Source: a bacterium (lineage in GTDB: Bacteria; Pseudomonadota; Alphaproteobacteria; Acetobacterales; Acetobacteraceae). From it: DNA of 64,000 bases. The DNA is taken from the NCBI GenBank assembly GCA_026224825.1, contig JAMFRO010000006.1, positions 1 to 64,000 of the forward strand, given 5' to 3'. The notes under the pieces were generated by a model. The model searched no databases. It saw nothing but the letters and a program-made list of their open reading frames with translations, and was not told the DNA's origin. The position numbers and the translations under genes are program-made. Shown here piece by piece: positions 1 through 64,000 of the stretch; the stretch's first letter is position 1, and each line of letters opens with the position of its first letter.

Positions 1-52
1 CGTTTGTGGCGACTGGGTGGCAGGCCCCTTTCAAACCCTTAAGTTACGGGAT

Positions 53-74
53 CCAAGGGCCTTTCGGCCCTTGG
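53..74 (-). terminator. Inverted repeat downstream of flhB, possible operon end
   Basis: A perfect 9-bp stem (CCAAGGGCC / GGCCCTTGG) with a 4-base loop lies about 60 bp beyond the flhB stop codon, at the end of the leftward flagellar arm. No T-run follows on the minus strand, so it is a weak candidate for intrinsic termination. A second small palindrome (CACGCC GGA GGCGTG) lies at 83-97. No gene was seen in 1-134. Confidence 0.35.
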
Positions 75-134
75 CGGGTCGTCACGCCGGAGGCGTGCTT
101 CGCACGACGGCAGAGCCCTGGCCTTTTTTAATTC

Positions 135-1244
135 TCAGAGCCATCTCGAAATCTCAATCTCCCCGTCCCGTACCGGCGGCGGCTTGGGCCGGGCGCCGCC
201 CTGGGAGCGCCAGCGTTGCATTTTCCATACGTAGGCCAGTACCTCGGCGCAGGCGCGGTAGAGGGCGACGGGGACGTGGTCGCCTGGTTCCACGTGGCGG
301 TACACGGCGCGGGCTAGTGGTGGGGCTTCGACTATGGGAATGCCCAGGCCGCGGCCGGTGGCGATGATTTCTTCGGCCAGCATGCCAACGCCTTTGGCCA
401 GCAGCATCGGCGCTCTGTCCGAGCCGCGGCGGTAGCGTATGGCGCAGGCGTAATGGGTGGGGTTGGTGACGATGACCGAGGCCTCCGGGATTTTGCTCAT
501 CTGCCGGGCGCGGGCCATTTTGCGCGCGAGCATGCGCTGGCGCGATTTAACATGCGGGTTGCCGGCGGCGTCTTTCATCTCCTCGCGGATTTCATTGTCG
601 GACATGCGCAGTTTTTGCCGGTGCAGCCAGAATTGTAAGCCGGCGTCGCCGCCCGCCAGCACCACCAGCACCAGGCAGATGGTACCGACGATGCCCAGAG
701 TGAGCGTTATGACGGGTGCGAAGCCGGGATAGGGGAGTGTTGCCAGTGCGGCGAAATCCGATTGCCGGGCCCAGATGGCGAAGGCGCCCGCCCCGCCGAT
801 GGCGGCGAATTTGAGCAGAGATTTTCCTGTCTCCGATAGGCCGTGTTGGGAGAAGAGCTGGCTCAGCCCGGCCTGGGGCATGATTTTAGAGAAATCCAGT
901 TTGAGCAGCGAGAGCGAGAAGATGAACCCGCCGGTGGCCAAGGTGGAGGCGAGCGAAATGGCGGCGACGAGGGCCAGCACCGGAAACAGGCTGAGTACCA
1001 ATGCGGAACTCCAGCCCATGGCGGCGGCGGGTGCGGCGGTGCCGGCATTGGCCAGCATGGTGGCGAAATTGCCCAGAAGCCGCGAGCCGACGCCGGCGGC
1101 CGAGCTGAGCGCGAATAATGTCATCAGCACCACCACGGCGGCTTTCGGCAGCTCGGTGGAGCGGCCGACATCGCCGCGCTCGGCGGCCTCGCGCAGGCGG
1201 CGTTCGGTTGGCGCGTGTTTCTTGTCGCCGGATGATTCAGACAT
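135..1244 (-). CDS. flhB: Flagellar export gate protein FlhB
   Basis: Inner-membrane component of the flagellar type III export gate that switches specificity from rod/hook to filament substrates after self-cleavage. The 369-aa protein has an N-terminal basic stretch, four hydrophobic segments (about residues 33-55, 78-110, 143-162, 175-200) and a cytoplasmic domain with the cleavage motif NPTH at 261-264. The C-terminal tail is basic and proline-rich. Its ATG overlaps the end of fliR by 8 bp, and it is the last gene of the 16-gene leftward arm. Length and motif are typical of the family. Confidence 0.97.
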   Translation of the reverse strand: MSESSGDKKHAPTERRLREAAERGDVGRSTELPKAAVVVLMTLFALSSAAGVGSRLLGNFATMLANAGTAAPAAAMGWSSALVLSLFPVLALVAAISLASTLATGGFIFSLSLLKLDFSKIMPQAGLSQLFSQHGLSETGKSLLKFAAIGGAGAFAIWARQSDFAALATLPYPGFAPVITLTLGIVGTICLVLVVLAGGDAGLQFWLHRQKLRMSDNEIREEMKDAAGNPHVKSRQRMLARKMARARQMSKIPEASVIVTNPTHYACAIRYRRGSDRAPMLLAKGVGMLAEEIIATGRGLGIPIVEAPPLARAVYRHVEPGDHVPVALYRACAEVLAYVWKMQRWRSQGGARPKPPPVRDGEIEISRWL

Positions 1245-2004
1245 GCGGCAGCAGCGGGTTGAGCGCCTCGATGCAGGTATTGGTGAGATGCTGTGCTGCC
1301 GGGCCGATGGCGGGCAGGCTGGCCAGCATGACCCAGAGCCCGGTGAGGATGAGCAGCGGAAAGCCGATGCTGAGCAGGTTGAGGCTGGGGGCGAAGACGG
1401 TGGCGAGGCCTACGGTGAAGTTCACCGCGAGCGAGACCGCCAGCACAGGGAGTGCCAGCGCCACGGCGGTGCTGAACAAGGTGCCGCCGAGGTTGGCCAG
1501 AGAAACCCATGAGGTGAGCGGGGCCACGCCGATGCCGTTGACAAAGGAGTGCGCCAGGGCCGCGAACATCCACACCGGGCCGCCCGCCGCCATGAAGCCG
1601 AGCAGCCCGGCCCAGACCATGATGTCGTACAGCACCGGCGTGGCACCTCCCGATTGCCGGAATTGCAGCTCGGCGAAGGAAAGCCCCATGGCGAGGCCTG
1701 CGATTTCACCGGCGCTGGAAATGGCGGCGATGACGATCTGCATGGTCATGCCGAGCAGTGCGCCATAGGCGATTTGTGTGATGCCGGCATAGATGGCGGC
1801 TGGTGGATCCGCCGGGAAGGGCGGCAGATTGGGCAGCCACAAAGCGAGTGATGCGGCGAAGGCGGCGGCCAGCAGCGCCTTCACCTGGCTGGGGATGAGC
1901 GCTGAGCCATACAGAGGTGCGGTGAGGAACAGCCCGGTGATGCGCAGGAAGGGCCAGAGGAAATGGCCGAGCCAGAGCAGCACGGTGGTTTCGTTCAGTA
2001 CCAT
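1237..2004 (-). CDS. fliR: Flagellar export gate protein FliR
   Basis: Polytopic inner-membrane subunit of the FliPQR export core. The 255-aa protein is hydrophobic throughout, with about six membrane segments and the FliR-type LxFAELQFRQSGG region in the middle. It starts inside the end of the preceding fliQ (10-bp overlap) and its stop overlaps the flhB start. The order fliP-fliQ-fliR-flhB is the classical one, which supports the call. Confidence 0.96.
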   Translation of the reverse strand: MVLNETTVLLWLGHFLWPFLRITGLFLTAPLYGSALIPSQVKALLAAAFAASLALWLPNLPPFPADPPAAIYAGITQIAYGALLGMTMQIVIAAISSAGEIAGLAMGLSFAELQFRQSGGATPVLYDIMVWAGLLGFMAAGGPVWMFAALAHSFVNGIGVAPLTSWVSLANLGGTLFSTAVALALPVLAVSLAVNFTVGLATVFAPSLNLLSIGFPLLILTGLWVMLASLPAIGPAAQHLTNTCIEALNPLLPHV

Positions 2005-2270
2005 GATTGTTGTACCAGCCCGGGGGCATGCATGATGAATTGCGTGGCCAGTTGTTCGAACCCGGCCACCAGCCCGAACCCGCCGGCCAAAGCGATGAAG
2101 ACCATGGCTATGGTTTTCGGCAGTAGTGCAAAAGTTGCGTCTTCGATCTGGAATGCCGCCTGGATGAAGGAGGTGACGAACCCCACCGCCAGTAACAGCA
2201 AAATGATGGGGGTGAGAACGGATAATTCCGTGGCGAAGGCGATGTGCAGCAGGCGGAGATAGAGTGGCAT
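1995..2270 (-). CDS. fliQ: Flagellar export gate protein FliQ (copy 1, divergent)
   Basis: Two-helix membrane subunit of the FliPQR export channel. The 91-aa protein has two hydrophobic segments around a short loop containing QAAFQIEDATFALLPKTIA, which corresponds to the FliQ/SctS loop (TQI..TLSFIPK in enteric FliQ). I chose ATG 2270, just after the fliP stop, rather than an upstream start at 2339 that lies inside fliP. It sits in the canonical fliP-fliQ-fliR position, but its sequence is further from standard FliQ than that of a second fliQ at 19720-19983. Confidence 0.85.
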   Translation of the reverse strand: MPLYLRLLHIAFATELSVLTPIILLLLAVGFVTSFIQAAFQIEDATFALLPKTIAMVFIALAGGFGLVAGFEQLATQFIMHAPGLVQQSWY

Positions 2271-2271
2271 G

Positions 2272-2958
2272 CTAGCCGCTCTGCACGAAACTATTCGCCA
2301 ACGTACCCAGCACCAGTACCCAGCCGTGGATGGAGACAAACACCAGAAGTTTTAACGGTAACGAAATAAGCGTGGGCGAGACCATGATCATGCCGAGCGA
2401 CATGAGGATGGAGGCGACCGCGAGATCGATGAGCACGAAGGGGATGTAGATGAGAAAGGAAATCTGGAACGCCGTCTCCAGCTCGGATGTGGCGAAGGCC
2501 GGCACCAGCACGGTGAGTGGAACATCTTTCGGTGTGGCGTAATGCCCGCCGCTTAAATCCACGAACAGATGCATCGGTTCTTTACGTGTCTGTGCCAGCA
2601 TGAAATTCTGCTCAGGCGGAATGGCGGCGGTGATGGCTTGGTTGAAGGTGATCTGTCCGCTCAGGTATGGGTTGAGGGCGTTGTCCTGCTCCTGTTGCAC
2701 CACACCGCGCATCACGAACATGGTGAGCGCCAAAGCCAGTGCTGCCAGTACCATGTTGGGCGGTGTGGTTTGCAGCCCCAGCGCCTGGCGCAGCACCGAG
2801 AGCACGATGATGATGCGGGTGAAGGATGTGGTGAGCAGCAGCAGCCCCGGCAGAAACGCCAGAGAGGTGATGACCAGCAGGCTCTGCACATCGAGCGAAT
2901 AGCTGGAACCGCCATTGCCGGCGAGCGATTGGACCAAAGTGAGGGTGGGGTCAGTCAT
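2272..2958 (-). CDS. fliP: Flagellar export gate protein FliP
   Basis: Core subunit of the FliPQR export channel in the inner membrane. The 228-aa protein carries the FliP signatures FLPGLLLLTTSFTRIIIVLS near residue 35 and a C-terminal MVSPTLISLPLKLLVF segment. The N-terminal leader is short (about 25 residues before the first membrane helix), which explains a length slightly below the usual 240-250. It overlaps fliO by 8 bp, so the two are probably translationally coupled. Confidence 0.97.
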   Translation of the reverse strand: MTDPTLTLVQSLAGNGGSSYSLDVQSLLVITSLAFLPGLLLLTTSFTRIIIVLSVLRQALGLQTTPPNMVLAALALALTMFVMRGVVQQEQDNALNPYLSGQITFNQAITAAIPPEQNFMLAQTRKEPMHLFVDLSGGHYATPKDVPLTVLVPAFATSELETAFQISFLIYIPFVLIDLAVASILMSLGMIMVSPTLISLPLKLLVFVSIHGWVLVLGTLANSFVQSG

Positions 2959-3226
2959 GCGCGTTCAACCTGCCGATGGCGGTCATGCCGTTCCGGCTGA
3001 CACCGATGAGAAATTTTACGCCTTCCGCCTCCGCGATGATAAGCGAATGCTGCCCGCCGAGCTGCCGATTGGCGATAATGTTGATAGGCCCTTGCATTTT
3101 TGCAATCCCTCCCGGCAGCTTTGCGCGCAGCCGCCGGAGTAAAAACGCTGCCCCCGCCAGCACGAACAGAATGGCCAGCAGTGAGGCAATGGTGGAGGCG
3201 GCCGCTGAAATACTACTGCTGTCCAC
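2951..3226 (-). CDS. fliO: Flagellar biosynthesis protein FliO
   Basis: Small single-span protein that helps assemble the FliP ring. The 91-aa protein has one transmembrane helix (about residues 12-30) with a basic stop-transfer patch (LLRRLRAK), followed by the FliO cytoplasmic domain (IIANRQLGGQHSLIIAEAEG). Translation starts at GTG 3226, which overlaps the TAG stop of fliL (TAGTG). The position between fliL and fliP is standard. Confidence 0.88.
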   Translation of the reverse strand: MDSSSISAAASTIASLLAILFVLAGAAFLLRRLRAKLPGGIAKMQGPINIIANRQLGGQHSLIIAEAEGVKFLIGVSRNGMTAIGRLNAHD

Positions 3227-3687
3227 TAATTCTGCTCGACCAGATTGGTGATATAGGCGGCGGTGAACGGGTTGGGCGGGGTGTAATCGGCTGATTTGTT
3301 CAGCACCTGATTGGCGATGCCGAGGCAGGTTTTTGTGAGGTCGTCATGGGTGGACGGGTCCATCAGCGATTTCGCGGTTTTTGTCATCAGCAGGCTGATG
3401 ATCTGGGATTTGACGATGGGCTGCAGATTGCCGAAATCCGTCACGGCATCGGGGTCCAGGCTGGAGAATTGCAGTGTAATTTGAACATAGGCGGAGGTGG
3501 AATCCCCTGTATCCGCCGGCACGGTGACGACGAGATCGGCGAGCTGGGCGAAATAGATCGGCTTGGGTGGTGGCGGCGGTTTATGCGCCTCAATTTCATG
3601 ATGTGCGGAGAGGTAGAAGAATGCACCGCCGATGCCGCCACCGAGCAGAACAATCGCCACGACGGCAATCAGAATGATTTTTTTCAT
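3226..3687 (-). CDS. fliL: Flagellar basal body-associated protein FliL
   Basis: Inner-membrane, periplasm-facing protein that surrounds the stator and supports torque generation. The 153-aa protein has an N-terminal anchor (residues 4-27), a proline-rich linker (HKPPPPPKP) and a FliL-type periplasmic domain. FliL sequences are weakly conserved; the call rests on topology, length, and position directly before fliO-fliP. Confidence 0.88.
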   Translation of the reverse strand: MKKIILIAVVAIVLLGGGIGGAFFYLSAHHEIEAHKPPPPPKPIYFAQLADLVVTVPADTGDSTSAYVQITLQFSSLDPDAVTDFGNLQPIVKSQIISLLMTKTAKSLMDPSTHDDLTKTCLGIANQVLNKSADYTPPNPFTAAYITNLVEQN

Positions 3688-3696
3688 GAGTTGGCC

Positions 3697-5625
3697 TTAA
3701 ACAGATGTCAGCAGGGACTCGAACATGGTGTGCGCGGCCGAGATGGCCTGGGCCGCGGCCTGATAGGCCTGGCTGTACTGGGTGAGGATCACCGCCTGCT
3801 GGTCGGTATCCACCCCCGCCACGGTTTGCAGATTGGCGGTGGTGGTGGTCACCTGCCCGGTGGTGGCGGTGGCGAGTTGCTGTGCCGCCTGCGCATTGGC
3901 GCCCAGCCCGGTGGAGAGGCCGATGACCGCCTGCTCCAGCGTGTCGGAGGTGGTGGTGCCGGGCGTGGTCCATAATGTGGCCAGGCGCTGGGCATTGCTG
4001 CCGCTGGAAGGCCCGCCGGGGGTCAGCGTCAGCACATCGCCCGCCACAGGCGTGCCGGAGATGGGCAATTGCCAATATTGCCCCGAGGCCGCACCTGAAG
4101 GATAGGCGACAGCGAGATTGCCGCCATTGCCGCTGAGCGTGCCGCTGGCAATGGCGGTGCCGGGGGCGGCGGTGGTGGACACGGTATAGGCGGTGGCGGA
4201 GGTGAAATTGACCTGCAGATCCTGCCCGTAATAGCTGGCGGGAATCACCGCCGCACCTGTGGCGGGCGTGCTCGTTACACTATCCGTGCCAGTGGTGATG
4301 CTGCCGGCGTTTGTATCGGAAATGGAACCATCGCTCTGCAATGTGCCGGCCGTGCCAACGTAAGGGTCCGCTGCCGCAATGTCATTGGTGTTCACCGCCA
4401 CCACCGCAATGCCCGTGGAGGCATTGGGGGCCGGGTTCACGGTAAAACTGTCCCCCGCCGCGGCCGTGCCGGTGACGGCAAAGGCAATACCTGCAAATGT
4501 GGGCGGTGTGCCGGACACGGCATAACTCGTGCCGCTGGCCTGGTCCTTGGCACTCCAGTTTGTGCCGTCATAGCTCAGTGTAAATGGCCCGCCATCCACC
4601 GGCAGCGCCGCCGCATTGGCAATTTGTGCGGTGATGGTGGCACTGCCGGTGTTGCTGGCGGCGGGGGCCACAATGGGGGCGGGTACGGAGAACAGAGCTT
4701 GGCCCGAGGCGCCGGTCGGCGTCAGCCCCTCGGCCTGCGCGGTATTTACCTGCGTTGCAAAAACCGCTGCGATGCTGCCCAGGCTTTGCAAGGCGGCCTG
4801 GCCGGTTTGGATGGTGCCGATCGCCCCGCCCAGCGTGCCATCGGCATTGGTCAGGGTTACCGGCGTGGCGTTGGTGCCGGCGGTCACCGTGGGTGGGGTG
4901 GTGGTGGTGTCGGCGGCCAAGGCTTGCGCCCCGCTCTGGTCCAGCAGCACGGTGCCGCCGCTGGCGATTATCACGGAACCATTGGGTTGCGGCAGCACGC
5001 TCACCGGGAGCAGTTGCGACAATGTGTTGAGGGCCGCCTGCTGCTGGTCGAGCAGGCCCGGCTGGTTCGGCGCGCCCACCAGGCTTTTATTGATGACGCC
5101 AAGCTGTGTCAGCACATTATTCGCCGCGGTGACACTCTGCGTTACTGTCGTGGTGGCACCCGCGATGGTGTTGTTGATCACGCTGGTGGCACTCTGGAAG
5201 GAGCTGGTCACGGTCTGCGCATCGGCCAGCACGGTCTGGCGTTGCGCGGCACTGGTGGGGTTGGCCGCCAGCGTGCTGATGTCCTGGAAGAACTGGTTGA
5301 TGGAGGTCTGGATGTCGCCGTTATTCGTCAGCGCATTGGAGATGGTGGTGAGCGAGGTGGACTGCGCCGTGGCGGCGGCGTTGGCGGTATTGGCATTGCG
5401 CAATTGCGCCGCGGCAAAGCCGGAGGCGGCGCGGGTTATCGTTGCGGATTGCACACCATCCCCCGGCTGGCTCGCCGCACCCACCGCGGTGAGGGCGTCC
5501 ACACTCTCCGCCGCATAGCCGCTGGTGGTGGCATTGGCGAGGTTGTTGGAGACTGTGGAAATCCCGGCTTCGAAAAGCTGCAAACCGGAAAGTGCTGTAT
5601 TGATAGCGTTGGAAATGCCGCTCAT
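3697..5625 (-). CDS. flgK: Flagellar hook-filament junction protein FlgK (HAP1)
   Basis: Exported structural protein forming the first junction zone between hook and filament. In the 642-aa protein the N-terminus has the rod/hook motif (SNNLANATTSGYAAES) and the C-terminus has the FlgK signature around TDQQAVILTQYSQAYQAAAQ. The central region is rich in Thr, Ala and Gly, typical of surface-exposed domains. Its ATG overlaps the flgJ stop (ATGA). In many genomes flgL follows flgK, but here flgL is 21 kb away in the other arm. Confidence 0.95.
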   Translation of the reverse strand: MSGISNAINTALSGLQLFEAGISTVSNNLANATTSGYAAESVDALTAVGAASQPGDGVQSATITRAASGFAAAQLRNANTANAAATAQSTSLTTISNALTNNGDIQTSINQFFQDISTLAANPTSAAQRQTVLADAQTVTSSFQSATSVINNTIAGATTTVTQSVTAANNVLTQLGVINKSLVGAPNQPGLLDQQQAALNTLSQLLPVSVLPQPNGSVIIASGGTVLLDQSGAQALAADTTTTPPTVTAGTNATPVTLTNADGTLGGAIGTIQTGQAALQSLGSIAAVFATQVNTAQAEGLTPTGASGQALFSVPAPIVAPAASNTGSATITAQIANAAALPVDGGPFTLSYDGTNWSAKDQASGTSYAVSGTPPTFAGIAFAVTGTAAAGDSFTVNPAPNASTGIAVVAVNTNDIAAADPYVGTAGTLQSDGSISDTNAGSITTGTDSVTSTPATGAAVIPASYYGQDLQVNFTSATAYTVSTTAAPGTAIASGTLSGNGGNLAVAYPSGAASGQYWQLPISGTPVAGDVLTLTPGGPSSGSNAQRLATLWTTPGTTTSDTLEQAVIGLSTGLGANAQAAQQLATATTGQVTTTTANLQTVAGVDTDQQAVILTQYSQAYQAAAQAISAAHTMFESLLTSV

Positions 5626-6497
5626 GGTCCACCTGTGCTGTTTGCCTGCGAAGAACTCCCGCCTATGGCCTGCAGGACCTGCGCCATAAGCGGTGACTGG
5701 GCGATGTTCACGATTTTCGCCGCGTAATTCTGGTCTGTTGCGTAGCCGCCGGCCTGCAGGGCCTGGGCAAAACCCGCCACCGTGCTCTGGCCGGTGGCAT
5801 TCTGGTAGCCGGATTGAATCAGCCCGACATAATCATTCACGGCAGCACCGGTGCTGCTGTAATCGCGGAAATTCGCGGTCTGCGGCGTCAGCACGCCATC
5901 CACCACCTCATGCGTGGCGCGCGCACTCCCGGCCTGGCCGTCCACGGCTTTAACCCCAAACAGATTATTACCGGGGGCGGCAACACCCCAGCCGGTTTCA
6001 AGGGCTGTTTGCGCCAGCACCGCCACGGCGGGCACGCCGAGCGTCTGTGCCGCTGCGGTCACCTGCGGCCAGATGGTCTTGGCGAAGGATTTGGCCTGAG
6101 ACACCAGATCGCCGGACACCGCCGCGACCGCTGGTGCCACACTTGGTGCCACGCTTGGCGCCTCTATCGGCTGGAGCGTGGAGGAGGGTAGTATTTTCGC
6201 CAGCGGTGTGGCGGTTTCCGGCGCCGTGGCTTCCGGGGCCTGTGCGGTGGCCCCGCCGATCTGGCGGGTTGCAGCGGCAATCAGCCCGGAATCATATTTG
6301 CCGAAATCATTCTGCGCCAGATTCCACAGGAACATGCTCTGAAAATTATCGCCGCCTGTGCCGAGCGTATCCGCACTCATGCCGTTGGCGTTCATCGCCT
6401 CCAGCATCTGGTCCCACAGCATGCCGGCCATGTGCTGCACCGTGGCCTGCGTCTTTTCGGCCGAGGCCCCCTGCGCTGTCACCGGCATCACCATCAT
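5622..6497 (-). CDS. flgJ: FlgJ: rod-binding protein with C-terminal glucosaminidase domain
   Basis: Periplasmic rod-capping protein that also opens peptidoglycan for rod passage. In the 291-aa protein, residues about 15-85 form the rod-binding domain (MLWDQMLEAMNANGM... QSMFLWNLAQNDFGKY). Residues about 135-285 form a glucosaminidase domain with the likely catalytic Glu in QTALETGWG and the NNLFGVKA motif. The two are joined by an Ala/Pro/Val-rich linker. Two ATGs are adjacent (6497 and 6494); the first overlaps the flgI stop as ATGA. Two-domain FlgJ is typical of gammaproteobacteria, while many alphaproteobacteria carry only the first domain. Confidence 0.93.
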   Translation of the reverse strand: MMVMPVTAQGASAEKTQATVQHMAGMLWDQMLEAMNANGMSADTLGTGGDNFQSMFLWNLAQNDFGKYDSGLIAAATRQIGGATAQAPEATAPETATPLAKILPSSTLQPIEAPSVAPSVAPAVAAVSGDLVSQAKSFAKTIWPQVTAAAQTLGVPAVAVLAQTALETGWGVAAPGNNLFGVKAVDGQAGSARATHEVVDGVLTPQTANFRDYSSTGAAVNDYVGLIQSGYQNATGQSTVAGFAQALQAGGYATDQNYAAKIVNIAQSPLMAQVLQAIGGSSSQANSTGGP

Positions 6498-7600
6498 ATC
6501 ACCTTGATCGTGCCGTTGATGGCGCCGGCCTGTTTCAGCGCCTGGATGATGGCGATGAGGTCCGATGGTGTTGCCCCCACCGCATTCAGCGCCGCCGCCA
6601 CATCCTGCAATGTCGCCGCCTTGGGCAGAGCGATCACCTGGCTCTTGCCCTGCTTGGCACTCACCACCGTATTCTGCACGCCCACTGTCTGGCCATTGCT
6701 GAACGGTCCAGGCTGGCTCACCTGATTTTGGGTTTGGATGTTCACGGTCAGATCGCCATGGCTGACCACGGCGGGCCCAAGCGTCACCCCGGCATTCATC
6801 ACGATGGTACCGCTCTGCGCATCCACGATGATGGTGGGCGCCTGCTGCGGCGGGGTGATGGGCAGGCCCAGCACGCCGGAGATGAAGCGCATCGGGTCCT
6901 GGCCATTGGCGGTCAGATCCACTTCGCCGGGTGAGATCGCACTTGCGGTATTGCCGCCATAGGCCGCGTTGATCACATCGGTAATCTGCTGCGCGGTCTC
7001 ATAGCTCGGCGTGTTCAGCAGCAAAGCCGAGCCGCCGTTGATGCTGAAGGCCGCGGGAATGGTGGCGGCAAGAATGGCGCCGCCGGGCAGCGAGCCCACG
7101 GTCGGCACATTCACGGTGGAGGTATTGCCGCCGGCGCTGGCTGCAAACCCGCTCACCAGCAGCGGCCCCTGCGCCTGGGCGTAGATGGTACCATTGCCGC
7201 CCCGCAACGGTGTCGGCAGCAGCACGCCGCCCGCCAGCGAGGCGGCATTGCCCACGGCCGAGACGGTGACATCCGCATGCTGCCCGGCATGGGCAAAGGC
7301 CGGCACCTCGGCCGTGACCATTACCGAGGCGACGTCGTTGGGCTGCATGGTGGTGACGTTTGGCAGCGAGATGCCCATGTTGCGCAGCATGTTGAGAATG
7401 GATTGTTGCGTATACGGCACCTGCGTCGTCTGGTCGCCCGTGCCCGGCAGGCCGACGACCAGCCCATAGCCATAGAGCTGGTTGCTCGGCGCGCCCGCCA
7501 CGCTCACAAGCTGGCCGATGGTGGTGCTATCGGCTTGTGCCGCACCACTCAGCGAAGCCGCCAGCACAACGCCATACAGAATGTTTCCAGAATATCTCAT
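6494..7600 (-). CDS. flgI: Flagellar P-ring protein FlgI
   Basis: Periplasmic P-ring subunit around the rod. The reading frame is open to 7639, but ATG 7600 is preferred: it overlaps the flgH stop as TGATG and begins directly with a Sec signal peptide (MRYSGNILYGVVLAASLSGA, cleavage after AQA). This gives 368 aa, the usual length. The mature part has the FlgI core LVSVAGAPSNQLYGYGLVVG and GDQTTQVPYTQQSILNMLRN. The partner FlgA, which chaperones P-ring assembly, is encoded at 31697-32401. Confidence 0.97.
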   Translation of the reverse strand: MRYSGNILYGVVLAASLSGAAQADSTTIGQLVSVAGAPSNQLYGYGLVVGLPGTGDQTTQVPYTQQSILNMLRNMGISLPNVTTMQPNDVASVMVTAEVPAFAHAGQHADVTVSAVGNAASLAGGVLLPTPLRGGNGTIYAQAQGPLLVSGFAASAGGNTSTVNVPTVGSLPGGAILAATIPAAFSINGGSALLLNTPSYETAQQITDVINAAYGGNTASAISPGEVDLTANGQDPMRFISGVLGLPITPPQQAPTIIVDAQSGTIVMNAGVTLGPAVVSHGDLTVNIQTQNQVSQPGPFSNGQTVGVQNTVVSAKQGKSQVIALPKAATLQDVAAALNAVGATPSDLIAIIQALKQAGAINGTIKVI

Positions 7601-8280
7601 CAGAATGGCGAAACCTTGCTCAAGATTTGTTGTAGCCACGGCACCTGATGCGCGGCATTGATCGGTCCATCGCCGACATATTGCACATTCATATCCGCCA
7701 CCTGGTTGGAGCTGATGGTGGTGTTGGCGGCGATATCATCCGGGCTGGCATAGCCTGTCACCACAATGGACACGACATTGCCGTTGATGTTGACATTGGT
7801 GCGCCCGGACAGCGCCAGGGTGTTATTGGCATCCACCTGGGTGATAACGGCCTCCACCTGGCCGGAAATATTATTGGCGGCAATGGCCGAGCCCGCGCCG
7901 GCATATTCCTGGTCGGATGTGGCACCTATATTGGGTGAGAGACTAGCGCCGTTGATATGGCCGAAACTCATCGGCACACCCATGAAGCTGGTCATGGAAT
8001 CATTGATCGTGCCGGTGCGCTTCAGCGCCGCATTATCGGTATTATTGGCCACGGAGCTGGTCACGATGTCGATGGTGACAAGATCACCCACCCGCCAATC
8101 CCGCCTGGGCTCGTAGAGCGAACCCGAGGAGGACGCGAGAAACACCGAGCCGTTTTCCGACTGCACGGGCGTCTCCACATTCACGGGGAATGCGGCCGCC
8201 TGCACCAAGGCCGGCGGCCCCGGCGCCTTGGTAACGCAGCCCGCCAGCAGCAGCACAGCAGATATGGCCAGGAGCCTCAT
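7600..8280 (-). CDS. flgH: Flagellar L-ring lipoprotein FlgH
   Basis: Outer-membrane L-ring subunit. The 226-aa protein starts with a lipoprotein signal (MRLLAISAVLLLAGC, lipidated Cys15) and contains the FlgH core SLYEPRRDWRVGDLVTIDIV and VEAVITQVDANNTLALSGR. Start and stop overlap flgG and flgI respectively (ATGA and TGATG). Confidence 0.97.
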   Translation of the reverse strand: MRLLAISAVLLLAGCVTKAPGPPALVQAAAFPVNVETPVQSENGSVFLASSSGSLYEPRRDWRVGDLVTIDIVTSSVANNTDNAALKRTGTINDSMTSFMGVPMSFGHINGASLSPNIGATSDQEYAGAGSAIAANNISGQVEAVITQVDANNTLALSGRTNVNINGNVVSIVVTGYASPDDIAANTTISSNQVADMNVQYVGDGPINAAHQVPWLQQILSKVSPF

Positions 8281-9071
8281 GCGCCGGCGGCGGCCTGGGC
8301 CAGATAGTTGAGTTGATTATCCACGGCACTCGCCGCCTGTGTGCCAAGCTGGTAGGCGCGCTCAGCGGAAATCATATTCACCATGGCCTCCACCACATCC
8401 ACATTCGAGGCCTCCAGATAGTTCTGATTGACCGAGCCCAGCCCATTGCTCTGCGGCGCCCCCGCGACGGCGGTGCCTGAAGAGGTGGTCTGCCCGTAGA
8501 GATTTCCGCCCAGCGGTTGCAGCCCTTGCGGGTTGACGAAACTCGCCAGTTGGATCTGCCCGATCTGCGTCGCATTGGACGAGCCCGGTAAAGTGACGGA
8601 CACGGTGCCGTCCGTGCCGATCGTCTCCGAGGTCGCGTTCGCCGGTATCGTAACGTTCGGCACCACTTGATAGCCCGCGGAGGTGACGAGCTGCCCCGAG
8701 GCATTGGTTTGGAATGAGCCGTCACGCGTGTACACGGTCTGGCCGGAGGGCAGCAGCACCTGGAAATAGCCGCTGCCGTTAATGGCCAGATCGAGCGGAT
8801 TGCCCGTGCTGGTCAGCGTGCCCTGCGTCAGCGTCTCCTTGATGGAGGCCACCTTCACCCCGGTGCCCAGCTCCAGCCCGGAGGGATACACCGTCTGCCC
8901 GGTGGAATTCGCACCGGGCTGAATGCCATCCTGATACAGCAATGTCTGGAATTCCGGCGTCTCCGATTTGAACCCTGTGGTGTTCACATTGGCGAGATTA
9001 TCGGCGATCGTATCCATCATCGTCTGGCTGGCGGAAAGCCCGGTCGCAAGCGTATCAAGTGCTAAATTCAT
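8277..9071 (-). CDS. flgG: Flagellar distal rod protein FlgG
   Basis: Distal rod subunit crossing periplasm and outer membrane. The 264-aa protein has the N-terminal rod motif (IADNLANVNTTGFKSE), NPLDLAINGSGYFQV, and the C-terminal YLEASNVDVVEAMVNMI signature specific to FlgG. A GGAG ribosome site lies 8-9 bases upstream of the ATG. Length agrees with the enteric protein (about 260). Confidence 0.97.
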   Translation of the reverse strand: MNLALDTLATGLSASQTMMDTIADNLANVNTTGFKSETPEFQTLLYQDGIQPGANSTGQTVYPSGLELGTGVKVASIKETLTQGTLTSTGNPLDLAINGSGYFQVLLPSGQTVYTRDGSFQTNASGQLVTSAGYQVVPNVTIPANATSETIGTDGTVSVTLPGSSNATQIGQIQLASFVNPQGLQPLGGNLYGQTTSSGTAVAGAPQSNGLGSVNQNYLEASNVDVVEAMVNMISAERAYQLGTQAASAVDNQLNYLAQAAAGA

Positions 9072-9135
9072 TTGTTTGCTCCGTCATGGCGCGCGCCGTT
9101 GTCGCGCAGTTTCGTGCTCGCGGCATCAAATCGTA

Positions 9136-9879
9136 TCACCCCTGCGCCACCAGCGTGTTCAGATCCTGCGAGGACGTGCCTTGCGTCTTCATCATATCTG
9201 TTTGCAATTGGTACGAGCGGCTGTCATCGATCATCTCGACCATGCTCTGTGTCGGGTCGACGTTGCTGTCGTTGAGGAAGCCCTGATGCAGCGCGCCGCC
9301 CGTGGCTGGGGTGAGTGCCGCCCCGGAAGGTGGTGCGTAGAGCGTGCCGGAGAGTGCGGTGAGCGTACCGGACGGCGTGGCCACCAGCGCGATCTGCCCA
9401 TATTGCTGCGACGGCCCGCTGGGGTTGGCTGCCGCCACACCGGAGACCGTGCCATCCGAACCGATTTCCAGTTTGGTCAGCGGCGGCAGGCTGATCGGCT
9501 GGCCGCTCGTGCTGATCACCGGATTGCCGGCTGCATCCGTCAGTATGCCGGCTGAGGAAATGGCGAGCGAGCCATTGCGGGTCAGCGCATTGCCATCCGC
9601 CGTCTGCACCTGCAGCCAGGCATCGCCGGAAAGGGCGACATCCATCGGGTCGCCCGTACGGTTGGGCGCCCCTTGCGTCAGATCCGGCCCGGCATTCAGC
9701 GCCGTCGCATCCGCCCCGGCGGGGGCATTGCTGCCCTCGTAAAAATCGGCCTGCGTCATCGCCTGCACCGCGGCATAGCCAGGTGTTTGCGTATTGGCCA
9801 GGTTGCTTGCCACCGCCTGCATTCTTTGCGTGATGGATTGCAGCCCGGCCATGCCGGTGAAGAGAGAATCAGTCTGCAT
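9136..9879 (-). CDS. flgF: Flagellar proximal rod protein FlgF
   Basis: Rod subunit of the basal body. The 247-aa protein has the rod N-terminal motif in a slightly degenerate form (VASNLANTQTPGYAAVQ), DPMDVALSGDAWLQVQTADG in the core, and the C-terminal NVDPTQSMVEMIDDSRSYQLQ. It starts 3 bp after the flgE stop and is followed by a 64-bp spacer before flgG, the largest gap inside this operon. Confidence 0.93.
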   Translation of the reverse strand: MQTDSLFTGMAGLQSITQRMQAVASNLANTQTPGYAAVQAMTQADFYEGSNAPAGADATALNAGPDLTQGAPNRTGDPMDVALSGDAWLQVQTADGNALTRNGSLAISSAGILTDAAGNPVISTSGQPISLPPLTKLEIGSDGTVSGVAAANPSGPSQQYGQIALVATPSGTLTALSGTLYAPPSGAALTPATGGALHQGFLNDSNVDPTQSMVEMIDDSRSYQLQTDMMKTQGTSSQDLNTLVAQG

Positions 9880-9882
9880 CGG

Positions 9883-11100
9883 TTAGATCTGCACCAGCCG
9901 CTGCGCATCCTGCTGTTCCGTCTGGATAACGGAGGTGTTGGCCTGATAGGCCTGCTGATACTGGATGAGCGACACCAGCAGCGAGGAGGTGGAAGCGTTG
10001 GAGGATTCGAGATTGCCGCCGGAGAGCGTGGTGGAACCGGCGAGGCCGCTGCCGGCGGCGTCCACCACCGGTTGGCCGGAGGTGGTGCTGGCGGAATAGA
10101 GATTGCCGCTCTCCGATGTCAGCCCTTCAGGATTGATGAAATTGGCCAATGCCAGCGTGCCGTTATTCACCGTCTCGCCGTTGGTATAGGTTGAGATGAT
10201 ATTGCCGGAACTATTGATGCTGGTGCCGCTATATGTGCCGGGTGCGTAACCGTCATTCGTAAGGCCTGCGACACCGAAGCTCTGTGCGGCGAAGCTGGTG
10301 CCGGTGAAGTTGAATGCGAGGTTGGAGGCGGCAGCGCCATTGCCCCAGCTCACGGGCATGGTCGGCGTGCCGCCGGAGGTGAGGGCACCGGCGCTGGAGA
10401 AGCCAAGCGTGGTCAGTGTGGTCGCTGTGCCCACATCCGTGCCGTTTGCCAGTTGCGGCTGGGCATAGACGGTCCATGTCGGCGTGGTGCCAGCGACCGC
10501 CGGCTGGTTCTGCACCAGATAGAGCTGGACGCGGTTGGCATTGCCCAGCGAATCATAGCTCACCACGGAAGTCGTCTCGCTATAGGTGGTAGGATCTGTC
10601 TCGGAAAATGCCGTGGTGGAGGGAATTTGCGCATCGCCGGAGTTCAGGTTCAACGACATGCCGAGCGTGCTGCTCGCCTGGGCCGGCACGGCACCGGTAT
10701 TGACGGTGATCGGCCCCAGAGTGCCGCCCGTGGCGCCATAGCCGAGCACGGATGCCTTGTTGATTGTTTCCAACTGGCCGTTGGAGCCGAGCTGAAACGC
10801 GCCATCGCGCGTGTATTGCTGCGTGCCGGCGTTGCTGACGAGAAAATAGCCATTGCCCTGGATCGCGGCATCGAGCGGATTGCCGGTGGCGGTGAGATTG
10901 CCCTGCGTCAGATCGGAGGAAATGCCCTCCGTTGCTGTGCCGATGCCCGGCGTATTACCCGCATCGGCGGGATACACATCCTCGAACAGCGATGTCTGGC
11001 TCTTGAATGCCGTGGTGCTGGCATTGGCGAGATCGTTCGAGACGGTATTGAGGCCGGTTTGCGCGCCGAGCAGGCCGGATAGGGCAGTTTGAAGAGTCAT
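9883..11100 (-). CDS. flgE: Flagellar hook protein FlgE
   Basis: Major hook subunit, exported and polymerised outside the cell. The 405-aa protein has the N-terminal SNDLANASTTAFKSQTSLFE motif and the C-terminal EGLTSESGNLY...NLESSNASTSSLLVSLIQYQ signature. The middle is Thr/Ser/Gly-rich. Its ATG overlaps the stop of flgD, the hook cap gene, as ATGA. Confidence 0.96.
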   Translation of the reverse strand: MTLQTALSGLLGAQTGLNTVSNDLANASTTAFKSQTSLFEDVYPADAGNTPGIGTATEGISSDLTQGNLTATGNPLDAAIQGNGYFLVSNAGTQQYTRDGAFQLGSNGQLETINKASVLGYGATGGTLGPITVNTGAVPAQASSTLGMSLNLNSGDAQIPSTTAFSETDPTTYSETTSVVSYDSLGNANRVQLYLVQNQPAVAGTTPTWTVYAQPQLANGTDVGTATTLTTLGFSSAGALTSGGTPTMPVSWGNGAAASNLAFNFTGTSFAAQSFGVAGLTNDGYAPGTYSGTSINSSGNIISTYTNGETVNNGTLALANFINPEGLTSESGNLYSASTTSGQPVVDAAGSGLAGSTTLSGGNLESSNASTSSLLVSLIQYQQAYQANTSVIQTEQQDAQRLVQI

Positions 11101-11801
11101 GAGGATGCTCCAAGGACAGTGGTAACGGAGGTGACGGGAAGTGCGGTCGCGGATCCGGCGACGTTCAATGTCGGAACGCTGCCGCTGAGATTGACGCCCT
11201 GCACCGTATAGACGCTGTACGGCGTGACGGTGACCGGCGCGCCCGAACTATCGGTGGCCGTGACGTTATAGCTGTAATCCGTGCCGGCGGTGCCGCCCGT
11301 ATAGTTGAAACTCTGCTGCCCGGCGGAAAGCGGGCCGAGCGCCATCGTATCGGCAATGCTGCCGTCCGGGTTGGTAACCGTTACGGTTGTGCTGGAAGAT
11401 GCCCCGGCCAGGCTGAACGCCCCGGTGGCATCGCCATTGCTCCCCGGAGTGAGCGTGTTACCGCTCACCGCCACCTGCTTGCCGACCAGGGACGCTGCCT
11501 GCGCCATTTGTGCCGCCCCGGTGCTGGTGGACAACGCGCTGAGCTTGGTGTTCAGCCCGTTGATGCCCTCCACCGTGGAGATGGCGGCGAATTCGGAGGC
11601 CATCTGCGTCGGATCGGCCGGGTTGGTGGGCGATTGATATTTCAACTGTGCTGTAAGCAACTGCAAAAAATTCGCCTGGGTAAGGCTGGCGGCCGAGCCT
11701 GAGCCGGAGCTCGCGGTTTTCGTCGCGGTGGTGGAGGCGGCAACCGAGGCGGCGCTGGTGGCGGCAGTTGCGGCGGTGGGGCTAGCGAGATTTGTCATCA
11801 T
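11097..11801 (-). CDS. flgD: Flagellar hook cap / scaffolding protein FlgD
   Basis: Hook-cap protein needed for FlgE polymerisation. The 234-aa protein has the conserved N-terminal region (NFLQLLTAQLKYQSPTNPADPTQMASE) after a low-complexity Ala/Thr/Ser leader of about 40 residues, then an Ig-like C-terminal half with NPDGSIADTMALGPLSAGQQ. It overlaps flgC and flgE by 4 bp at each end. Confidence 0.96.
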   Translation of the reverse strand: MMTNLASPTAATAATSAASVAASTTATKTASSGSGSAASLTQANFLQLLTAQLKYQSPTNPADPTQMASEFAAISTVEGINGLNTKLSALSTSTGAAQMAQAASLVGKQVAVSGNTLTPGSNGDATGAFSLAGASSSTTVTVTNPDGSIADTMALGPLSAGQQSFNYTGGTAGTDYSYNVTATDSSGAPVTVTPYSVYTVQGVNLSGSVPTLNVAGSATALPVTSVTTVLGASS

Positions 11802-12226
11802 GTCACCTGAAAGCTGGAGATCATCTGCTGGTCGAGCCGGCTGGCCTGCTGCATCATGGCCACCGAGGCGGAATAGGCATTGGAACTGTCGATCATGTTC
11901 ACCATTTCATCGACCTGGCTGACATTCGATCCGGTTACGTAACCGGAAGCATCGGCATAAGGATTGCCGGGCTCGTAATTGCGCGCGGGTGCTGCATTGC
12001 TCTGCACCGTATCCACCACCTGCACACCGGGTTCCGCCGCATCGGCGCCATCATCCCCATCCGCCTGTGGTGTCGCCTGAAACACCAGCTCATGCGCCCG
12101 GTAGGGCTCCTCACCCGGTTTGGTCACCGAATCCACATTGGCGAGATTGGCCGCGATCGCCGCCATGCGCATATCCTGCGCATTCAGCGCGCTGCCGGCG
12201 ATGGAGAAAATATCGGAACTGCTCAT
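11798..12226 (-). CDS. flgC: Flagellar proximal rod protein FlgC
   Basis: Proximal rod subunit. The 142-aa protein has N-terminal IAANLANVDSVTKPGEEPYR and C-terminal SNVSQVDEMVNMIDSSNAYS. ATG 12226 is chosen over an adjacent GTG at 12229 because a GGAGG site lies six bases upstream. Downstream it overlaps flgD as ATGA; flgB lies 12 bp upstream. Confidence 0.95.
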   Translation of the reverse strand: MSSSDIFSIAGSALNAQDMRMAAIAANLANVDSVTKPGEEPYRAHELVFQATPQADGDDGADAAEPGVQVVDTVQSNAAPARNYEPGNPYADASGYVTGSNVSQVDEMVNMIDSSNAYSASVAMMQQASRLDQQMISSFQVT

Positions 12227-12238
12227 CACGCGCCTCCG

Positions 12239-12598
12239 TTAAATGCCGCCGGGGTTGGGCCGCAATGCGGTCACCAGATCCGTCGTGGATTGATGCAGAA
12301 ACACCGTCGCCGCCTGCGTCGCCTCGGCATTGGAGGCGGCATTCACGCGCTCGGTGTCCAGCGACACATCATTGCCGTTCAACGCCACCACACCATCGGT
12401 CCGGTATTGTGGCGCATCGCCATCCGCACCGGTGGTGGAGGGCAAGCCAAGCTGTGCCGACAGCGCATCGTTGAAAGAAATATCCGTGGCCTTGTAATTC
12501 GGCGTGTCGGCATTGGCGACGTTGTCGGCAATCAGCCCGGCGCGCTCCTGGCGTGCATTGAGCACACCCGCATAAAAATCCATGAGACCAACCTGCAT
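12239..12598 (-). CDS. flgB: Flagellar proximal rod protein FlgB
   Basis: First rod subunit on the MS-ring and first gene of the leftward basal-body operon. The 119-aa protein carries IADNVANADTPNYKATDISF, the FlgB/FlgC rod motif. The reading frame extends to 12739, but ATG 12598 is preferred: an AAAGGG ribosome site precedes it and the resulting length matches the family. The extra upstream part resembles no FlgB N-terminus. Confidence 0.92.
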   Translation of the reverse strand: MQVGLMDFYAGVLNARQERAGLIADNVANADTPNYKATDISFNDALSAQLGLPSTTGADGDAPQYRTDGVVALNGNDVSLDTERVNAASNAEATQAATVFLHQSTTDLVTALRPNPGGI

Positions 12599-12894
12599 GC
12601 GCAGAACCCTTTCCAAAAACTGGCGGTCCAGAGGTGACCATCGTCTTGCGTTCGCTTTGTAGGGTGCCGTTCTTAAAAAGACGTAAATGAAAACGTGAAT
12701 AAACATGCGAAAATGCGCGGTCCTTCTATGCTCTCGCAAGCTTTTGGCAAGTTTACCCCTGCTAACCCGCTTAAATCCTGTGGTTTCTCATGAAACTTAA
12801 CGATGTGTTAGCGATATTTTCAGAAAAATTTTTTGGTCAGCCCACGAATTTATACGCCCCGGCGATCATGCGGCAGCGGGGCGGGCTTGCCCAA
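12599..12894. promoter_or_regulatory. Region upstream of flgB, presumed promoter region
   Basis: About 370 bp separate flgB from the 3' end of the next leftward gene. Base composition falls sharply around 12640-12840 (many A/T tracts, CTTAACGATGTGTTAGCG), as expected of a promoter region for the flgB operon. I found no convincing sigma-28 or sigma-54 consensus and no coding frame. Sixteen genes must be transcribed from here or from further upstream. Confidence 0.4.
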
Positions 12895-12928
12895 ACGCAA
12901 AAGCCAGGCACAGATTGCTCTGGCCTGG
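12895..12928 (-). terminator. Probable terminator of the cheY-like operon
   Basis: The minus strand reads CCAGGC-CAGA...TCTG-GCCTGG, a near-perfect stem with a short loop, followed by CTTTTGCGTTTG. It lies about 40 bp after the stop of the leftward gene at 12967-13425, between that gene and flgB. Confidence 0.6.
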
Positions 12929-12966
12929 TTGCTGGCGATCGAAAATAAACTACATTGGCGGAGGGG

Positions 12967-13425
12967 TCAGGCCGGGCTGATGCGGCGCAGTACATCCTCA
13001 TGCAATTTACGCTGGTCAGCGCTGACATATAAAGCGGCGAGATCCGCGGAAGAGAAGCTCGTGCCCGGCGGCATTTCCGCCACCGCCATGCGCTCAAGTG
13101 CCGTGACCACGCAATCGGCGATCTGCTTGGCGAAATCCTGGCGCTGAGCCTGGAGAAATGCCAGATCGTCCAAAGCCCGCTTGATCTCGGCGATCTCGGT
13201 AATCGCCTCGGCGCGCTCGCGTTCCAGCACCGGATTGGCATGGGTGGAATAGGTGGAATGCGCGGAGACATCGCCGAGCAGGCCGGACAGCCAGGACAGC
13301 AGAGCGGAGGTGCGCCAGAGCAGGTCGAATGCTGCGGTGCCATCCATGCGTTCACGCAGGGCCGCAACCTGCTCGGCCAATATGGCGCAGACAATCCGTT
13401 CGTTGGCTTCGACCGTTTCACCCAT
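12967..13425 (-). CDS. Small helical protein, CheZ-like candidate next to cheY
   Basis: No confident family assignment. The 152-aa protein is largely alpha-helical. Residues 85-112 (DDLAFLQAQRQDFAKQIADC...) look like the long CheZ helix around the catalytic D-x-x-x-Q pair, here D97 and Q101 (enteric CheZ: QDLTGQ). The C-terminus ends in a short helix (ALYVSADQRKLHEDVLRRIS), where CheZ has its CheY-binding tail. ATG 13425 is chosen over 13452 because a GAGGG site precedes it, formed over the cheY-like stop codon, so the two genes are translationally linked. A CheY phosphatase is an inference. Confidence 0.55.
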   Translation of the reverse strand: MGETVEANERIVCAILAEQVAALRERMDGTAAFDLLWRTSALLSWLSGLLGDVSAHSTYSTHANPVLERERAEAITEIAEIKRALDDLAFLQAQRQDFAKQIADCVVTALERMAVAEMPPGTSFSSADLAALYVSADQRKLHEDVLRRISPA

Positions 13426-13436
13426 TGTGGTGACCC

Positions 13437-13808
13437 TCAGCGTGTTGGGCATAACTGTTTAACGACGGACAGGAGCTGGTTTGGCTCCGCCGGCTTGGTA
13501 AGCCAGCCGGAAGCCCCGGCCGCCCGTGCCTCATCGCGCTTGCGCCCACCGGATTCCGTGGTGAGCACAATGATGGGTGTGAAGCGCGTGGACGAGATCT
13601 TGCGCGCCTCCTTGATGAAGCCGATGCCGTCGAGCTCGGGCATGTTGAGATCGGTCAGGATGACCGATGGTTTGATGCCGTCGGTCAGCTTGGTGATGCC
13701 TTCGCGGCCGTTCATGCCGGTTTCGACGTCGTAGCCGGCACCTTTAAGGATATGCGACAGACTCATGACCATTGTGGCTGAGTCGTCGAGGACAAGAATT
13801 GTTGGCAT
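13437..13808 (-). CDS. CheY-like single-domain response regulator
   Basis: Receiver-only protein of 123 aa, the size of CheY. Conserved residues are all present: acidic pair D8-D9, phospho-acceptor D53 (VILTDLNMPELDG), T83/T84 and K105 (WLTKPAEPNQLL). The start is ATG 13808; a longer frame to 13853 adds residues not seen in receivers. GGAG lies about 10 bases upstream. Its place between the two flagellar arms suggests it signals to the motor switch, but cheA, cheW and receptors are not in the window, so the input is unknown. Confidence 0.9.
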   Translation of the reverse strand: MPTILVLDDSATMVMSLSHILKGAGYDVETGMNGREGITKLTDGIKPSVILTDLNMPELDGIGFIKEARKISSTRFTPIIVLTTESGGRKRDEARAAGASGWLTKPAEPNQLLSVVKQLCPTR

Positions 13809-14329
13809 CGATAAAGGGCTCCATTCGGCTGATTTGCGCACGGGATAACTCATCGTGCCCGGAAAGTGTTGAAACGCGGTTAAGACCGGGGCACGGATGG
13901 CATCTCTCCAAAAAACTCATGCGCCGTTTTGGCGCGGCTCCAACAAACGCGGGTTGGCCTGAAAACTGGTTTAGCCCTGTCACTCTATATAGGCCGTGAA
14001 GATTGCCGGGGCTGCCCATAATAAGATGCGAAACCAAGAGACGATCAATATAGTCGTCGTGAAAATATTTTACGGGTTTCTGTTAACAACGGGCACCTGC
14101 GGGTGCGTTTTTAAGAAACCATTAGTCCGTACGCTCTATCTCCTGTTCTCACACATGGCACTCACCAGCCGGCGGCCCAAAGGGCGCCTCGTGCCGGTGA
14201 ATGCCAAAGAGGGATTAGAGTTTCGTTAAGAGGTGAATGTTAGATGAATATGAATATCTCCATGCAAATGAGGGGAGGCCGTGACATGCGCCGTGAGATG
14301 TTGAGGCATGACATGGGAGTGACGGTATC
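13809..14329. promoter_or_regulatory. Intergenic region between divergent cheY-like gene and fliE
   Basis: About 520 bp with no supported gene; a possible 77-codon frame at 13996-14229 has no family resemblance or convincing ribosome site. The region must contain the divergent promoters for the cheY-like pair and the long rightward flagellar operon. AT-rich stretches lie at 13985-14075. I did not find a clear -35/-10 pair or sigma-54 site. A hairpin at 14093-14112 is listed separately. Confidence 0.45.
14093..14112 (+). terminator. Hairpin plus T-run in the fliE leader
   Basis: GCACC-TGCG-GGTGC is followed directly by GTTTTT. It looks like a short intrinsic terminator pointing toward fliE, about 220 bp before the gene. 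If transcription starts upstream it could act as an attenuator; otherwise it may end a short transcript. No riboswitch family was recognised around it. Confidence 0.4.
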
Positions 14330-14644
14330 GTGGTGAATGCACTCGCGATTTCGGCGTTGAACGCCGCGGCGGCACCGGCCGGTGCAGCGTTCACCTCCAC
14401 CGCTTCGTCCAGCACGCCGCAGCCGGGATTTCTCGATACGCTGAATCTGGCGCTGCAAACCGTCAGCACGACGCAGGGCCAGGCCAGTGCGGCGGAGGCG
14501 GGCTTTTCCGCGGGCATCCCGGGCGCCACGTTGGCGAAGGCTTTGGTCGCCAGCGACCGTGCGGGAGTGGCCTGGAACGCGACCGTCGGAGTTCGTAACG
14601 AACTCGTCTCCGCCTATCAATCCGTCATGAATATGCAGTTCTGA
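14330..14644 (+). CDS. fliE: Flagellar hook-basal body protein FliE
   Basis: Links the MS-ring to the rod and is the first exported basal-body protein. The 104-aa protein ends with the FliE signature VRNELVSAYQSVMNMQF after an Ala/Thr-rich N-terminus. Translation begins at GTG 14330 or the next codon GTG 14333; no in-frame ATG is available. It is the first gene of the rightward flagellar operon, immediately before fliF. Confidence 0.92.
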   Translation: MVNALAISALNAAAAPAGAAFTSTASSSTPQPGFLDTLNLALQTVSTTQGQASAAEAGFSAGIPGATLAKALVASDRAGVAWNATVGVRNELVSAYQSVMNMQF

Positions 14645-14646
14645 CC

Positions 14647-16152
14647 ATGCCTGACTGGCGTCAATTCATGGCCCGGCTATCGCAAGCTCTGGCGGCCCTG
14701 CCTAAACTATTCTGGGTGGCCGGGGCCGCCATACTGGCCTCGCTCGCCGTGGCGCTGTGGCTGGAACTGTCGGGCCCGCCTTATGCGGTACTCGATGAAG
14801 GATTGTCCCCGGCCGATGGCGGCAAGGTGATCGCGCAACTGCAAAAACTCGGCATTCCTTATCAATTGCAGGCGGCGGGCAACATCATCATGGTGCCGGC
14901 ACCGCAACTGGCACAGGCACGGCTGCAATTGGGTGGGGCGCAGGTGCCTGGTTCCGATGTGCAAACCGCCTGGTCGCAGCTTGAAGATGCGCCGATGACC
15001 GCCTCCGATCTGGCGCAATCGACGATGGCGCAGCAGGCGTTGCAATTATCGCTGCAGCAATCCATCCAGAGCATGAACGGCATCCATAGCGCGCAGATTT
15101 TCCTGGCACTGCCGCAGGAAACCCCGTTCCTCGCCGACCAACCCAAGCCGGCGGCTTCGGTCGTCATCGAGGCCGATGCGGCGGCGGCGCAGGCGCAGGG
15201 TCAGGCGATTGCCAACCTCATCGCCGGTGCCGTGCCGGGGCTGACCGCGAATGAGGTGACGGTGGAAACCACCGGCGGTGTCACCGTGTTCCCGGCCGGC
15301 GGTGCCATGAACACCGGCACGCAATTGCAGACCACGGCCGAGATCGAGGCGGTGGCGGCGGCGCGTGTTGCCACCTTGCTGATCCCGCTGGTGGGTGCGG
15401 GTAATTTCCAGACAGATGTATCCGCCAATCTGGATTTTACCCAGGAACATATCCATCAGATCACCTATGGTCCGGGCCACCTCATCTCGCATCAACTGCT
15501 CACGCAATCCATGCAGATGGATGGCAGCAGCATGGCGATCGGCATTCCCGGTGCACTCTCCAACGAGCCGCCGCAGGCCACCACAGCCACGCCCACGCCG
15601 CCTGCTACCACAGCCGGCGCCGGGAAGGGCAGCACAACACCGCAGCCCAAGCAGAGCAGCTCGAACACAGACCAGACCTACGCCATGGATGAAAGCGATG
15701 CGGATATCACCAATCCGGATTGGGCGGTGAAATCCGTTGCGGTCTCGGTGGTGCTCAACAAGGCAGCGTTGAGCGGCGGGGTGACCATGGATCAGGTGAA
15801 AACCGCCATCGCCGGCGCCTTCGCTTATCCCAATGTCAGCGTCAACGTGCTGGCGGCATCGTTCCAGCAGCCGCCAGGGCAGTTGGTGTCGGCACCGCTC
15901 ATCGCCGCGGCGCCGCCGTTGGCCCAGGCCGTGCTGGAGATGATGGCTGCCGCCGCCTTGCTGTTCGGCTTCGCCGTACCGGCGGGCCGGCGTCTCGCCG
16001 GGGTCAATCTGCAATCCTTCCTGCCGGTACAGCCGCGGCCGATGCCGGTGGTGCTGCCCCCGCGCGACTTCTCAGATCTACGTGAACAGGCGGCCGAAAA
16101 CATTCCAGGTGTTGCGCGGCTGCTGCAGAATTGGGCGGAAGACAATGAGTGA
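14647..16152 (+). CDS. fliF: Flagellar MS-ring protein FliF
   Basis: Inner-membrane ring on which the basal body is built. The 501-aa protein has an N-terminal helix (about 20-40), the ring-building domain (PYAVLDEGLSPADGGKVIAQLQ), a Thr/Pro/Gln-rich periplasmic insertion (about 310-345), a second membrane helix (about 425-445) and a C-terminal FliG-binding tail (ENIPGVARLLQNWAEDNE). It is somewhat shorter than enteric FliF (about 550) because the loop is short. It overlaps fliG by 8 bp. Confidence 0.96.
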   Translation: MPDWRQFMARLSQALAALPKLFWVAGAAILASLAVALWLELSGPPYAVLDEGLSPADGGKVIAQLQKLGIPYQLQAAGNIIMVPAPQLAQARLQLGGAQVPGSDVQTAWSQLEDAPMTASDLAQSTMAQQALQLSLQQSIQSMNGIHSAQIFLALPQETPFLADQPKPAASVVIEADAAAAQAQGQAIANLIAGAVPGLTANEVTVETTGGVTVFPAGGAMNTGTQLQTTAEIEAVAAARVATLLIPLVGAGNFQTDVSANLDFTQEHIHQITYGPGHLISHQLLTQSMQMDGSSMAIGIPGALSNEPPQATTATPTPPATTAGAGKGSTTPQPKQSSSNTDQTYAMDESDADITNPDWAVKSVAVSVVLNKAALSGGVTMDQVKTAIAGAFAYPNVSVNVLAASFQQPPGQLVSAPLIAAAPPLAQAVLEMMAAAALLFGFAVPAGRRLAGVNLQSFLPVQPRPMPVVLPPRDFSDLREQAAENIPGVARLLQNWAEDNE

Positions 16153-17167
16153 AATCCAGAAACAACTCCCGGCCCCCGGGTTGAGCGGGCCGGAACGCGC
16201 GGCGATGGTGCTGCGTGAACTCGGCGAATTCACGGCCGCGGCGGTGTTGCGCGAAATGGATGAGACGGCGGTCAACCGCATCTCCATAGCCATGACAACA
16301 TTGAAGGCGGTGCCGCAGGATATGCGCGAGGATATCATGCTCACCTTCGCCGGCGAGCTTGGCATTACCGGCGTCGGCGGTGATGGTATGAAATTCCTCA
16401 ACCGCGTGCTGGTCTCGGCTCTGGGCGAGACGCAGGCGCGCGAGATATTGGAGCGGCTGAGCCGTACCGAACGGCGCTCGTCATTCAATCTGCCGCCCAA
16501 TGCCGATGCGCGCTCGCTGGCGATGCAGATGTTGCATGAACGGCCGCAGACCATCGCACTTCTGCTGGCGCATATTCCGCATGAAATGGGCGCCAATCTG
16601 CTCACCTTCCTGCCGGAGGATCTGGCGGCTGAATCGCTCTACCGTTTCTCCACGCTCGATGTTGTCTCGCCGAATGTGGTGGTGGAGTTGCGCGACATGC
16701 TGGAGGAGCTGATGAGTGCCTCGGGCAGCGTCGGGCGGCGCGTCACCAATCTCGGCGGCGCCAAGCAGACGGCGGATATTCTGAATCATTTCCCGAGCGG
16801 TATGTCCGATGTGGTGCTGAGCGCCATCGACACGCGCGATGCCAAAACCGCTGAGAAAATCCGTGAGAATCTCTTCACCTTCATCGACCTAGGCAAGCTC
16901 ACCGACCGCTCGATGCAAATTCTGCTGCGCGAAGTTCCGGGTGACAAATTGGCGCCGGCGCTGCGCCTGGTGGATGAGGCATTGCGCGCTCGTTTCTTCC
17001 AGAATCTCTCCGCCCGGCAGGTGGAGGTGCTGAAAGAAGAATTGCGCTCCGGCCCGCCGATCCGCCGTGCCGATGCGTTGGCGGCGCAGACGGAGATTGT
17101 CGAAGTTGCGCTGCGGCTGGCCGGCGAAGGCCGGATTACCATCAGCGCGACAGAGGAGATGGTGTGA
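16145..17167 (+). CDS. fliG: Flagellar motor switch protein FliG
   Basis: Rotor protein at the base of the MS-ring that contacts the stator. The 340-aa protein has three FliG domains and the C-terminal charged torque helix (SARQVEVLKEELRSGPPIRR). ATG 16145 overlaps the fliF stop; an in-frame upstream start at 16082 would lie inside fliF and is less likely. The stop overlaps fliK as TGATG. Confidence 0.97.
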   Translation: MSEIQKQLPAPGLSGPERAAMVLRELGEFTAAAVLREMDETAVNRISIAMTTLKAVPQDMREDIMLTFAGELGITGVGGDGMKFLNRVLVSALGETQAREILERLSRTERRSSFNLPPNADARSLAMQMLHERPQTIALLLAHIPHEMGANLLTFLPEDLAAESLYRFSTLDVVSPNVVVELRDMLEELMSASGSVGRRVTNLGGAKQTADILNHFPSGMSDVVLSAIDTRDAKTAEKIRENLFTFIDLGKLTDRSMQILLREVPGDKLAPALRLVDEALRARFFQNLSARQVEVLKEELRSGPPIRRADALAAQTEIVEVALRLAGEGRITISATEEMV

Positions 17168-18471
17168 TGCAGACAGACAGCATAGTGCCCGTAACCACGG
17201 CGGCGACGCCGGCAACAATCGCCGCAGCGCCCGATACGGCGAGCTGGCAGACGGCGCTGGCTCAAGCTGGGGAGCAGGCAGCGCCTGCAACGCCGGTGCA
17301 GGACAAGCCTGCTGCCGCGAAGCCCAGCGCGAAGGATGCCACGGCGGAAGTGTCATCGGTGTTGGCGGCGGCAGAAAAAACCTTGGCACAACCAAGCAAG
17401 AAGGTAGCGCTGCCAAATACTGAGAGCGCTGCGCCATCCGCGCAAAAATCCACGAAAGAGGATAAAACCACAGCGGCACCGGTGGCTGTTGCCGTGACGC
17501 AGCCCATGCTGGACACAGCAGTGCCAACAGCGCCGTCAGGCACCAGCCCGGCCGCCAGCGCGGCGGATACGGTGCAAGCAGCCGCTGCGCCGGTTGTGGC
17601 CAAGCTGCTGCCGCAAATCTCCACAACCGCGCCGGCCAGCCCGGATGATGCAGCACCGGCGACGCCGCAAGCAACGACAGCCACGGCCACATCGGCTCAC
17701 GCGGCCACACCAGCCCCGGCCTTGCCGCAGCTCAGCACCGCCGCCTTGGTGCAAGCCGCAGTGCCGGCCGCCGCCACACCCACAACTGTTGTAACGCCGA
17801 ACGTGGCTCCCGCCGTAACACCGCAAACGCCCACCACAACCCATACGGCGGCGAGCGATGTAACCCACGCCGCCGTGGCCAGTATCAGCACCGCCGGCAG
17901 CAGCAAAGCCAGCCTGGCCGCGGGTGGCGAGGACATCACAATCGCGCCGCCCGTTGCCGCCGCCAAGGACGACAGCGCGGATAAACAAACCACCATCCAG
18001 CCGGCTGCCTTCGCAGCACCTCTGGTGCATGACACCACGGCATCACAGCCGCCCGTGCCCACCACCACCAGCACCGCCTTGCCCATCACCCAGCCCAGCG
18101 CCGCCGGGCTCGCCGCCGCCGTCACCGCCATGCATCAATCCGGGCAAAGCGGCGCCATTTTGCGGCTCGACCCACCGGGGCTGGGAGATCTCTCCGTGCA
18201 CGTCGCATTGGGCCAGAACGGGCAGGTGAATGTGCTGTTCCTGCCCTCTACCCAGGCGGCGGCTACAGCAATCCAAAACAACCTGCCCAGCCTCGGCACC
18301 GCACTGGCGCAATCGGGCCTCACCCTTGGCCAGGCGCAGGTGGGCGGGCAGTTCAACCAGAATGCGGGGCAGGGGGGGTACCAACCGCCATCCCCCCCAT
18401 CATTCACGCAAACATCCACGAGTTTCGATTCAGAAACATCATCACCCAGCGGATTGAGCGCCTATGCTTGA
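17167..18471 (+). CDS. fliK: Flagellar hook-length control protein FliK
   Basis: Exported ruler that measures the hook and triggers the FlhB switch. In the 434-aa protein, residues 1-310 are Ala/Thr/Pro-rich low complexity, as in other FliK proteins. The C-terminal hook-length domain (about 315-405) has ILRLDPPGLGDLSVHVAL and GTALAQSGLTLGQAQV. ATG 17167 overlaps the fliG stop; a GTG codon just before is less likely. The gene occupies the place between fliG and the switch genes where fliH-fliI-fliJ usually precede it; those follow 6 kb later here. Confidence 0.88.
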   Translation: MQTDSIVPVTTAATPATIAAAPDTASWQTALAQAGEQAAPATPVQDKPAAAKPSAKDATAEVSSVLAAAEKTLAQPSKKVALPNTESAAPSAQKSTKEDKTTAAPVAVAVTQPMLDTAVPTAPSGTSPAASAADTVQAAAAPVVAKLLPQISTTAPASPDDAAPATPQATTATATSAHAATPAPALPQLSTAALVQAAVPAAATPTTVVTPNVAPAVTPQTPTTTHTAASDVTHAAVASISTAGSSKASLAAGGEDITIAPPVAAAKDDSADKQTTIQPAAFAAPLVHDTTASQPPVPTTTSTALPITQPSAAGLAAAVTAMHQSGQSGAILRLDPPGLGDLSVHVALGQNGQVNVLFLPSTQAAATAIQNNLPSLGTALAQSGLTLGQAQVGGQFNQNAGQGGYQPPSPPSFTQTSTSFDSETSSPSGLSAYA

Positions 18472-19723
18472 ACAGACTGAAGATGTCGAAATCATCGACC
18501 TGCTCGATTCCCTGCGCGCGCCGCAACTGCGGTCGCTGCTCATGGAGAATCTCTCCGACCGTTTCATGCGCCAGATCGCGTTCACGCTGTTCCAGCGCAT
18601 GCGTCATTCGGTGCAATTGCTGTCCTGCATCAACAACGTCATCAGCCATGAATCCGCAATGTCGGCTTTGCCTGAGGTGATGCTCGCCGGCATATGCGAG
18701 CTCGCACCTTTACGCGGCCGCATGCTGCTGGCCATCGATGGTGATCTCATCGGTGCGGTGGTCGATGCCATGTGCGGCGCCACCACCTCGCACCCGTTCG
18801 AGCGTTACGAGCTTTCAGCTTTGGAAACCCGGGTCGGCAAGCAGATGATCGACCTCTCTCTGGAGACGATCACCGAAACCCTCGCCCCGCTGATCCAGCT
18901 CAACCTCACCCCCATCGGTTACGAGAATGCCACCGGCATGCTGGCCATTGCCGATGGCCAGGATTGGATGATCGCGGTCACCGGGATTTTCGAAACATCG
19001 CTTGGTTCCGGCACGATCAAACTCATCGCCCCATATGCCGGGTTCGAGCCGCTGGAGACCAAGGTGGCCAACCAATCCGGCCTGCTCAGCGGGCGCGGTG
19101 CGGATGCCGGGTGGACCAGCGCCATCGAGACGCTGACCGAGGCGACGCCGGTGGATATTCGTTTCGAGCTGGCCCGCGCCATCATCCCGCTCGGCGTGTT
19201 CGAGGCGCTGCGGCCGGGTGATATTCTACCATTTACATTGGCACCGGATGCCGTCGCGGTGTCCGGCGAGGTTGATTTGTTTCGTGCCGATTACGGCCAG
19301 GCGGAGGGGCATGTCTGCTGCCGCGTCAAATCGGGTCCGCAAGGAGATATGGATATGCCTATACAGAAAGAACGAACAAACGGCGGAGAGAAACTGGCCG
19401 AGCCGGAGCGGGTGGAGCTGGAACGCATCCAGGTCCAGCCGCGCGGTGCGCCTGCCATCACCGCGCGTAATGTGCTGGACCGCGTGCAGGTGGCACTTAC
19501 CGTGGAGTTGGGCCGCACGCAGATCACGGTGAAGGATCTGCGCGCCTTGCGGCATGGCCAGATCGTTTCGCTCGACCAGATGGTGGGCGAACCATTGGCG
19601 ATTTTCGCCAATGGCCAGAAGCTCGCCTATGGCGAGGTCGTGGCCGTTGCCAACGACCGTTACGGCGTGCGCGTCACCGCTCTTGCGGAGGATGCGGAGG
19701 CTGAGAACGGAGGCGTGGCGTGA
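18464..19723 (+). CDS. fliM: FliM-FliN fusion motor switch protein
   Basis: C-ring switch protein. In the 419-aa protein, residues about 35-210 form the FliM middle (CheC-like) domain. Residues about 225-290 form a first SpoA domain (FELARAIIPLGVFEALRPGD), as in FliM. A hydrophilic linker (about 292-330) leads to a second SpoA domain at about 335-405 (RVQVALTVELGRTQITVKDL), which is a FliN domain. No separate fliN was found elsewhere in the window. The N-terminal CheY-binding peptide is only weakly recognisable (VEIIDLLDSL against the usual LSQxEIDALL). It overlaps fliK by 8 bp. Two-SpoA architecture is normal for SctQ of injectisomes but not for flagellar FliM. Confidence 0.9.
   Translation: MLEQTEDVEIIDLLDSLRAPQLRSLLMENLSDRFMRQIAFTLFQRMRHSVQLLSCINNVISHESAMSALPEVMLAGICELAPLRGRMLLAIDGDLIGAVVDAMCGATTSHPFERYELSALETRVGKQMIDLSLETITETLAPLIQLNLTPIGYENATGMLAIADGQDWMIAVTGIFETSLGSGTIKLIAPYAGFEPLETKVANQSGLLSGRGADAGWTSAIETLTEATPVDIRFELARAIIPLGVFEALRPGDILPFTLAPDAVAVSGEVDLFRADYGQAEGHVCCRVKSGPQGDMDMPIQKERTNGGEKLAEPERVELERIQVQPRGAPAITARNVLDRVQVALTVELGRTQITVKDLRALRHGQIVSLDQMVGEPLAIFANGQKLAYGEVVAVANDRYGVRVTALAEDAEAENGGVA
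19355..19723 (+). CDS. fliN: Possible free FliN from internal start inside the FliM-FliN gene
   Basis: Inside the fusion linker, AAGGAG at 19341-19346 is followed after eight bases by in-frame ATG 19355. This is the best-looking ribosome site in the switch region. Initiation there would give a 122-aa protein (MPIQKERTNGGEKL...) consisting of the linker and the second SpoA domain, the normal size of FliN. Type III injectisome SctQ proteins such as YscQ and SpaO are known to be made as full-length and internally initiated C-terminal forms. That this gene does the same is inferred from the site only. Confidence 0.5.
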   Translation: MPIQKERTNGGEKLAEPERVELERIQVQPRGAPAITARNVLDRVQVALTVELGRTQITVKDLRALRHGQIVSLDQMVGEPLAIFANGQKLAYGEVVAVANDRYGVRVTALAEDAEAENGGVA

Positions 19724-19983
19724 GCAGCACCAGCCTTTCCACAGGCGCCTGGCTCGCCTTCGCGCAATTGGCCGGTCCGGTGCTGTTGGCCATGCTCATC
19801 ATCGGCCTGGCGGCGGGCATATTGCAAACCGCCACACAGGTGCGTGAGGCCTCCATCCCCTTCGTGCTGAAGCTCGGCGGCATCGCCATGCTCACCACCG
19901 CCGCCGGCAATTTCATGCTGCGCGGTGTGGAGAGTTACGCTACCGATCTATTCACCAATATCCCGAGGCTGCTGCATGGCTAA
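19720..19983 (+). CDS. fliQ: Flagellar export gate protein FliQ (copy 2, canonical sequence)
   Basis: Two-helix export-channel subunit. The 87-aa protein matches standard FliQ closely: LAMLIIGLAAGILQTATQVREASIPFV in pieces, and the C-terminal FTNIPRLLHG, like FTNLPYIIG of enteric FliQ. It overlaps fliM-N by 4 bp and flhA by 8 bp. A different fliQ sits between fliP and fliR at 1995-2270. Whether both enter the same FliP5Q4R1 complex cannot be told from sequence. Confidence 0.9.
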   Translation: MSSTSLSTGAWLAFAQLAGPVLLAMLIIGLAAGILQTATQVREASIPFVLKLGGIAMLTTAAGNFMLRGVESYATDLFTNIPRLLHG

Positions 19984-22072
19984 TGCCCTTGCTTTGCCGC
20001 GCGCGCCCGGCGCGCTGAGCTTCACCCAGCTCTCCGGCCCCATCGTCATACTTTTGGTCCTGGTCATGCTGGTGGTGCCACTGCCGCCCGCGGCCATCTC
20101 ATTTTTGTTCGCGCTCAACATCTCGGCCGGGCTCGTCATTCTCGGCGCCTCGCTCTACATCCCCTCGCCATCCGAGTTTTCCTCCTTCCCCTCGGTGCTG
20201 CTGGCCACAACGCTGATGCGCCTGGCGCTCAACGTCGCCACCGCCCGCGCCATTCTTCTCAACGGCTATACCGGGCCGGGTGCGGCCGGGCATGTCATCG
20301 AATCCTTCGGCCAGTTCGCGGTCGGTGGCAATTACGTCGTCGGCGGCATCATCTTCCTCATCCTCATCATTATCAACTTTACCGTCGTCACCAAAGGTGC
20401 GAGCCGCGTCGCCGAAGTTTCCGCCCGCTTCATGCTGGACTCTTTGCCTGGCCGGCAGATGGCGATCGATGCCGAGATCAACGCCGGGATACTCTCCCCC
20501 GCCGCCGCTGAGCGCCGGCGTGACAATTTGCGCCGCGAGGCCGATTTCTTCGGTGCCATGGACGGCGCCTCTAAATTCGTGCGCGGCGATGTCGTCGCCG
20601 CCATGATCATTCTGCTCGTCAACATGCTGGGCGGGCTCATCATAGGCACGCTGCAATACGGCCTGCCGCTCGCCGATGCCGCGCGTACCTACACGCTCCT
20701 CACCGTCGGCGATGGCCTCGCAGCGCAAATCCCCTCGCTTACCATTTCGGTTGCCGCCGGCCTCGTCGTCACCCGTGTCGCCACCGGCGAAGACATCGGT
20801 GAGCAGATCAGATCCCAGCTCGCCAAATACCCGCAGGCGCTCGCCATCGCCGCGGCCATCACCGGCGCCATCGGGCTGGTGCCGCAAATGGCGCATATCC
20901 CGTTTTTGCTCCTGGCCACGGCTTTGGGTACCTCCGCCTGGCGGCTGGACCGCGCCGCGAAGATTGCCATCGAGGCGGATGCGACGGGCAAAACCACAGC
21001 ATTACCCAATAACGAGGTAAAAACGGATTCGCTGATCGACGTTACCGGCGTCGATCCGTTAGGCATGAACATAGGCTTCGGCCTTGCCCCGTTGGTCGGG
21101 CAGGGTGAGGGAAGGCTGCTCAACCGCCTTACCGCCGTGCGCCAGCGCTATGGCCGCGCCATGGGCTTCCTCGTCCCCGCCGTGCATGTGCGCGATTCAT
21201 CGGATCTCCCGGCGCATGGTTACCGCTTCACTTTGCGTGGTGCGGCCATCGGCGGCGGAGAAGCGTGGCCCGGCCAATGGCTCGCCATCGAGGGCCCGAT
21301 GGTGGTGGAAAAACTCTCCATCGGCCGCGCCGTGAAAGACCCCGCTTTCGGCCAGGCCGCCGTCTGGGTGCCGCAATCCGCCATCCCGGCGGCGGAGGAG
21401 CTCGGCTATACGGTGGTTGACGCACCTTCAGCCATGGCCACGCATTTTTCCGAAATCCTGAAACGTCACGGCGCCGAATTGCTGGGCCGCCCGCAGGTTG
21501 AGGGTCTGCTCACGCGCCTCGCCGAAACCACCCCGCGCCTGGCCGAGGATCTGCGTAACAACCTCTCCGTTGGCCTCGTGCGCCAGGTGCTGCAGGGGCT
21601 GCTGGCCGAGGAAGTGCCGATCCGCGATTTCGAGCGCATCGCCGAGGCGCTGGTGGAAGCCGCCGATAATGGCGCCAAAGACCCCGACAAGCTCCTCGCC
21701 GCCGTGCGCCTGCGCCTGGGCCGTTTCATCGTCAGTCAGATCGCGGGTGCCGATGCCGCCTTCCGTGTCGCCGTGCTGCCGCCCAAGCTCGAAGAGCTGG
21801 TGGCTAAATCCCTGCGCACTTCCAAGGAAAATGCCATCGGCGCCGAGGTGGAGGCCGAGACCGCGCAGCATCTGCGCCAGGCTGCCGAGCAGGCCGCAAA
21901 ATCCATGCGTGCGCGCGGGCTGAAGCCGGTGCTCATCGTGCCCGCGGCCTTGCGCCGCGCCGTGGCGCGCGCGGCCGCCGGGCTCATCCCCGTGGTGGCG
22001 CTGGAGGAAATCCCCGATACCATGCCGCTGCAGGTGGTGCAGAGTGCCGAGGCGGGAGCGGCCAATGGCTGA
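19976..22072 (+). CDS. flhA: Flagellar export gate protein FlhA
   Basis: Large export-gate subunit that uses the proton motive force and docks chaperone-substrate complexes. In the 698-aa protein the N-terminal half has about eight membrane helices with RLALNVATARAILL and GASRVAEVSARFMLDSLPGR; the cytoplasmic half is about 350 residues. ATG 19976 overlaps the fliQ stop; the in-frame start at 19925 would lie inside fliQ. The stop overlaps fliA by 8 bp. Confidence 0.97.
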   Translation: MANALALPRAPGALSFTQLSGPIVILLVLVMLVVPLPPAAISFLFALNISAGLVILGASLYIPSPSEFSSFPSVLLATTLMRLALNVATARAILLNGYTGPGAAGHVIESFGQFAVGGNYVVGGIIFLILIIINFTVVTKGASRVAEVSARFMLDSLPGRQMAIDAEINAGILSPAAAERRRDNLRREADFFGAMDGASKFVRGDVVAAMIILLVNMLGGLIIGTLQYGLPLADAARTYTLLTVGDGLAAQIPSLTISVAAGLVVTRVATGEDIGEQIRSQLAKYPQALAIAAAITGAIGLVPQMAHIPFLLLATALGTSAWRLDRAAKIAIEADATGKTTALPNNEVKTDSLIDVTGVDPLGMNIGFGLAPLVGQGEGRLLNRLTAVRQRYGRAMGFLVPAVHVRDSSDLPAHGYRFTLRGAAIGGGEAWPGQWLAIEGPMVVEKLSIGRAVKDPAFGQAAVWVPQSAIPAAEELGYTVVDAPSAMATHFSEILKRHGAELLGRPQVEGLLTRLAETTPRLAEDLRNNLSVGLVRQVLQGLLAEEVPIRDFERIAEALVEAADNGAKDPDKLLAAVRLRLGRFIVSQIAGADAAFRVAVLPPKLEELVAKSLRTSKENAIGAEVEAETAQHLRQAAEQAAKSMRARGLKPVLIVPAALRRAVARAAAGLIPVVALEEIPDTMPLQVVQSAEAGAANG

Positions 22073-22637
22073 ACTCGCCCCGGTCGCCACCACTGATACC
22101 GCTTCACTCACCGCACTCTACGGCGGCTGGATCAAACGCATGGCATTGCTGATGAAATTCAGAATGCCCTGGGCGGAGCTGGATGAATTGCTGCAATGGG
22201 GCGCCATCGGCATGATGGAATCGACGCAGCGTTTCGATGCCGCCCATGGCGTCAGCTTCCAGGCCTATGCCTCACGGCGCATTCGCGGCGCCATGATCGA
22301 CGGGTTGCGCCGCGAGGGTTCGCGCCGTCGTGGCGAGATATTATTCGAGCCCGAGGATGTAGACCATGCCGCGATTGAAAGCGGCACCGCACCGGCCGAC
22401 CCGCTCACTTTGCTCACCAGTGCCGATAACCGGACATTGCTGATCGCCGCTCTCAAAACCCTGCCGCGTCTGGAGTACCAAATCCTCGCCATGCATTTTT
22501 ATGACGATATGAATAACCGCGAAATCGCGGCGATACTGGATGTCTCCGAAGGCTACGCCTCGCGTCTGCGCAAACGGGCACTTGAAAGTCTCGCACTCAC
22601 CATCAACGCCGCGCATAAAGGAGACACGGTGTTATGA
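22065..22637 (+). CDS. fliA: Flagellar sigma factor FliA (sigma-28)
   Basis: RNA polymerase sigma factor for late flagellar genes. The 190-aa protein has region 2 (ELLQWGAIGMMESTQRFD; SRRIRGAMIDGLRR) and region 4 with a helix-turn-helix (NREIAAILDVSEGYASRLRK). It is about 50 residues shorter than enteric FliA, mainly between regions 2 and 4, where region 3 is reduced. ATG 22065 overlaps the flhA stop. The cognate anti-sigma factor FlgM is at 35962. Placement inside an export operon implies its production follows the early flagellar programme. Confidence 0.93.
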   Translation: MAELAPVATTDTASLTALYGGWIKRMALLMKFRMPWAELDELLQWGAIGMMESTQRFDAAHGVSFQAYASRRIRGAMIDGLRREGSRRRGEILFEPEDVDHAAIESGTAPADPLTLLTSADNRTLLIAALKTLPRLEYQILAMHFYDDMNNREIAAILDVSEGYASRLRKRALESLALTINAAHKGDTVL

Positions 22638-23434
22638 CCAGTCTGCTCGGACTCGTTTTCGGCATTCTCTGCATCATCGGCGGTGCGCTGGCGGATTCCG
22701 ATCCGCTCTCCTCGCTGTTCAGCCTCACCGCCGTCATCATCGTGATGTGCGGTGCCTTCTCGGCCGCCATGGTGCATTTCGGCTTCAACGCCATCATGCT
22801 GGCCATGAAAGGCGTTGTCTGGCTGGCCAGGCCGCCGAAGACAGATCTGCGCAAATTCATCGAGCAGGTGGCGGAATGGTCGACCATGGCGCGCAGCCAG
22901 GGCACGCTGGCGCTGGAGAACATCATCCCCACCGTGGCCGACCCGTTTCAGCGCCAGGGGTTGCAGCTTATCGTGGACAATACCTCGCCCGATGATTTCG
23001 CCGCCATTCTCGGCATCATGGCGGAAAACACCGGGCGCATGCAGGAAACCCCGGCGGAGGTCTGGGAGGCGCTCGGCGGCTATTCCCCCACCATCGGCGT
23101 CATGGGCGCGGTGCTCGGCCTCATCCATGTGATGATGCGTCTCGACCATCCCGAGGAGCTCGGTCAGGGTATCGCCACGGCCTTCGTTGCCACCATCTAT
23201 GGTGTGGGTTTCGCCAATCTCATCGCTTTGCCGCTGGGCGCGCGGCTGAAGGCACTGGCGAAAGAGCTGGAGCGCGAGCGCCATGTCGTCATCCAGGGCT
23301 TCATGCTGCTGGCGGAGGGCAAGCCCGGCATCGTTATCCGGCAAAATCTGCAGAGTTTTCTTGAAGAGAAAAAAACCAAACCCAAGCCCGAGTCCGGTGA
23401 CGAGCCGGCCGGCGCCACGCAAGCGGCGGAGTAG
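22634..23434 (+). CDS. motA: Flagellar stator protein MotA
   Basis: Inner-membrane stator subunit that couples ion flow to rotation. The 266-aa protein has four hydrophobic segments (about 3-20, 30-55, 155-178, 188-208), the cytoplasmic loop with charged residues that contact FliG, and a C-terminal basic/proline tail (EEKKTKPKPES). The PxxGVMGAVLGLIHVM motif of MotA is present. It overlaps fliA as ATGA and is followed by motB. Confidence 0.95.
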   Translation: MTSLLGLVFGILCIIGGALADSDPLSSLFSLTAVIIVMCGAFSAAMVHFGFNAIMLAMKGVVWLARPPKTDLRKFIEQVAEWSTMARSQGTLALENIIPTVADPFQRQGLQLIVDNTSPDDFAAILGIMAENTGRMQETPAEVWEALGGYSPTIGVMGAVLGLIHVMMRLDHPEELGQGIATAFVATIYGVGFANLIALPLGARLKALAKELERERHVVIQGFMLLAEGKPGIVIRQNLQSFLEEKKTKPKPESGDEPAGATQAAE

Positions 23435-23437
23435 GTC

Positions 23438-24244
23438 ATGTCCTCACATGCAGGCCCGCCCGGCCGCAAAAAACCACCGGAAAAACCGCCCAATCATGAG
23501 CGCTGGGTCATTTCCTATGCCGATCTGCTGACATTGCTGCTGGCGACGTTCGTCGTGCTCTATGCCTCCTCCACACGCAACCACCATAAAGAGGATGAGA
23601 TCGCTCTGGCCTTCATCAAAGCCTTCCACGGCACGCCACCGGCGGTGACCACACCCAAGCCCACCGGCTCCAAAGGCGTGTTGCAGCATCAGACCTCGCC
23701 CATTCCCACGCCGGCAACATCGCCCGGCTCCAAACTGCCGCAGAATGTCGCGCATCAACTGGCGAAATCCATGCAGGCCCTGCAGGATTTGCAACTCAAA
23801 CTCTCATCCTTGTTCCAGCCGCTCATCATTAAGCACGAGGTCACCATCACCAACGCGCCGCTCACCCTCACCATCCAGCTCGATGCCTCGGTGCTGTTTC
23901 CCTCAGGCCAGGCAGCGCTGAAGCCCGAGGCGGTGGTGCTGCTCAAACAGGTGGCTTTGGGGCTGAAGCAACTGGCGCCGGATTTCAGCATCGTGGTGGA
24001 GGGCTATACCGACAACCAGCCCATCGCCACGGCGCAGTTCCCCTCCAACTGGTCGCTCTCCTCGGAGCGCTCGGTCACGGTGGTGCAGCTCTTTACCGAT
24101 AACGGCGTGCCCGGCGGCCAGTTGGCGGCCGAAGGTTTCGGCGAATTCGCGCCGATTGCCGATAACACCACCGACCCAGGCCGCACCCAGAACCGGCGCG
24201 TCGTCGTCGTCGTGCACGCACCAGCGCCGGCCGCGGTGCAATAG
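23438..24244 (+). CDS. motB: Flagellar stator protein MotB
   Basis: Peptidoglycan-anchored stator subunit. The 268-aa protein has a single membrane helix with the ion-binding aspartate D29 (WVISYADLLTLLLATFVVLY). An OmpA-like domain in the C-terminal half has the peptidoglycan-binding pattern GYTDNQPIAT and SNWSLSSERSVTVVQLF. The gene follows motA by 3 bp with a GGAG site over the end of motA. Ion specificity (H+ or Na+) cannot be called from the sequence alone. Confidence 0.96.
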   Translation: MSSHAGPPGRKKPPEKPPNHERWVISYADLLTLLLATFVVLYASSTRNHHKEDEIALAFIKAFHGTPPAVTTPKPTGSKGVLQHQTSPIPTPATSPGSKLPQNVAHQLAKSMQALQDLQLKLSSLFQPLIIKHEVTITNAPLTLTIQLDASVLFPSGQAALKPEAVVLLKQVALGLKQLAPDFSIVVEGYTDNQPIATAQFPSNWSLSSERSVTVVQLFTDNGVPGGQLAAEGFGEFAPIADNTTDPGRTQNRRVVVVVHAPAPAAVQ

Positions 24245-24252
24245 GAGGAACC

Positions 24253-24543
24253 ATGGCAAAATCAGTGAAGTCCAAAACCCTCCTCAGCCCCTTCATGCTC
24301 ACTCTGGCAGCCATGACCGGCTGGGCCGCGTTGCATGAGCCAGCTGCGTTCAGCACCGCCAGCGTGGGTGTGTGGGTCTGCGGCGCCTTTACCGTGGCCT
24401 TGCTCACCCGCGCCGCTCTGGCTTTGTTCACCCCGCTGCTCGGCTTCCTCGGCATTCTTGTAAGCCGGGCCATGAAGCCCGTGAATCATGATGGTCATCG
24501 TGATGGTCATCGTGACGGTCATCGTGATGGAGCCGAAACATGA
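24253..24543 (+). CDS. Small membrane protein with DGHR repeats, unknown function
   Basis: Not recognised. The 96-aa protein has two predicted membrane segments (about 10-28 and 38-72) and a hydrophilic C-terminal tail with three exact DGHR repeats, encoded by 12-bp tandem units at 24490-24525. The tail is rich in His, Asp and Arg and could bind metal, but that is only an inference. A strong GGAGG site precedes the ATG, and its stop overlaps fliH as ATGA, so it is expressed with the motor and export genes. Lying between motB and fliH, it may be a lineage-specific flagellar accessory. Confidence 0.75.
   Translation: MAKSVKSKTLLSPFMLTLAAMTGWAALHEPAAFSTASVGVWVCGAFTVALLTRAALALFTPLLGFLGILVSRAMKPVNHDGHRDGHRDGHRDGAET
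24490..24531 (+). repeat. 12-bp tandem repeat in coding sequence
   Basis: Three consecutive units of GATGGTCATCGT (third with one C for T) plus a partial fourth. Each unit encodes Asp-Gly-His-Arg. Unit length is a multiple of three, so copy-number change keeps the reading frame. Confidence 0.95.
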
Positions 24544-25220
24544 GTTTCGTCACCATCTCCCGCAACAAGGCCTTCGTGGAAAGCGTATTGTCGCTGGATG
24601 CGGCGGAGATCGCGGCACAGGAAGCCGAGATTGGCCGCCGCGTGCGCCAGGAGGTTTCCAAACTGCGGGAGGCGGCCGAAGCCGAAGCGCGGGCCGCCGG
24701 CGAGGCTTCCATCCGCATCGCCATGGCGCCGCGCGCCGCGGCGTTGGAGACCGCCATCGCCGCCATGCAGGAGGCCGCCGCCCAGCTCACCGCCCCACTG
24801 GCGCAAAAGGAGCGAGACCTCGCCGAGCTTTCCGTCGAGCTCGCGTTTCTCCTCGCCCGCCACATCAGCCTCGGCACGGATGTGGGGCAGGGGGGGTTGC
24901 AAACCCTGGTCACCAAACTCCTCGATGAAGCCGCGGCCGAGCGTGGCGCGCGGCAGATCCTGCGGCTGCGCCTCAACCCCGCCGACCATCTCCAGCTCGA
25001 CGGCAAATTCCCGCCCGATTCCGCCCAGCTCGTGGCGGATGAAAAAATTGCCCCCGGCGGCGCCTGCGTGGAAATCGTCACCCCGGATGGCGACCCGGTC
25101 GATAAGATCGAATGGGATGCGACGCTGCACGGGCGGCTGGAAACCATCCGCGCCGCACTTGGTATCAGCCCCTCACTTGGTATCAGCCCCTCACTTGGTA
25201 TCAATAAGGAGGGCGCATGA
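24540..25220 (+). CDS. fliH: Flagellar assembly protein FliH
   Basis: Cytoplasmic regulator of the export ATPase FliI. In the 226-aa protein, the N-terminal 100 residues are an Ala/Glu-rich helical coiled coil (AAEIAAQEAEIGRRVRQEVSKLREA). The C-terminal half has the FliH/SctL-type domain (LAFLLARHISLG; LLDEAAAERGARQILRLRLNP). It ends in an odd tail of repeated SLGISP units. The call rests on architecture and on position directly before fliI, which it overlaps as ATGA. Confidence 0.87.
   Translation: MSFVTISRNKAFVESVLSLDAAEIAAQEAEIGRRVRQEVSKLREAAEAEARAAGEASIRIAMAPRAAALETAIAAMQEAAAQLTAPLAQKERDLAELSVELAFLLARHISLGTDVGQGGLQTLVTKLLDEAAAERGARQILRLRLNPADHLQLDGKFPPDSAQLVADEKIAPGGACVEIVTPDGDPVDKIEWDATLHGRLETIRAALGISPSLGISPSLGINKEGA
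25156..25203 (+). repeat. 18-bp tandem repeat at the 3' end of fliH
   Basis: Two identical units of CACTTGGTATCAGCCCCT and a third truncated after 12 bases. They encode LGISPS repeats at the FliH C-terminus. Unit length keeps frame. Confidence 0.95.
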
Positions 25221-26572
25221 TCTCCAGCGAAACCATCCGCGCCCTCGCCACTGAGCGTGTGCAACCCGCTCTGGCCACGGATCCGGTACGCCGCTTCGGA
25301 CGCATCGTGCGTTCCAATGGCGAGGTGCTGCATGCCTCGGGCATCCGCGCCCCCGTGGGAGCACGTTGCCTCATCGAGATGGAGCACGGCGCTTCCCTCC
25401 CCGCCGAGGTGGTCGGCTTCGAGTCCGGCACGCTGCTGGTTATGCCCGAGCAGGGCACGCGCGGCGTCACCCGTGGCGCGCGCATCCATGTCGAAAGCCG
25501 TGCCCCGGCCCCGCTCATGGGCACGGCACTCCTCGGCCGCGTGCTGGACGCGCGCGGCCAGCCGCTGGATGCGCTGCCCGCCCCGGATGTCGCCTCGCCC
25601 TGGCCGCTCATGGGCATCGCCATCAACCCGATGTCGCGCGAGCGCATCGAACGCCCGTTCGATACCGGCATCCGCGCCATCAACGCGCTCGCCACCTTCG
25701 GCCGCGGCATGCGCGTCGGCCTGTTCGCCGGTTCCGGCGTCGGCAAAACCACTTTGCTCGGCATGATCGCCCGGCACGCCCAGGCCGATGTCGTGGTGGT
25801 CGGCATGATCGGCGAGCGCGGCCGCGAAATCCGCGAATTCATCGAAGACCATATCGGCCCGGCCCGGCCGCGCAGTGTGGTCATCGCCTCCCCTGCCGAT
25901 GACACGGCGTTGGGCCGCGTACACGGCGCCTACCGCGCCGCCGCCGTCGCCGAATTTTTTCGCGCCCAGGGCAAGCATGTTTTGCTTGTGGTGGACAGCC
26001 TCACCCGCCTCGCCATGGGCCTGCGCGAAATTGGCCTGGCCGCCGGCGAGCCCCCCGCCACCAAAGGCTACCCGCCCTCGGTCTTCGGGGCACTCGCCGC
26101 CTATGTGGAGCGCGCCGGCAATGCCGATGCCGCGCAGGGCTCCATCACCGCCATCTACACCGTGCTGGTGGAAGGCGACGACCATATCGGCGACCCGGTG
26201 GCGGACACCGCCCGCTCGGTGTTGGATGGGCACATCGTGCTTTCCCGCGCCCTCACCGAGGCCGCCATCTACCCGCCCATCGACATCACCGCCTCGCTCT
26301 CCCGCCCCATGCCGGCGCTGGTCAGCACCGCCCATCTGCAACGCGCCGGACGCTTCCGTGCCCTGTGGGCGCGCCGGGCGGAGAAGCAGGACATCATCGA
26401 CCTCGGCGCCTATGCCCCAGGGCGCGACAGGCTGCTGGACGAAGCCTTGCGCCGCGCCCCCGCCATGGAAGCGCTGCTGCGCCAGGATGTGAATGAGGCG
26501 GTGAGCCTGGCCACCAGCGCTGCCGCACTGGCCGAAGTCCTGACCGAGCCCCAAGCGGAGCCAACAGCATGA
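25217..26572 (+). CDS. fliI: Flagellar export ATPase FliI
   Basis: Hexameric ATPase of the flagellar export apparatus, related to F1 beta. The 451-aa protein has a Walker A motif at about 172-179 (GSGVGKTT), GMIGERGREIREF downstream, a Walker B-like strand HVLLVVDSLTRLAMGLREI, and the type III ATPase motif AYVERAGNADAAQGSIT. It overlaps fliH and fliJ as ATGA on both sides, giving a compact fliH-fliI-fliJ block. Confidence 0.98.
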   Translation: MISSETIRALATERVQPALATDPVRRFGRIVRSNGEVLHASGIRAPVGARCLIEMEHGASLPAEVVGFESGTLLVMPEQGTRGVTRGARIHVESRAPAPLMGTALLGRVLDARGQPLDALPAPDVASPWPLMGIAINPMSRERIERPFDTGIRAINALATFGRGMRVGLFAGSGVGKTTLLGMIARHAQADVVVVGMIGERGREIREFIEDHIGPARPRSVVIASPADDTALGRVHGAYRAAAVAEFFRAQGKHVLLVVDSLTRLAMGLREIGLAAGEPPATKGYPPSVFGALAAYVERAGNADAAQGSITAIYTVLVEGDDHIGDPVADTARSVLDGHIVLSRALTEAAIYPPIDITASLSRPMPALVSTAHLQRAGRFRALWARRAEKQDIIDLGAYAPGRDRLLDEALRRAPAMEALLRQDVNEAVSLATSAAALAEVLTEPQAEPTA

Positions 26573-26994
26573 AACCACGCACCATCGCCCGTCTGGACAT
26601 GCTGGAAGCCGCGCGCGAGGCGCAGTTGCAGGAGGCCGTGCGCCGCCACGCCGCCAGCATGGCCCAGAGCCAGCAGCAGCGGCAGATGCTCGCCGCCTAT
26701 CGCGACCGCCTGGCCGCGAGCTGGCAGGATGGCGCACCCATCGCCGCCGCGGAGGCCAGCCGGGCGAGCCAGTTCGCGGCCGGGGCGCGGAATGCCGCCG
26801 CGCAGATCGAAACCACCGAGACCAAAACGCAAGCGCAGCTTAACGACGCCACGGAAGAGCTGGTCAAGGTTAAATCCCACCGCCGCAAACTGGCCGGGCA
26901 ATTGCGCGACGCCGCCCGCGTTGCCGCCACGGAGGCAGAACAAAAAGCCGAGCGCGACCGGCCGCATAAAATCGTCGGCGGGCGGCGCGCATGA
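26569..26994 (+). CDS. fliJ: Flagellar export stalk protein FliJ
   Basis: Coiled-coil stalk that sits in the FliI ring and contacts FlhA. The 141-aa protein is almost wholly helical and highly charged (RLDMLEAAREAQLQEAVRRH; ELVKVKSHRRKLAGQLRDAA), with the FliJ length. FliJ is poorly conserved in sequence; the call depends on coiled-coil character and direct coupling to fliI. Confidence 0.85.
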   Translation: MKPRTIARLDMLEAAREAQLQEAVRRHAASMAQSQQQRQMLAAYRDRLAASWQDGAPIAAAEASRASQFAAGARNAAAQIETTETKTQAQLNDATEELVKVKSHRRKLAGQLRDAARVAATEAEQKAERDRPHKIVGGRRA

Positions 26995-27036
26995 CCCCCA
27001 ATCTTTCATTCCACCGGCTTGGTTAAGGAGACCCCC

Positions 27037-28248
27037 ATGGACCTATCCTTCTATTCCAATTTTTCCTCTTCGCTGGCAGCGCAGGAAGCGCAAATCAACG
27101 TGCTGCAGCAGCAAATTTCCACGGGGCTGACCGTGCAGACGCCGGACCAGAATCCCGCAGCTTACGAAACAGGGGCTCTCGGCACTGACCAGGTCAGCCG
27201 CCTGGCCAATGACAACACCACCCAGGCCTCCATCCAGGTGCAGCTTGGGTCGGCCAATAACGCCTATAGCTCGATGAGTTCCCTTTTGAACAATGTTCAA
27301 GGCATCGTCGAGCAGGCCCTCAACGGCACCACCAACAGCGCGAATATGAACGCGCTCTCCAGCCAGGTGAATTCCGCCGCGCAGCAATTGCTGGCTCTGG
27401 GCAACACCACCGCCCCCAACGGCACTTATCTGTTCGGCGGCTCGCGCGGCGGTGTGGCGCCGTTCCAGGAGGATGCCTCCGGCAACGTCGTCTATTTCGG
27501 CGACGGCGCATCCTCCCAGGCCAGTATCGGCGAGGGCACCACCGCCAGCACCATCGCCAACGGCACGGTCTTCGTCTCAGCCTTGCAGGGCGACGGCACA
27601 GGTGCTGTCACCGCCACCTCGTCCAATACCGGCACCGGCCAGATCGTCCCCGAGGGCACGGTCAACGCCGCCGCGGCCAATGCCTTCCAGCAGGGCAGTT
27701 CGCCCATTACCATCACCTTCGGCACAGGCAGTACTTACACCGCCACGCAGGGCGGCTCCACCATCGCCTCCGGCACGCTCTCCACCGCATCGGGCAGCTC
27801 GGGTACAAGCGTGCAGGTCGCCGGCGTCGATTACAACATCACCGGCGCGCCTGCGAGCGGCGACAGCTTCACCATCGCCCCGGCGCGCACGCAATCGGTC
27901 TTCACTTTGCTGCAGAACATCGTCACCGCTCTGGGCAGTGCCGGCACCACCCCAGCGCAGGTGGCGCAGACCAACCAGATCCTCAACCAGGGCCTGGCCG
28001 GCATCGCGCAATACCAGCAGAGCGTCACCACCGCCCAGGCACAAAATGGTGTCACTTTGCAGGCCATCACCGCCACCGGCACCGGCAATACCGATGAGTC
28101 CACCGAGGCGCAGACCAACGTCAGCAACGCCACCGCCGTCAACACCCCCGTCGCCATCGCCGCACTCGACCAGACGATGACCGCCCTGCAGGCCGCCATG
28201 AAAACCTTCGGCACCGTGCAGAACCTCAGCCTGTTCAACTATCTTTAA
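27037..28248 (+). CDS. flgL: Flagellar hook-filament junction protein FlgL (HAP3)
   Basis: Second hook-filament junction protein, flagellin-related. The 403-aa protein has the N-terminal helix region LQQQISTGLTVQTPDQNPAAY and a flagellin-like C-terminus (QTNVSNATAVNTPVAIAAL...). The middle is Thr/Gly/Ser-rich. ATG 27037 is chosen over 27019 because a clear AAGGAG site lies seven bases before it. Its partner flgK is in the leftward arm. Confidence 0.93.
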   Translation: MDLSFYSNFSSSLAAQEAQINVLQQQISTGLTVQTPDQNPAAYETGALGTDQVSRLANDNTTQASIQVQLGSANNAYSSMSSLLNNVQGIVEQALNGTTNSANMNALSSQVNSAAQQLLALGNTTAPNGTYLFGGSRGGVAPFQEDASGNVVYFGDGASSQASIGEGTTASTIANGTVFVSALQGDGTGAVTATSSNTGTGQIVPEGTVNAAAANAFQQGSSPITITFGTGSTYTATQGGSTIASGTLSTASGSSGTSVQVAGVDYNITGAPASGDSFTIAPARTQSVFTLLQNIVTALGSAGTTPAQVAQTNQILNQGLAGIAQYQQSVTTAQAQNGVTLQAITATGTGNTDESTEAQTNVSNATAVNTPVAIAALDQTMTALQAAMKTFGTVQNLSLFNYL

Positions 28249-28259
28249 GGAGCCGCCGC

Positions 28260-31200
28260 ATGTCGGACGCAATCTTCATCGTCGGCTATTACCGCAGCGG
28301 TACCTCCGCACTTTCGGGCGCCCTGCAACGTGCGGGGGTCAAATTCTATAACGAGGCCGATCCGAACGAGCACAACCCGCTCGGCTTCTATGAAATCCCC
28401 GAGCTGATCGAATTCGATGTCGAATTGTTCAACAAGCTCGGCGTCGATTGGACCGATGTGCGCGGCCTGCCGCTGGGCTGGGCCGAGCGCGCCGACCTCG
28501 CCAATATGCTGACCAGGCTCGACGATATATTGCGCCGCCGCTTCACGCGGAAGGACCGCATCTGGGGCCTCAAACACCCGCATCTATGCCGCACTTTGCC
28601 GCTGTATGAGCGCGCCGCGCGTCAGGCCGGGCACAAGCCGCATGTCGTGCACATCTTCCGCGACCCCTGGACCGCCGCCGCCAGCCAGGGTTTGAAAAAC
28701 GGTCTTACCCGCGCCCATGCGCTGCTGCTGTGGATGAGCTACATCACCAATGCCGAGCGCCAGGCGCGCCATTTGCCGCGCAGTTGGCTCACATACGAGG
28801 ATCTGCTTGCCGAACCAGGTGCGGCACTCGCCCGGCTCGGCACCACGCTCAAGCTCGACCTCGGCAATACGGCGGCGGCCGCGAGCTATCTCACAACCCA
28901 GCTCAACCGTTCCGAGGCGATGAGCCAGACCGATCTCTGCCGCCCGCTGCGCCGCCTGGTGCAGCAGGCCTGGGACGCTATTCGCGAACGCGAATTCGCT
29001 CCCGCCATCTGGGATGATTTCGCGGTGGAAACAGCCGATCTGGTCGGCTTCCTCACCGAGATTGGCGCCAGCCGTGGCCGCGTCATCCCCGCCCTCGGCG
29101 GCTCGCTCGCCACCACGGCGGGCCACACCACCGCCGCCACCGCCAAATCCCTGCGCCCGCCCGAGCGCACGGATGAAGGGGCGCGCACCCGCCTCACCGC
29201 CTTGCAATCCGCCACCGGCGCGCTGCCAACCGTCTCGGTCATCATCGTCGCCCCGCGCGGCCGTGCGGCAGCGGTGAACGACACGCTGGAATCCCTGAAC
29301 GCGCAATGGCTGAAACCCGCCGCCATCCGCATCCTCGCGGTGGAGGAGGTGAGCATCGAGGGCGTTACCACCATCGCCGTGCCGCCCGAGCCCGAGGCCG
29401 CCACGCGCATCGCCTGCGCCGAGCTGAACCTGGAAGCCAGCACCGCCGATTACGTCGCCATCATCAATGCCGGCGATACGGTGGCGCCCGATGCCTGCCT
29501 GCGCTTCGCCCTCACCGCGCGTGAGCACGATTCCGCAATGATCTATTGCGATGAGATCGTGCCGCGCGCCGGCGGCGCCTGGGTGCGGCACAAGCCGGGC
29601 TGGGACATCACCCGCCTGCGCCAGGCCGCCTATATCGGCGACTGGGTCTGGTACCGTGGCGCGGAGGTGCTGCGTCTCGGCGGCTTCGCCCCGCATGCCG
29701 CCGGGGCCGAGGAGTATGACTACCAGCTCCGCCTCGCCGAAACCGGGGCAAAAATCACGCGCCTGCCGGAGGCTTTGTTCACCCGCAGCGCACAAAGCCA
29801 GCGCGACCACATCGAGACCGATGTGTTCTGCGCCCGCGCCGTCGCCGCCCTCAAACAGCATCTGGACCGCGTGGGCCTGCCCGCCGAGGTGCAAAGCCGC
29901 CAGCACGCCGGGCTGTTCCACCACATGCGCCTCACCACGGACCCTGGCACCAGTATTCTGCTCCTCTGCGACGGCGGTGAGATCCCCGCCCTCGATGGCT
30001 GGTTGGCCAATTTGCTCAATGCCGGCGCGCTCAGCGGGCCGATCATCCTGGCCGGTGCGGCGCTGAGCCTGCCGATGCAGAACTACCTCACCGCGGTCAC
30101 GCAACAAGGCACCGAACTAGAGGGCAAGGTGCTGGCCGTGCTGCCCACGCCTGGGCTAACCCCGTCCCAGGCCCTGGCCCAGGCCGTGGCGATGGTGCAA
30201 ACCCCCTATCTCGCCATTCTCGACATCCGGGCTCAGCCCACCGCCCCCAACTGGGTGCAGGGCCTGCGTTCCCGCCTGGCCGACCCCACCATCGTCATGG
30301 CCGGGGCCCGCACCCTCATCTCCACCGGCAATGACATCCGCCAGGCGGCGGTGCAGGGCCCCATCATCATCGGTGCGGACACACGGCTTGGTGCCGGGCA
30401 CATGTCCGACGACCCCGGCCCCGGCGGCTGGCTGCTGGTGGACCAGGAGGCCAGCGCCATCGCCCCGCCCGGCCTGCTGGTGCGCAGCGATGCGCTGCAA
30501 GCCTGCAATTTCCCGGCGCTGGCGGGCGATGCCTTGTGGATCGACCTCTGCGCCCAGCTCCGCGCCAACGGTACGGATAAAGCGGGCTCTAAACTGGTGT
30601 GGACGCCGGATGTCTCGTTCATCGCCCCGCCGGATACCGTGCAGCCCGATGCCGCCAGCCAGTTCCGCAACGGCACAGCCGCGGCACAGGCGTTGCCCTG
30701 GGCCGACCCGTACCATCACCCCGCCCTCTCGCTGCATGGCGATCTGCTGGCCGGTGAATCCCGCAACGGTCTCATCGGCGCCGTGCCGGCCGATCAGCAC
30801 AGCCTGCTGGTCAGCGGCGATCCGCTGACAGGCGCCCCGGTGCTCAATGCCGCGCGCGCCCTACGCCGCGCCGGCATCACCGAGGCCGATTGGGTACCCG
30901 AACTGCCAGGCGCCGCCGACCTCGGCCGCCGCGCCGCTGTGGGCTGGGTGCGCATCAACCCGCTGCGTGCGCCGGATGAATTCAGCCCGCCCCACACCGC
31001 CGTCTACACCGCCATACCGGAGCAGGAGGCGCTGCCCGCACTGGCCGCGGCCGCCCAGATTTATGCCACCTCGCCCGGGCTGGTCACGCAACTGCGCCGC
31101 CTCAGCCCCGCGGGCCAGCCCATCGCCCTCTGGCGCCCAGCCCTGAGCCCGCGCATCTGGCGGGAGCTCACCTTCGGCACCGGGCTCAACACCAAGCCGC

Positions 31201-31700
31201 GCGTGCTGTGGTTCGACGAAGGTTTTGCCCCGCCCTGGATGGTCGATCTCATCAACGACACGCTGGAGAGCGCCTCCTGGATCGTGGTCGAGCGCAAGGG
31301 CGCGAAATATGCCGGCTCGGTGGCGCGCATCGCCCCGCAGGAGTCGGAATTCGCCTGGGCCCAGGCGATGGCGGAGCTCGGCCCGCAGATCCTGGTCCGT
31401 CCGGCCAATGCCGACACCCATGCCGATCATTACCCGGCACTCCTCGCCGCCGCCGCCGGCTGCCACATCCTCACCGATGAGCGGCTGGACGTACCGCCCA
31501 GCTTCGGCGCCGTGCCGCTGCCTGCCCGCGCCCCGGCCTGGACCGAGGCCCTGCGCGCCGCCATCGCGGATCTGAAGACCACGCTGGAGCAGGGCCGCGC
31601 CGCCCGCGCCGCCGCACTTTCGCTTCCAGGGCTGGAGGACGCGCCCCCGCCCTGGCTGCATGCGGTGGAGCATACCCTACTGCGGAGTGCCGCCGAATGA
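28260..31700 (+). CDS. Sulfotransferase / glycosyltransferase multidomain protein in the flagellar operon
   Basis: Large 1146-aa cytoplasmic protein. Residues 1-200 look like a PAPS-dependent sulfotransferase: the 5'-phosphosulfate loop is FIVGYYRSGTSAL (R12, S13, G14, T15) and the 3'-phosphate site is R134-D135 with S142 (FRDPWTAAASQ). Residues about 325-545 resemble a GT2 glycosyltransferase (VSVIIVAPRG; DYVAIINAGDTVAPDA; HKPGWDITRLRQAAYIGDWV). The metal-binding acidic motif is reduced to one clear Asp. Residues about 560-720 look like a second, more degenerate GT-A fold; the last 170 residues (RVLWFDEGFAPPWMVDLI) resemble a sugar-transferase C-terminal half. It lies 11 bp after flgL and overlaps flgA as ATGA. 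A role in flagellin or hook-protein modification is inferred from position. Confidence 0.75.
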   Translation: MSDAIFIVGYYRSGTSALSGALQRAGVKFYNEADPNEHNPLGFYEIPELIEFDVELFNKLGVDWTDVRGLPLGWAERADLANMLTRLDDILRRRFTRKDRIWGLKHPHLCRTLPLYERAARQAGHKPHVVHIFRDPWTAAASQGLKNGLTRAHALLLWMSYITNAERQARHLPRSWLTYEDLLAEPGAALARLGTTLKLDLGNTAAAASYLTTQLNRSEAMSQTDLCRPLRRLVQQAWDAIREREFAPAIWDDFAVETADLVGFLTEIGASRGRVIPALGGSLATTAGHTTAATAKSLRPPERTDEGARTRLTALQSATGALPTVSVIIVAPRGRAAAVNDTLESLNAQWLKPAAIRILAVEEVSIEGVTTIAVPPEPEAATRIACAELNLEASTADYVAIINAGDTVAPDACLRFALTAREHDSAMIYCDEIVPRAGGAWVRHKPGWDITRLRQAAYIGDWVWYRGAEVLRLGGFAPHAAGAEEYDYQLRLAETGAKITRLPEALFTRSAQSQRDHIETDVFCARAVAALKQHLDRVGLPAEVQSRQHAGLFHHMRLTTDPGTSILLLCDGGEIPALDGWLANLLNAGALSGPIILAGAALSLPMQNYLTAVTQQGTELEGKVLAVLPTPGLTPSQALAQAVAMVQTPYLAILDIRAQPTAPNWVQGLRSRLADPTIVMAGARTLISTGNDIRQAAVQGPIIIGADTRLGAGHMSDDPGPGGWLLVDQEASAIAPPGLLVRSDALQACNFPALAGDALWIDLCAQLRANGTDKAGSKLVWTPDVSFIAPPDTVQPDAASQFRNGTAAAQALPWADPYHHPALSLHGDLLAGESRNGLIGAVPADQHSLLVSGDPLTGAPVLNAARALRRAGITEADWVPELPGAADLGRRAAVGWVRINPLRAPDEFSPPHTAVYTAIPEQEALPALAAAAQIYATSPGLVTQLRRLSPAGQPIALWRPALSPRIWRELTFGTGLNTKPRVLWFDEGFAPPWMVDLINDTLESASWIVVERKGAKYAGSVARIAPQESEFAWAQAMAELGPQILVRPANADTHADHYPALLAAAAGCHILTDERLDVPPSFGAVPLPARAPAWTEALRAAIADLKTTLEQGRAARAAALSLPGLEDAPPPWLHAVEHTLLRSAAE

Positions 31701-32401
31701 GCCTGCGCCGCACCGCTCTGGCCGCCGCCGTGGCACTCCTCCCCAGCCTTGCTTTGCCTGGCGTGGCCGTGGCGGGCGTGGCCGTGGCGGGAGAGAGCGC
31801 GGATGAAGTCTCGGCGGCGGTGCGGCAGGCGGCTCAATCCCTCGCCCCGACCGGTGCCAGCATCAGCCTCGGCCCGGTCACCGGCGCGCAATACATGCAA
31901 AACTGCGGCACGGCGCTTACCGTAAGCATGAGCGGCAACGCCCCTTACGAGCAGGCCGCCGTGCGCTGCCCGGCCCCAAACTGGACCCTCTACGTCACCG
32001 TCACCGTGGCGCAGAGCGAGAATGTGGTCGTTGCCGCCCGCCCGGTTGCCGCCGGCCACGCCCTCACCGCCGATGACCTCAAACTAGCCCCTTTGCCGGT
32101 GCAGCAATTCGCCGGCCGCCAGGTGTATTTCGACCCCGCCCAGCTCATCGGCGCGCAGGCCAACATGTCCCTCGCCACCGGCATGCCCGTCACCACCGAT
32201 TCCGTGCAGGCCCCGGTGGTGGTGAAGGCCGGGCAGACCGTTACTGTGAACGTCGTCAGCGGCGGTGTGCAACTATCGCTGGATGCCACGGCCGAGCAGA
32301 CCGGGCGCATTGGCGACACCATACTCCTCACCAACCCCGGCACCGGCCGGCGCTTCTCCGCCCAGGTCACCGCCAGCGGGGTTGAGTTGGTATTGCAATG
32401 A
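31697..32401 (+). CDS. flgA: Flagellar P-ring assembly chaperone FlgA
   Basis: Periplasmic chaperone for FlgI. The 234-aa protein has a Sec signal peptide (about 1-30) ending in a duplicated GVAVA sequence. A C-terminal SAF-type FlgA domain follows (VVVAARPVAAGHALTADDLKL; GMPVTTDSVQAPVVVKAGQT; DATAEQTGRIGDTILLTN). It is the last gene of the long rightward operon before flagellin. The signal-peptide end contains a 15-bp tandem duplication. Confidence 0.93.
   Translation: MSLRRTALAAAVALLPSLALPGVAVAGVAVAGESADEVSAAVRQAAQSLAPTGASISLGPVTGAQYMQNCGTALTVSMSGNAPYEQAAVRCPAPNWTLYVTVTVAQSENVVVAARPVAAGHALTADDLKLAPLPVQQFAGRQVYFDPAQLIGAQANMSLATGMPVTTDSVQAPVVVKAGQTVTVNVVSGGVQLSLDATAEQTGRIGDTILLTNPGTGRRFSAQVTASGVELVLQ
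31760..31789 (+). repeat. 15-bp tandem duplication in the FlgA signal region
   Basis: Two exact copies of GGCGTGGCCGTGGCG encode GVAVA twice. The duplication lengthens the signal-peptide end or the N-terminus of the mature protein without shifting frame. Confidence 0.95.
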
Positions 32402-32571
32402 TTCTGGGCAATGACGAACTCAGCTTCACCGATTTCACAAATAAAACCGTCCAGCCGAGTCAAACTTCTCCACCAGCACGCGAATTAATGGGTACGGCAA
32501 TCACAAACGACCCTCACGTCTAGCCGTACTACTCGCTGTAATCCCCTCGCTGTAAACTCAAGGAGTTTCAT
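32402..32571 (+). promoter_or_regulatory. Flagellin upstream region
   Basis: 170 bp with lower GC than its neighbours, ending in a strong AAGGAG six bases before the fliC ATG. A direct repeat CTCGCTGTAA occurs twice near 32530-32556. A sigma-28-like promoter is expected here. The best candidates (TCAAACTT and GCGAATTA near 32460-32490) match only about five of eight positions each, so no promoter is assigned. Confidence 0.4.
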
Positions 32572-34080
32572 ATGTCGGCCGTAGGTTCAATTCTGACCAA
32601 CACCGGAGCGCTGCAGGCGCTTAACGCCATCTCGAACACCTCCACGACAAACAACAACCTGGAAGCTCAGCTCTCCAGCGGTCTGTCGATCAACTCCCCC
32701 TCCAACAACCCGGCCGGCTATATCACCGCCCAGGGCTTCACCTCGCAGCTCAACGGCATCACCCAGGCCATTTCCAACGCCAACCAGGGTGTGTCTTTGC
32801 TGCAGACGGCGCAGGGCGCCATCACCCAGCAGATCGGCATTGTGCAGCAGCTCAACTCCATCGCCGTGCAGGCCGCCAACGGCACGCAGACATCGGCTGA
32901 AGCGCAATCGCTGCAGAACGTCGTCAATCAGCTCTCCGGTCAGGTTTCCACCATCGCGAACCAGACGCAGTTCAACGACATCAACCTGCTGAACGGCTCT
33001 TTCTCCGGTGTGCAGTTCCAGGTCGGTGCCAATGAGGGGCAGACGCAGACGCTCAGCATCAGCAACACGAATGCGAGCGCGATCGGCATGAACGCGACGA
33101 CATCCGACGCCGCGGTTTATGCGACCGGCGCGACCGCCAGCAGCGGCGTACTCACGGCCGGGGCCAATGCCACGACCCTGGGCGCCTTCACGAAATCGGC
33201 CAGTGCTGCCGCCGACGTGTCCATCACCGGCCCGGCCGGTGGCACGGCCTCGGTCGCGGTCACCTCTGCGAGCGAATCCGCCGCTTCTCTGGCGACTTCG
33301 ATCAACAATGTCTCCGGCACCACCGGCGTGCAGGCTCAGGCAACCAACACGGTTACCCTGGCGCTGACCGCGGGCACTGGCGCCACGCCCGGCTTTTCCT
33401 TCACCATCCAGTCCGGTACCGGTGCAACCGGTGCGCTCTCCAGCTCGGGCATTGGCAAGGCGCAGACCATCAACGCCTCCTCCGCGGCGCAGGTTGTCAG
33501 CCAGGTCAATGGCCAAAGCTCGACCAGCGGCATCACCGCCTCCCTCGACCAGAGCGGTAATCTGGTTCTGAGCCAGACCAGCGGCCAGAACATCGACATC
33601 TCCGCTGTTACCGCCGGTTCGCTGGCAACGACAGCCGCTACGCCTGTCGTGCTGAATTCCGGCGCGGCATCCGGTACCATCCAGGGCCAGGTGCAGCTGC
33701 AGTCCAGCGGTGCCTTCTCGGTCAAGAACGCCGCGAACATTGGTGAGAGCACGTCTTCCACGCTGACCGCTCTCTCCAGCATCAATGTCAGCACCACCAG
33801 CGGCGCCAATACCGCCATCAACGTGGTGAAATACGCGCTGGCGAGCCTGAACAACCAGGGTGGCCAGCTCGGCGCCGTGCAGCAGGCGATGACGGCGAAC
33901 ATCAACAATTTGAACGCCACCACCCAGAACCTCACCACCGCCCTTGGCGTGGTGCAGGATGCCAACATCCCCGCGGTCAGCAACCAGCTCACCGAGGCGG
34001 AAATCCAGGCACAGTCCGGCGTGGCCGCGCTCAAATCCTCGACCCAGTTGCAGCAGAGCTATCTCTCGCTGCTGCCGTAA
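32572..34080 (+). CDS. fliC: Flagellin FliC
   Basis: Filament subunit. The 502-aa protein has the conserved D0/D1 ends: N-terminal NNNLEAQLSSGLSINSPSNN, GFTSQLNGITQAISNANQGV and FNDINLLNGSF; C-terminal NTAINVVKYALASLNNQGGQ and ALKSSTQLQQSYLSLLP. The central 230 residues are Ser/Thr/Ala-rich, form the exposed part and offer many possible O-glycosylation sites. Single flagellin gene in the window, followed by a strong terminator. The GT-like gene at 28260 is a candidate modifier. Confidence 0.97.
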   Translation: MSAVGSILTNTGALQALNAISNTSTTNNNLEAQLSSGLSINSPSNNPAGYITAQGFTSQLNGITQAISNANQGVSLLQTAQGAITQQIGIVQQLNSIAVQAANGTQTSAEAQSLQNVVNQLSGQVSTIANQTQFNDINLLNGSFSGVQFQVGANEGQTQTLSISNTNASAIGMNATTSDAAVYATGATASSGVLTAGANATTLGAFTKSASAAADVSITGPAGGTASVAVTSASESAASLATSINNVSGTTGVQAQATNTVTLALTAGTGATPGFSFTIQSGTGATGALSSSGIGKAQTINASSAAQVVSQVNGQSSTSGITASLDQSGNLVLSQTSGQNIDISAVTAGSLATTAATPVVLNSGAASGTIQGQVQLQSSGAFSVKNAANIGESTSSTLTALSSINVSTTSGANTAINVVKYALASLNNQGGQLGAVQQAMTANINNLNATTQNLTTALGVVQDANIPAVSNQLTEAEIQAQSGVAALKSSTQLQQSYLSLLP

Positions 34081-34091
34081 GTCCCGTTACA

Positions 34092-34122
34092 CCAGGCCGG
34101 GGGCAACCCCGGCCTGGATTTT
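34092..34122 (+). terminator. Intrinsic terminator of fliC
   Basis: A perfect 11-bp GC-rich stem, CCAGGCCGGGG / CCCCGGCCTGG, closed by a GCAA (GNRA) tetraloop and followed by ATTTT, begins 12 bp after the flagellin stop codon. It separates a highly expressed flagellin transcript from fliD. Confidence 0.93.
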
Positions 34123-34167
34123 CCAACTTTTACAACCAGGCCAACTTTACAACCAAGCAGGTAAAAA

Positions 34168-35559
34168 ATGACCAGCGTCAGCGCCCTCGGTTCGTCGCAG
34201 ATATCCTCGGAAATCACCGCTGTCGAAACGCGGCTACAGGCGCCCGTCACGGAGCTGCAAACTCAGGTCACCTCGGAACAGGCCGATATCTCCGCCTGGG
34301 GCAGTATCAGCGGCTCGGTCTCCACGCTGTCGAAGGCGCTCTCCAACATCAAGAACGTCTCCAGCATCAACAGCCGGCTGGTCACCAGCTCGGACAATTC
34401 CAAGGCCACCGCCACGGTCAGCAACACCGCCGCCACCGGCACCTATAATCTCACAAGTATTTCGCTGGCCAAGCCGCAGGAAATTTACTCCAGCCTGCTA
34501 GGCTCCGGTGCCGCGACGCTCTCCGGCGGCACGGGCTCGCTGGTGTTCAGCGTGAGCGGCAAGAACGAGACCATCGCCATAGGCTCAGGCAGCCTGACTC
34601 TGAATGGTGTTGCCGCCGCCATCAACAAACAAGCCGGCGGGGTGCAGGCCAGCGTTATCGGCACCAAGGCCGGCGCCAGGCTGGTGCTACAGAGCAGCGG
34701 CACCGGCAGTTCCGCCGCTTTCTCCGTTTCCGGCACCGGCGCGCTCGCCCAGTTCGACTATAGCTCCGGCTCCGCCCATACCGGCGAGACCGTGGCCCAG
34801 ACCGCCGCCGACGCCACCCTCACCCTGAACGGTGTGCCCATCACCAGTTCCACCAATACGCTCGGCAGCGCCATTGCCGGCGTCACCATCGCGCTCGCCG
34901 GTGCCGGCTCGGCGGTGGTCTCGGTTTCCTCATCCCCCACCAACCTCTCCAGCTCGGTGCAGGCGGTCGCCACCACCCTGAATGCGGCCGTCGCCACCAT
35001 CTCCAAGATGACCAAATTCACGGCGGGCACGACCACGGCCACCGGCACCAGCAGCGGCGGCAGCGCCGGCCCGCTTTTGGGCAATTTCTCCGCCACTGAG
35101 CTTAAAAACGAGATGCTCTCTTCGGTCAGCGGGCTGGTTGCCAGCGGTGTGTCGGCCGGCGCCGTGGGGCTCTCCGTCAGCGGTTCGGGCACGATCTCTT
35201 TTAACGCCACCAGCTTCGCCGCCGAATATGCCAAAAACCCGACCGCCGTGCAGAATCTGGTCAGTGACCTTTACACATCGCTGAATGGGCTCACCACCGG
35301 TGCAATCGGCACTTCCAGCGGTTCGTCCAGCGGCGTCGTCACCACTAAAACCACAGGCTTCATCTCCACCGCCACGGCTTCGCTAAATGGGTTGATCACC
35401 GCCCTCGATGCCGAAGTTACCCAGATTGAAAAACAGAATGCGGCGCAGCTTAAGCTTCTCTCGCAGCAATATACCATCGCGGAAAGCAATGCGAGCAACG
35501 CCTCCATCACCCAGACCTATCTTGGTATTTTCCTTGGCAGCAGCAGCAGCACATCGTAA
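34168..35559 (+). CDS. fliD: Flagellar filament cap protein FliD (HAP2)
   Basis: Cap at the filament tip that folds incoming flagellin. The 463-aa protein has an N-terminal FliD domain (VETRLQAPVTELQTQVTSEQ...LSALSNIK) and a C-terminal coiled region (LITALDAEVTQIEKQNAAQL). The centre is Ser/Gly/Thr-rich. A duplicated motif CAACTTT(T)ACAACCA lies between the fliC terminator and the ATG and might be part of its promoter. Confidence 0.92.
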   Translation: MTSVSALGSSQISSEITAVETRLQAPVTELQTQVTSEQADISAWGSISGSVSTLSKALSNIKNVSSINSRLVTSSDNSKATATVSNTAATGTYNLTSISLAKPQEIYSSLLGSGAATLSGGTGSLVFSVSGKNETIAIGSGSLTLNGVAAAINKQAGGVQASVIGTKAGARLVLQSSGTGSSAAFSVSGTGALAQFDYSSGSAHTGETVAQTAADATLTLNGVPITSSTNTLGSAIAGVTIALAGAGSAVVSVSSSPTNLSSSVQAVATTLNAAVATISKMTKFTAGTTTATGTSSGGSAGPLLGNFSATELKNEMLSSVSGLVASGVSAGAVGLSVSGSGTISFNATSFAAEYAKNPTAVQNLVSDLYTSLNGLTTGAIGTSSGSSSGVVTTKTTGFISTATASLNGLITALDAEVTQIEKQNAAQLKLLSQQYTIAESNASNASITQTYLGIFLGSSSSTS

Positions 35560-35569
35560 GGACTAGGAC

Positions 35570-35965
35570 ATGAGCGGCACCGATTTGATCAGCACCTACC
35601 GCGCCGCCATGTTTGACGGCATGGCGGATATTGCCTGGCTGCGTCAGGGCTGGCGCGGCCTGCGCCAATACGGCCGCCGCGCCTGCCTCGCCATCGAGGA
35701 AAACGACATCGGCACAAAGGCCGCGATGATCGCCCGCGCCGATGAACTGCTCAATGTGATGAGCGGCATTCTCGACACTTCCGAAGGCACTACCCTAGGT
35801 CCGGCGCTGATGACCGTTTATTCTGCCTTGCGTTTTACGCTGCTGCGCGCCAATACGGAAACAAATATGGAAAGTGCTACAACCGCCTTGCAGGATTTCG
35901 AGGCGGCATTGGCGATCCTCGATCGTGATATGATAAAATCATCTGAAAGCGTGTTAGCTGCATGA
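35570..35965 (+). CDS. fliS: Flagellin export chaperone FliS
   Basis: Cytoplasmic chaperone that keeps flagellin unfolded for export. The 131-aa helical protein has FliS-like features (ARADELLNVMSGILDTSEG; LLRANTETNMESATTALQDF). It follows fliD by 10 bp, the usual fliD-fliS order, and overlaps flgM as ATGA. Typical alphaproteobacterial flagellin regulators FlaF and FlbT were not seen here. Confidence 0.85.
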   Translation: MSGTDLISTYRAAMFDGMADIAWLRQGWRGLRQYGRRACLAIEENDIGTKAAMIARADELLNVMSGILDTSEGTTLGPALMTVYSALRFTLLRANTETNMESATTALQDFEAALAILDRDMIKSSESVLAA

Positions 35966-36273
35966 GCAATACCATTCCGCCCTTCCGCCAGACATCGTTG
36001 CCGGATGCCGCCACGGGCCAGGCCAGCCTGCCTGCGGCCCAGCCTGCCGCAGCGCAAACACCGGAAGCCACCGTCGCGCCGCAGACGGATTCCGTCACCT
36101 TGAGTGCCGCCGCGCAATCCAGCGCCCAGTTGCTCACCGCCGCGCAGAACGATTCCGGCATCAACCATGAGGCCGTTTCCGCCATCCGTGCCCAGCTTGC
36201 CAACGGCAGCTATAACGTCTCGCCCGAAAACCTCGCCCAGGCCATAGCCACCGTGCTGAAAGAAACGAAATAA
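35962..36273 (+). CDS. flgM: Anti-sigma-28 factor FlgM
   Basis: Binds FliA until the hook is complete and is then exported. The 103-aa protein has a disordered Ala/Gln/Pro-rich N-terminus and the FlgM C-terminal sigma-binding region (TDSVTLSAAAQ; INHEAVSAIRAQLANGSYNV). Start and stop are coupled to fliS (ATGA) and the next gene (TAATG). Confidence 0.93.
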   Translation: MSNTIPPFRQTSLPDAATGQASLPAAQPAAAQTPEATVAPQTDSVTLSAAAQSSAQLLTAAQNDSGINHEAVSAIRAQLANGSYNVSPENLAQAIATVLKETK

Positions 36274-36746
36274 TGACCATTGCGGGGCAGTTCCGTAACG
36301 TTGCGAGCGACCCAATCTCCCTGGATGTGCCCCCTGTAACCGTGGTGTTGCGGCACGGTCTCGACCTTGTTGAAGAGCTCAGCCGCAAGCTGCAAATGCT
36401 CGACGCGCTGATGCTCACCGGCAAGCCGAATGATATTTCCGACGCCGCCGCCACCATCGAAGCCGCCCTGAAAGCCGCCGCCCCCTCCTTTGCCGAAATA
36501 GCCGACACAATGGGCCGGCTTGGCGCCTCCAACCTCGCCGCCGCCGCCGCGCAACTGCGTAAAATCGAGGAAGAAGACGCCGCCGGCCTGGCCGAGGCTT
36601 TGCGCGTGGCCCTCTCGCGCTTCGCCAAAAAATCCGTCAGTGCCAATAGGCGCGCGCAGCAGCTCAATCGGGGCTTGAACGCGGCGTTGAAATCGCTCCA
36701 GGCGCTGGGCGTACAGGAAAGCGGGCGGCTGATCGCTGAGGCCTGA
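36273..36746 (+). CDS. flgN: FlgN-like export chaperone
   Basis: The 157-aa helical protein is directly coupled to flgM, where the chaperone for FlgK and FlgL is usually encoded. It has long Ala/Leu-rich amphipathic helices (LDLVEELSRKLQMLDALMLT; GRLGASNLAAAAAQLRKIEE) consistent with FlgN. Sequence conservation in this family is low, so the name rests on size, helicity and position. It is the last gene of the flagellar locus and is followed by a dispersed hairpin repeat. Confidence 0.7.
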   Translation: MTIAGQFRNVASDPISLDVPPVTVVLRHGLDLVEELSRKLQMLDALMLTGKPNDISDAAATIEAALKAAAPSFAEIADTMGRLGASNLAAAAAQLRKIEEEDAAGLAEALRVALSRFAKKSVSANRRAQQLNRGLNAALKSLQALGVQESGRLIAEA

Positions 36747-36754
36747 AGGTAAGA

Positions 36755-36806
36755 AAGCAGCAGCTTTTTGAAAAAAGCTGCACCAAAAACTTTTGTAAAT
36801 GGGTTT
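36755..36806 (+). repeat. Dispersed 3'-end hairpin repeat, copy 1
   Basis: The repeat contains the palindrome GCAGCTTTTT-GA-AAAAAGCTGC followed by ACCAAAAACTTTTGTAAATG. It starts 9 bp after the flgN stop. Three related copies follow at 54576, 57181 and 59803, each just after a stop codon in the same orientation. The hairpin with adjacent T-rich sequence could terminate transcription. Confidence 0.9.
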
Positions 36807-36825
36807 GCGTCCCCACTTTGGACTC

Positions 36826-39800
36826 ATGATGGGGTCTGAAGATGTTGCACCGTTGCGCCGTGCCATTACGGCCGCCCATCGTTTGCCGGAGGCCGATTGC
36901 GTTGCGGCACTCCTGCCTGCCGCCACCCTGCCACCTGGCGCCCACGCATTCGCCACCGCGCTGGTGCAAGCCCTGCGCGCCCGGCCGCAAAACACATTAT
37001 CCCGCATGCTTGCCGCCTACCCGCTCTCCAGCCCGGAGGGCCAGGCGCTTATGGGACTGGCCGAAGCCCTCCTCCGCACACCCGACACCCCCACCCGCCA
37101 CGATTTGCTGCGCGACAAGCTGCGAGGCCGCCACTGGCACGCCAACCCGGAACTCCGCCTTGCCGCCGTAGTTGCCGCCACCCCCGCCTGGGCGCTTGCC
37201 GCCCCCCTCATCCGCCGCGCCGCCGAGCGCGCCATAGGCCAGATGGCGGCGGATTTCGTCCTCGGCGAAACCATGCCCCAGGCCCTGGCCCGCGCAGCAC
37301 CTATGGAAGCCAGCGGCTTCCGCTACTCCTACGACATGCTGGGCGAAGCCGCCCTCACCGCCGCTGACGCGAATCATTATTACGCCGCTTACGAGACCGC
37401 GATAAACACCGCCGGCGCCAACCGCAGCCTCTACGAAAACGCAGGTGTCTCCATCAAACTCTCAGCCCTGCACCCACGCTACTGCCGCGCCCAGCGCACC
37501 CGCGTGCTCACGGAACTATTGCCACGCCTCACAACCCTCGCCCAACGCGCCAAATCCCGCAACATCAGCCTCACCATCGATGCCGAAGAGGCGGACCGCC
37601 TCGACCTCTCCCTCGACCTGCTGAAAATCCTCTGCGAGACCGCCACATTATCCGGCTGGCACGGGATCGGCTTCGCGGTGCAGGCCTACCAGAAGCGTGC
37701 CCCCGCCGTGCTCGATTTCTGCATAGACCTCGCCCAGCGCACCGGCCACCGCCTGATGATCCGCCTCGTCAAAGGCGCCTATTGGGATTCAGAAATAAAG
37801 CAGGCGCAAACAGGCGGTTTCTCAGACTACCCGGTCTTCACCCGCAAAGCCCATACGGACATCTCCTACCTCGCCTGCGCCCGCAAACTGCTCGATGCAG
37901 GTGCCGTAATCTACCCGCAATTCGCCACGCATAACGCCCTCACCATCGCCGCCATCCACGCCCTGGCCGGCCCTGCGGCGTACGAGTTCCAATGCCTGCA
38001 CGGCATGGGTGAGGATTTATACGAGCAAGTCCGGCAGCGCACGCAGCGCCCCTGCCGCATCTATGCCCCCGTCGGCTTGCATGCCGGGCTGCTCGCCTAT
38101 CTCTCCCGCCGCCTGCTGGAAAACGGCGCCAACGCCTCCTTCCTCAACCAGTTGCACAACCAAACCATCCCCCTCGAAACCCTGCTGCAAGACCCAATAA
38201 CCGCCACCGGGCTCGGCACCCCGCACCCATCCATTCCCTTGCCCTCACAATTATTCGCGCCCCGGCAAAACTCCACGGGCCTGGACCTCTCCGACACCCC
38301 GACAATCACCAGCCTCACAACCGCCCTCATAGCAGCCCCACCCTGGCCGGACATCGTTACGGCCACGCCCGAGACAATCGCGGCCGCCTTCATCGCCGCC
38401 GCCAACTACCACCCCGCGCCACCTGCCACCCGCGACACCCTGCTGCTACGCGCCGCCGACACGCTGGAGCAGCACCGCAACACCCTCCTCGCTCTGCTGG
38501 TCAAGGAAGGCCGCAAAACCATCCCCGCCGCCTTCTCGGAAATCCGCGAGGCCGTCGATTATTGTCGCTACTACGCCAGCCTCATCAAAACCTGGGCGCC
38601 GGAAACCCACATCCCCCTCGGCCCCGTCATCTGCATCAGCCCCTGGAATTTCCCCCTCGCCATCTTCATCGGCCAGATCGCCGGCGCCTTCGCCGCAGGC
38701 AATGCCGTGCTCGCCAAACCGGCCGAGGAAACCCCGCGCATCGCCGCCTATGCCGTCACATTGCTGCACATCGCGGGCATCCCCCAGCCCGCCCTGCATC
38801 TCATCCAGGGCGACGCAAGCACCGGTGCCGCCCTCGTGGAAAATCACGGGCTCCGTGGCGTGGTCTTCACCGGCAGTCTCACCGCCGCCAAATCCATCCA
38901 GCGAACCCTGTCCCACCGCAGCAACCCCGGCGGCCAGCCCGTGCCCCTCATCGCCGAAACCGGCGGCCAGAACGCCATGATCGCGGACAGCACGGCTTTG
39001 CCCGAACAGCTCATGTCCGATGTCCTAGCCTCCGCCTTCGACTCCGCCGGCCAGCGCTGCTCGGCTCTGCGTCTGCTCTGCCTGCAAGCCGAACTCGCCC
39101 CCCTCATCCTGCCCCGCTTACGCGGCGCCATGGCCGAGCTCCAGTCAGGCAACCCCAGCCAGCTCGCCACGGACATCGGCCCCCTCATCAGCGATGCAGC
39201 CGCCGCAAGAATCCTCTCCCATATCGAGACAATGCGCGCCGCCAACTGCCGCATCACCCAGGCTGACGCACCACCGGGGCAAAACTTTATCTCCCCGACC
39301 CTCATCGAGATCCCAGACCTCTCACACCTCCGCGAAGAGGTTTTCGGCCCCGTCCTGCACATCCTCACCTATCGGCGCGCCGAACTTCCTCACCTCGTGC
39401 AGCGCATCAACGCGCTCGGCTATGGCCTCACCTTCGGCATCCACAGCCGCATCGATTCCCGCGCACTGCAACTCGCGCATCGCATCAATGCCGGTAATAT
39501 CTACATCAACCGCAACATCATCGGCGCCGTGGTGGGCTCCCAGCCCTTCGGCGGGCAAGGGCTCTCCGGCACCGGCCCCAAAGCCGGCGGCCCGCTCTAT
39601 CTGCACCGCCTGCTCAGCCATTCCCCTGCCTGCCGCCCGCCGCAAACAGATCTCCCGGGCCCCGCCGGTGAGCGCAACATCTATGCACCCCACCCAAGCC
39701 GCGTATTTTGCAGCGCAAAAACCCATTTTGGCCGCACCGCCCAGCGCGAAGCCATAGCCGCCGCCAACGCCCGCGCCGTATTTTCCCCCAACGCAAAATT

Positions 39801-40014
39801 CTCGGCCGTTCTACTGGAGGGCGACGCCGCCGACACCCAGCGCCTCGCCGCCACCCTCATCACAAGAGGCCCCATCATCCCCATCCACGCCCTATCCACC
39901 GCCGCTCTGGCCGCTGGTGCCGTCTACAACCCTGCCTGGCTGGCGCATGAGCGCGTCATCAGCATCAACACCTCTGCTGCCGGCGGCAATGCAGCGCTTG
40001 TAACGCAAATTTAA
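36826..40014 (+). CDS. putA: Bifunctional proline dehydrogenase / glutamate-semialdehyde dehydrogenase PutA
   Basis: Oxidises proline to glutamate in two steps. The protein is about 1062 aa. The FAD-dependent proline dehydrogenase barrel (about 180-470) has VSIKLSALHPRY, RLVKGAYWDSEIK, QFATHN and YEFQCLHGMGEDLY. The NAD-dependent aldehyde dehydrogenase domain (about 520-960) has CISPWNFPLAIFIGQIAGAF, the general-base Glu in LIAETGGQNA, and the catalytic Cys in AGQRCSALR. There is no N-terminal ribbon-helix-helix, so it should not repress its own gene. The frame opens at 36799, but that ATG lies in the repeat tail; ATG 36826 or 36829 is likelier. The permease downstream probably imports the substrate. 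Confidence 0.94.
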   Translation: MMGSEDVAPLRRAITAAHRLPEADCVAALLPAATLPPGAHAFATALVQALRARPQNTLSRMLAAYPLSSPEGQALMGLAEALLRTPDTPTRHDLLRDKLRGRHWHANPELRLAAVVAATPAWALAAPLIRRAAERAIGQMAADFVLGETMPQALARAAPMEASGFRYSYDMLGEAALTAADANHYYAAYETAINTAGANRSLYENAGVSIKLSALHPRYCRAQRTRVLTELLPRLTTLAQRAKSRNISLTIDAEEADRLDLSLDLLKILCETATLSGWHGIGFAVQAYQKRAPAVLDFCIDLAQRTGHRLMIRLVKGAYWDSEIKQAQTGGFSDYPVFTRKAHTDISYLACARKLLDAGAVIYPQFATHNALTIAAIHALAGPAAYEFQCLHGMGEDLYEQVRQRTQRPCRIYAPVGLHAGLLAYLSRRLLENGANASFLNQLHNQTIPLETLLQDPITATGLGTPHPSIPLPSQLFAPRQNSTGLDLSDTPTITSLTTALIAAPPWPDIVTATPETIAAAFIAAANYHPAPPATRDTLLLRAADTLEQHRNTLLALLVKEGRKTIPAAFSEIREAVDYCRYYASLIKTWAPETHIPLGPVICISPWNFPLAIFIGQIAGAFAAGNAVLAKPAEETPRIAAYAVTLLHIAGIPQPALHLIQGDASTGAALVENHGLRGVVFTGSLTAAKSIQRTLSHRSNPGGQPVPLIAETGGQNAMIADSTALPEQLMSDVLASAFDSAGQRCSALRLLCLQAELAPLILPRLRGAMAELQSGNPSQLATDIGPLISDAAAARILSHIETMRAANCRITQADAPPGQNFISPTLIEIPDLSHLREEVFGPVLHILTYRRAELPHLVQRINALGYGLTFGIHSRIDSRALQLAHRINAGNIYINRNIIGAVVGSQPFGGQGLSGTGPKAGGPLYLHRLLSHSPACRPPQTDLPGPAGERNIYAPHPSRVFCSAKTHFGRTAQREAIAAANARAVFSPNAKFSAVLLEGDAADTQRLAATLITRGPIIPIHALSTAALAAGAVYNPAWLAHERVISINTSAAGGNAALVTQI

Positions 40015-40113
40015 CGCCAGTTGACGGATCGCCCTAAAAGGCGGAGCTTTTGCGCGCGGCAAAGCCGGCGCAAGACCCAATAACAAAATATTTCTAAAAT
40101 ATAGGGAAACAGC

Positions 40114-41532
40114 ATGAGCACCATCACACGGAGCGGGGAGCGCCTGAAGCGCGACAGCCTCGGCCTCAGCCAAATCATCGCCTCAACCCTGGCCAACATC
40201 GCCCCGGCCATGAGTTTCTTCTTCGGCTTCGGCCTGCTGGTATCCGGTGCCGGTGTCGGCGCGCCGCTCACCATTCTGGCGGCCACCGTGGTTATCCTGT
40301 TTCTCACCAACACGCTGGCGCAGTTTTCCAAATACCGCCCCTCCGCCGGCTCTTTCGTCACCTTCATCGGCATGGCTTTCGGCCCGGTCTCCGGTGCCGC
40401 CGCCTCGCTGTTCGTCGTCACCGGCTATTGCATCGCGGCCTCCTCGGTGGTCGTCATTTCCGGCGGCTGGGCGGCGACCACGTTGCAGGTGTTCCTTGGC
40501 ATCCACATCCCCTGGCAGGTCCTCAGCATCGTCTTCACTGGCATTGTCGGCCTGCTGGTGTCGCGCGGCATCAGCCTGTCCACCACCTGGGCCGCCATCT
40601 TCTTTTATTTCGAGCTGATTCTGCTCCTGGTCGGCGCCGTCATCATGCTCTGGGTCAATCGCGGCGCCATTTCTGTAGCGCCTTTCCTGCTCTCCAGCGT
40701 ACCGAACGGGCTCAAAGGCATCAGCTTTGGCTTTCCGTTAGCAGTCTACCTTTTTATCGGTTGGGAAAACTCTGCGATGCTGGCTGAGGAAACCACAAAC
40801 CCGCGGCGCAATGTGCCACGCGCCCTCATCACCGGCACGGTCTCCATTGGCCTGCTCTACATCTTCCTGTCCTTCGCCACGGAGACGGCCTTCCACAATA
40901 ACGCCGCCGCCATCGGCGCCTCCGCCGTACCGTTTGTGGATGCCTTTAAGGCCTCTGCCGCCGGCTTCATCATCATCGCTTATCTTGCTGGTGTGACCAG
41001 CATTTTTTCCTCCCTCATCGGCCTCACCAACGCCCAGGCGCGGATTTTGTTCAACTCCTCGCGTGAGGGTCTGCTGCCGACGTTCTTCGGTAAAATCCAC
41101 CCGCAGCACCGCACGCCGCATGTCGCCATGTGGGCCTATATCGTTGTCGCTCTGCTCATCGTTCTGGTCTTCGGCACGGTCTATGCCATCGACCCCGTAA
41201 CCCTGTTTGGCGAGACCGGCACGCTTGGCACCATCCCGGTCGTCGTCACCTATCTGCTCACCAATTTGGCTCTGCCTGTGTACATGTATCGCCATCATCG
41301 TAGTGAGTTCAGCCCGTTCTGGCACCTCATCGTGCCCGTAATCGGTTCGGCGCTGATGCTTGTGCCGCTGTACTACCTGGCGGTGCCCGGGCAGCCCTAT
41401 CCGTTCAACATCTATCCGTATCTGGCGCTCGGTCTACTGGTGCTCTCGCTCATCTACGGCTTCATTCTCGCCAAGCGCGACCCGGATCTGGTGCAGCGTA
41501 TCGGCTCTTACGTGGCTGACGAAGAATACTAA
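40114..41532 (+). CDS. APC-family amino acid permease
   Basis: Inner-membrane amino-acid transporter. The 472-aa protein has about twelve hydrophobic segments, the APC N-terminal region (LGLSQIIASTLANIAPAMSF) and VYLFIGWENSAMLAEETTNP, the conserved segment before the seventh helix. An AGGGA site precedes the ATG. Position 100 bp after putA suggests proline or a related amino acid as substrate, which is an inference. Confidence 0.88.
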   Translation: MSTITRSGERLKRDSLGLSQIIASTLANIAPAMSFFFGFGLLVSGAGVGAPLTILAATVVILFLTNTLAQFSKYRPSAGSFVTFIGMAFGPVSGAAASLFVVTGYCIAASSVVVISGGWAATTLQVFLGIHIPWQVLSIVFTGIVGLLVSRGISLSTTWAAIFFYFELILLLVGAVIMLWVNRGAISVAPFLLSSVPNGLKGISFGFPLAVYLFIGWENSAMLAEETTNPRRNVPRALITGTVSIGLLYIFLSFATETAFHNNAAAIGASAVPFVDAFKASAAGFIIIAYLAGVTSIFSSLIGLTNAQARILFNSSREGLLPTFFGKIHPQHRTPHVAMWAYIVVALLIVLVFGTVYAIDPVTLFGETGTLGTIPVVVTYLLTNLALPVYMYRHHRSEFSPFWHLIVPVIGSALMLVPLYYLAVPGQPYPFNIYPYLALGLLVLSLIYGFILAKRDPDLVQRIGSYVADEEY

Positions 41533-41792
41533 CGCCGCGTTCCGGGTGGTGCGGTTGTGCCACCCGGACCATCCAGCGTGGCACCGGGATTTTGCGGCAT
41601 CAAGGACGCTGACGCGCCGCTACGCGGTGGGCTTCGCCCATCCTTGACCCCGCAAAATCCCGGTGCCTTCACAAACTATGGCCGGGACGGAGAAACGGCG
41701 TTCAACCGAACCGAGAAACATTTCCTTGTTCGGTTAAAAGGACCATTTCCTCGCCCGGCCGCATAACACGCGACCCTCGGACAAAACAGGGT
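41533..41792. other. Intergenic repeats between convergent genes
   Basis: No gene seen. A perfect stem CCGGGTGG / CCACCCGG at 41542-41567 lies right after the permease stop and may end its transcript, though no T-run follows. A second palindromic element, GGTGGGCTTCGCCCATCC, is at about 41626-41644. Confidence 0.5.
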
Positions 41793-42131
41793 CTACTCCG
41801 GCAGCATCAGTTCCTCAACCCGCCCACCTTCAATCAAATGCCTCTGCAACACCGCATCCACCGCCTCAAACGAGTCCAGCCGGTACCACACCCCCTCGGT
41901 ATAAAATACCGCGCATGGCCCTAGCTCGCACCGGTCCAAACAGCCGGACTGGTTCACCCGCACGCCTTTAATCCCCAGCTCCTTCACCCGCGCCTTCATA
42001 TAATCGCGGATCTTCTCAGATCCCTTGCTGGCGCAGCACCCGCGTTTATGCCCATCCGGCCGGCGGTTGCCGCACACAAAAATATGCGTCTCGAAAAACG
42101 GCGCCGGATCACTTCCCAGTCTTTCACCCAA
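41793..42131 (-). CDS. (2Fe-2S) thioredoxin-like ferredoxin
   Basis: Small redox protein of 112 aa with the thioredoxin-like 2Fe-2S arrangement: C20 after a beta strand (THIFVCGNRR), C32/C33, then C64, C68 and C73 (NQSGCLDRCELGPCAVFYTE). Ligands are most likely C20, C32 or C33, C64 and C68. Translation starts at TTG 42131 with GGAG eight bases upstream; no in-frame ATG is available. It is convergent with the permease and divergent from the DUF255 gene. The electron partner is unknown. Confidence 0.85.
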   Translation of the reverse strand: MGERLGSDPAPFFETHIFVCGNRRPDGHKRGCCASKGSEKIRDYMKARVKELGIKGVRVNQSGCLDRCELGPCAVFYTEGVWYRLDSFEAVDAVLQRHLIEGGRVEELMLPE

Positions 42132-42188
42132 AGCTGTTACTCCACTTCAATTCGTCCTATCTAAGCCCGCAATCGGGAGTTAGGCAAA

Positions 42189-44170
<1,982 letters not shown>

Positions 44171-44174
<4 letters not shown>

Positions 44175-44626
44175 ACAGACGCCACCTGCTCACCCTCGCA
44201 GCCTCCACCGCCCTCGCCGCACCCTTCCCGGCCTTCGCCTACACGGTCACCCATACCGATGCGCAATGGCAGAAGCTTCTCACCCCCGCCCAATACAACA
44301 TCCTCCGCCAGGCCGGCACCGAAGCCCCCTTCAGCTCCCCTCTGCTCACCGAAACCCGCCCCGGCGTGTACAACTGCGCCGGCTGCGCTTTGCCTTTGTT
44401 CTCCGCCAAAACCAAATACGATTCCGGCGAAGGCTGGCCCAGCTTCTGGGCGCCGTTACCCAACGCCATCCAAACCTCAGGCGATAATTCCTTCGGCATG
44501 GACCGCACGGAAGTCCACTGCACCCGCTGCGGCAGCCACCTCGGCCATGTTTTTCCGGATGGCCCCCCACCAACGGGCCAACGCTACTGCATCGACGGCG
44601 TAGCCCTCACATTCAAACCCACCTAA
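44171..44626 (+). CDS. msrB: Exported peptide-methionine (R)-S-oxide reductase MsrB
   Basis: Repairs methionine-R-sulfoxide in proteins. The 151-aa protein has a signal peptide ([20 protein letters not shown], cleavage after AFA23; the twin Arg may make it a Tat substrate), so the enzyme is probably periplasmic. Zinc ligands are C69/C72 and C117/C120, and the catalytic Cys is C140 (RYCIDGVAL). It is coupled to the upstream DUF255 gene. Confidence 0.94.
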
Positions 44627-44637
44627 CCCACCCACAC

Positions 44638-44684
44638 CGTCATGCCCGCCCCCGTCATGCCCGCGAAAGCGGGCACCCCACGCC
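44638..44684. repeat. Short palindromic intergenic repeat (CGTCATGCCCGC type)
   Basis: CGTCATGCCCGC occurs twice; the second copy continues into the stem CCCGC-GAAA-GCGGG. Such elements are common intergenic repeats in many proteobacteria. It lies just after msrB and could also act as a transcript end. Confidence 0.7.
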
Positions 44685-44760
44685 GCAGCGGCACTTTAAA
44701 CCACCAACCCCAGTCCCCAACTGCTAATCCGTCCCCGCAACAACCAGCAGGAGTGCCGCA

Positions 44761-45210
44761 ATGTCAGAGCAGACCCAGGCCGCCAAAACCCCACCACGCT
44801 GGTTCCTGAAACTCTTCTCAAAATCCCACGCCTTCCTAAACCGCGCCTCCGGCGGCCGCCTCTTCAACACGCTGGCCGGCGATGAAGTCTGCTTCGTCAC
44901 CATGCGCGGCGCCAAATCCGGCCGCCAGATCACCACGCCCCTGATGTACGTCCCCTACGGCACCGGCGTCCTGCTCGTCGCCTCCCAAGGCGGCGCTCCC
45001 AAAAACCCGGTCTGGTACAACAACATTGTCAAACATCCGGACATCGAAGTCCGCTACCGCGGCAAGCCCATGCACCTGCGCGCCCGCCTGGCCACGCCAG
45101 AAGAAAAACCCACCCTCTGGCCCATCTGCGATGCCGCCTACGCCCCCTACGCCGACTATCGCGCCAAAACCACGCGGGATATTCCGATATTTGTATGTGA
45201 AAGCGCGTAA
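44761..45210 (+). CDS. DUF385 / nitroreductase-family protein
   Basis: The 149-aa protein has the pattern of the deazaflavin-dependent nitroreductase (DUF385) family: VTMRGAKSGRQITTPLMYVP, then LLVASQGGAPKNPVWYNNIV and HPDIEVRYRGKPMHLRARL. Mycobacterial relatives use F420H2; whether this organism makes F420 cannot be told, and FMN or a non-redox role is possible. A GGAG site lies upstream. It is monocistronic between repeats. Confidence 0.83.
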   Translation: MSEQTQAAKTPPRWFLKLFSKSHAFLNRASGGRLFNTLAGDEVCFVTMRGAKSGRQITTPLMYVPYGTGVLLVASQGGAPKNPVWYNNIVKHPDIEVRYRGKPMHLRARLATPEEKPTLWPICDAAYAPYADYRAKTTRDIPIFVCESA

Positions 45211-45220
45211 CCGAACCACC

Positions 45221-45302
45221 CGTCATTGCGAGCGCAGCGAAGCAATCCATCTTTCGTTGTGCGTCATGAAAGATGGATTGCTTCGCTACGCTCGCAATGA
45301 CG
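45221..45302. repeat. Long inverted repeat 1
   Basis: CGTCATTGCGAGCGCAGCGA... at the left matches its reverse complement at the right (…CGCTACGCTCGCAATGACG) over about 35 bp, with a 12-bp centre. It would form a long hairpin. This type is a frequent dispersed intergenic element; no transposase is nearby. Confidence 0.85.
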
Positions 45303-45319
45303 AAAATTGTAGAGAGTGT

Positions 45320-45396
45320 GTAGGGCGGATAAGCGAAGCGCCATCCGCCACTCTCTCGCCCGCAACGGCGGATGACGCTTCGCTTATCCGCCCTAC
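45320..45396. repeat. Long inverted repeat 2
   Basis: GTAGGGCGGATAAGCGAAGC is paired with GCTTCGCTTATCCGCCCTAC at the other end; ATCCGCC and GGCGGAT extend the stem with one mismatch. It lies immediately beyond the stop of the leftward gene at 45399 and could end its transcript. Confidence 0.85.
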
Positions 45397-45398
45397 GC

Positions 45399-46025
45399 TT
45401 ACTGGTGTCTTGCGCCGATGCCAAGCTCAGCGGAGAGCGCAGCGTCAGCATTTACATATTTTTGCTTTGTTTCAAATTCGAGGATTGGCTCAAAAATGTA
45501 AGGTGGATTGTCAGCCATGCTTCTCAGCTCCTGCACAGAAATCGTTGCAGAGGCTGGGCTTTCCATAGGGTCTCCATCGATTTGAGAAGTTAGGAGGAGC
45601 GTAACTGTACGCCCGCTCAGCTTGGCATTGAAAAAACGCACGGTTTTGCCAATCATCTCACCATCATTTGGTGCATCATCGATCGTTTCTTCGCCACCAT
45701 TTCCGATAGTCACGATTTGCCAGCTTGGAGAGGTCGTCGCGGTCTGGTCCATGATAGTCACAAGGTATAAGCAATGGGCTCCCGTTGAGTCGGCGGGCCA
45801 ATAGGCAACCGTGATTTGGCCTTCCAAACCGATTCCGGCAAAATTCACATTATTGACGCCCGGATGAAATATAAGTTCATGAAGATCGCCAATGTCCGCC
45901 GTCAGCTCGCTTTGCGTATAATGACGGATATCCTGCGCTTGCCCGGATACAGGCCAAAGTACGAGAAAATAAAACAGGAAAATATGTAGAAATTTTCTTT
46001 GGTATTTCTGCTTGGCAGTTTGCAT
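45399..46025 (-). CDS. Secreted protein of unknown function
   Basis: Not recognised. The 208-aa protein has a clear N-terminal signal (KFLHIFLFYFLVLWPVSGQA, cleavage near AQA) and a beta-rich mature part (VNNVNFAGIGLEGQITVAYW; TVTLLLTSQIDGDPMESPAS). An AGGGAAG site precedes the ATG. GC content and codon use are lower than in surrounding genes, and long inverted repeats lie at its 3' side, suggesting acquired DNA. Confidence 0.7.
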   Translation of the reverse strand: MQTAKQKYQRKFLHIFLFYFLVLWPVSGQAQDIRHYTQSELTADIGDLHELIFHPGVNNVNFAGIGLEGQITVAYWPADSTGAHCLYLVTIMDQTATTSPSWQIVTIGNGGEETIDDAPNDGEMIGKTVRFFNAKLSGRTVTLLLTSQIDGDPMESPASATISVQELRSMADNPPYIFEPILEFETKQKYVNADAALSAELGIGARHQ

Positions 46026-46069
46026 CTTCGGTGCTTCCCTGTGGGTAATACGGCGATCCTCACTTAACG

Positions 46070-47074
46070 TCAGCGATTTACCCCCCGTGCGTACTCAAAA
46101 CTAGCCGCAATCATATCCAGCATATGCTGCCCCGCCGTCGTAGGCTTAAACCTCGCCCCCGCTCCGATACAGCTAGGCAAACATTCCACAGGCGCATAAA
46201 AATCCGGATCGAAGAAAAACGGCAGCGAATACCTATCCCCACCCGAAACATTCACCACCCTATGCGGCGTCGAGCAAAACACCCCATTCGTCCAGCGTTC
46301 CATCATATCGCCGATATTCACCACAAAACTCCCCGGCACCGGCGGTGCATCAATCCACACCCCATCGCGCCGCTTCACCTGCAGCCCGCCGGCGCCATCC
46401 TGATGCAGCAGCGTCAGACACCCATAATCCGTATGCGCCCCCGCCCCGATGCGCCCCTCCGTAATCCGCCCCAATTGCGGCGGATAATGCAGCGCCCCCA
46501 GCGTCGTCATCGTAACCCCCAGCCAGGGCTCAAAAAACGCCCGCTCCAGCCCCAAAGCCTCGGCAAACGCCCCCATCATCAGCCGCCCCAGCGCCGCCAT
46601 CTCATCGTAATACCCCTGCATCACCGCCTGCCACCCAGGCAGATCCGGCCATTGGTTAGGCCCATGCAACGGCAACCCCGCCACCACCCGCTCATGGCTC
46701 AGTGCCAAATCCCGGCCAATTTTCAGCCCCTCCTTAAAATCCCCGTCCGCCTGCTTGGCCGGGTCCAAATTCTCAGCCCCCAGCCGGAACCACCCCCGAT
46801 GACAAGCCGAATGCTCAATCGCGATCTTCTCCTTCTCAGCCGGGGCCAAATCAAAAAACCTTTTGGCCTCGGCATAAACGGAAGAAATCCGCCCCTCATC
46901 CACCCCATGCCCCACGGCATAGAAAAACCCGATCTCCCGGCATGCCTTGCCAATCGCCGCCACCATCTCCGTCCGCAGCCCGCCGCGCAGCGCTGACACA
47001 TCGATCACCGGTATCTCCGCCACGCTCAGCCGTGCCGCCTGGAGGGAGGGATCAAGCTCTATGGTATGTTGCAT
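46070..47074 (-). CDS. Isopenicillin N synthase-like 2-oxoglutarate/Fe(II) dioxygenase
   Basis: Non-haem iron oxygenase of 334 aa. The N-terminal DIOX_N region (IPVIDVSALRGG; IGFFYAVGHGVDE) precedes the Fe(II) core with H-x-D in GAHTDYGCLTLLHQDG, the distal His in STPHRVVN, and the 2-oxoglutarate-binding R-x-S in RYSLPFFFD. ATG 47074 is preferred over 47233, which would run into the divergent kinase gene. The substrate is unknown; bacterial relatives act on diverse small molecules. Confidence 0.88.
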   Translation of the reverse strand: MQHTIELDPSLQAARLSVAEIPVIDVSALRGGLRTEMVAAIGKACREIGFFYAVGHGVDEGRISSVYAEAKRFFDLAPAEKEKIAIEHSACHRGWFRLGAENLDPAKQADGDFKEGLKIGRDLALSHERVVAGLPLHGPNQWPDLPGWQAVMQGYYDEMAALGRLMMGAFAEALGLERAFFEPWLGVTMTTLGALHYPPQLGRITEGRIGAGAHTDYGCLTLLHQDGAGGLQVKRRDGVWIDAPPVPGSFVVNIGDMMERWTNGVFCSTPHRVVNVSGGDRYSLPFFFDPDFYAPVECLPSCIGAGARFKPTTAGQHMLDMIAASFEYARGVNR

Positions 47075-47120
47075 GGCGCAAATGCTAACCTCCCCCCATA
47101 ATCCTGACCAGGGGAAAGAC

Positions 47121-48665
47121 TTGCCAAACCATCTACTCGGCATCGACCTCGGCGCCGGCAGCCTCAAAGCCACCATCATCGATGCGCAGGGCCGCATCAT
47201 CGGCGAGGCCGCGCACCCGGTCACCACCAGCATCCCTCATTTCGGTTGGTCGGAGCAGGATCCGGCCGCGTGGTTCACCGCCCTTTGCGCCGCCATTCCC
47301 GCCGCCCTCAAAGCCGCGAACCTCCCCGCCAGCGCCATATCCGGCATCGGCATCTCCGCCGGCGCCCACATCCCCGTCCTCACGGATGCAGCCGGCACCG
47401 TGCTGCGCCCCGCCATCATGTGGAACGACCAGCGCGCCGCCCCCCAGGCCGCCGCTTTGCACGAGAAGGCAGGCGCGCAAATCATCGCCACCGCCCTCAA
47501 CCGCGCCAACCCCACCTGGACTCTCCCCATGCTCGCCTGGCTCCAGGAGAACGAGCCCGCCACCATGGCCCGCGTCAAACGCCTCTATCTGGCCAAAGAC
47601 TGGCTCCGCTCCCGCCTCACCAACACCTGGGAGACGGATTTCTCAGACGCCATCGGCGCCTTGCTGGCGGATAACGCCACAAAAACCTGGTCCCCGGCCC
47701 TAGCAGCCCTCATCGGCCTGAACCCCGAAATCCTCCCCCCCATCGTCGCCCCCGATCACATCGTCGGCCACGTCACCGCGCAAGCCGCCGCCCAAACCGG
47801 TCTGGCAGCAGGCACCCCGGTCATCTGCGGCTCCAACGACACCACGGTGGAATTCTTCGGCATAGGTGCGACCACCCCCGGCATAGGTGGGGTAAAACTA
47901 GCCACCGCCGGGGTGCTGTATCTCGCCACCCAAGGCCCGCAGGTGCACCCGCCCATCTCCTGTTACCCGCACATCATCCCCGGCCTGTATTACGCCGCCA
48001 CCGGCACCAATAGTTGCGCCTCCGCCCACCGCTGGCTGCGCGACCTCATGTTCGCCGAGGGCGGGTTCGAGGGCCCCGCCGCCGCAGGCGGCTTTGAATT
48101 GCCCGCCGCCGCAGGCGGATTTGAAGTGATGGACGCCCTCGCCGCCGCCGCCCTGCCAGGTGCCAACGGCCTACTCTTCCACCCCTACCTGCAAGGCGAG
48201 CGCGCCCCCTATTGGGATCCGCTTCTGCGCGCGGATTTCATCGGCCTCACCATCACCCACGGCAAACCGGAATTCGCCCGCGCCATGTACGAGGGCCTGG
48301 CCTTCTCCATCCGCGACCTGCTGGACGCCGCCCGCGCTCTCGGGTTTTCATTCGGCACCATCCGCCTCATGGGCGGCGGTGCGCGCAGCGCCTGCTGGCG
48401 CCAGATCATCGCGGATGTCACCGGCCTAACCATAGAGCGCACGGAAGCCGCCGACGCCTCTTTCGGCGCCGCTTTGCTGGCCGGCATAGGCACTGGTGTT
48501 TTTACCGGCCCGGAAGATGCGGTGGCCCGCTGCGTGCGCTTGGCGGACGTCACCACGCCAAACCCGGAATCTCAGCAATTCTACGAAAAACTATTCCACA
48601 TCTACAAGGACGCTCAAGCAGCCCTTGCCGGTATCAACCACCGCCTGCACGGGCTGGTGGGGTAG
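47121..48665 (+). CDS. FGGY-family carbohydrate kinase (xylulokinase-like)
   Basis: ATP-dependent sugar kinase, about 514 aa. The phosphate-binding LLGIDLGAGSLKATIIDAQG is at the N-terminus, GSNDTTVEFFG and the C-terminal IRLMGGGARSACWRQIIADV are typical, and xylulokinase is the nearest guess for substrate. I prefer TTG 47121, with AGGGGA five bases before, because it starts three residues before the kinase core and avoids overlap with the divergent dioxygenase. ATG 47061, 47073 or 47082 would overlap it or lie tight against it. Residues around 314-336 contain a 27-bp in-frame repeat (GGFEGPAAA, GGFELPAAA, GGFEV). Confidence 0.85.
   Translation: MPNHLLGIDLGAGSLKATIIDAQGRIIGEAAHPVTTSIPHFGWSEQDPAAWFTALCAAIPAALKAANLPASAISGIGISAGAHIPVLTDAAGTVLRPAIMWNDQRAAPQAAALHEKAGAQIIATALNRANPTWTLPMLAWLQENEPATMARVKRLYLAKDWLRSRLTNTWETDFSDAIGALLADNATKTWSPALAALIGLNPEILPPIVAPDHIVGHVTAQAAAQTGLAAGTPVICGSNDTTVEFFGIGATTPGIGGVKLATAGVLYLATQGPQVHPPISCYPHIIPGLYYAATGTNSCASAHRWLRDLMFAEGGFEGPAAAGGFELPAAAGGFEVMDALAAAALPGANGLLFHPYLQGERAPYWDPLLRADFIGLTITHGKPEFARAMYEGLAFSIRDLLDAARALGFSFGTIRLMGGGARSACWRQIIADVTGLTIERTEAADASFGAALLAGIGTGVFTGPEDAVARCVRLADVTTPNPESQQFYEKLFHIYKDAQAALAGINHRLHGLVG
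48060..48125 (+). repeat. 27-bp tandem repeat inside the FGGY kinase gene
   Basis: Units at 48060-48086 and 48087-48113 and a partial third to 48125 encode GGFEGPAAA, GGFELPAAA, GGFE. The last two differ at few bases. It probably lies in a surface loop before the second kinase domain. Confidence 0.85.
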
Positions 48666-48865
48666 GGAGGAAAATGGAGCGGGGTGAAAAGAAGACATTT
48701 GCTCTGGATATATGCACCGACCAGATCGTTGATATTGTATGGTCTTATAAATGGTGCATAATTCTTGAGTTATGTAACAAGAAGCGTGTATATTCACTAA
48801 GCCCTATATAGGCCCGAAGTAACGAACGGCCCGTATAGGGAGCGAATGCCTCCCTCAGACGTCTT

Positions 48866-49438
48866 ATGGAGGAACATGATCGTTTTAATGGAGGCGGACG
48901 GGTGTCTTTTGAAGAGATGAGGCAACAGCAACGAGATGAACTTGTAAGGCTCCAAACGCAAAAGCTACAGAGAGAACAGCACGATCAACGCAGACAAGTT
49001 ACAAAACGGCAAATAGCGGTATTTGTTTTAATTGCATTTGTTCTGCTAAAGTTTGTATTAAAGCATCCAAAAACCACTCTTGTGCTCTTAATTCTTGGGT
49101 ATGGAGTTTTACAATTTGGCGCCCCTGCTCAGGGCTCTGAATTCAATCGCTGGGTTGTCACCCTTTTTACACATCCGGGACAGGCTGGAAACGAGTTTTT
49201 AACGACGGTTAATTTATCGAATTCCGATAACTCGACAGTTGCAAGTCCTATCAGTGATAATTCAACGGTCTCCAGTACCGGCAGCGATCCAACAACCGCA
49301 CCTCTAAATATTCCTTCCGTAGTTGCTCCAGCGCCGGTTGCGGTTAATCCGATATGCAAACAGTATAACTGGTCTAGCCCTGATGATCTTCCTTATCTCC
49401 ACTATTACAAGTGCCCTAATCCTAATACTGGCGACTAG
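48866..49438 (+). CDS. Low-GC membrane protein of unknown function
   Basis: Not recognised. The 190-aa protein has an N-terminal charged coiled-coil stretch (RQQQRDELVRLQTQKLQREQ), one or two membrane helices (about 49-66 and 72-85), and an extracytoplasmic Ser/Thr/Pro-rich tail with a Cys pair near the end (NPICKQYNW; YYKCPNPN). The start may be ATG 48866 or GTG 48902, the latter with GGAGG seven bases upstream. Base composition is much more AT-rich than the neighbours, consistent with transfer. Confidence 0.65.
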   Translation: MEEHDRFNGGGRVSFEEMRQQQRDELVRLQTQKLQREQHDQRRQVTKRQIAVFVLIAFVLLKFVLKHPKTTLVLLILGYGVLQFGAPAQGSEFNRWVVTLFTHPGQAGNEFLTTVNLSNSDNSTVASPISDNSTVSSTGSDPTTAPLNIPSVVAPAPVAVNPICKQYNWSSPDDLPYLHYYKCPNPNTGD

Positions 49439-49603
49439 CATCCCGCGCATCAAAGCTCCACCATAGGAGCAATCACAGAAGTAATTTTAAATTTGGCAAA
49501 CAACGCGACTCAGTTCACTCATGGAACGGTAATAGCCGAACGCCCAAGTGATGCATAAGCCTTGGTTTTTGCAAAATAGGCTGCAGCGCTAACAAGCGCC
49601 GAA

Positions 49604-50407
49604 CTACGGCCCCCAACCCCACATGTCGGTCGTAACGCCGCCGCTGAGCAAAAAGCGCGGTTCAGCCGATTTGTTCGGTGCGGCGACATGCAGCACGAGT
49701 GGATGCAAAAGAATCACGTCACCAGCTTCGCCGGTGTTCTCGATCACCTGTAACGGAATGCCGTCCACCTCCTCCGCATGCCCCATGAACCGTGCGATGC
49801 GCCCATCCGAATTGCTTTCTGTGTGCAAATCGCGAATATAAGGATGCAATCGAAGAAGCTTGCGCATGTCGGCGCCCCGCGCATCAGGCGGGGGTCGGTT
49901 TTCTTTGAACCATTTGTGCACGAGACGATGCGAACCGCTAACGATCTGTGTTCCGCCGCCTTGTGGCATGATATCGCCAAATAGCGCGTGTGTCTTCAAG
50001 CCGCCAGGCGGCCAAAGCGGGCTCGTATAATTGGCATCGACGTGCCAACCGCTGGTCGGGATGCCCCAGTCTGCATTGCTCGGGAACGCAAGGAATAAAG
50101 CACCCCAATTCCCAGGTGGCTTGTAAACCCGGCTTTCGAGAACAGCGTCGATTACCGCGAACAAAGACTCGCTGCCAACTGCCCGAAATGCGGGATCGTC
50201 CTTTAAGTGCTGCAAATGTACTGGTCGCTCGACGGTCCAAGTCGAGGGCCGGTCACGGTGAATACCAACCTCAGCGAGCGCGCTCCAGGTGGCATCGCGC
50301 ATCGCTGCGGCTGCTTCGGCGTCGAACGCTTGATGGACGCGCATCCATCCGAATTCCCGAAAGTGTGCGATGGTTTGCTCTATAGGCTTCTCGATGTCTT
50401 GAGCCAC
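49604..50407 (-). CDS. Phytanoyl-CoA dioxygenase (PhyH) family protein
   Basis: Fe(II)/2-oxoglutarate-dependent oxygenase of about 267 aa. The iron ligands are in SGWHVDANYTSPLWPPGGLK (H-x-D) and the distal His in VILLHPLVLHVAAPNKSAEP; the latter also carries the 2-oxoglutarate Arg nearby. GTG 50407 is chosen over 50476 because a clear GGAGG site lies six bases before it. The substrate is unknown. It is the only gene between the low-GC orphan and the NifU-family gene. Confidence 0.85.
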   Translation of the reverse strand: MAQDIEKPIEQTIAHFREFGWMRVHQAFDAEAAAAMRDATWSALAEVGIHRDRPSTWTVERPVHLQHLKDDPAFRAVGSESLFAVIDAVLESRVYKPPGNWGALFLAFPSNADWGIPTSGWHVDANYTSPLWPPGGLKTHALFGDIMPQGGGTQIVSGSHRLVHKWFKENRPPPDARGADMRKLLRLHPYIRDLHTESNSDGRIARFMGHAEEVDGIPLQVIENTGEAGDVILLHPLVLHVAAPNKSAEPRFLLSGGVTTDMWGWGP

Positions 50408-50757
50408 TGGCCGCCTCCAAAAAGACAGCGCCCCACGGAAGATGAGCCGTCTAGGCGAGGTGCCCTGACGTTCCATCTACCGCAGGGCAGTACCCAGCGG
50501 CCCACCGCGAGGCGCGGTGAACGATAGTGGCAATTTCCCATTGCAGAGCACCCCTTGTCAACGTCGCTATACGGGGGTTCCTATGGCATGCAGCGGCAGT
50601 CCGCAGCCATAATTCTTGATTTTCGCACCACCCAAAACGTCTCAGGCTTGAACATAGCGCCCTGCCAAGCATGCCCCCTTGCTATCTCCCCAAAAAAAGC
50701 CAAATTAGGCGCAGTATCAGGACCTCTGCGGTCCGCTTTAGCTCGAGGACCAAAAAT
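50408..50757. other. Intergenic region before the NifU-family gene
   Basis: About 350 bp between divergent genes with mixed composition. No coding frame or RNA was recognised. It must contain both promoters; GAGGA at about 50745 is the ribosome site for the next gene. Confidence 0.5.
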
Positions 50758-51312
50758 ATGTTTATCGAAACCGAGGGCACGCCCAACCCGGCGACCCTGA
50801 AATTCCTCCCCGGCCGCGACATACTGGGCGATAAAACGGCCGATTTCGCCGATGCCGACGCCGCCCTCATCTCCCCCCTCGCCGAATCCCTCTTCGGCCT
50901 GGAAGGTGTGGAGCGCGTCTTCCTGGGTGGCGATTTCGTCACCATCACCAAATCCGGTGCGGTGGAGTGGCAGGCGCTCAAGCCGCAGGTGCTCGGCCTG
51001 CTCATGGAGCATCTGGTCGAAAACCGCCCCATCCTGCGCGACAACATCATCCTGGAAGCCGAGGATTTTGCGCCGGAAGACGCCGAAATCGCCGCCCAGA
51101 TCAAGGAGCTGCTCGACAGCCGCATCCGCCCCGCCGTGGCCAGCGACGGCGGCGACATCATCTTCCGCGGCTTTCGCGACGGTGTGGTCTCCCTCAAAAT
51201 GCAGGGCTCCTGCGCCGGCTGCCCTTCCTCCACCGCCACGCTCAAACATGGCATCGAGAACATGCTGAAGCACTATATTCCCGAAGTTACCTCGGTTACA
51301 CAGGCGGCCTGA
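50758..51312 (+). CDS. NifU-family iron-sulfur cluster scaffold (Nfu type)
   Basis: Carries and delivers Fe-S clusters. The 184-aa protein has an N-terminal Nfu domain (MFIETEGTPNPATLKFLPGR) and a C-terminal NifU domain with the cluster-binding C-x-x-C in MQGSCAGCPSSTATLKHGIE. ATG 50758 is chosen because the Nfu domain starts there; the frame extends to 50671. It is first in a run of housekeeping genes. Confidence 0.94.
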   Translation: MFIETEGTPNPATLKFLPGRDILGDKTADFADADAALISPLAESLFGLEGVERVFLGGDFVTITKSGAVEWQALKPQVLGLLMEHLVENRPILRDNIILEAEDFAPEDAEIAAQIKELLDSRIRPAVASDGGDIIFRGFRDGVVSLKMQGSCAGCPSSTATLKHGIENMLKHYIPEVTSVTQAA

Positions 51313-51329
51313 GGCAAGGGGGACCAAAA

Positions 51330-51914
51330 ATGGCATTGGACGAGGAAGCGCTCGACACGCTGTTCCGCAACGCGCGTACGCATGAGGCATTCGCCGATAC
51401 GCCGGTGACGGACGAGACCCTGCAGGCGGTGTACGAGCTGCTGAAATTAGGCCCCACCTCCGGCAACTCCTCGCCCGGCCGCTTCCTCGTCATCCGCACC
51501 CCGGAAGCCAAGGAAAAGCTTCGTCCCGCTTTAAGCCTGGGCAATCTCGACAAAACCATTGCCGCCCCCCTCACCATCGTGGTGGCCTACGACCCGTTCT
51601 TCCACAACAAGCTGCCCGAGCTTTATCCGGCGGCGGACCTCAAAGGCTGGTACGCCGGCAATCCGGACCTGCTGGAGGAAACCGGCTTCCGCAATTCCAC
51701 TTTGCAAGGCGCCTATTTCCTCCTCGCCGCCCGCGCTCTGGGCCTGGCCTGCGGCCCCATGTCCGGCTTCGACCGCCAGAAAGTCGACCGCGCCTTCTTC
51801 TCCGCCAATAGCTGGAAATCGAATTTCCTCATCAACCTCGGCTATCCCAAGCACGAAGAACTCCCCGCCCGCCTGCCGCGCCTCACCTATGAGCAGGCGG
51901 TGCTGGTCGCGTGA
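51330..51914 (+). CDS. Malonic semialdehyde reductase / nitroreductase-fold protein (RutE/HadB family)
   Basis: FMN-dependent nitroreductase-fold enzyme of 194 aa. The family pattern is clear: LFRNARTHEAFADTPVTDE, LLKLGPTSGNSSPGRFLVI, then ARALGLACGPMSGFDRQKVD and FLINLGYPKHEELPARLPRL. RutE reduces malonic semialdehyde to 3-hydroxypropionate in pyrimidine breakdown; no other rut gene is nearby, so a general detoxification role is possible. It starts 17 bp after the NifU-family stop. Confidence 0.9.
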   Translation: MALDEEALDTLFRNARTHEAFADTPVTDETLQAVYELLKLGPTSGNSSPGRFLVIRTPEAKEKLRPALSLGNLDKTIAAPLTIVVAYDPFFHNKLPELYPAADLKGWYAGNPDLLEETGFRNSTLQGAYFLLAARALGLACGPMSGFDRQKVDRAFFSANSWKSNFLINLGYPKHEELPARLPRLTYEQAVLVA

Positions 51915-51936
51915 CGACGCGCGTAAGGATCACCGC

Positions 51937-52578
51937 GTGACTTGGCTGGCGCTGGACGCCTCGGGCAGCCAGGCCGGCCTCGCCGTCCTGGCCGATGACG
52001 GCACAATCCTGCACAAGGTTTTCGCCCCAACCCGCCCCGGCCTCATCGAGACTCTTCCGCTCCTGCTGGAAGAAGCCACAAAAACCCACAAAATCTCCCA
52101 AATCGCCGTAGGCATCGGCCCCGGCAGCTTTACCGGATTACGCACCAGCATCTCGCTGGCCCAAGGCTATGCGGCGGCAGCAAACATCCCCCTCTGGGGC
52201 ATCCCCGCCGATGCTGCCTACGCAGCGGCCTTCCCGCAACTGCACCGCCCGTTATGGGTTGTCATCCGCGCGCGAAAAAACCGCCTCTTCCTGCTCCGCG
52301 ACGGCACCGCCGAGGCCTTTGCCGACCAGGACATCCCTCGCCCCAGCACCCCCATAGCCTTGGCTGGTGATGCCGCCGCCGAAACCACCGCCCTCCTCGC
52401 CGCCCGTGGTTTCGATGTACTCCTCACCAACGCCAAAGCCATCAGCCCGGTGTGGACGGCACTTGCAGCCCAATCCCAGGCGGCGCGCGGCTTGCCCCCA
52501 CACCCCGCCCAGCCCGCCTATATCGACCCGCCGGAAGCCAAACTCCCCGCCGGCGGCCTACGCCCCGCCCCGCAATGA
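51937..52578 (+). CDS. tsaB: tRNA threonylcarbamoyladenosine biosynthesis protein TsaB
   Basis: Partner of TsaD in making t6A37 in tRNA. The 213-aa protein has the N-terminal ASKHA-fold strand TWLALDASGSQAGLAVLAD and the TsaB signature GIGPGSFTGLRTSISLAQGY. Translation starts at GTG 51937 with AAGGA upstream; the frame extends further back without any TsaB feature. It overlaps rimI as ATGA, a common tsaB-rimI pair. Confidence 0.94.
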   Translation: MTWLALDASGSQAGLAVLADDGTILHKVFAPTRPGLIETLPLLLEEATKTHKISQIAVGIGPGSFTGLRTSISLAQGYAAAANIPLWGIPADAAYAAAFPQLHRPLWVVIRARKNRLFLLRDGTAEAFADQDIPRPSTPIALAGDAAAETTALLAARGFDVLLTNAKAISPVWTALAAQSQAARGLPPHPAQPAYIDPPEAKLPAGGLRPAPQ

Positions 52579-52979
52579 GCCCCGTTTTTGCTCCCATCTT
52601 CGCGGCCCTCCACGAAAAAGCCTTCCCCGCCGAGCCCTGGGACGAAGCCAGTTTCGCCACCCTCCTAGCCCAACCCCACATGCACGGCTTCCTCGACGAA
52701 CGCGGCGGCTTCCTGCTCCTGCGCATCGTCCTGGATGAAGCCGAGATCATCACCATCGGCGTCACAATGCCCCGCCAAGGCATCGCCACCGCCCTCCTGG
52801 CCCAGGGCATCGCCACAGCCCGCGCGGCGGGGGTGCAAAAAATCCATCTCGAAGTCGCGGAGGATAACGCCGCCGCCCGCGCCCTCTACGCCGCACAAAA
52901 TTTCATTCAAACCGGCCGGCGAAAAGCCTATTATGCCGACGGCGCCGCCGCCCTCACGCTCGCGCGCGATCTGGGCTAA
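52575..52979 (+). CDS. rimI: Ribosomal protein S18-alanine N-acetyltransferase RimI-like
   Basis: GNAT acetyltransferase of 134 aa. Acetyl-CoA-binding motif A is slightly modified (VTMPRQGIATALLAQGIATA for the usual RGxGxA), followed by HLEVAEDNAAARALYAAQNF. It is short at the N-terminus relative to enteric RimI (148). Coupling with tsaB supports the name. Confidence 0.85.
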   Translation: MSPVFAPIFAALHEKAFPAEPWDEASFATLLAQPHMHGFLDERGGFLLLRIVLDEAEIITIGVTMPRQGIATALLAQGIATARAAGVQKIHLEVAEDNAAARALYAAQNFIQTGRRKAYYADGAAALTLARDLG

Positions 52980-53058
52980 ACACGCCCCACATGTTTGAAT
53001 ACATGTTTGTCATGGAAGTTTGACTATGAGCATTGCTCGAACCGGGGAACAGTGAAGC

Positions 53059-54573
53059 ATGAACCAGATCGCTCCTTCGCTCACCCAAGCCCCCTCCGAG
53101 TCGCAGGCCAACCGCCGCGCGGTGGTGGATCTCGGTTCAAACTCCGTCCGCCTCGTCATCTACGAGGGCGAGAATCGTAACCCGCTGCAAATTTTTAACG
53201 AGAAAGCCGTGCTGCGCCTGGCCAAAGGCATGACCAGCACCGGCAAGCTCGATGATTTCGCCACCGCCCAGGCCGAGACCGTGCTGCACCGCTACGCCGC
53301 CATCGCCCGCGCCATGGGCGCCACACCGTTTGACGTTCTGGCAACCTCAGCCGTGCGCGATGCCGAAAACGGTCCCGAATTCGTCCGCCACCTCACCGCC
53401 CGCCTGCCCGAGATGCGGATAAAAGTGCTCTCCGGCGCGCAGGAGGCCGAACTCTCGGCCGATGGCGTGCTCTGCGGCATCCCCGGCGCCGACGGCATTC
53501 TGGCCGACCTCGGCGGCGGCTCGCTGGAGCTGGTCCGGCTCGATGCCGGTAAAATCGGTCCCGCCACCACCATGCCCATCGGTGTCATCCGCCTGGCCGA
53601 GCGTGCCGGGGAAGACCTCATCAAAGCCCGCGCCATCGTCACCGAGGCGCTGGACGCCGTGCCCTTCGCTGCCGAAGCCGCCGGCAAGGATTTATACGTC
53701 TCCGGCGGCGCCTTCCGTGCGCTGGCCCGCATCCACATCGCCCAGACCGGCTACCCTTTGAACATGGTTCACCATTACACCATCGGCCGCGAGGAAGCCC
53801 GCGACCTTGCCGGTGTGGTCTCCGAAGCCGGGCGCAAACTCATCGAGCGCATGCCGGGCGTGCCCCGCCGCCGCATCGAGGATCTGCCCTACGCCGCCAT
53901 CATCCTGCGCCGCCTGCTGCGCACCACCGGCGCCGCCCGCGTCGTCTTCTCCGCCAATGGCCTGCGCGAGGGCTGGTTCACCCGCCTGCTGCCCCCCCAC
54001 ATCCGCGCCGAAGACCCGCTCCTCGCCGCCTCGCGCGACCTCACCCGCGGCGTCATCCGCGACGCCAACCTGCCCCCGGCCCTGGTGGACTGGACCACGC
54101 CTTTGTTCCCCACGGAAACCCCCGCCCAGCGCCGCCTGCGCCAGGCCGCCTGCTGGCTCTCGGACATCGGCAGCCACGAACACCCGGAATACCGCGCCGA
54201 GCAGGCCTTCCAGCGCGTGCTGCGCCAGGCCGGCATGGCGCTCGACCACCACGCCCGCGCCTTCCTCGCGCTCACCACGGCCCTGCGCTACGAGGCCGCG
54301 CCCGACGCCCCCTTCCTCAGCCCCGCCCGCACGTTGCTGGACATGCACGCCACCCGCCGCGCCGAGACTTTGGGCATCGCTTTGCGCCTTGCCTACACAC
54401 TCTCCGCCGGTACGCCGCATCTGCTCGCGGGTACCAACCTCACTTTGGGCGATGGCCGGCTTATCCTTGGCCTTGCCGCTGCCAATGGCGTGTTCGCGGG
54501 CGATGCCGTGCTGCGCCGGCTGGACCGGCTGGCGCAGATGCTGGGGGTTGAGGCCGAGACGGAGCTTCATTAA
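53059..54573 (+). CDS. Ppx/GppA family phosphatase
   Basis: Exopolyphosphatase or pppGpp phosphatase. In the 504-aa protein the ASKHA-fold N-terminus has VVDLGSNSVRLVIYEG, a second phosphate loop is ILADLGGGSLELV, and ATSAVRDAENG and PIGVIRLAERAG are family motifs. The C-terminal helical region (about 310-500) is of the type seen in longer alphaproteobacterial Ppx. Substrate preference cannot be told. Its stop lies 3 bp before a dispersed hairpin repeat. Confidence 0.92.
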   Translation: MNQIAPSLTQAPSESQANRRAVVDLGSNSVRLVIYEGENRNPLQIFNEKAVLRLAKGMTSTGKLDDFATAQAETVLHRYAAIARAMGATPFDVLATSAVRDAENGPEFVRHLTARLPEMRIKVLSGAQEAELSADGVLCGIPGADGILADLGGGSLELVRLDAGKIGPATTMPIGVIRLAERAGEDLIKARAIVTEALDAVPFAAEAAGKDLYVSGGAFRALARIHIAQTGYPLNMVHHYTIGREEARDLAGVVSEAGRKLIERMPGVPRRRIEDLPYAAIILRRLLRTTGAARVVFSANGLREGWFTRLLPPHIRAEDPLLAASRDLTRGVIRDANLPPALVDWTTPLFPTETPAQRRLRQAACWLSDIGSHEHPEYRAEQAFQRVLRQAGMALDHHARAFLALTTALRYEAAPDAPFLSPARTLLDMHATRRAETLGIALRLAYTLSAGTPHLLAGTNLTLGDGRLILGLAAANGVFAGDAVLRRLDRLAQMLGVEAETELH

Positions 54574-54575
54574 AA

Positions 54576-54625
54576 AAAGCAGTCGCTTTTGAAAGAGCGA
54601 CAGCAAAACTTTTGCAACTTTAGGG
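54576..54625 (+). repeat. Dispersed 3'-end hairpin repeat, copy 2
   Basis: Contains AGTCGCTTTT-GAAAGAGCGACA followed by GCAAAACTTTTGCAACTTTA. It starts right after the Ppx stop codon. It is the least regular of the four copies: its palindrome has a mismatch, unlike copies 1, 3 and 4. Confidence 0.88.
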
Positions 54626-54764
54626 TTGTGCCAGGTCCCGGCCAGCACCGTTATGCCGGCGGAAAGCGGGCATGTTTCGGCTTTACGCGGATTAATCTCG
54701 ATTGTGTGCGTGCATTGCAGTCTGTAACATAACTGCACTGCAATCCGCCGCAAAGGTTAACGTA

Positions 54765-57197
54765 ATGCCGGACACTCAAGCTGCCGCCCATCTGCACCGA
54801 CATAAATTCAGCACCGGCAGCCACGGTGTCACATCGGATCTAGCCCCGCCTCTGGCCGTCTCGGACACCGGTACCGACAGCCTCCCCACCGCGGCCCAAA
54901 CCCAGCAAACCCTGGTACAGACCGCCCCCCCTAGTGCTGCCCCCCCTACGTCACCCAGCCAGGCCAGCGAAATCGCCTTCATCTCCGGCGTCAACGCCGA
55001 TGGCACAATCGCCGCCACGAGCTTCAACAGTTGGAATGGCGACGACCCCGCCACCTACGCCAGCTATTCCTATGCCAACAAATGGGGCGGCGCCTCCCCC
55101 AGCACGGGCTCAGCGGCCGGTACTGCCGGCGGCACCGTGTATTATTATTTCGACCCTGCTTCGAACTGGACCGCCGGCGAGGAGGCCAGTTTCACCGCCG
55201 GTTTCGCTTTATGGTCCGCGGTGGCCAATGTCACCTTCGTCCAGACCAACAGCGCCGGTAATGAAAACATCGAGATCACCAGAGGTGCCGCCGGCAGCGG
55301 CGCCTATGAGGAATCAGGCTTTTTATATGCGCCGCCCGTTGGCACGAGCGTACTCTACAACCAGGGCTCCGGCTCACTCAATGCGGATGGTACCAGCTCC
55401 GGCACCATCATCTCCATCGATACCACGCAATACGGCTGGTCGGATCTTGCCAGCATCACCGATGCCGGCGGTTATGATTTCGATACCATCGTGCATGAGG
55501 AAGGCCATGCGCTGGGCTTCGGCCATGATGGCCCGTATAACGGCACAGTCGACAGCGCGGTCCAGCAGTACAGCGCCTACGACTCCCGGCTCTGGAGCCT
55601 GATGTCCTATATCGAGCCCGGGGACACCACCGCCAAATATTATAGCGACTACACCGTCACCGGTACGCAATGGAACGGCGAGGACCCCACCACCTGGATG
55701 CCGCTCGACATTCTCTCCGCTCAGGCGCTCTACGGTGTTGCCACCAGCACCCCGCTCGATGGCGGCCAGGTTTTCGGTTTCAACTGCAACGTCGCTGCCT
55801 CCATCAACGAGTTCTTCAATTTTGCCATCAACGTCAACCCGGTGTGCACCCTCTACGACACCGGCACGGACAACACCCTCGATCTCTCAGGTTATTCCAC
55901 AGCCGAGACGGTAAACCTGAACGCCGGCGATTTTTCCAGCTTCGATGGCATGACCAACAACATGGGCATCGCCTACGGTACCGCGATCGATAATTTCGTC
56001 GGCGGCAACGGCAATGATGCCATCACAACGAACGCCGATGCCGACGACATCACTGGCGGCACCGGGCAGAACATCGTCTATTTCTCAGGCGGCCATACCG
56101 CCTACACGCTCGCCCGTTCAGGCAGCACCGTTACGGTGCATGATACCGCCAATGGTGTGACCGATACGCTGGTGAACATCCAGACATTGAGCTTCGCCGA
56201 TGAATCCCTGCTCACCAGCGACATCCCGTGCTTCGCCAGCGGCACGCGCATTCTCACCAGCCGTGGTGAAATCGCGGTCGAAAATCTCGCCATCGGCGAC
56301 ATTTTGCCCACCCGCTTCGCCGGCACGCAGGCCATCAAATGGATCGGCACCCGCCGCGTGGACGTTACGCGCCATAAAAACCCCGAATCCGTCTGGCCCA
56401 TCCTCATCCAGCCCGGCGCCCTCGGCGAACATCAGCCCGCCCGGGCTTTGCGCCTCTCCCCCGGCCATGCGCTGTTCGTGGACGGCCGGCTGATCCACGC
56501 AGCCTCCCTCGTCAACGGCGCCACCATCACGCAGGAGCGGTGCGATACCGTGGAATACTGGCACATCGAACTTTCCAGCCACGACATCATCTGGGCTGAG
56601 AACCTCGCCACGGAATCCTACCTCGACATCGGCGACCGCACCGCCTTCCACAATGGCGGCAGCTTCCTCGCCCTCTACCCTGACTTCTCACCGCAATACG
56701 GCGCCCAGCCTTGCGTCCCCTTCGCCCAGCCGGACGAGCTGCGCACAGCCAGAACCGCCTTGCTGGCGCGCGCGGAGGCGTTCGGCCATCACCTCAGCGC
56801 CGAGAACGATCTGCACATCATTGCGGACGGCAAACGCATCGCCCCGCTCGCCTTCGGCACCGCGCGGCGGCTCTTCATCATCCCCGAAAACGCCAGCGAT
56901 ATCCGCTTGAAATCCAGAACTTTTACGCCGGCCCATACCGGCACCCGGCGTAACGACCAGCGCTGCCTCGGTATTGCTGTCACTTGCCTTCAGCTCGACG
57001 GCCTCACCCTCCCGCTGCGGGATGACACCGCCTTTGGCAGCGGCTGGCACAAGCTGGACGCTAACGGCCACCGCTGCACCACCGGTATTACGCCGGTCCC
57101 CGCAAATACCCGTCTCGTCATGCTGGAATTGGCGGGCCATGGCTTGTACTGGGCGGAAGAAATGGAAGGCCCAGTAAAAAAAGCAGTCGCTTTTTGA
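54765..57197 (+). CDS. Serralysin-like metalloprotease fused to a Hint (Hint_2) domain
   Basis: Predicted secreted 810-aa protein. Residues about 90-370 are a metzincin M10/serralysin-like protease with zinc motif HEEGHALGFGH at 244-254 (catalytic E245) and Met-turn LWSLMSY. Residues about 400-475 contain an RTX-like stretch (FVGGNGNDAITTNADADDIT). From C489 (PCFASGTRILTSRGEIAVEN) a Hedgehog/intein-type Hint domain runs to about 640, with LSPGHALFVDGRLIHAASLV. A C-terminal region (about 640-810) as in other Hint_2 proteins completes it. No Sec signal was seen; type I secretion is plausible. ATG 54765 has AAAGG upstream; a frame to 54702 is less likely. The last codons lie in a dispersed repeat. 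Confidence 0.85.
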   Translation: MPDTQAAAHLHRHKFSTGSHGVTSDLAPPLAVSDTGTDSLPTAAQTQQTLVQTAPPSAAPPTSPSQASEIAFISGVNADGTIAATSFNSWNGDDPATYASYSYANKWGGASPSTGSAAGTAGGTVYYYFDPASNWTAGEEASFTAGFALWSAVANVTFVQTNSAGNENIEITRGAAGSGAYEESGFLYAPPVGTSVLYNQGSGSLNADGTSSGTIISIDTTQYGWSDLASITDAGGYDFDTIVHEEGHALGFGHDGPYNGTVDSAVQQYSAYDSRLWSLMSYIEPGDTTAKYYSDYTVTGTQWNGEDPTTWMPLDILSAQALYGVATSTPLDGGQVFGFNCNVAASINEFFNFAINVNPVCTLYDTGTDNTLDLSGYSTAETVNLNAGDFSSFDGMTNNMGIAYGTAIDNFVGGNGNDAITTNADADDITGGTGQNIVYFSGGHTAYTLARSGSTVTVHDTANGVTDTLVNIQTLSFADESLLTSDIPCFASGTRILTSRGEIAVENLAIGDILPTRFAGTQAIKWIGTRRVDVTRHKNPESVWPILIQPGALGEHQPARALRLSPGHALFVDGRLIHAASLVNGATITQERCDTVEYWHIELSSHDIIWAENLATESYLDIGDRTAFHNGGSFLALYPDFSPQYGAQPCVPFAQPDELRTARTALLARAEAFGHHLSAENDLHIIADGKRIAPLAFGTARRLFIIPENASDIRLKSRTFTPAHTGTRRNDQRCLGIAVTCLQLDGLTLPLRDDTAFGSGWHKLDANGHRCTTGITPVPANTRLVMLELAGHGLYWAEEMEGPVKKAVAF

Positions 57198-57231
57198 AAA
57201 AAGCGACACCAAAAACTTTTGCGATTTAGGG
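57181..57231 (+). repeat. Dispersed 3'-end hairpin repeat, copy 3
   Basis: GTCGCTTTTT-GA-AAAAAGCGAC followed by ACCAAAAACTTTTGCGATTT. The TGA stop of the protease-Hint gene lies in the centre of the palindrome, so the repeat encodes the last residues (KKAVAF) and provides the stop. Confidence 0.92.
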
Positions 57232-57290
57232 CCGGGCCTCACCCCGGCCGCCCCCTTTATTCCACCGAAATTCTCGTGTAAGTTGTACTC

Positions 57291-58346
57291 ATGGGGCGTC
57301 TAAAACGCTTAGATGGTATACGCGGCCTGCTGGCGGTCTACGTCATGCTTGGCCATGCTTTGCCTTTCACCATCGCCCCCGCCTTCCTGCAATCCCTCTT
57401 CCGCCATGGTGAGGCGGCCGTAGACCTCTTCTTCGCCCTCAGCGGTCTCGTTATCGCTTTCTCCCTCCAGCGCTACAAAAACGCTTTTCTCCCCTTCATC
57501 ACCGCCCGCGCCCGCCGCCTGCTGCCGGTCTATCTCCTCACCCTCGCCGCCAGCATCGCCATCGCCACGCTGGGTGACCCGCTGCAAACCCTGCCATGGG
57601 CCGGCACCCCGGCGCGGGATATCGTCTCAGCCTCTCTCCCCACGCCGCTCTGGCCGCATCTCCTCGCGCACATCACCCTCCTGCACGGGCTCATCCCCCA
57701 GCCCATCCTCCCCTACGCCTATGTCACCCTGCTGGGCCCGGCCTGGAGTCTCTCCACCGAGTGGCAATTCTACCTCTTGATAGGCCTCATCGCCCCGCGC
57801 CATCTTGGCTGCGGCGCCCTGGCCTTCCTCGCCCTCGGCGCAATCTGGCGCGCGCTCCCCTATGGCCCGCTCTTCAGCCGCGCCTTCCTGCCCGATGCCG
57901 CGCCCTATTTTGCCCTCGGCCTCGCCAGCGCCGCCTGGGCAAAAGGCGAGCGCCGTACCCTGCTCATCTGCATTGCCGGGGCCTGGGCCATCGGCCTGGC
58001 CGCCAGCCCGGAAAAATCCCTCCCCCCGCTCATCTGGGGCATTCTGCTCCTGGCCCAGACCGCCCCCTGGGGTGCCATACTGGAGAGCCGCACGCTGCAA
58101 TATCTCGGCGCCATCTCCTACCCGCTCTATCTGGTCAACGAGCCGGTGCAGCGCGCTTTGGCCCTGCTCTTCGGCCCGCAGGTGCATGGCAACCCCGCTT
58201 TGTTCTCCACCCTCTTCCTGCCCAACAGCGTTGCCGTCTCCCTCGCCGCAGCGGCTTTGCTGCACCATTGGGTGGAACGCCCCTTCATGCGCGGGGGCGG
58301 CCGAAAATTGTTACCCCCGGTCATTGCACAGCCGCAAAGCCAATGA
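57291..58346 (+). CDS. Acyltransferase 3 (OafA/YrhL-type) membrane protein
   Basis: Integral-membrane O-acyltransferase of 351 aa with about ten hydrophobic segments. The N-terminal family motif is RLDGIRGLLAVYVMLGHALP, with FFALSGLVIAFSLQRYKN following. Such proteins acetylate or succinylate surface polysaccharides; the acceptor here is unknown. It is followed 13 bp later by a TIM-barrel gene, but co-function is not obvious. Confidence 0.9.
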   Translation: MGRLKRLDGIRGLLAVYVMLGHALPFTIAPAFLQSLFRHGEAAVDLFFALSGLVIAFSLQRYKNAFLPFITARARRLLPVYLLTLAASIAIATLGDPLQTLPWAGTPARDIVSASLPTPLWPHLLAHITLLHGLIPQPILPYAYVTLLGPAWSLSTEWQFYLLIGLIAPRHLGCGALAFLALGAIWRALPYGPLFSRAFLPDAAPYFALGLASAAWAKGERRTLLICIAGAWAIGLAASPEKSLPPLIWGILLLAQTAPWGAILESRTLQYLGAISYPLYLVNEPVQRALALLFGPQVHGNPALFSTLFLPNSVAVSLAAAALLHHWVERPFMRGGGRKLLPPVIAQPQSQ

Positions 58347-58359
58347 GCATGATGCGGGC

Positions 58360-59025
58360 ATGGATTTCATCTTCATGCTCACCCGCCAGGACCGCACCAT
58401 CCCTGGCTGCCTGGACGTGCTGGCGCAGATCGCGCCGCTCGGGCTGAAGCATATCGGCTTCAAGGATATCGGCGCGGATGAGCCCATTTTGCGCGCCCTC
58501 AATGCCGGCATCAAAGCGCTCGGTGCGCAATCCTACCTTGAAGTCGTCGCCACCTCGCCGGAGGCCGCCCTCAACTCGGCCCGCATCGCGGCTGCCATCG
58601 GCGTGGACCATCTGCTCGGCGGCACGCAAGCGGCGGCAACCCTGCGCCTGCTCCAGGGCACCGGCATAAAATACTATCCCTTTCCCGGCACCCCCACCGG
58701 CCACCCCACCCAGCTCGGCGGCGACGCAGCCCAAATCGCCACCCACACCGCCGATTTCATCGCCCAGGGCTGCGCCGGGGTGGATTTGCTCGCCTACCGC
58801 GCCACGGAGGCCGATCCCCTGGCCCTTGTCCGCGCCGCGCGCACCGCCAGCCGCACGGGCAAGCTCATTTGCGCGGGCGGGGTGGATTGCCCGGACCGCA
58901 TCGCCGCCCTGCGCGCGGCGGGCGCCGACGCCTTCACCATCGGCTCAGCCGCCTTCGATGGCACATTCGCCCCCGGCAAACCCGGCCTCATCGCCCAGCT
59001 TCAGGACATCATCTCATGCGTCTAG
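58360..59025 (+). CDS. TIM-barrel protein of unknown function (phosphate-binding barrel)
   Basis: The 221-aa protein has the repeating beta-alpha pattern of a small TIM barrel: DFIFMLTRQDRTI, LKHIGFKDIGAD, SYLEVVATSPEAAL, VDHLLGG, VDLLAYRATEADPL, LICAGGVDCPDRIA and ADAFTIGSAAFDG. The last two strands look like a standard phosphate-binding site. I recall similar proteins being annotated under misleading names; no function is assigned. It overlaps the SDR by 10 bp, so the two probably act in one pathway. Confidence 0.75.
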   Translation: MDFIFMLTRQDRTIPGCLDVLAQIAPLGLKHIGFKDIGADEPILRALNAGIKALGAQSYLEVVATSPEAALNSARIAAAIGVDHLLGGTQAAATLRLLQGTGIKYYPFPGTPTGHPTQLGGDAAQIATHTADFIAQGCAGVDLLAYRATEADPLALVRAARTASRTGKLICAGGVDCPDRIAALRAAGADAFTIGSAAFDGTFAPGKPGLIAQLQDIISCV

Positions 59026-59798
59026 CCGGCAAGCGCGCCTTCATCACCGGGGCTGGCAGCGGCATCGGCCGCGCCACGGCGGAAAAATTCGGTGTGGAGG
59101 GTGCGTCCGTCATCTGCGCCGATTTGCGCGCCGCCCCGGCGGAGGCCACGGCCGCCGCCATCCGCGCGGCGGGAGGGCAAGCCGCTGTTGTCATCGGCGA
59201 CCTCACCATCGAAGCCGACTGCACTGCCATGTTCCGGCAGGGAGCGGAAAATTTCGGCGGCATCGATGTCATCTTCAACAACGCCGGCATCTGCTCAGGC
59301 GATGACACCGGCCCGGTCGAAACCCCGCTCGCCGTGTGGAACGAAACCATCGCCGCCAACCTCACCTCGGTGTTCCTGTGCTGCAAAGCAGGCATCCCGT
59401 ATCTGGAAGCGGCGGGCGGCGGCGTCATCATCAACAACGCCTCCATCGTCGCCCTCGTCGGCTCCGCCTTCCCGCAAATCGCCTACACCGCGGCCAAAGG
59501 CGGCGTGCTTTCCATGACGCGCGAAATCGCGGTGATGTACGCGCGCAAAAAAATCCGTGCCGTCGCCATCTGCCCAGGTCCCACCGCCACCCCTTTGGTG
59601 CAGGCGTTTCTAGCCGATGAGGAAGCCTGGCTCCTGCGCCGGAAATATCTGCCCATGGGGCGGCTGGCACAGCCTGCCGAGATCGCGAATGTCGTTGCGT
59701 TTTTGGCCAGTGATGAAGCCAGCTTCATCACTGGCGCCGCTTATCCTGTCGATGGCGGCTTGACCTCTGCTTATGTTATTGATGATTCGATCGTATGA
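59016..59798 (+). CDS. Short-chain dehydrogenase/reductase (SDR)
   Basis: Classical NAD(P)-dependent SDR of 260 aa with TGAGSGIG near residue 11, NNAG, catalytic Ser (INNASIVALVGSAF) and YTAAK, and C-terminal FITGAAYPVDGG. An acidic residue after the second strand (CADLRAAP) suggests NAD rather than NADP. It is coupled to the TIM-barrel gene and followed by a dispersed repeat. The substrate is unknown. Confidence 0.93.
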   Translation: MRLAGKRAFITGAGSGIGRATAEKFGVEGASVICADLRAAPAEATAAAIRAAGGQAAVVIGDLTIEADCTAMFRQGAENFGGIDVIFNNAGICSGDDTGPVETPLAVWNETIAANLTSVFLCCKAGIPYLEAAGGGVIINNASIVALVGSAFPQIAYTAAKGGVLSMTREIAVMYARKKIRAVAICPGPTATPLVQAFLADEEAWLLRRKYLPMGRLAQPAEIANVVAFLASDEASFITGAAYPVDGGLTSAYVIDDSIV

Positions 59799-59802
59799 AG
59801 AG

Positions 59803-59852
59803 AAGCAGCAGCTTTTTGAAAAAAGCTGCACCAAAAACTTTTACAATTTGGG
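59803..59852 (+). repeat. Dispersed 3'-end hairpin repeat, copy 4
   Basis: Almost identical to copy 1: GCAGCTTTTT-GA-AAAAAGCTGC followed by ACCAAAAACTTTTACAATTT. It starts 5 bp after the SDR stop. Confidence 0.92.
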
Positions 59853-59892
59853 CCACAGGCTGTGACTCCATGGGAAGCCCTCGCCCAGAAGA

Positions 59893-60396
59893 GTGCGGAC
59901 TGACAAAATACTTGAAAGCGCGAAGTCAATGCAGGACATATGGGCTTTAATCGCTAATCCAAATACAGCAGATGATGGCCTGCGCCTTCTCCAAGAACGC
60001 TGCGCGCACAAGCCGAATAACCCCAAGCCATTTTTCGATCTGGCGAATGCTTACGACATGCTTGGCCGCGAAGAAGATGCCGAGAAGGCGTATGAAATGG
60101 TACGCGCATTGGGGCTTGAAGGTCTATCCTCGCAAGAGCGGGAACATTGGTTCGTCCAGTTCGGAAGCACCCTGCGCCTTCGCGGTAAGCTGGAAGCTTC
60201 ACGCGACATATTGTAACAGGGTGAAGAGGCCTTCCCAGGCAATCCTGCAATGTCAGCTTTCCGTGCCCTTACCGAGCTGGCGGATAAACGGCCGGCGGAG
60301 GCGTCTCAAATGCTTCTTGAGGCAATCCTTCGCTTGCCTCATCCCGAAATTGAACATTATCGCCGTGCTTTGACCAGCTACATCGCCGAACTATAG
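59893..60396 (+). pseudogene. TPR-repeat protein gene interrupted by an in-frame stop
   Basis: The first part (GTG 59893 or ATG 59929 to 60213) encodes a tetratricopeptide-type protein (KPNNPKPFFDLANAYDMLGR; FGSTLRLRGKLEASRDIL). TAA at 60214-60216 ends it, but the same frame continues without another stop to TAG 60394, giving QGEEAFPGNPAMSAFRALTE and further TPR-like helices (AEASQMLLEAILRLPHPEIE). A full product of about 167 aa would match small TPR proteins. It is most simply a nonsense mutation; a sequencing error is possible. Confidence 0.75.
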
Positions 60397-60410
60397 ACAC
60401 TGGCAGGGGT

Positions 60411-60431
60411 GCAGGGGGCAAAACCCCCTGC
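60411..60431. repeat. Hairpin before dinB
   Basis: GCAGGGGG-CAAAA-CCCCCTGC, a perfect 8-bp stem 12 bp before the dinB ATG. No T-run follows. It may end the upstream transcript or influence dinB initiation. Confidence 0.7.
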
Positions 60432-60442
60432 TAAACAGCGCA

Positions 60443-61678
60443 ATGGCCTCTTTCTGCCGCGATTGCGACTCCGAGACCGCGCGCAAACCCTGCCCGCATT
60501 GCGGCAGTGTGCGCATCGTCAGCCACCCAGAACTGTTCTCCCTCACCATCGGCCATGTCGATTGCGATGCGTTCTACGCCTCCATCGAAAAGCGCGACCA
60601 TCCTGAATGGCGCGACCTGCCGCTCATCGTCGGTGGCGGCGTGCGCGGCGTGGTCTCCACCTGCTGCTACATCGCGCGCATCTACGGCGTGCGTTCGGCC
60701 ATGCCGATGTACAAAGCCCGCCAGCTCTGCCCCCAGGCCATCGTGGTGCCGCCGGACATGCGCAAATACGTTGCCGTCTCGCGCCAGATGCGCGGCATGA
60801 TGGAAGCACTCACCCCGCTGATGCAGATGCAATCGGTTGATGAGGCGGTGCTGGACCTGGCCGGTACGCAATCCCTGCACCACGCCCCGCCCGCCATCGT
60901 GCTCAACCGGCTGGCCCGGCGGGTGGAGGCGGAGCTGGGCATCACCATCTCCATCGGCCTCGGTCCCAACCGGCTATTGGCCAAACTCGCCGCCGAGCGC
61001 GGCAAACCGCGTGGCTTTTTCACCTTTGGCACAGAGGCGGCATCCGTGCTCGCCCCCGAGCCTGTGCGGATCCTCCCCGGCATCGGTCCGGCCCAGGCCC
61101 GGCGGTTGGAAGCCATGGGCATCACCACCCTCGGCCAGCTCGCCGCCCTGGACGACCGAACCGCCATGAGCCTCGGCGAAGAGGGGTTTTCCCTCGTCGC
61201 CCGCGCCCGTGGCGAGGACACGCGCCGGGTTAACCCGGAGCGCGTCAGCAAATCCATCAGCGCCGAAACCACTTTTGAGACGGACCTGCGCGACCTGGCC
61301 GCCCTGGAGGCCGAGCTCTGGCGCCTATGCGAAAAACTCGGCCGCCGGCTGAAATCCGAGCAGCTCGCCGCCGCCGGCCTCGTCCTGAAACTCCGCACCG
61401 CAAGCTTTCAGCTCCGCACCCGCAGCCAGCGCCTGCCCAACCCCACGCAACTGCCCGAGACCATCTTCGAGACCGCCCGCACCCTGCTGGCCCGTGAGGC
61501 CGACGGCACGCCCTTCCGCCTCATCGGCATAGGCGCCGCCCCGCTGGTGCCCGAGGATCAGGCTGACAAAGGCGATCTCGCCGACACGCAAACCCCGCGC
61601 CGCGCCGCGCGCCAGGATGCGATCGACAAGCTCCGCGCGCGGTTTGGCGAGTCAGCGATCCGCCGTGGCCGCGGCTAA
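60443..61678 (+). CDS. dinB: DNA polymerase IV (DinB, Y-family)
   Basis: Error-prone translesion polymerase of 411 aa. An N-terminal zinc ribbon (C5, C8, C17, C20) precedes the Y-family palm with catalytic D40 (GHVDCDAFYASIEK) and D133-E134 (QSVDEAVLD). The helix-hairpin-helix thumb (LPGIGPAQARRLEAMGITTL) and little-finger domain follow. No beta-clamp motif is obvious at the very end. Its 3' end overlaps the convergent metZ by 27 bp. No LexA box was seen upstream. Confidence 0.95.
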   Translation: MASFCRDCDSETARKPCPHCGSVRIVSHPELFSLTIGHVDCDAFYASIEKRDHPEWRDLPLIVGGGVRGVVSTCCYIARIYGVRSAMPMYKARQLCPQAIVVPPDMRKYVAVSRQMRGMMEALTPLMQMQSVDEAVLDLAGTQSLHHAPPAIVLNRLARRVEAELGITISIGLGPNRLLAKLAAERGKPRGFFTFGTEAASVLAPEPVRILPGIGPAQARRLEAMGITTLGQLAALDDRTAMSLGEEGFSLVARARGEDTRRVNPERVSKSISAETTFETDLRDLAALEAELWRLCEKLGRRLKSEQLAAAGLVLKLRTASFQLRTRSQRLPNPTQLPETIFETARTLLAREADGTPFRLIGIGAAPLVPEDQADKGDLADTQTPRRAARQDAIDKLRARFGESAIRRGRG

Positions 61679-62929
61679 AGAGCCCGTCGCGGATGCGGCT
61701 AGCGCACCCGCCGCGGCTGCGGCCAAAGCGCCCGCCGCGGCTGCGGCTAGCGCGCCCGCCAGATCCTCGATCAGATCCTGCGTGTCTTCCAAACCAACGG
61801 AGAGCCGGATCACCCCATCGGTAATCCCCAATTTCGCCCGCTCCTCCGGCCCGATCCGCATCTGCGTCGTGGTGGCCGGATGGGTGGCGAGAGATTTGGT
61901 GTCGCCCAGGTTATTGGAGATGCTGATGATTTTCATCGCATTCATGAATTTGAATGCCGCCTCCTTGCCGCCCTCCAGCTCGAAGGTCACCAGCGTGCCG
62001 CCGCCGCTCATCTGGCTCATGGCCAGGTTGTGCTGCGGGTGGGATGCGAGCGTGGGGTAGAGGGCGCGTTTCACCCCGGGTTGCGTCTCCAGGAAGCGGG
62101 CGATGGTCTCGGCCGAAGCACTTTGCGCGGTCATGCGCAGCGACAAGGTTTCCAGACCTTTCAGCGTTACCCAGGCGTTGAAGGGGGACATGGCCGGGCC
62201 GGTGTTGCGGAAGAAGGGCTGGAACACCTCTTCCATCCATTTTTTAGACCCCAGCACGGCGCCGCCCAGCACGCGGCCCTGGCCGTCGATGTGTTTGGTG
62301 GTGGAATACACCACCACATCGGCGCCCAGCTCCAGGGGTTTTTGCAACAGCGGGGTGGCGAACACATTGTCCACCACCACGATGGCGCCAGCCTCATGCG
62401 CCAGAGCGGCTACGGCGCGCAGGTCGACGATGTCGAGCATCGGGTTGGAGGGGGATTCCAGGAGGACCAAAGCGGTGGGCTGGGAGAGGGCTTCGCGCCA
62501 TTCATTCGGGTCGCGCCCTTCCACGAACACCGTCTCAATCCCGTATTGCGGCAGCAACGTGCTGATAATCCAATGGCAGGAGCCGAACAGCGCCCGGGCC
62601 GAGACCACGCGCTGGCCCGCTTTCAAGCCGCACAGCACCGCCGCACTCACCGCTGCCATGCCGGTTGCGGTGCAGCGGCACATCTCCGCGCCCTCGATCT
62701 TGGCCAGGCGCTGTTCCAGCATCTGCACCGTGGGGTTGGCGAAGCGCGAATACTGGAAATGCTGCACCTGGTTGGCGAACACCGCCTCGGCCAGCTCGGC
62801 ACTCTCATAGGTGAAGCCCGAGGTCAGGAACAAAGCCTCGGCATTCTCATCCAGATTGGTGCGGATGCGCCCGGCATGGACCAGGTCGGTGGCCAATCGT
62901 GTTTCTGGGCGGGTGGGTTTGTCGGTCAT
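61652..62929 (-). CDS. metZ: O-succinylhomoserine sulfhydrylase MetZ
   Basis: PLP-dependent enzyme making homocysteine from O-succinylhomoserine and sulfide in methionine synthesis. In the 425-aa protein the PLP lysine is in VVYSTTKHIDGQGRVLGG; the YSRFANPTVQMLEQRLAKIE and SGGGTLVTFELEGG motifs are typical of this Cys/Met-metabolism family. The last 35 residues are an Ala-rich tail made by four 24-bp repeats, so the protein is longer than usual (about 390-400). ATG 62929 has GGAGAG upstream. A SAM-II type riboswitch in its leader supports the call. Confidence 0.94.
   Translation of the reverse strand: MTDKPTRPETRLATDLVHAGRIRTNLDENAEALFLTSGFTYESAELAEAVFANQVQHFQYSRFANPTVQMLEQRLAKIEGAEMCRCTATGMAAVSAAVLCGLKAGQRVVSARALFGSCHWIISTLLPQYGIETVFVEGRDPNEWREALSQPTALVLLESPSNPMLDIVDLRAVAALAHEAGAIVVVDNVFATPLLQKPLELGADVVVYSTTKHIDGQGRVLGGAVLGSKKWMEEVFQPFFRNTGPAMSPFNAWVTLKGLETLSLRMTAQSASAETIARFLETQPGVKRALYPTLASHPQHNLAMSQMSGGGTLVTFELEGGKEAAFKFMNAMKIISISNNLGDTKSLATHPATTTQMRIGPEERAKLGITDGVIRLSVGLEDTQDLIEDLAGALAAAAAGALAAAAAGALAASATGSLAAATADR
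61664..61759 (-). repeat. 24-bp tandem repeat at the 3' end of metZ
   Basis: Four units (61664-61687, 61688-61711, 61712-61735, 61736-61759) encode AGALAAAA, AGALAAAA, AGALAASA and TGSLAAAT on the minus strand. The unit nearest the metZ stop also contains the dinB stop codon. Confidence 0.9.
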
Positions 62930-62985
62930 CGTGGCTCTCCAAAAATTGGGCCCAGCCACAGGGATTCACGGCACAAACGCGCCCT

Positions 62986-63060
62986 GAGCCTCTTTAGCGT
63001 TTGTTTTGCTCCTGGCTTCCACCAGCCTCGCCGCAATCCAGCCGGACAAATCACGAGGTG
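62986..63060 (-). promoter_or_regulatory. SAM-II type riboswitch in the metZ leader
   Basis: On the minus strand the leader contains CCTCGTGATTTG, CCGG, ATTGC, CGAGG, then GCTAAAGAGGC. These are the conserved blocks of the SAM-II (metA/metZ) H-type pseudoknot: a P1 stem CCTCG / CGAGG, the U-rich loop TGATTT, and the 3' AAA-containing strand. An extra small stem, CTGG...CCAG, is inserted before the 3' strand. SAM binding would shield the metZ ribosome site. No search or fold could be run; the call rests on recognising the motif order. Confidence 0.78.
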
Positions 63061-63122
63061 TTTTTAGCCTACGTCCACATGCTTGCGCGGTCAATCTTCC
63101 CAGACTATGACGGGCGCACTGG

Positions 63123-63196
63123 GCGGGTATGATGTAATGGTAGCCTGCTAGCTTCCCAAGCTCGATGCGCGAGTTCGATTCTCGCTACCCGCTCCA
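63123..63196 (+). tRNA. tRNA-Gly (anticodon CCC)
   Basis: 74 nt including encoded CCA. The acceptor stem is GCGGGTA / TACCCGC, the T arm GCGAG-TTCGATT-CTCGC is perfect, and the anticodon loop is TTCCCAA, giving CCC. The anticodon stem CTAGC / GCTCG has one T-C mismatch, and the D stem is weak (ATGT / GCCT). It still reads as a functional tRNA. Its 3' half is the likely attachment site of the integrase that follows. Confidence 0.9.
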
Positions 63197-63360
63197 GATT
63201 GCTGTCCGGCAATGGCCGCTGGAAGTTGAAAAACCCCATATTTTCAGGTAGTTTAGGTCAGTCTCTGGTTGTCAGTGACCGCCCCTGTTTGCCAGCAGCC
63301 GCTGACAATGGGGGCCTTTTTTGGGGCCTTTCAGAACCCCGCAAAATACGAGGCCCCCAG
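63197..63360. other. Intergenic region between tRNA-Gly and integrase
   Basis: No gene seen. It contains a C/G-rich palindromic stretch (GGGGGCCTTTTTTGGGGCC near 63311-63329) that could end a transcript, and the presumed promoter of the integrase. Confidence 0.5.
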
Positions 63361-64000
63361 ATGGCACTGACCGACACAGCCGTCCGCAATGCCAAGCCCA
63401 AGGACAAGCCGTATAAGCTGTCGGATGCTTATGGGCTCTATCTCCTCGTCAACCCGAAGGGGAGTAAGCTCTGGCGGATCAAATATCGCATGAACGGGGT
63501 GGAGCGTAAGCTCGCGCTTGGGACCTACCCGGACATCACGCTAGCAGGGGCAAGAACGGCGCGCGATGGTGCCCGCAAGCAGATGGGCAATGCGATCGAT
63601 CCCAACGCCGCAAAGCGGCAGGCTCGGATTGAGGCGAGCATCCGCGCGAAGAATAACTTTGCGTGCGTGGCTGAGGAGTTGATTGAGAAAAAGGGCAGAG
63701 AGGGGCGAGCAGCCGCGACGCTGAAAAAGCAGCGATGGCTAATAAAATTGCTGGGGTCGGATTTCGGGAAGCGGCCGGTCGCGGACATTACCCCTCAGGA
63801 ATTGCTTCATGAGCTTAAAAAGCACGAGCGGAGGGGACGGTTCGAAACAACCAAGCAGCTCCGCGCCTTTGCGGGCCAGGTTTTTCGCTACGCGGCAGCG
63901 ACGGCGCGGGCCGAGCGTGACCCGGCTCAACTTCTGCAGGGAGCACTGACGTCGCCGACTGTCACGCACTTTGCCGCAATCACCGATCCGGCTGAGTTCG
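63361..64000 (+). CDS. P4-type tyrosine integrase (partial, runs off the window)
   Basis: Site-specific recombinase. The first 213 codons are visible and open to the end. The N-terminal DUF4102 arm-binding domain is clear (MALTDTAVRNAKPKDKPYKL; LYLLVNPKGSKLWRIKYRMN; LALGTYPDITLAGARTARDG). It is followed by the SAM-like core-binding domain (ITPQELLHELKKHERRGRFE; LRAFAGQVFRYAAATARAER). The catalytic domain with R..HxxR..Y lies beyond 64000. It starts 164 bp after tRNA-Gly in the same direction, the standard layout of an island integrated in a tRNA gene. Confidence 0.93.
   Translation, partial: MALTDTAVRNAKPKDKPYKLSDAYGLYLLVNPKGSKLWRIKYRMNGVERKLALGTYPDITLAGARTARDGARKQMGNAIDPNAAKRQARIEASIRAKNNFACVAEELIEKKGREGRAAATLKKQRWLIKLLGSDFGKRPVADITPQELLHELKKHERRGRFETTKQLRAFAGQVFRYAAATARAERDPAQLLQGALTSPTVTHFAAITDPAEF

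Follow-up and report, generated by a model that had tools for sequence, protein, structure and literature searches.

The fusion gene and its flagellar neighbourhood

The window, that is, the whole 64,000-nucleotide stretch of Acidocella DNA analysed here, holds on its forward strand an uninterrupted open reading frame of 419 amino acids (18464-19723), in which a FliM middle domain, a first SpoA domain (SpoA1), a linker and a second, FliN-type SpoA domain (SpoA2) follow one another. The assignment of the window to Acidocella follows from relatives in named sequence records. The frame lies in an operon ordered fliF-fliG-fliK-[X]-fliQ-flhA, where it occupies the position X. Upstream, fliK (17164-18471, forward strand; PF02120 Flg_hook, 54.5 bits) overlaps it by 8 nt, so that the start codon at 18464 falls inside the end of fliK; downstream, fliQ (19720-19983, forward strand; PF01313, 53.1 bits) overlaps its stop codon and is followed by flhA (19976-22072, forward strand; PF00771 FHIPEP, 737 bits). 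By Pfam, the genes before the fusion encode FliF, FliG and FliK, and those after it encode a FliQ-type export protein, FHIPEP (FlhA), a sigma-70 factor, MotA, MotB, FliH and a T3SS-type ATPase. The Pfam matches to FliG, FliK, the MotB plug and flagellar FliH identify the cluster as flagellar and not as an injectisome locus.

The domain assignments come from profiles and from a structural model. The FliM middle domain (18524-19063, aa 21-200) matches PF02154 at 62 bits, above the Pfam gathering score of 27, and its fold matches 7dm9 with a TMt of 0.89. Two stretches match PF01052 (FliMN_C/SpoA): the FliM-type SpoA1 (19139-19330) at 37.9 bits and the FliN-type SpoA2 (19475-19684) at 75.1 bits against a cut-off of 23.8. 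Among NCBIfam models the ranking is FliM (134) over FliN (79) over SctQ (71 bits), with all three scores under the curated cut-offs: TIGR01397 FliM, the top match, reaches 134.2 bits against an equivalog cut-off of 219.6, TIGR02480 FliN falls narrowly short at 79.4 against 84.05, and TIGR02551 SctQ reaches 71.2 against an equivalog cut-off of 100.8. An AlphaFold2 model built from an alignment of 47 sequences (mean pLDDT 74, pTM 0.48) places disorder in the stretch that separates SpoA1 from SpoA2 (aa 292-333); this is the hypervariable linker (19337-19462), with pLDDT below 50. Foldseek matched the model to Salmonella C-ring FliM, to the FliM(SPOA)::FliN structure 4yxb (rank 7 among the fold matches), to FliM middle domains and to FliN, and SpoA2 matched FliN chains of the Salmonella C-ring at 44-54% identity. 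Both the FliM-FliN fusion of the original prediction and its continuity as one 419-aa frame with PF02154 and two PF01052 stretches are therefore borne out. A sequencing frameshift between the two halves is unlikely, given that the fusion relatives listed from the genus genomes contain zero in-frame stops.

A candidate internal start in the linker

Within the linker, the Shine-Dalgarno (SD) motif AAGGAG (19341-19346, forward strand) stands 8 nt before an in-frame ATG (19355-19357), from which 122 codons are open. The predicted short product, a free FliN of 122 aa beginning MPIQKERTNGG..., would span 19355-19723 on the forward strand. The motif, the ATG and the 122-aa frame had all been described in the original prediction and proved correct. 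A second in-frame ATG lies at 19349, 2 nt past the SD, and is also present in 2/23 other close fusions (L034, L036).

The predicted energy of pairing with the anti-SD is -8.0 kcal/mol at the internal site versus -3.3 kcal/mol for the start codon of the fusion itself (18464). In A. aromatica the anti-SD forms the exact 3' end of the 16S rRNA (the end of its Rfam 16S match). The 16S tail with the anti-SD was not found in the window's assembly by a first pattern, nor by a shorter one, which matched in 2/5 genomes, the window's own not among them. Only 3/450 other in-frame ATGs in the fusion genes reach -7.4 kcal/mol, and three diverged fusions (L082, L053 and L081) have weak SDs at -4.3 to -4.9 kcal/mol.

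Statistics within genes speak less clearly. In the window gene, resampling the eight codons that precede the ATG with synonymous ones gave P = 0.14, and for this gene taken alone chance is a possible origin of the SD, as had been conceded when the site was first pointed out. Across the 28 scored genes, individual P values ran from 0.06 to 0.74, and the 28-gene mean was reached in 3/1000 resamplings; one gene, L051, has its start beyond the search range and went unscored here, and it passes both the SD+ATG and the footprint tests described below. The resampling test is low in power because Glu-Gly-Asp codons are themselves prone to form SDs. GC3 is lowest at the internal start (0.44 vs 0.77 overall, the minimum of 385 GC3 windows), a minimum that overlaps the SD codons and so is not independent evidence. 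The predicted openness of the site exceeds the gene mean in 20/23 genes and lies below it in 3/23, and it is moderate in degree, with a median of 17% of gene positions equally open.

Base-level conservation in relatives

Fusion genes were sampled from named contigs and from genus genomes, with repeats matched by sequence and counted once (L004 and L041, for example, are one sequence and make a single count). The 3' fragment L073, which lies at a contig start, was left out of the glycine-codon count, the FliM tree and the openness test. In 24/24 close fusions and 5/5 diverged ones, the linker has an in-frame ATG with an SD core 4-9 nt upstream of it. When the 24 close fusions are aligned on the internal ATG, the bases from -15 to -8 are nearly invariant, with the majority sequence GAAGGAGA at 1.34-2.0 bits per position, and the ATG itself is invariant at 2.0 bits, with a spacer of 0.01-0.76 bits between them. 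The footprint is sharp at third codon positions: within the SD, -13 and -10 hold 1.46 and 1.75 bits; in the spacer, -7, -4 and -1 hold 0.17, 0.01 and 0.17 bits, which is near random; and upstream, -16, -19, -22, -25, -28 and -31 hold 0.17, 0.18, 0.37, 0.51, 0.75 and 0.22 bits. Linker length differs on both sides of the site, yet the distance from SD to ATG is constant in the 24 close fusions.

At the protein level, a motif x[GE][DE]xxM occurs in the linker of 105/120 relatives listed, and in 101/105 of these motif-bearing proteins the residue after the linker methionine is S, A, T, V or P. Small residues after methionine are the usual pattern of natural N-termini. Among the 15/120 listed relatives outside the motif, 13 have a methionine at the corresponding position or close by, within a motif that is shifted or altered; the methionine position holds Leu in P0083 and Val in P0088, and the metagenome relatives P0117 and P0119, seen as protein sequence only, miss the linker glycine.

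The strongest rival to an internal start is that the SD-like motif acts as a programmed pause, which would let SpoA1 fold before SpoA2 and yield no new product. The position of the motif directly after SpoA1 and its conservation at the base level would both suit a pause; a pause requires no ATG, however, and yet all 24 close fusions have the ATG, at a constant distance from the SD and across a near-random spacer. The small residues that follow the methionine argue in the same direction, as does the absence of the motif from fusions of the same domain order in genomes with a standalone fliN, and we consider the pause improbable.

A second rival, that Glu-Gly-Asp-x-x-Met is kept for a function of the linker protein with the SD incidental, gains from how common these residues are, but it faces the choice of codons, and we regard it as very unlikely. 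The glycine codon of the SD is GGA in 22/22 cases among the 23 genes sampled, as against at most 3/23 at each of 25 other well-kept glycine columns and 60/771 glycine codons overall. The SD also persists where the residues are replaced, as EEE in L052 of A. facilis (GAG GAG GAG), FGG in L108 (TTT GGA GGA), NGE in L005 (AAT GGA GAA) and SGD in L051 (TCA GGA GAC), and the linker is predicted to be disordered. Conservation of AAGGAG and the ATG at the base level beyond the need of the protein, which had been named as a point to check, is thus seen in the footprint, in the GGA codon and in the survival of the SD through residue changes.

Fused and standalone fliN across genomes

A PF01052 survey of the genus matched 33/38 genomes and left 5 without a visible SpoA gene. 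PF01052 detected the fusion as the sole SpoA gene of the window's assembly (4.27 Mb in 108 contigs, 94% complete), and the same search detected no separate fliN in any of 26 further genus genomes with an internal-start fusion; the original statement that a separate fliN is missing, made for one locus, therefore holds across the window's assembly and likewise in those 26. The canonical two-gene arrangement of fliM and fliN is accordingly not found in the window genome. Together, these 27 genomes carry one or two fusions each directly upstream of fliQ-flhA, 29 fusions in all, and a simple test for SD plus ATG was positive in 29/29.

Fusions located elsewhere gave a positive result in 1/6, namely L110 of genome G205, and there at a non-homologous place (an ATG where SpoA1 ends, with AAGG 4 nt ahead of it). 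The G205 fusion is away from any operon seen and misses the homologous site, although the search of that genome yielded no fliN; its assembly is without flhA, so that the operon expected to hold fliN is not in view. Of the 28 genus genomes that have a fusion but show no separate fliN, 27 carry the homologous internal site, and G205 is the single exception.

A standalone fliN fills the slot before fliQ-flhA in G177, G197 and G206 and, in a second genus, in G053 and G236 (Acidisoma silvae). The five fusions of these genomes were negative in the SD+ATG test. They sit outside the operon, on another contig in four genomes and about 17 kb off in G236, and no other flagellar gene known from the window was found next to them. 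Two further genomes carry genes of canonical type whose FliM identity is about 20%: FliM and FliN in G175 and FliM only in G196.

Where the fliQ-flhA slot is in view, then, there is exactly one visible source of FliN, either the internal start or a separate gene, and the two are near-complementary; many of the surveyed genomes are draft assemblies, in any single one of which a fliN may have been missed. In the FliM tree, which does not include L152, the fusions without the internal site fall into one clade with support 99/93, and the contrast between internal site and standalone fliN may for this reason reflect one evolutionary event and not five. Compared across relatives at the level of sequence, the footprint, the GGA codon and the distribution of the site exclude chance as its origin, so that the earlier concession to chance stands for the window gene alone and falls for the family.

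Origin and spread

The standalone fliN of G177 begins with GAAGGA before MMANQK, which resembles the fusion linker M(A/S)(D/E)QK; the other standalone fliN starts are less similar to it. In the FliN tree, moreover, the standalone proteins of three genomes cluster with the FliN domain of the operonic fusion L082 (support 83/67). Taken together, this resemblance and this grouping make it likely that the internal start is the retained start of an ancestral fliN from the same operon slot.

A retained start could also be a disused one, a vestige left behind by the fusion, and the standalone fliN in the same slot of relatives, together with the G177 start, would fit such a relic. We give this very little credence, as a relic is expected to decay, whereas here randomisation has reached the neighbouring third positions but spared the SD and ATG; moreover, the clade with a standalone fliN lacks the site.

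That clade sits beside L082 in the FliM tree, which is midpoint-rooted and has long branches, and its FliN domain forms a very long branch, again in a midpoint-rooted tree. In four Acidocella genomes with a non-operonic fusion, the FliN domain of that fusion is strongly diverged. Acidisoma, the second genus, has the split state. The history may thus have run either way, with a fliM joining an operonic fliN or with a dual-product gene splitting later on.

Beyond the genus, a class-wide search of 385 drawn genomes (E <= 1e-20) found one genome with a full-length fusion in a single frame, that of the window itself, and a family search of 397 drawn genomes with a diverged member as query (E <= 1e-40) gave matches confined to two genera. 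Fusions of other origin would escape both searches.

Comparison with known systems

The nearest parallel is the injectisome. Internal translation of SpoA2 is described as a feature of SctQ proteins (PMC4295842, PMC8553256, PMC13059759), and SctQ, YscQ, Spa33, SpaO and HrcQ resemble the present gene in that one open reading frame carries SpoA1 and SpoA2 with an internal start before SpoA2 that yields a short form like FliN, as set out in excerpts of the same papers. In the excerpts available, SctQ has been read as equivalent to a fused FliM-FliN together with free FliN, the very arrangement that the Acidocella flagellar operon appears to carry. The signals differ: the internal start of SpaO is a GTG (PMC4443714, in excerpt) and that of HrcQ has GAGG 11 nt before codon 211 (PMC8553256, in excerpt), where the Acidocella site combines a strong SD with an ATG. 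Unlike injectisome SctQ, this fusion is marked as flagellar FliM/FliN by its profile ranking and its operon. From the order of the profile scores, with FliM above FliN above SctQ, and from the flagellar neighbours, we infer an independent origin, that is, convergence with SctQ. The site had first been called convergent or ancestral; the former part finds support in these two lines, which disfavour descent from SctQ.

Like the fliM and fliN of Salmonella and Thermotoga, the fusion supplies a FliM middle domain, a SpoA1 and a FliN SpoA2; unlike that canonical switch, which uses two genes, it does so from one fused frame with a conserved internal start. FliM and FliN are reported to stand at 1:3 in the canonical switch (PMC4832279, in excerpt). 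Fusions with the same domain order have been engineered in Salmonella (Kihara 1996, as cited in the excerpt of PMC4832279; 4yxb), and according to an excerpt of PMC4443714 an engineered FliM-FliN fusion supported flagellin secretion and some swarming. Those genes were made in the laboratory, whereas the natural gene described here would carry its own FliN start. The split genomes of Acidisoma silvae and Acidocella are alike in having a homologous FliM-N fusion and a FliN in the same operon slot; they differ in that two genes supply both products and their fusion is without the internal site.

A conserved in-frame start with a ribosome-binding site before SpoA2, one mark of a dual-product SpoA gene, is present in 29/29 operonic fusions and not in the fusion of G205. 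Among the matches listed from open-licence PMC, no title or abstract opening described a FliM-FliN fusion occurring naturally in a flagellar system or an internal start for FliN. The dual-product strategy is known from SctQ; its flagellar use, with such base-level conservation, appears to be new.

A model for one gene and two products

We conclude that one gene very probably yields both the FliM-FliN fusion and a predicted free FliN through the conserved internal SD and ATG. Ribosomes starting at 18464 would make the 419-aa FliM-SpoA1-SpoA2 chain, within which SpoA1 and SpoA2 likely pair, as the solved FliM(SPOA)::FliN fusion and SctQ suggest. Ribosomes entering at AAGGAG and the ATG at 19355 would make the 122-aa free FliN, which would dimerise and dock. 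One fusion and two free FliN would then compose the FliM1:FliN3 unit of the flagellar C-ring.

A need of the fused rotor for free FliN may be argued by analogy. In Salmonella, a FliM-FliN fusion gave few and fragmented C-rings and was complemented by FliN and not by FliM (PMC4832279, in excerpt), and according to PMC13059759 (in excerpt) flagellar function strictly requires FliN. Spa33 and YscQ are each made as a full-length form and as a short form from an internal start, which combine at 1:2, and assembly fails for YscQ without its internal start (both in excerpts of PMC4832279 and PMC4295842).

If this model is true, the Acidocella gene would show how fliM and fliN can give rise to a fused gene with two products, and a fused rotor would be predicted still to need free FliN in order to reach FliM1:FliN3. 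The Acidocella and Acidisoma lineages would then present the one-gene and the two-gene states side by side.

Flagellar gene sets and their possible replacement

Two of the Acidocella genomes, A. facilis (G176; L052 and L122) and G179 (L053 and L123), each hold two fliM-fliN fusions, every one immediately 5' of its own fliQ-flhA, and each of these genomes has two flagellar gene sets. A further fusion (L117) lies on contig C13 of G205; a SpoA profile search and a search for flhA found neither flhA nor fliN in this assembly, which is rated 100% complete, so that either the operon falls in a gap of the assembly or the strain has lost it. Two genomes of the genus (G175, L125 and L126; G196, L127) carry a canonical-type FliM with a 334-aa frame in place of the fusion, G175 additionally with a 118-aa FliN, as if their flagellar genes had been replaced.

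In two other Alphaproteobacteria, matches covering the FliM end and FliN are interrupted by stops (L159 in G819; L160 in G591), which suggests separate, adjacent fliM and fliN genes. In the second genus, that of Acidisoma silvae, a 351-aa open frame contains two SpoA stretches (G130:C59:242970-243449; L147, L149) and is possibly SctQ-like.

Neighboring open reading frames

Adjoining flgL in the window is a 1146-aa ORF (28260-31700) that, by eye, has a sulfotransferase P-loop-like start followed by glycosyltransferase-like sequence, and possibly acts in flagellin modification. A 96-aa ORF (24253-24543), with motB on one side and fliH on the other, has a His/Asp/Gly/Arg repeat at its end, HDGHRDGHRDGHRDG.

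Divergence of the fused domains

The FliN-like domain of the four non-operon Acidocella fusions (L117, L119, L120 and L121) sits on a very long branch of the FliN-domain tree (3.49), as if diverging fast; L006 is likewise on a long branch. In the window, the FliM middle domain (18464-19063) has CGAT/FGAT at the position of the canonical FliM motif GGXG, and its FliG contact may differ from the canonical one.
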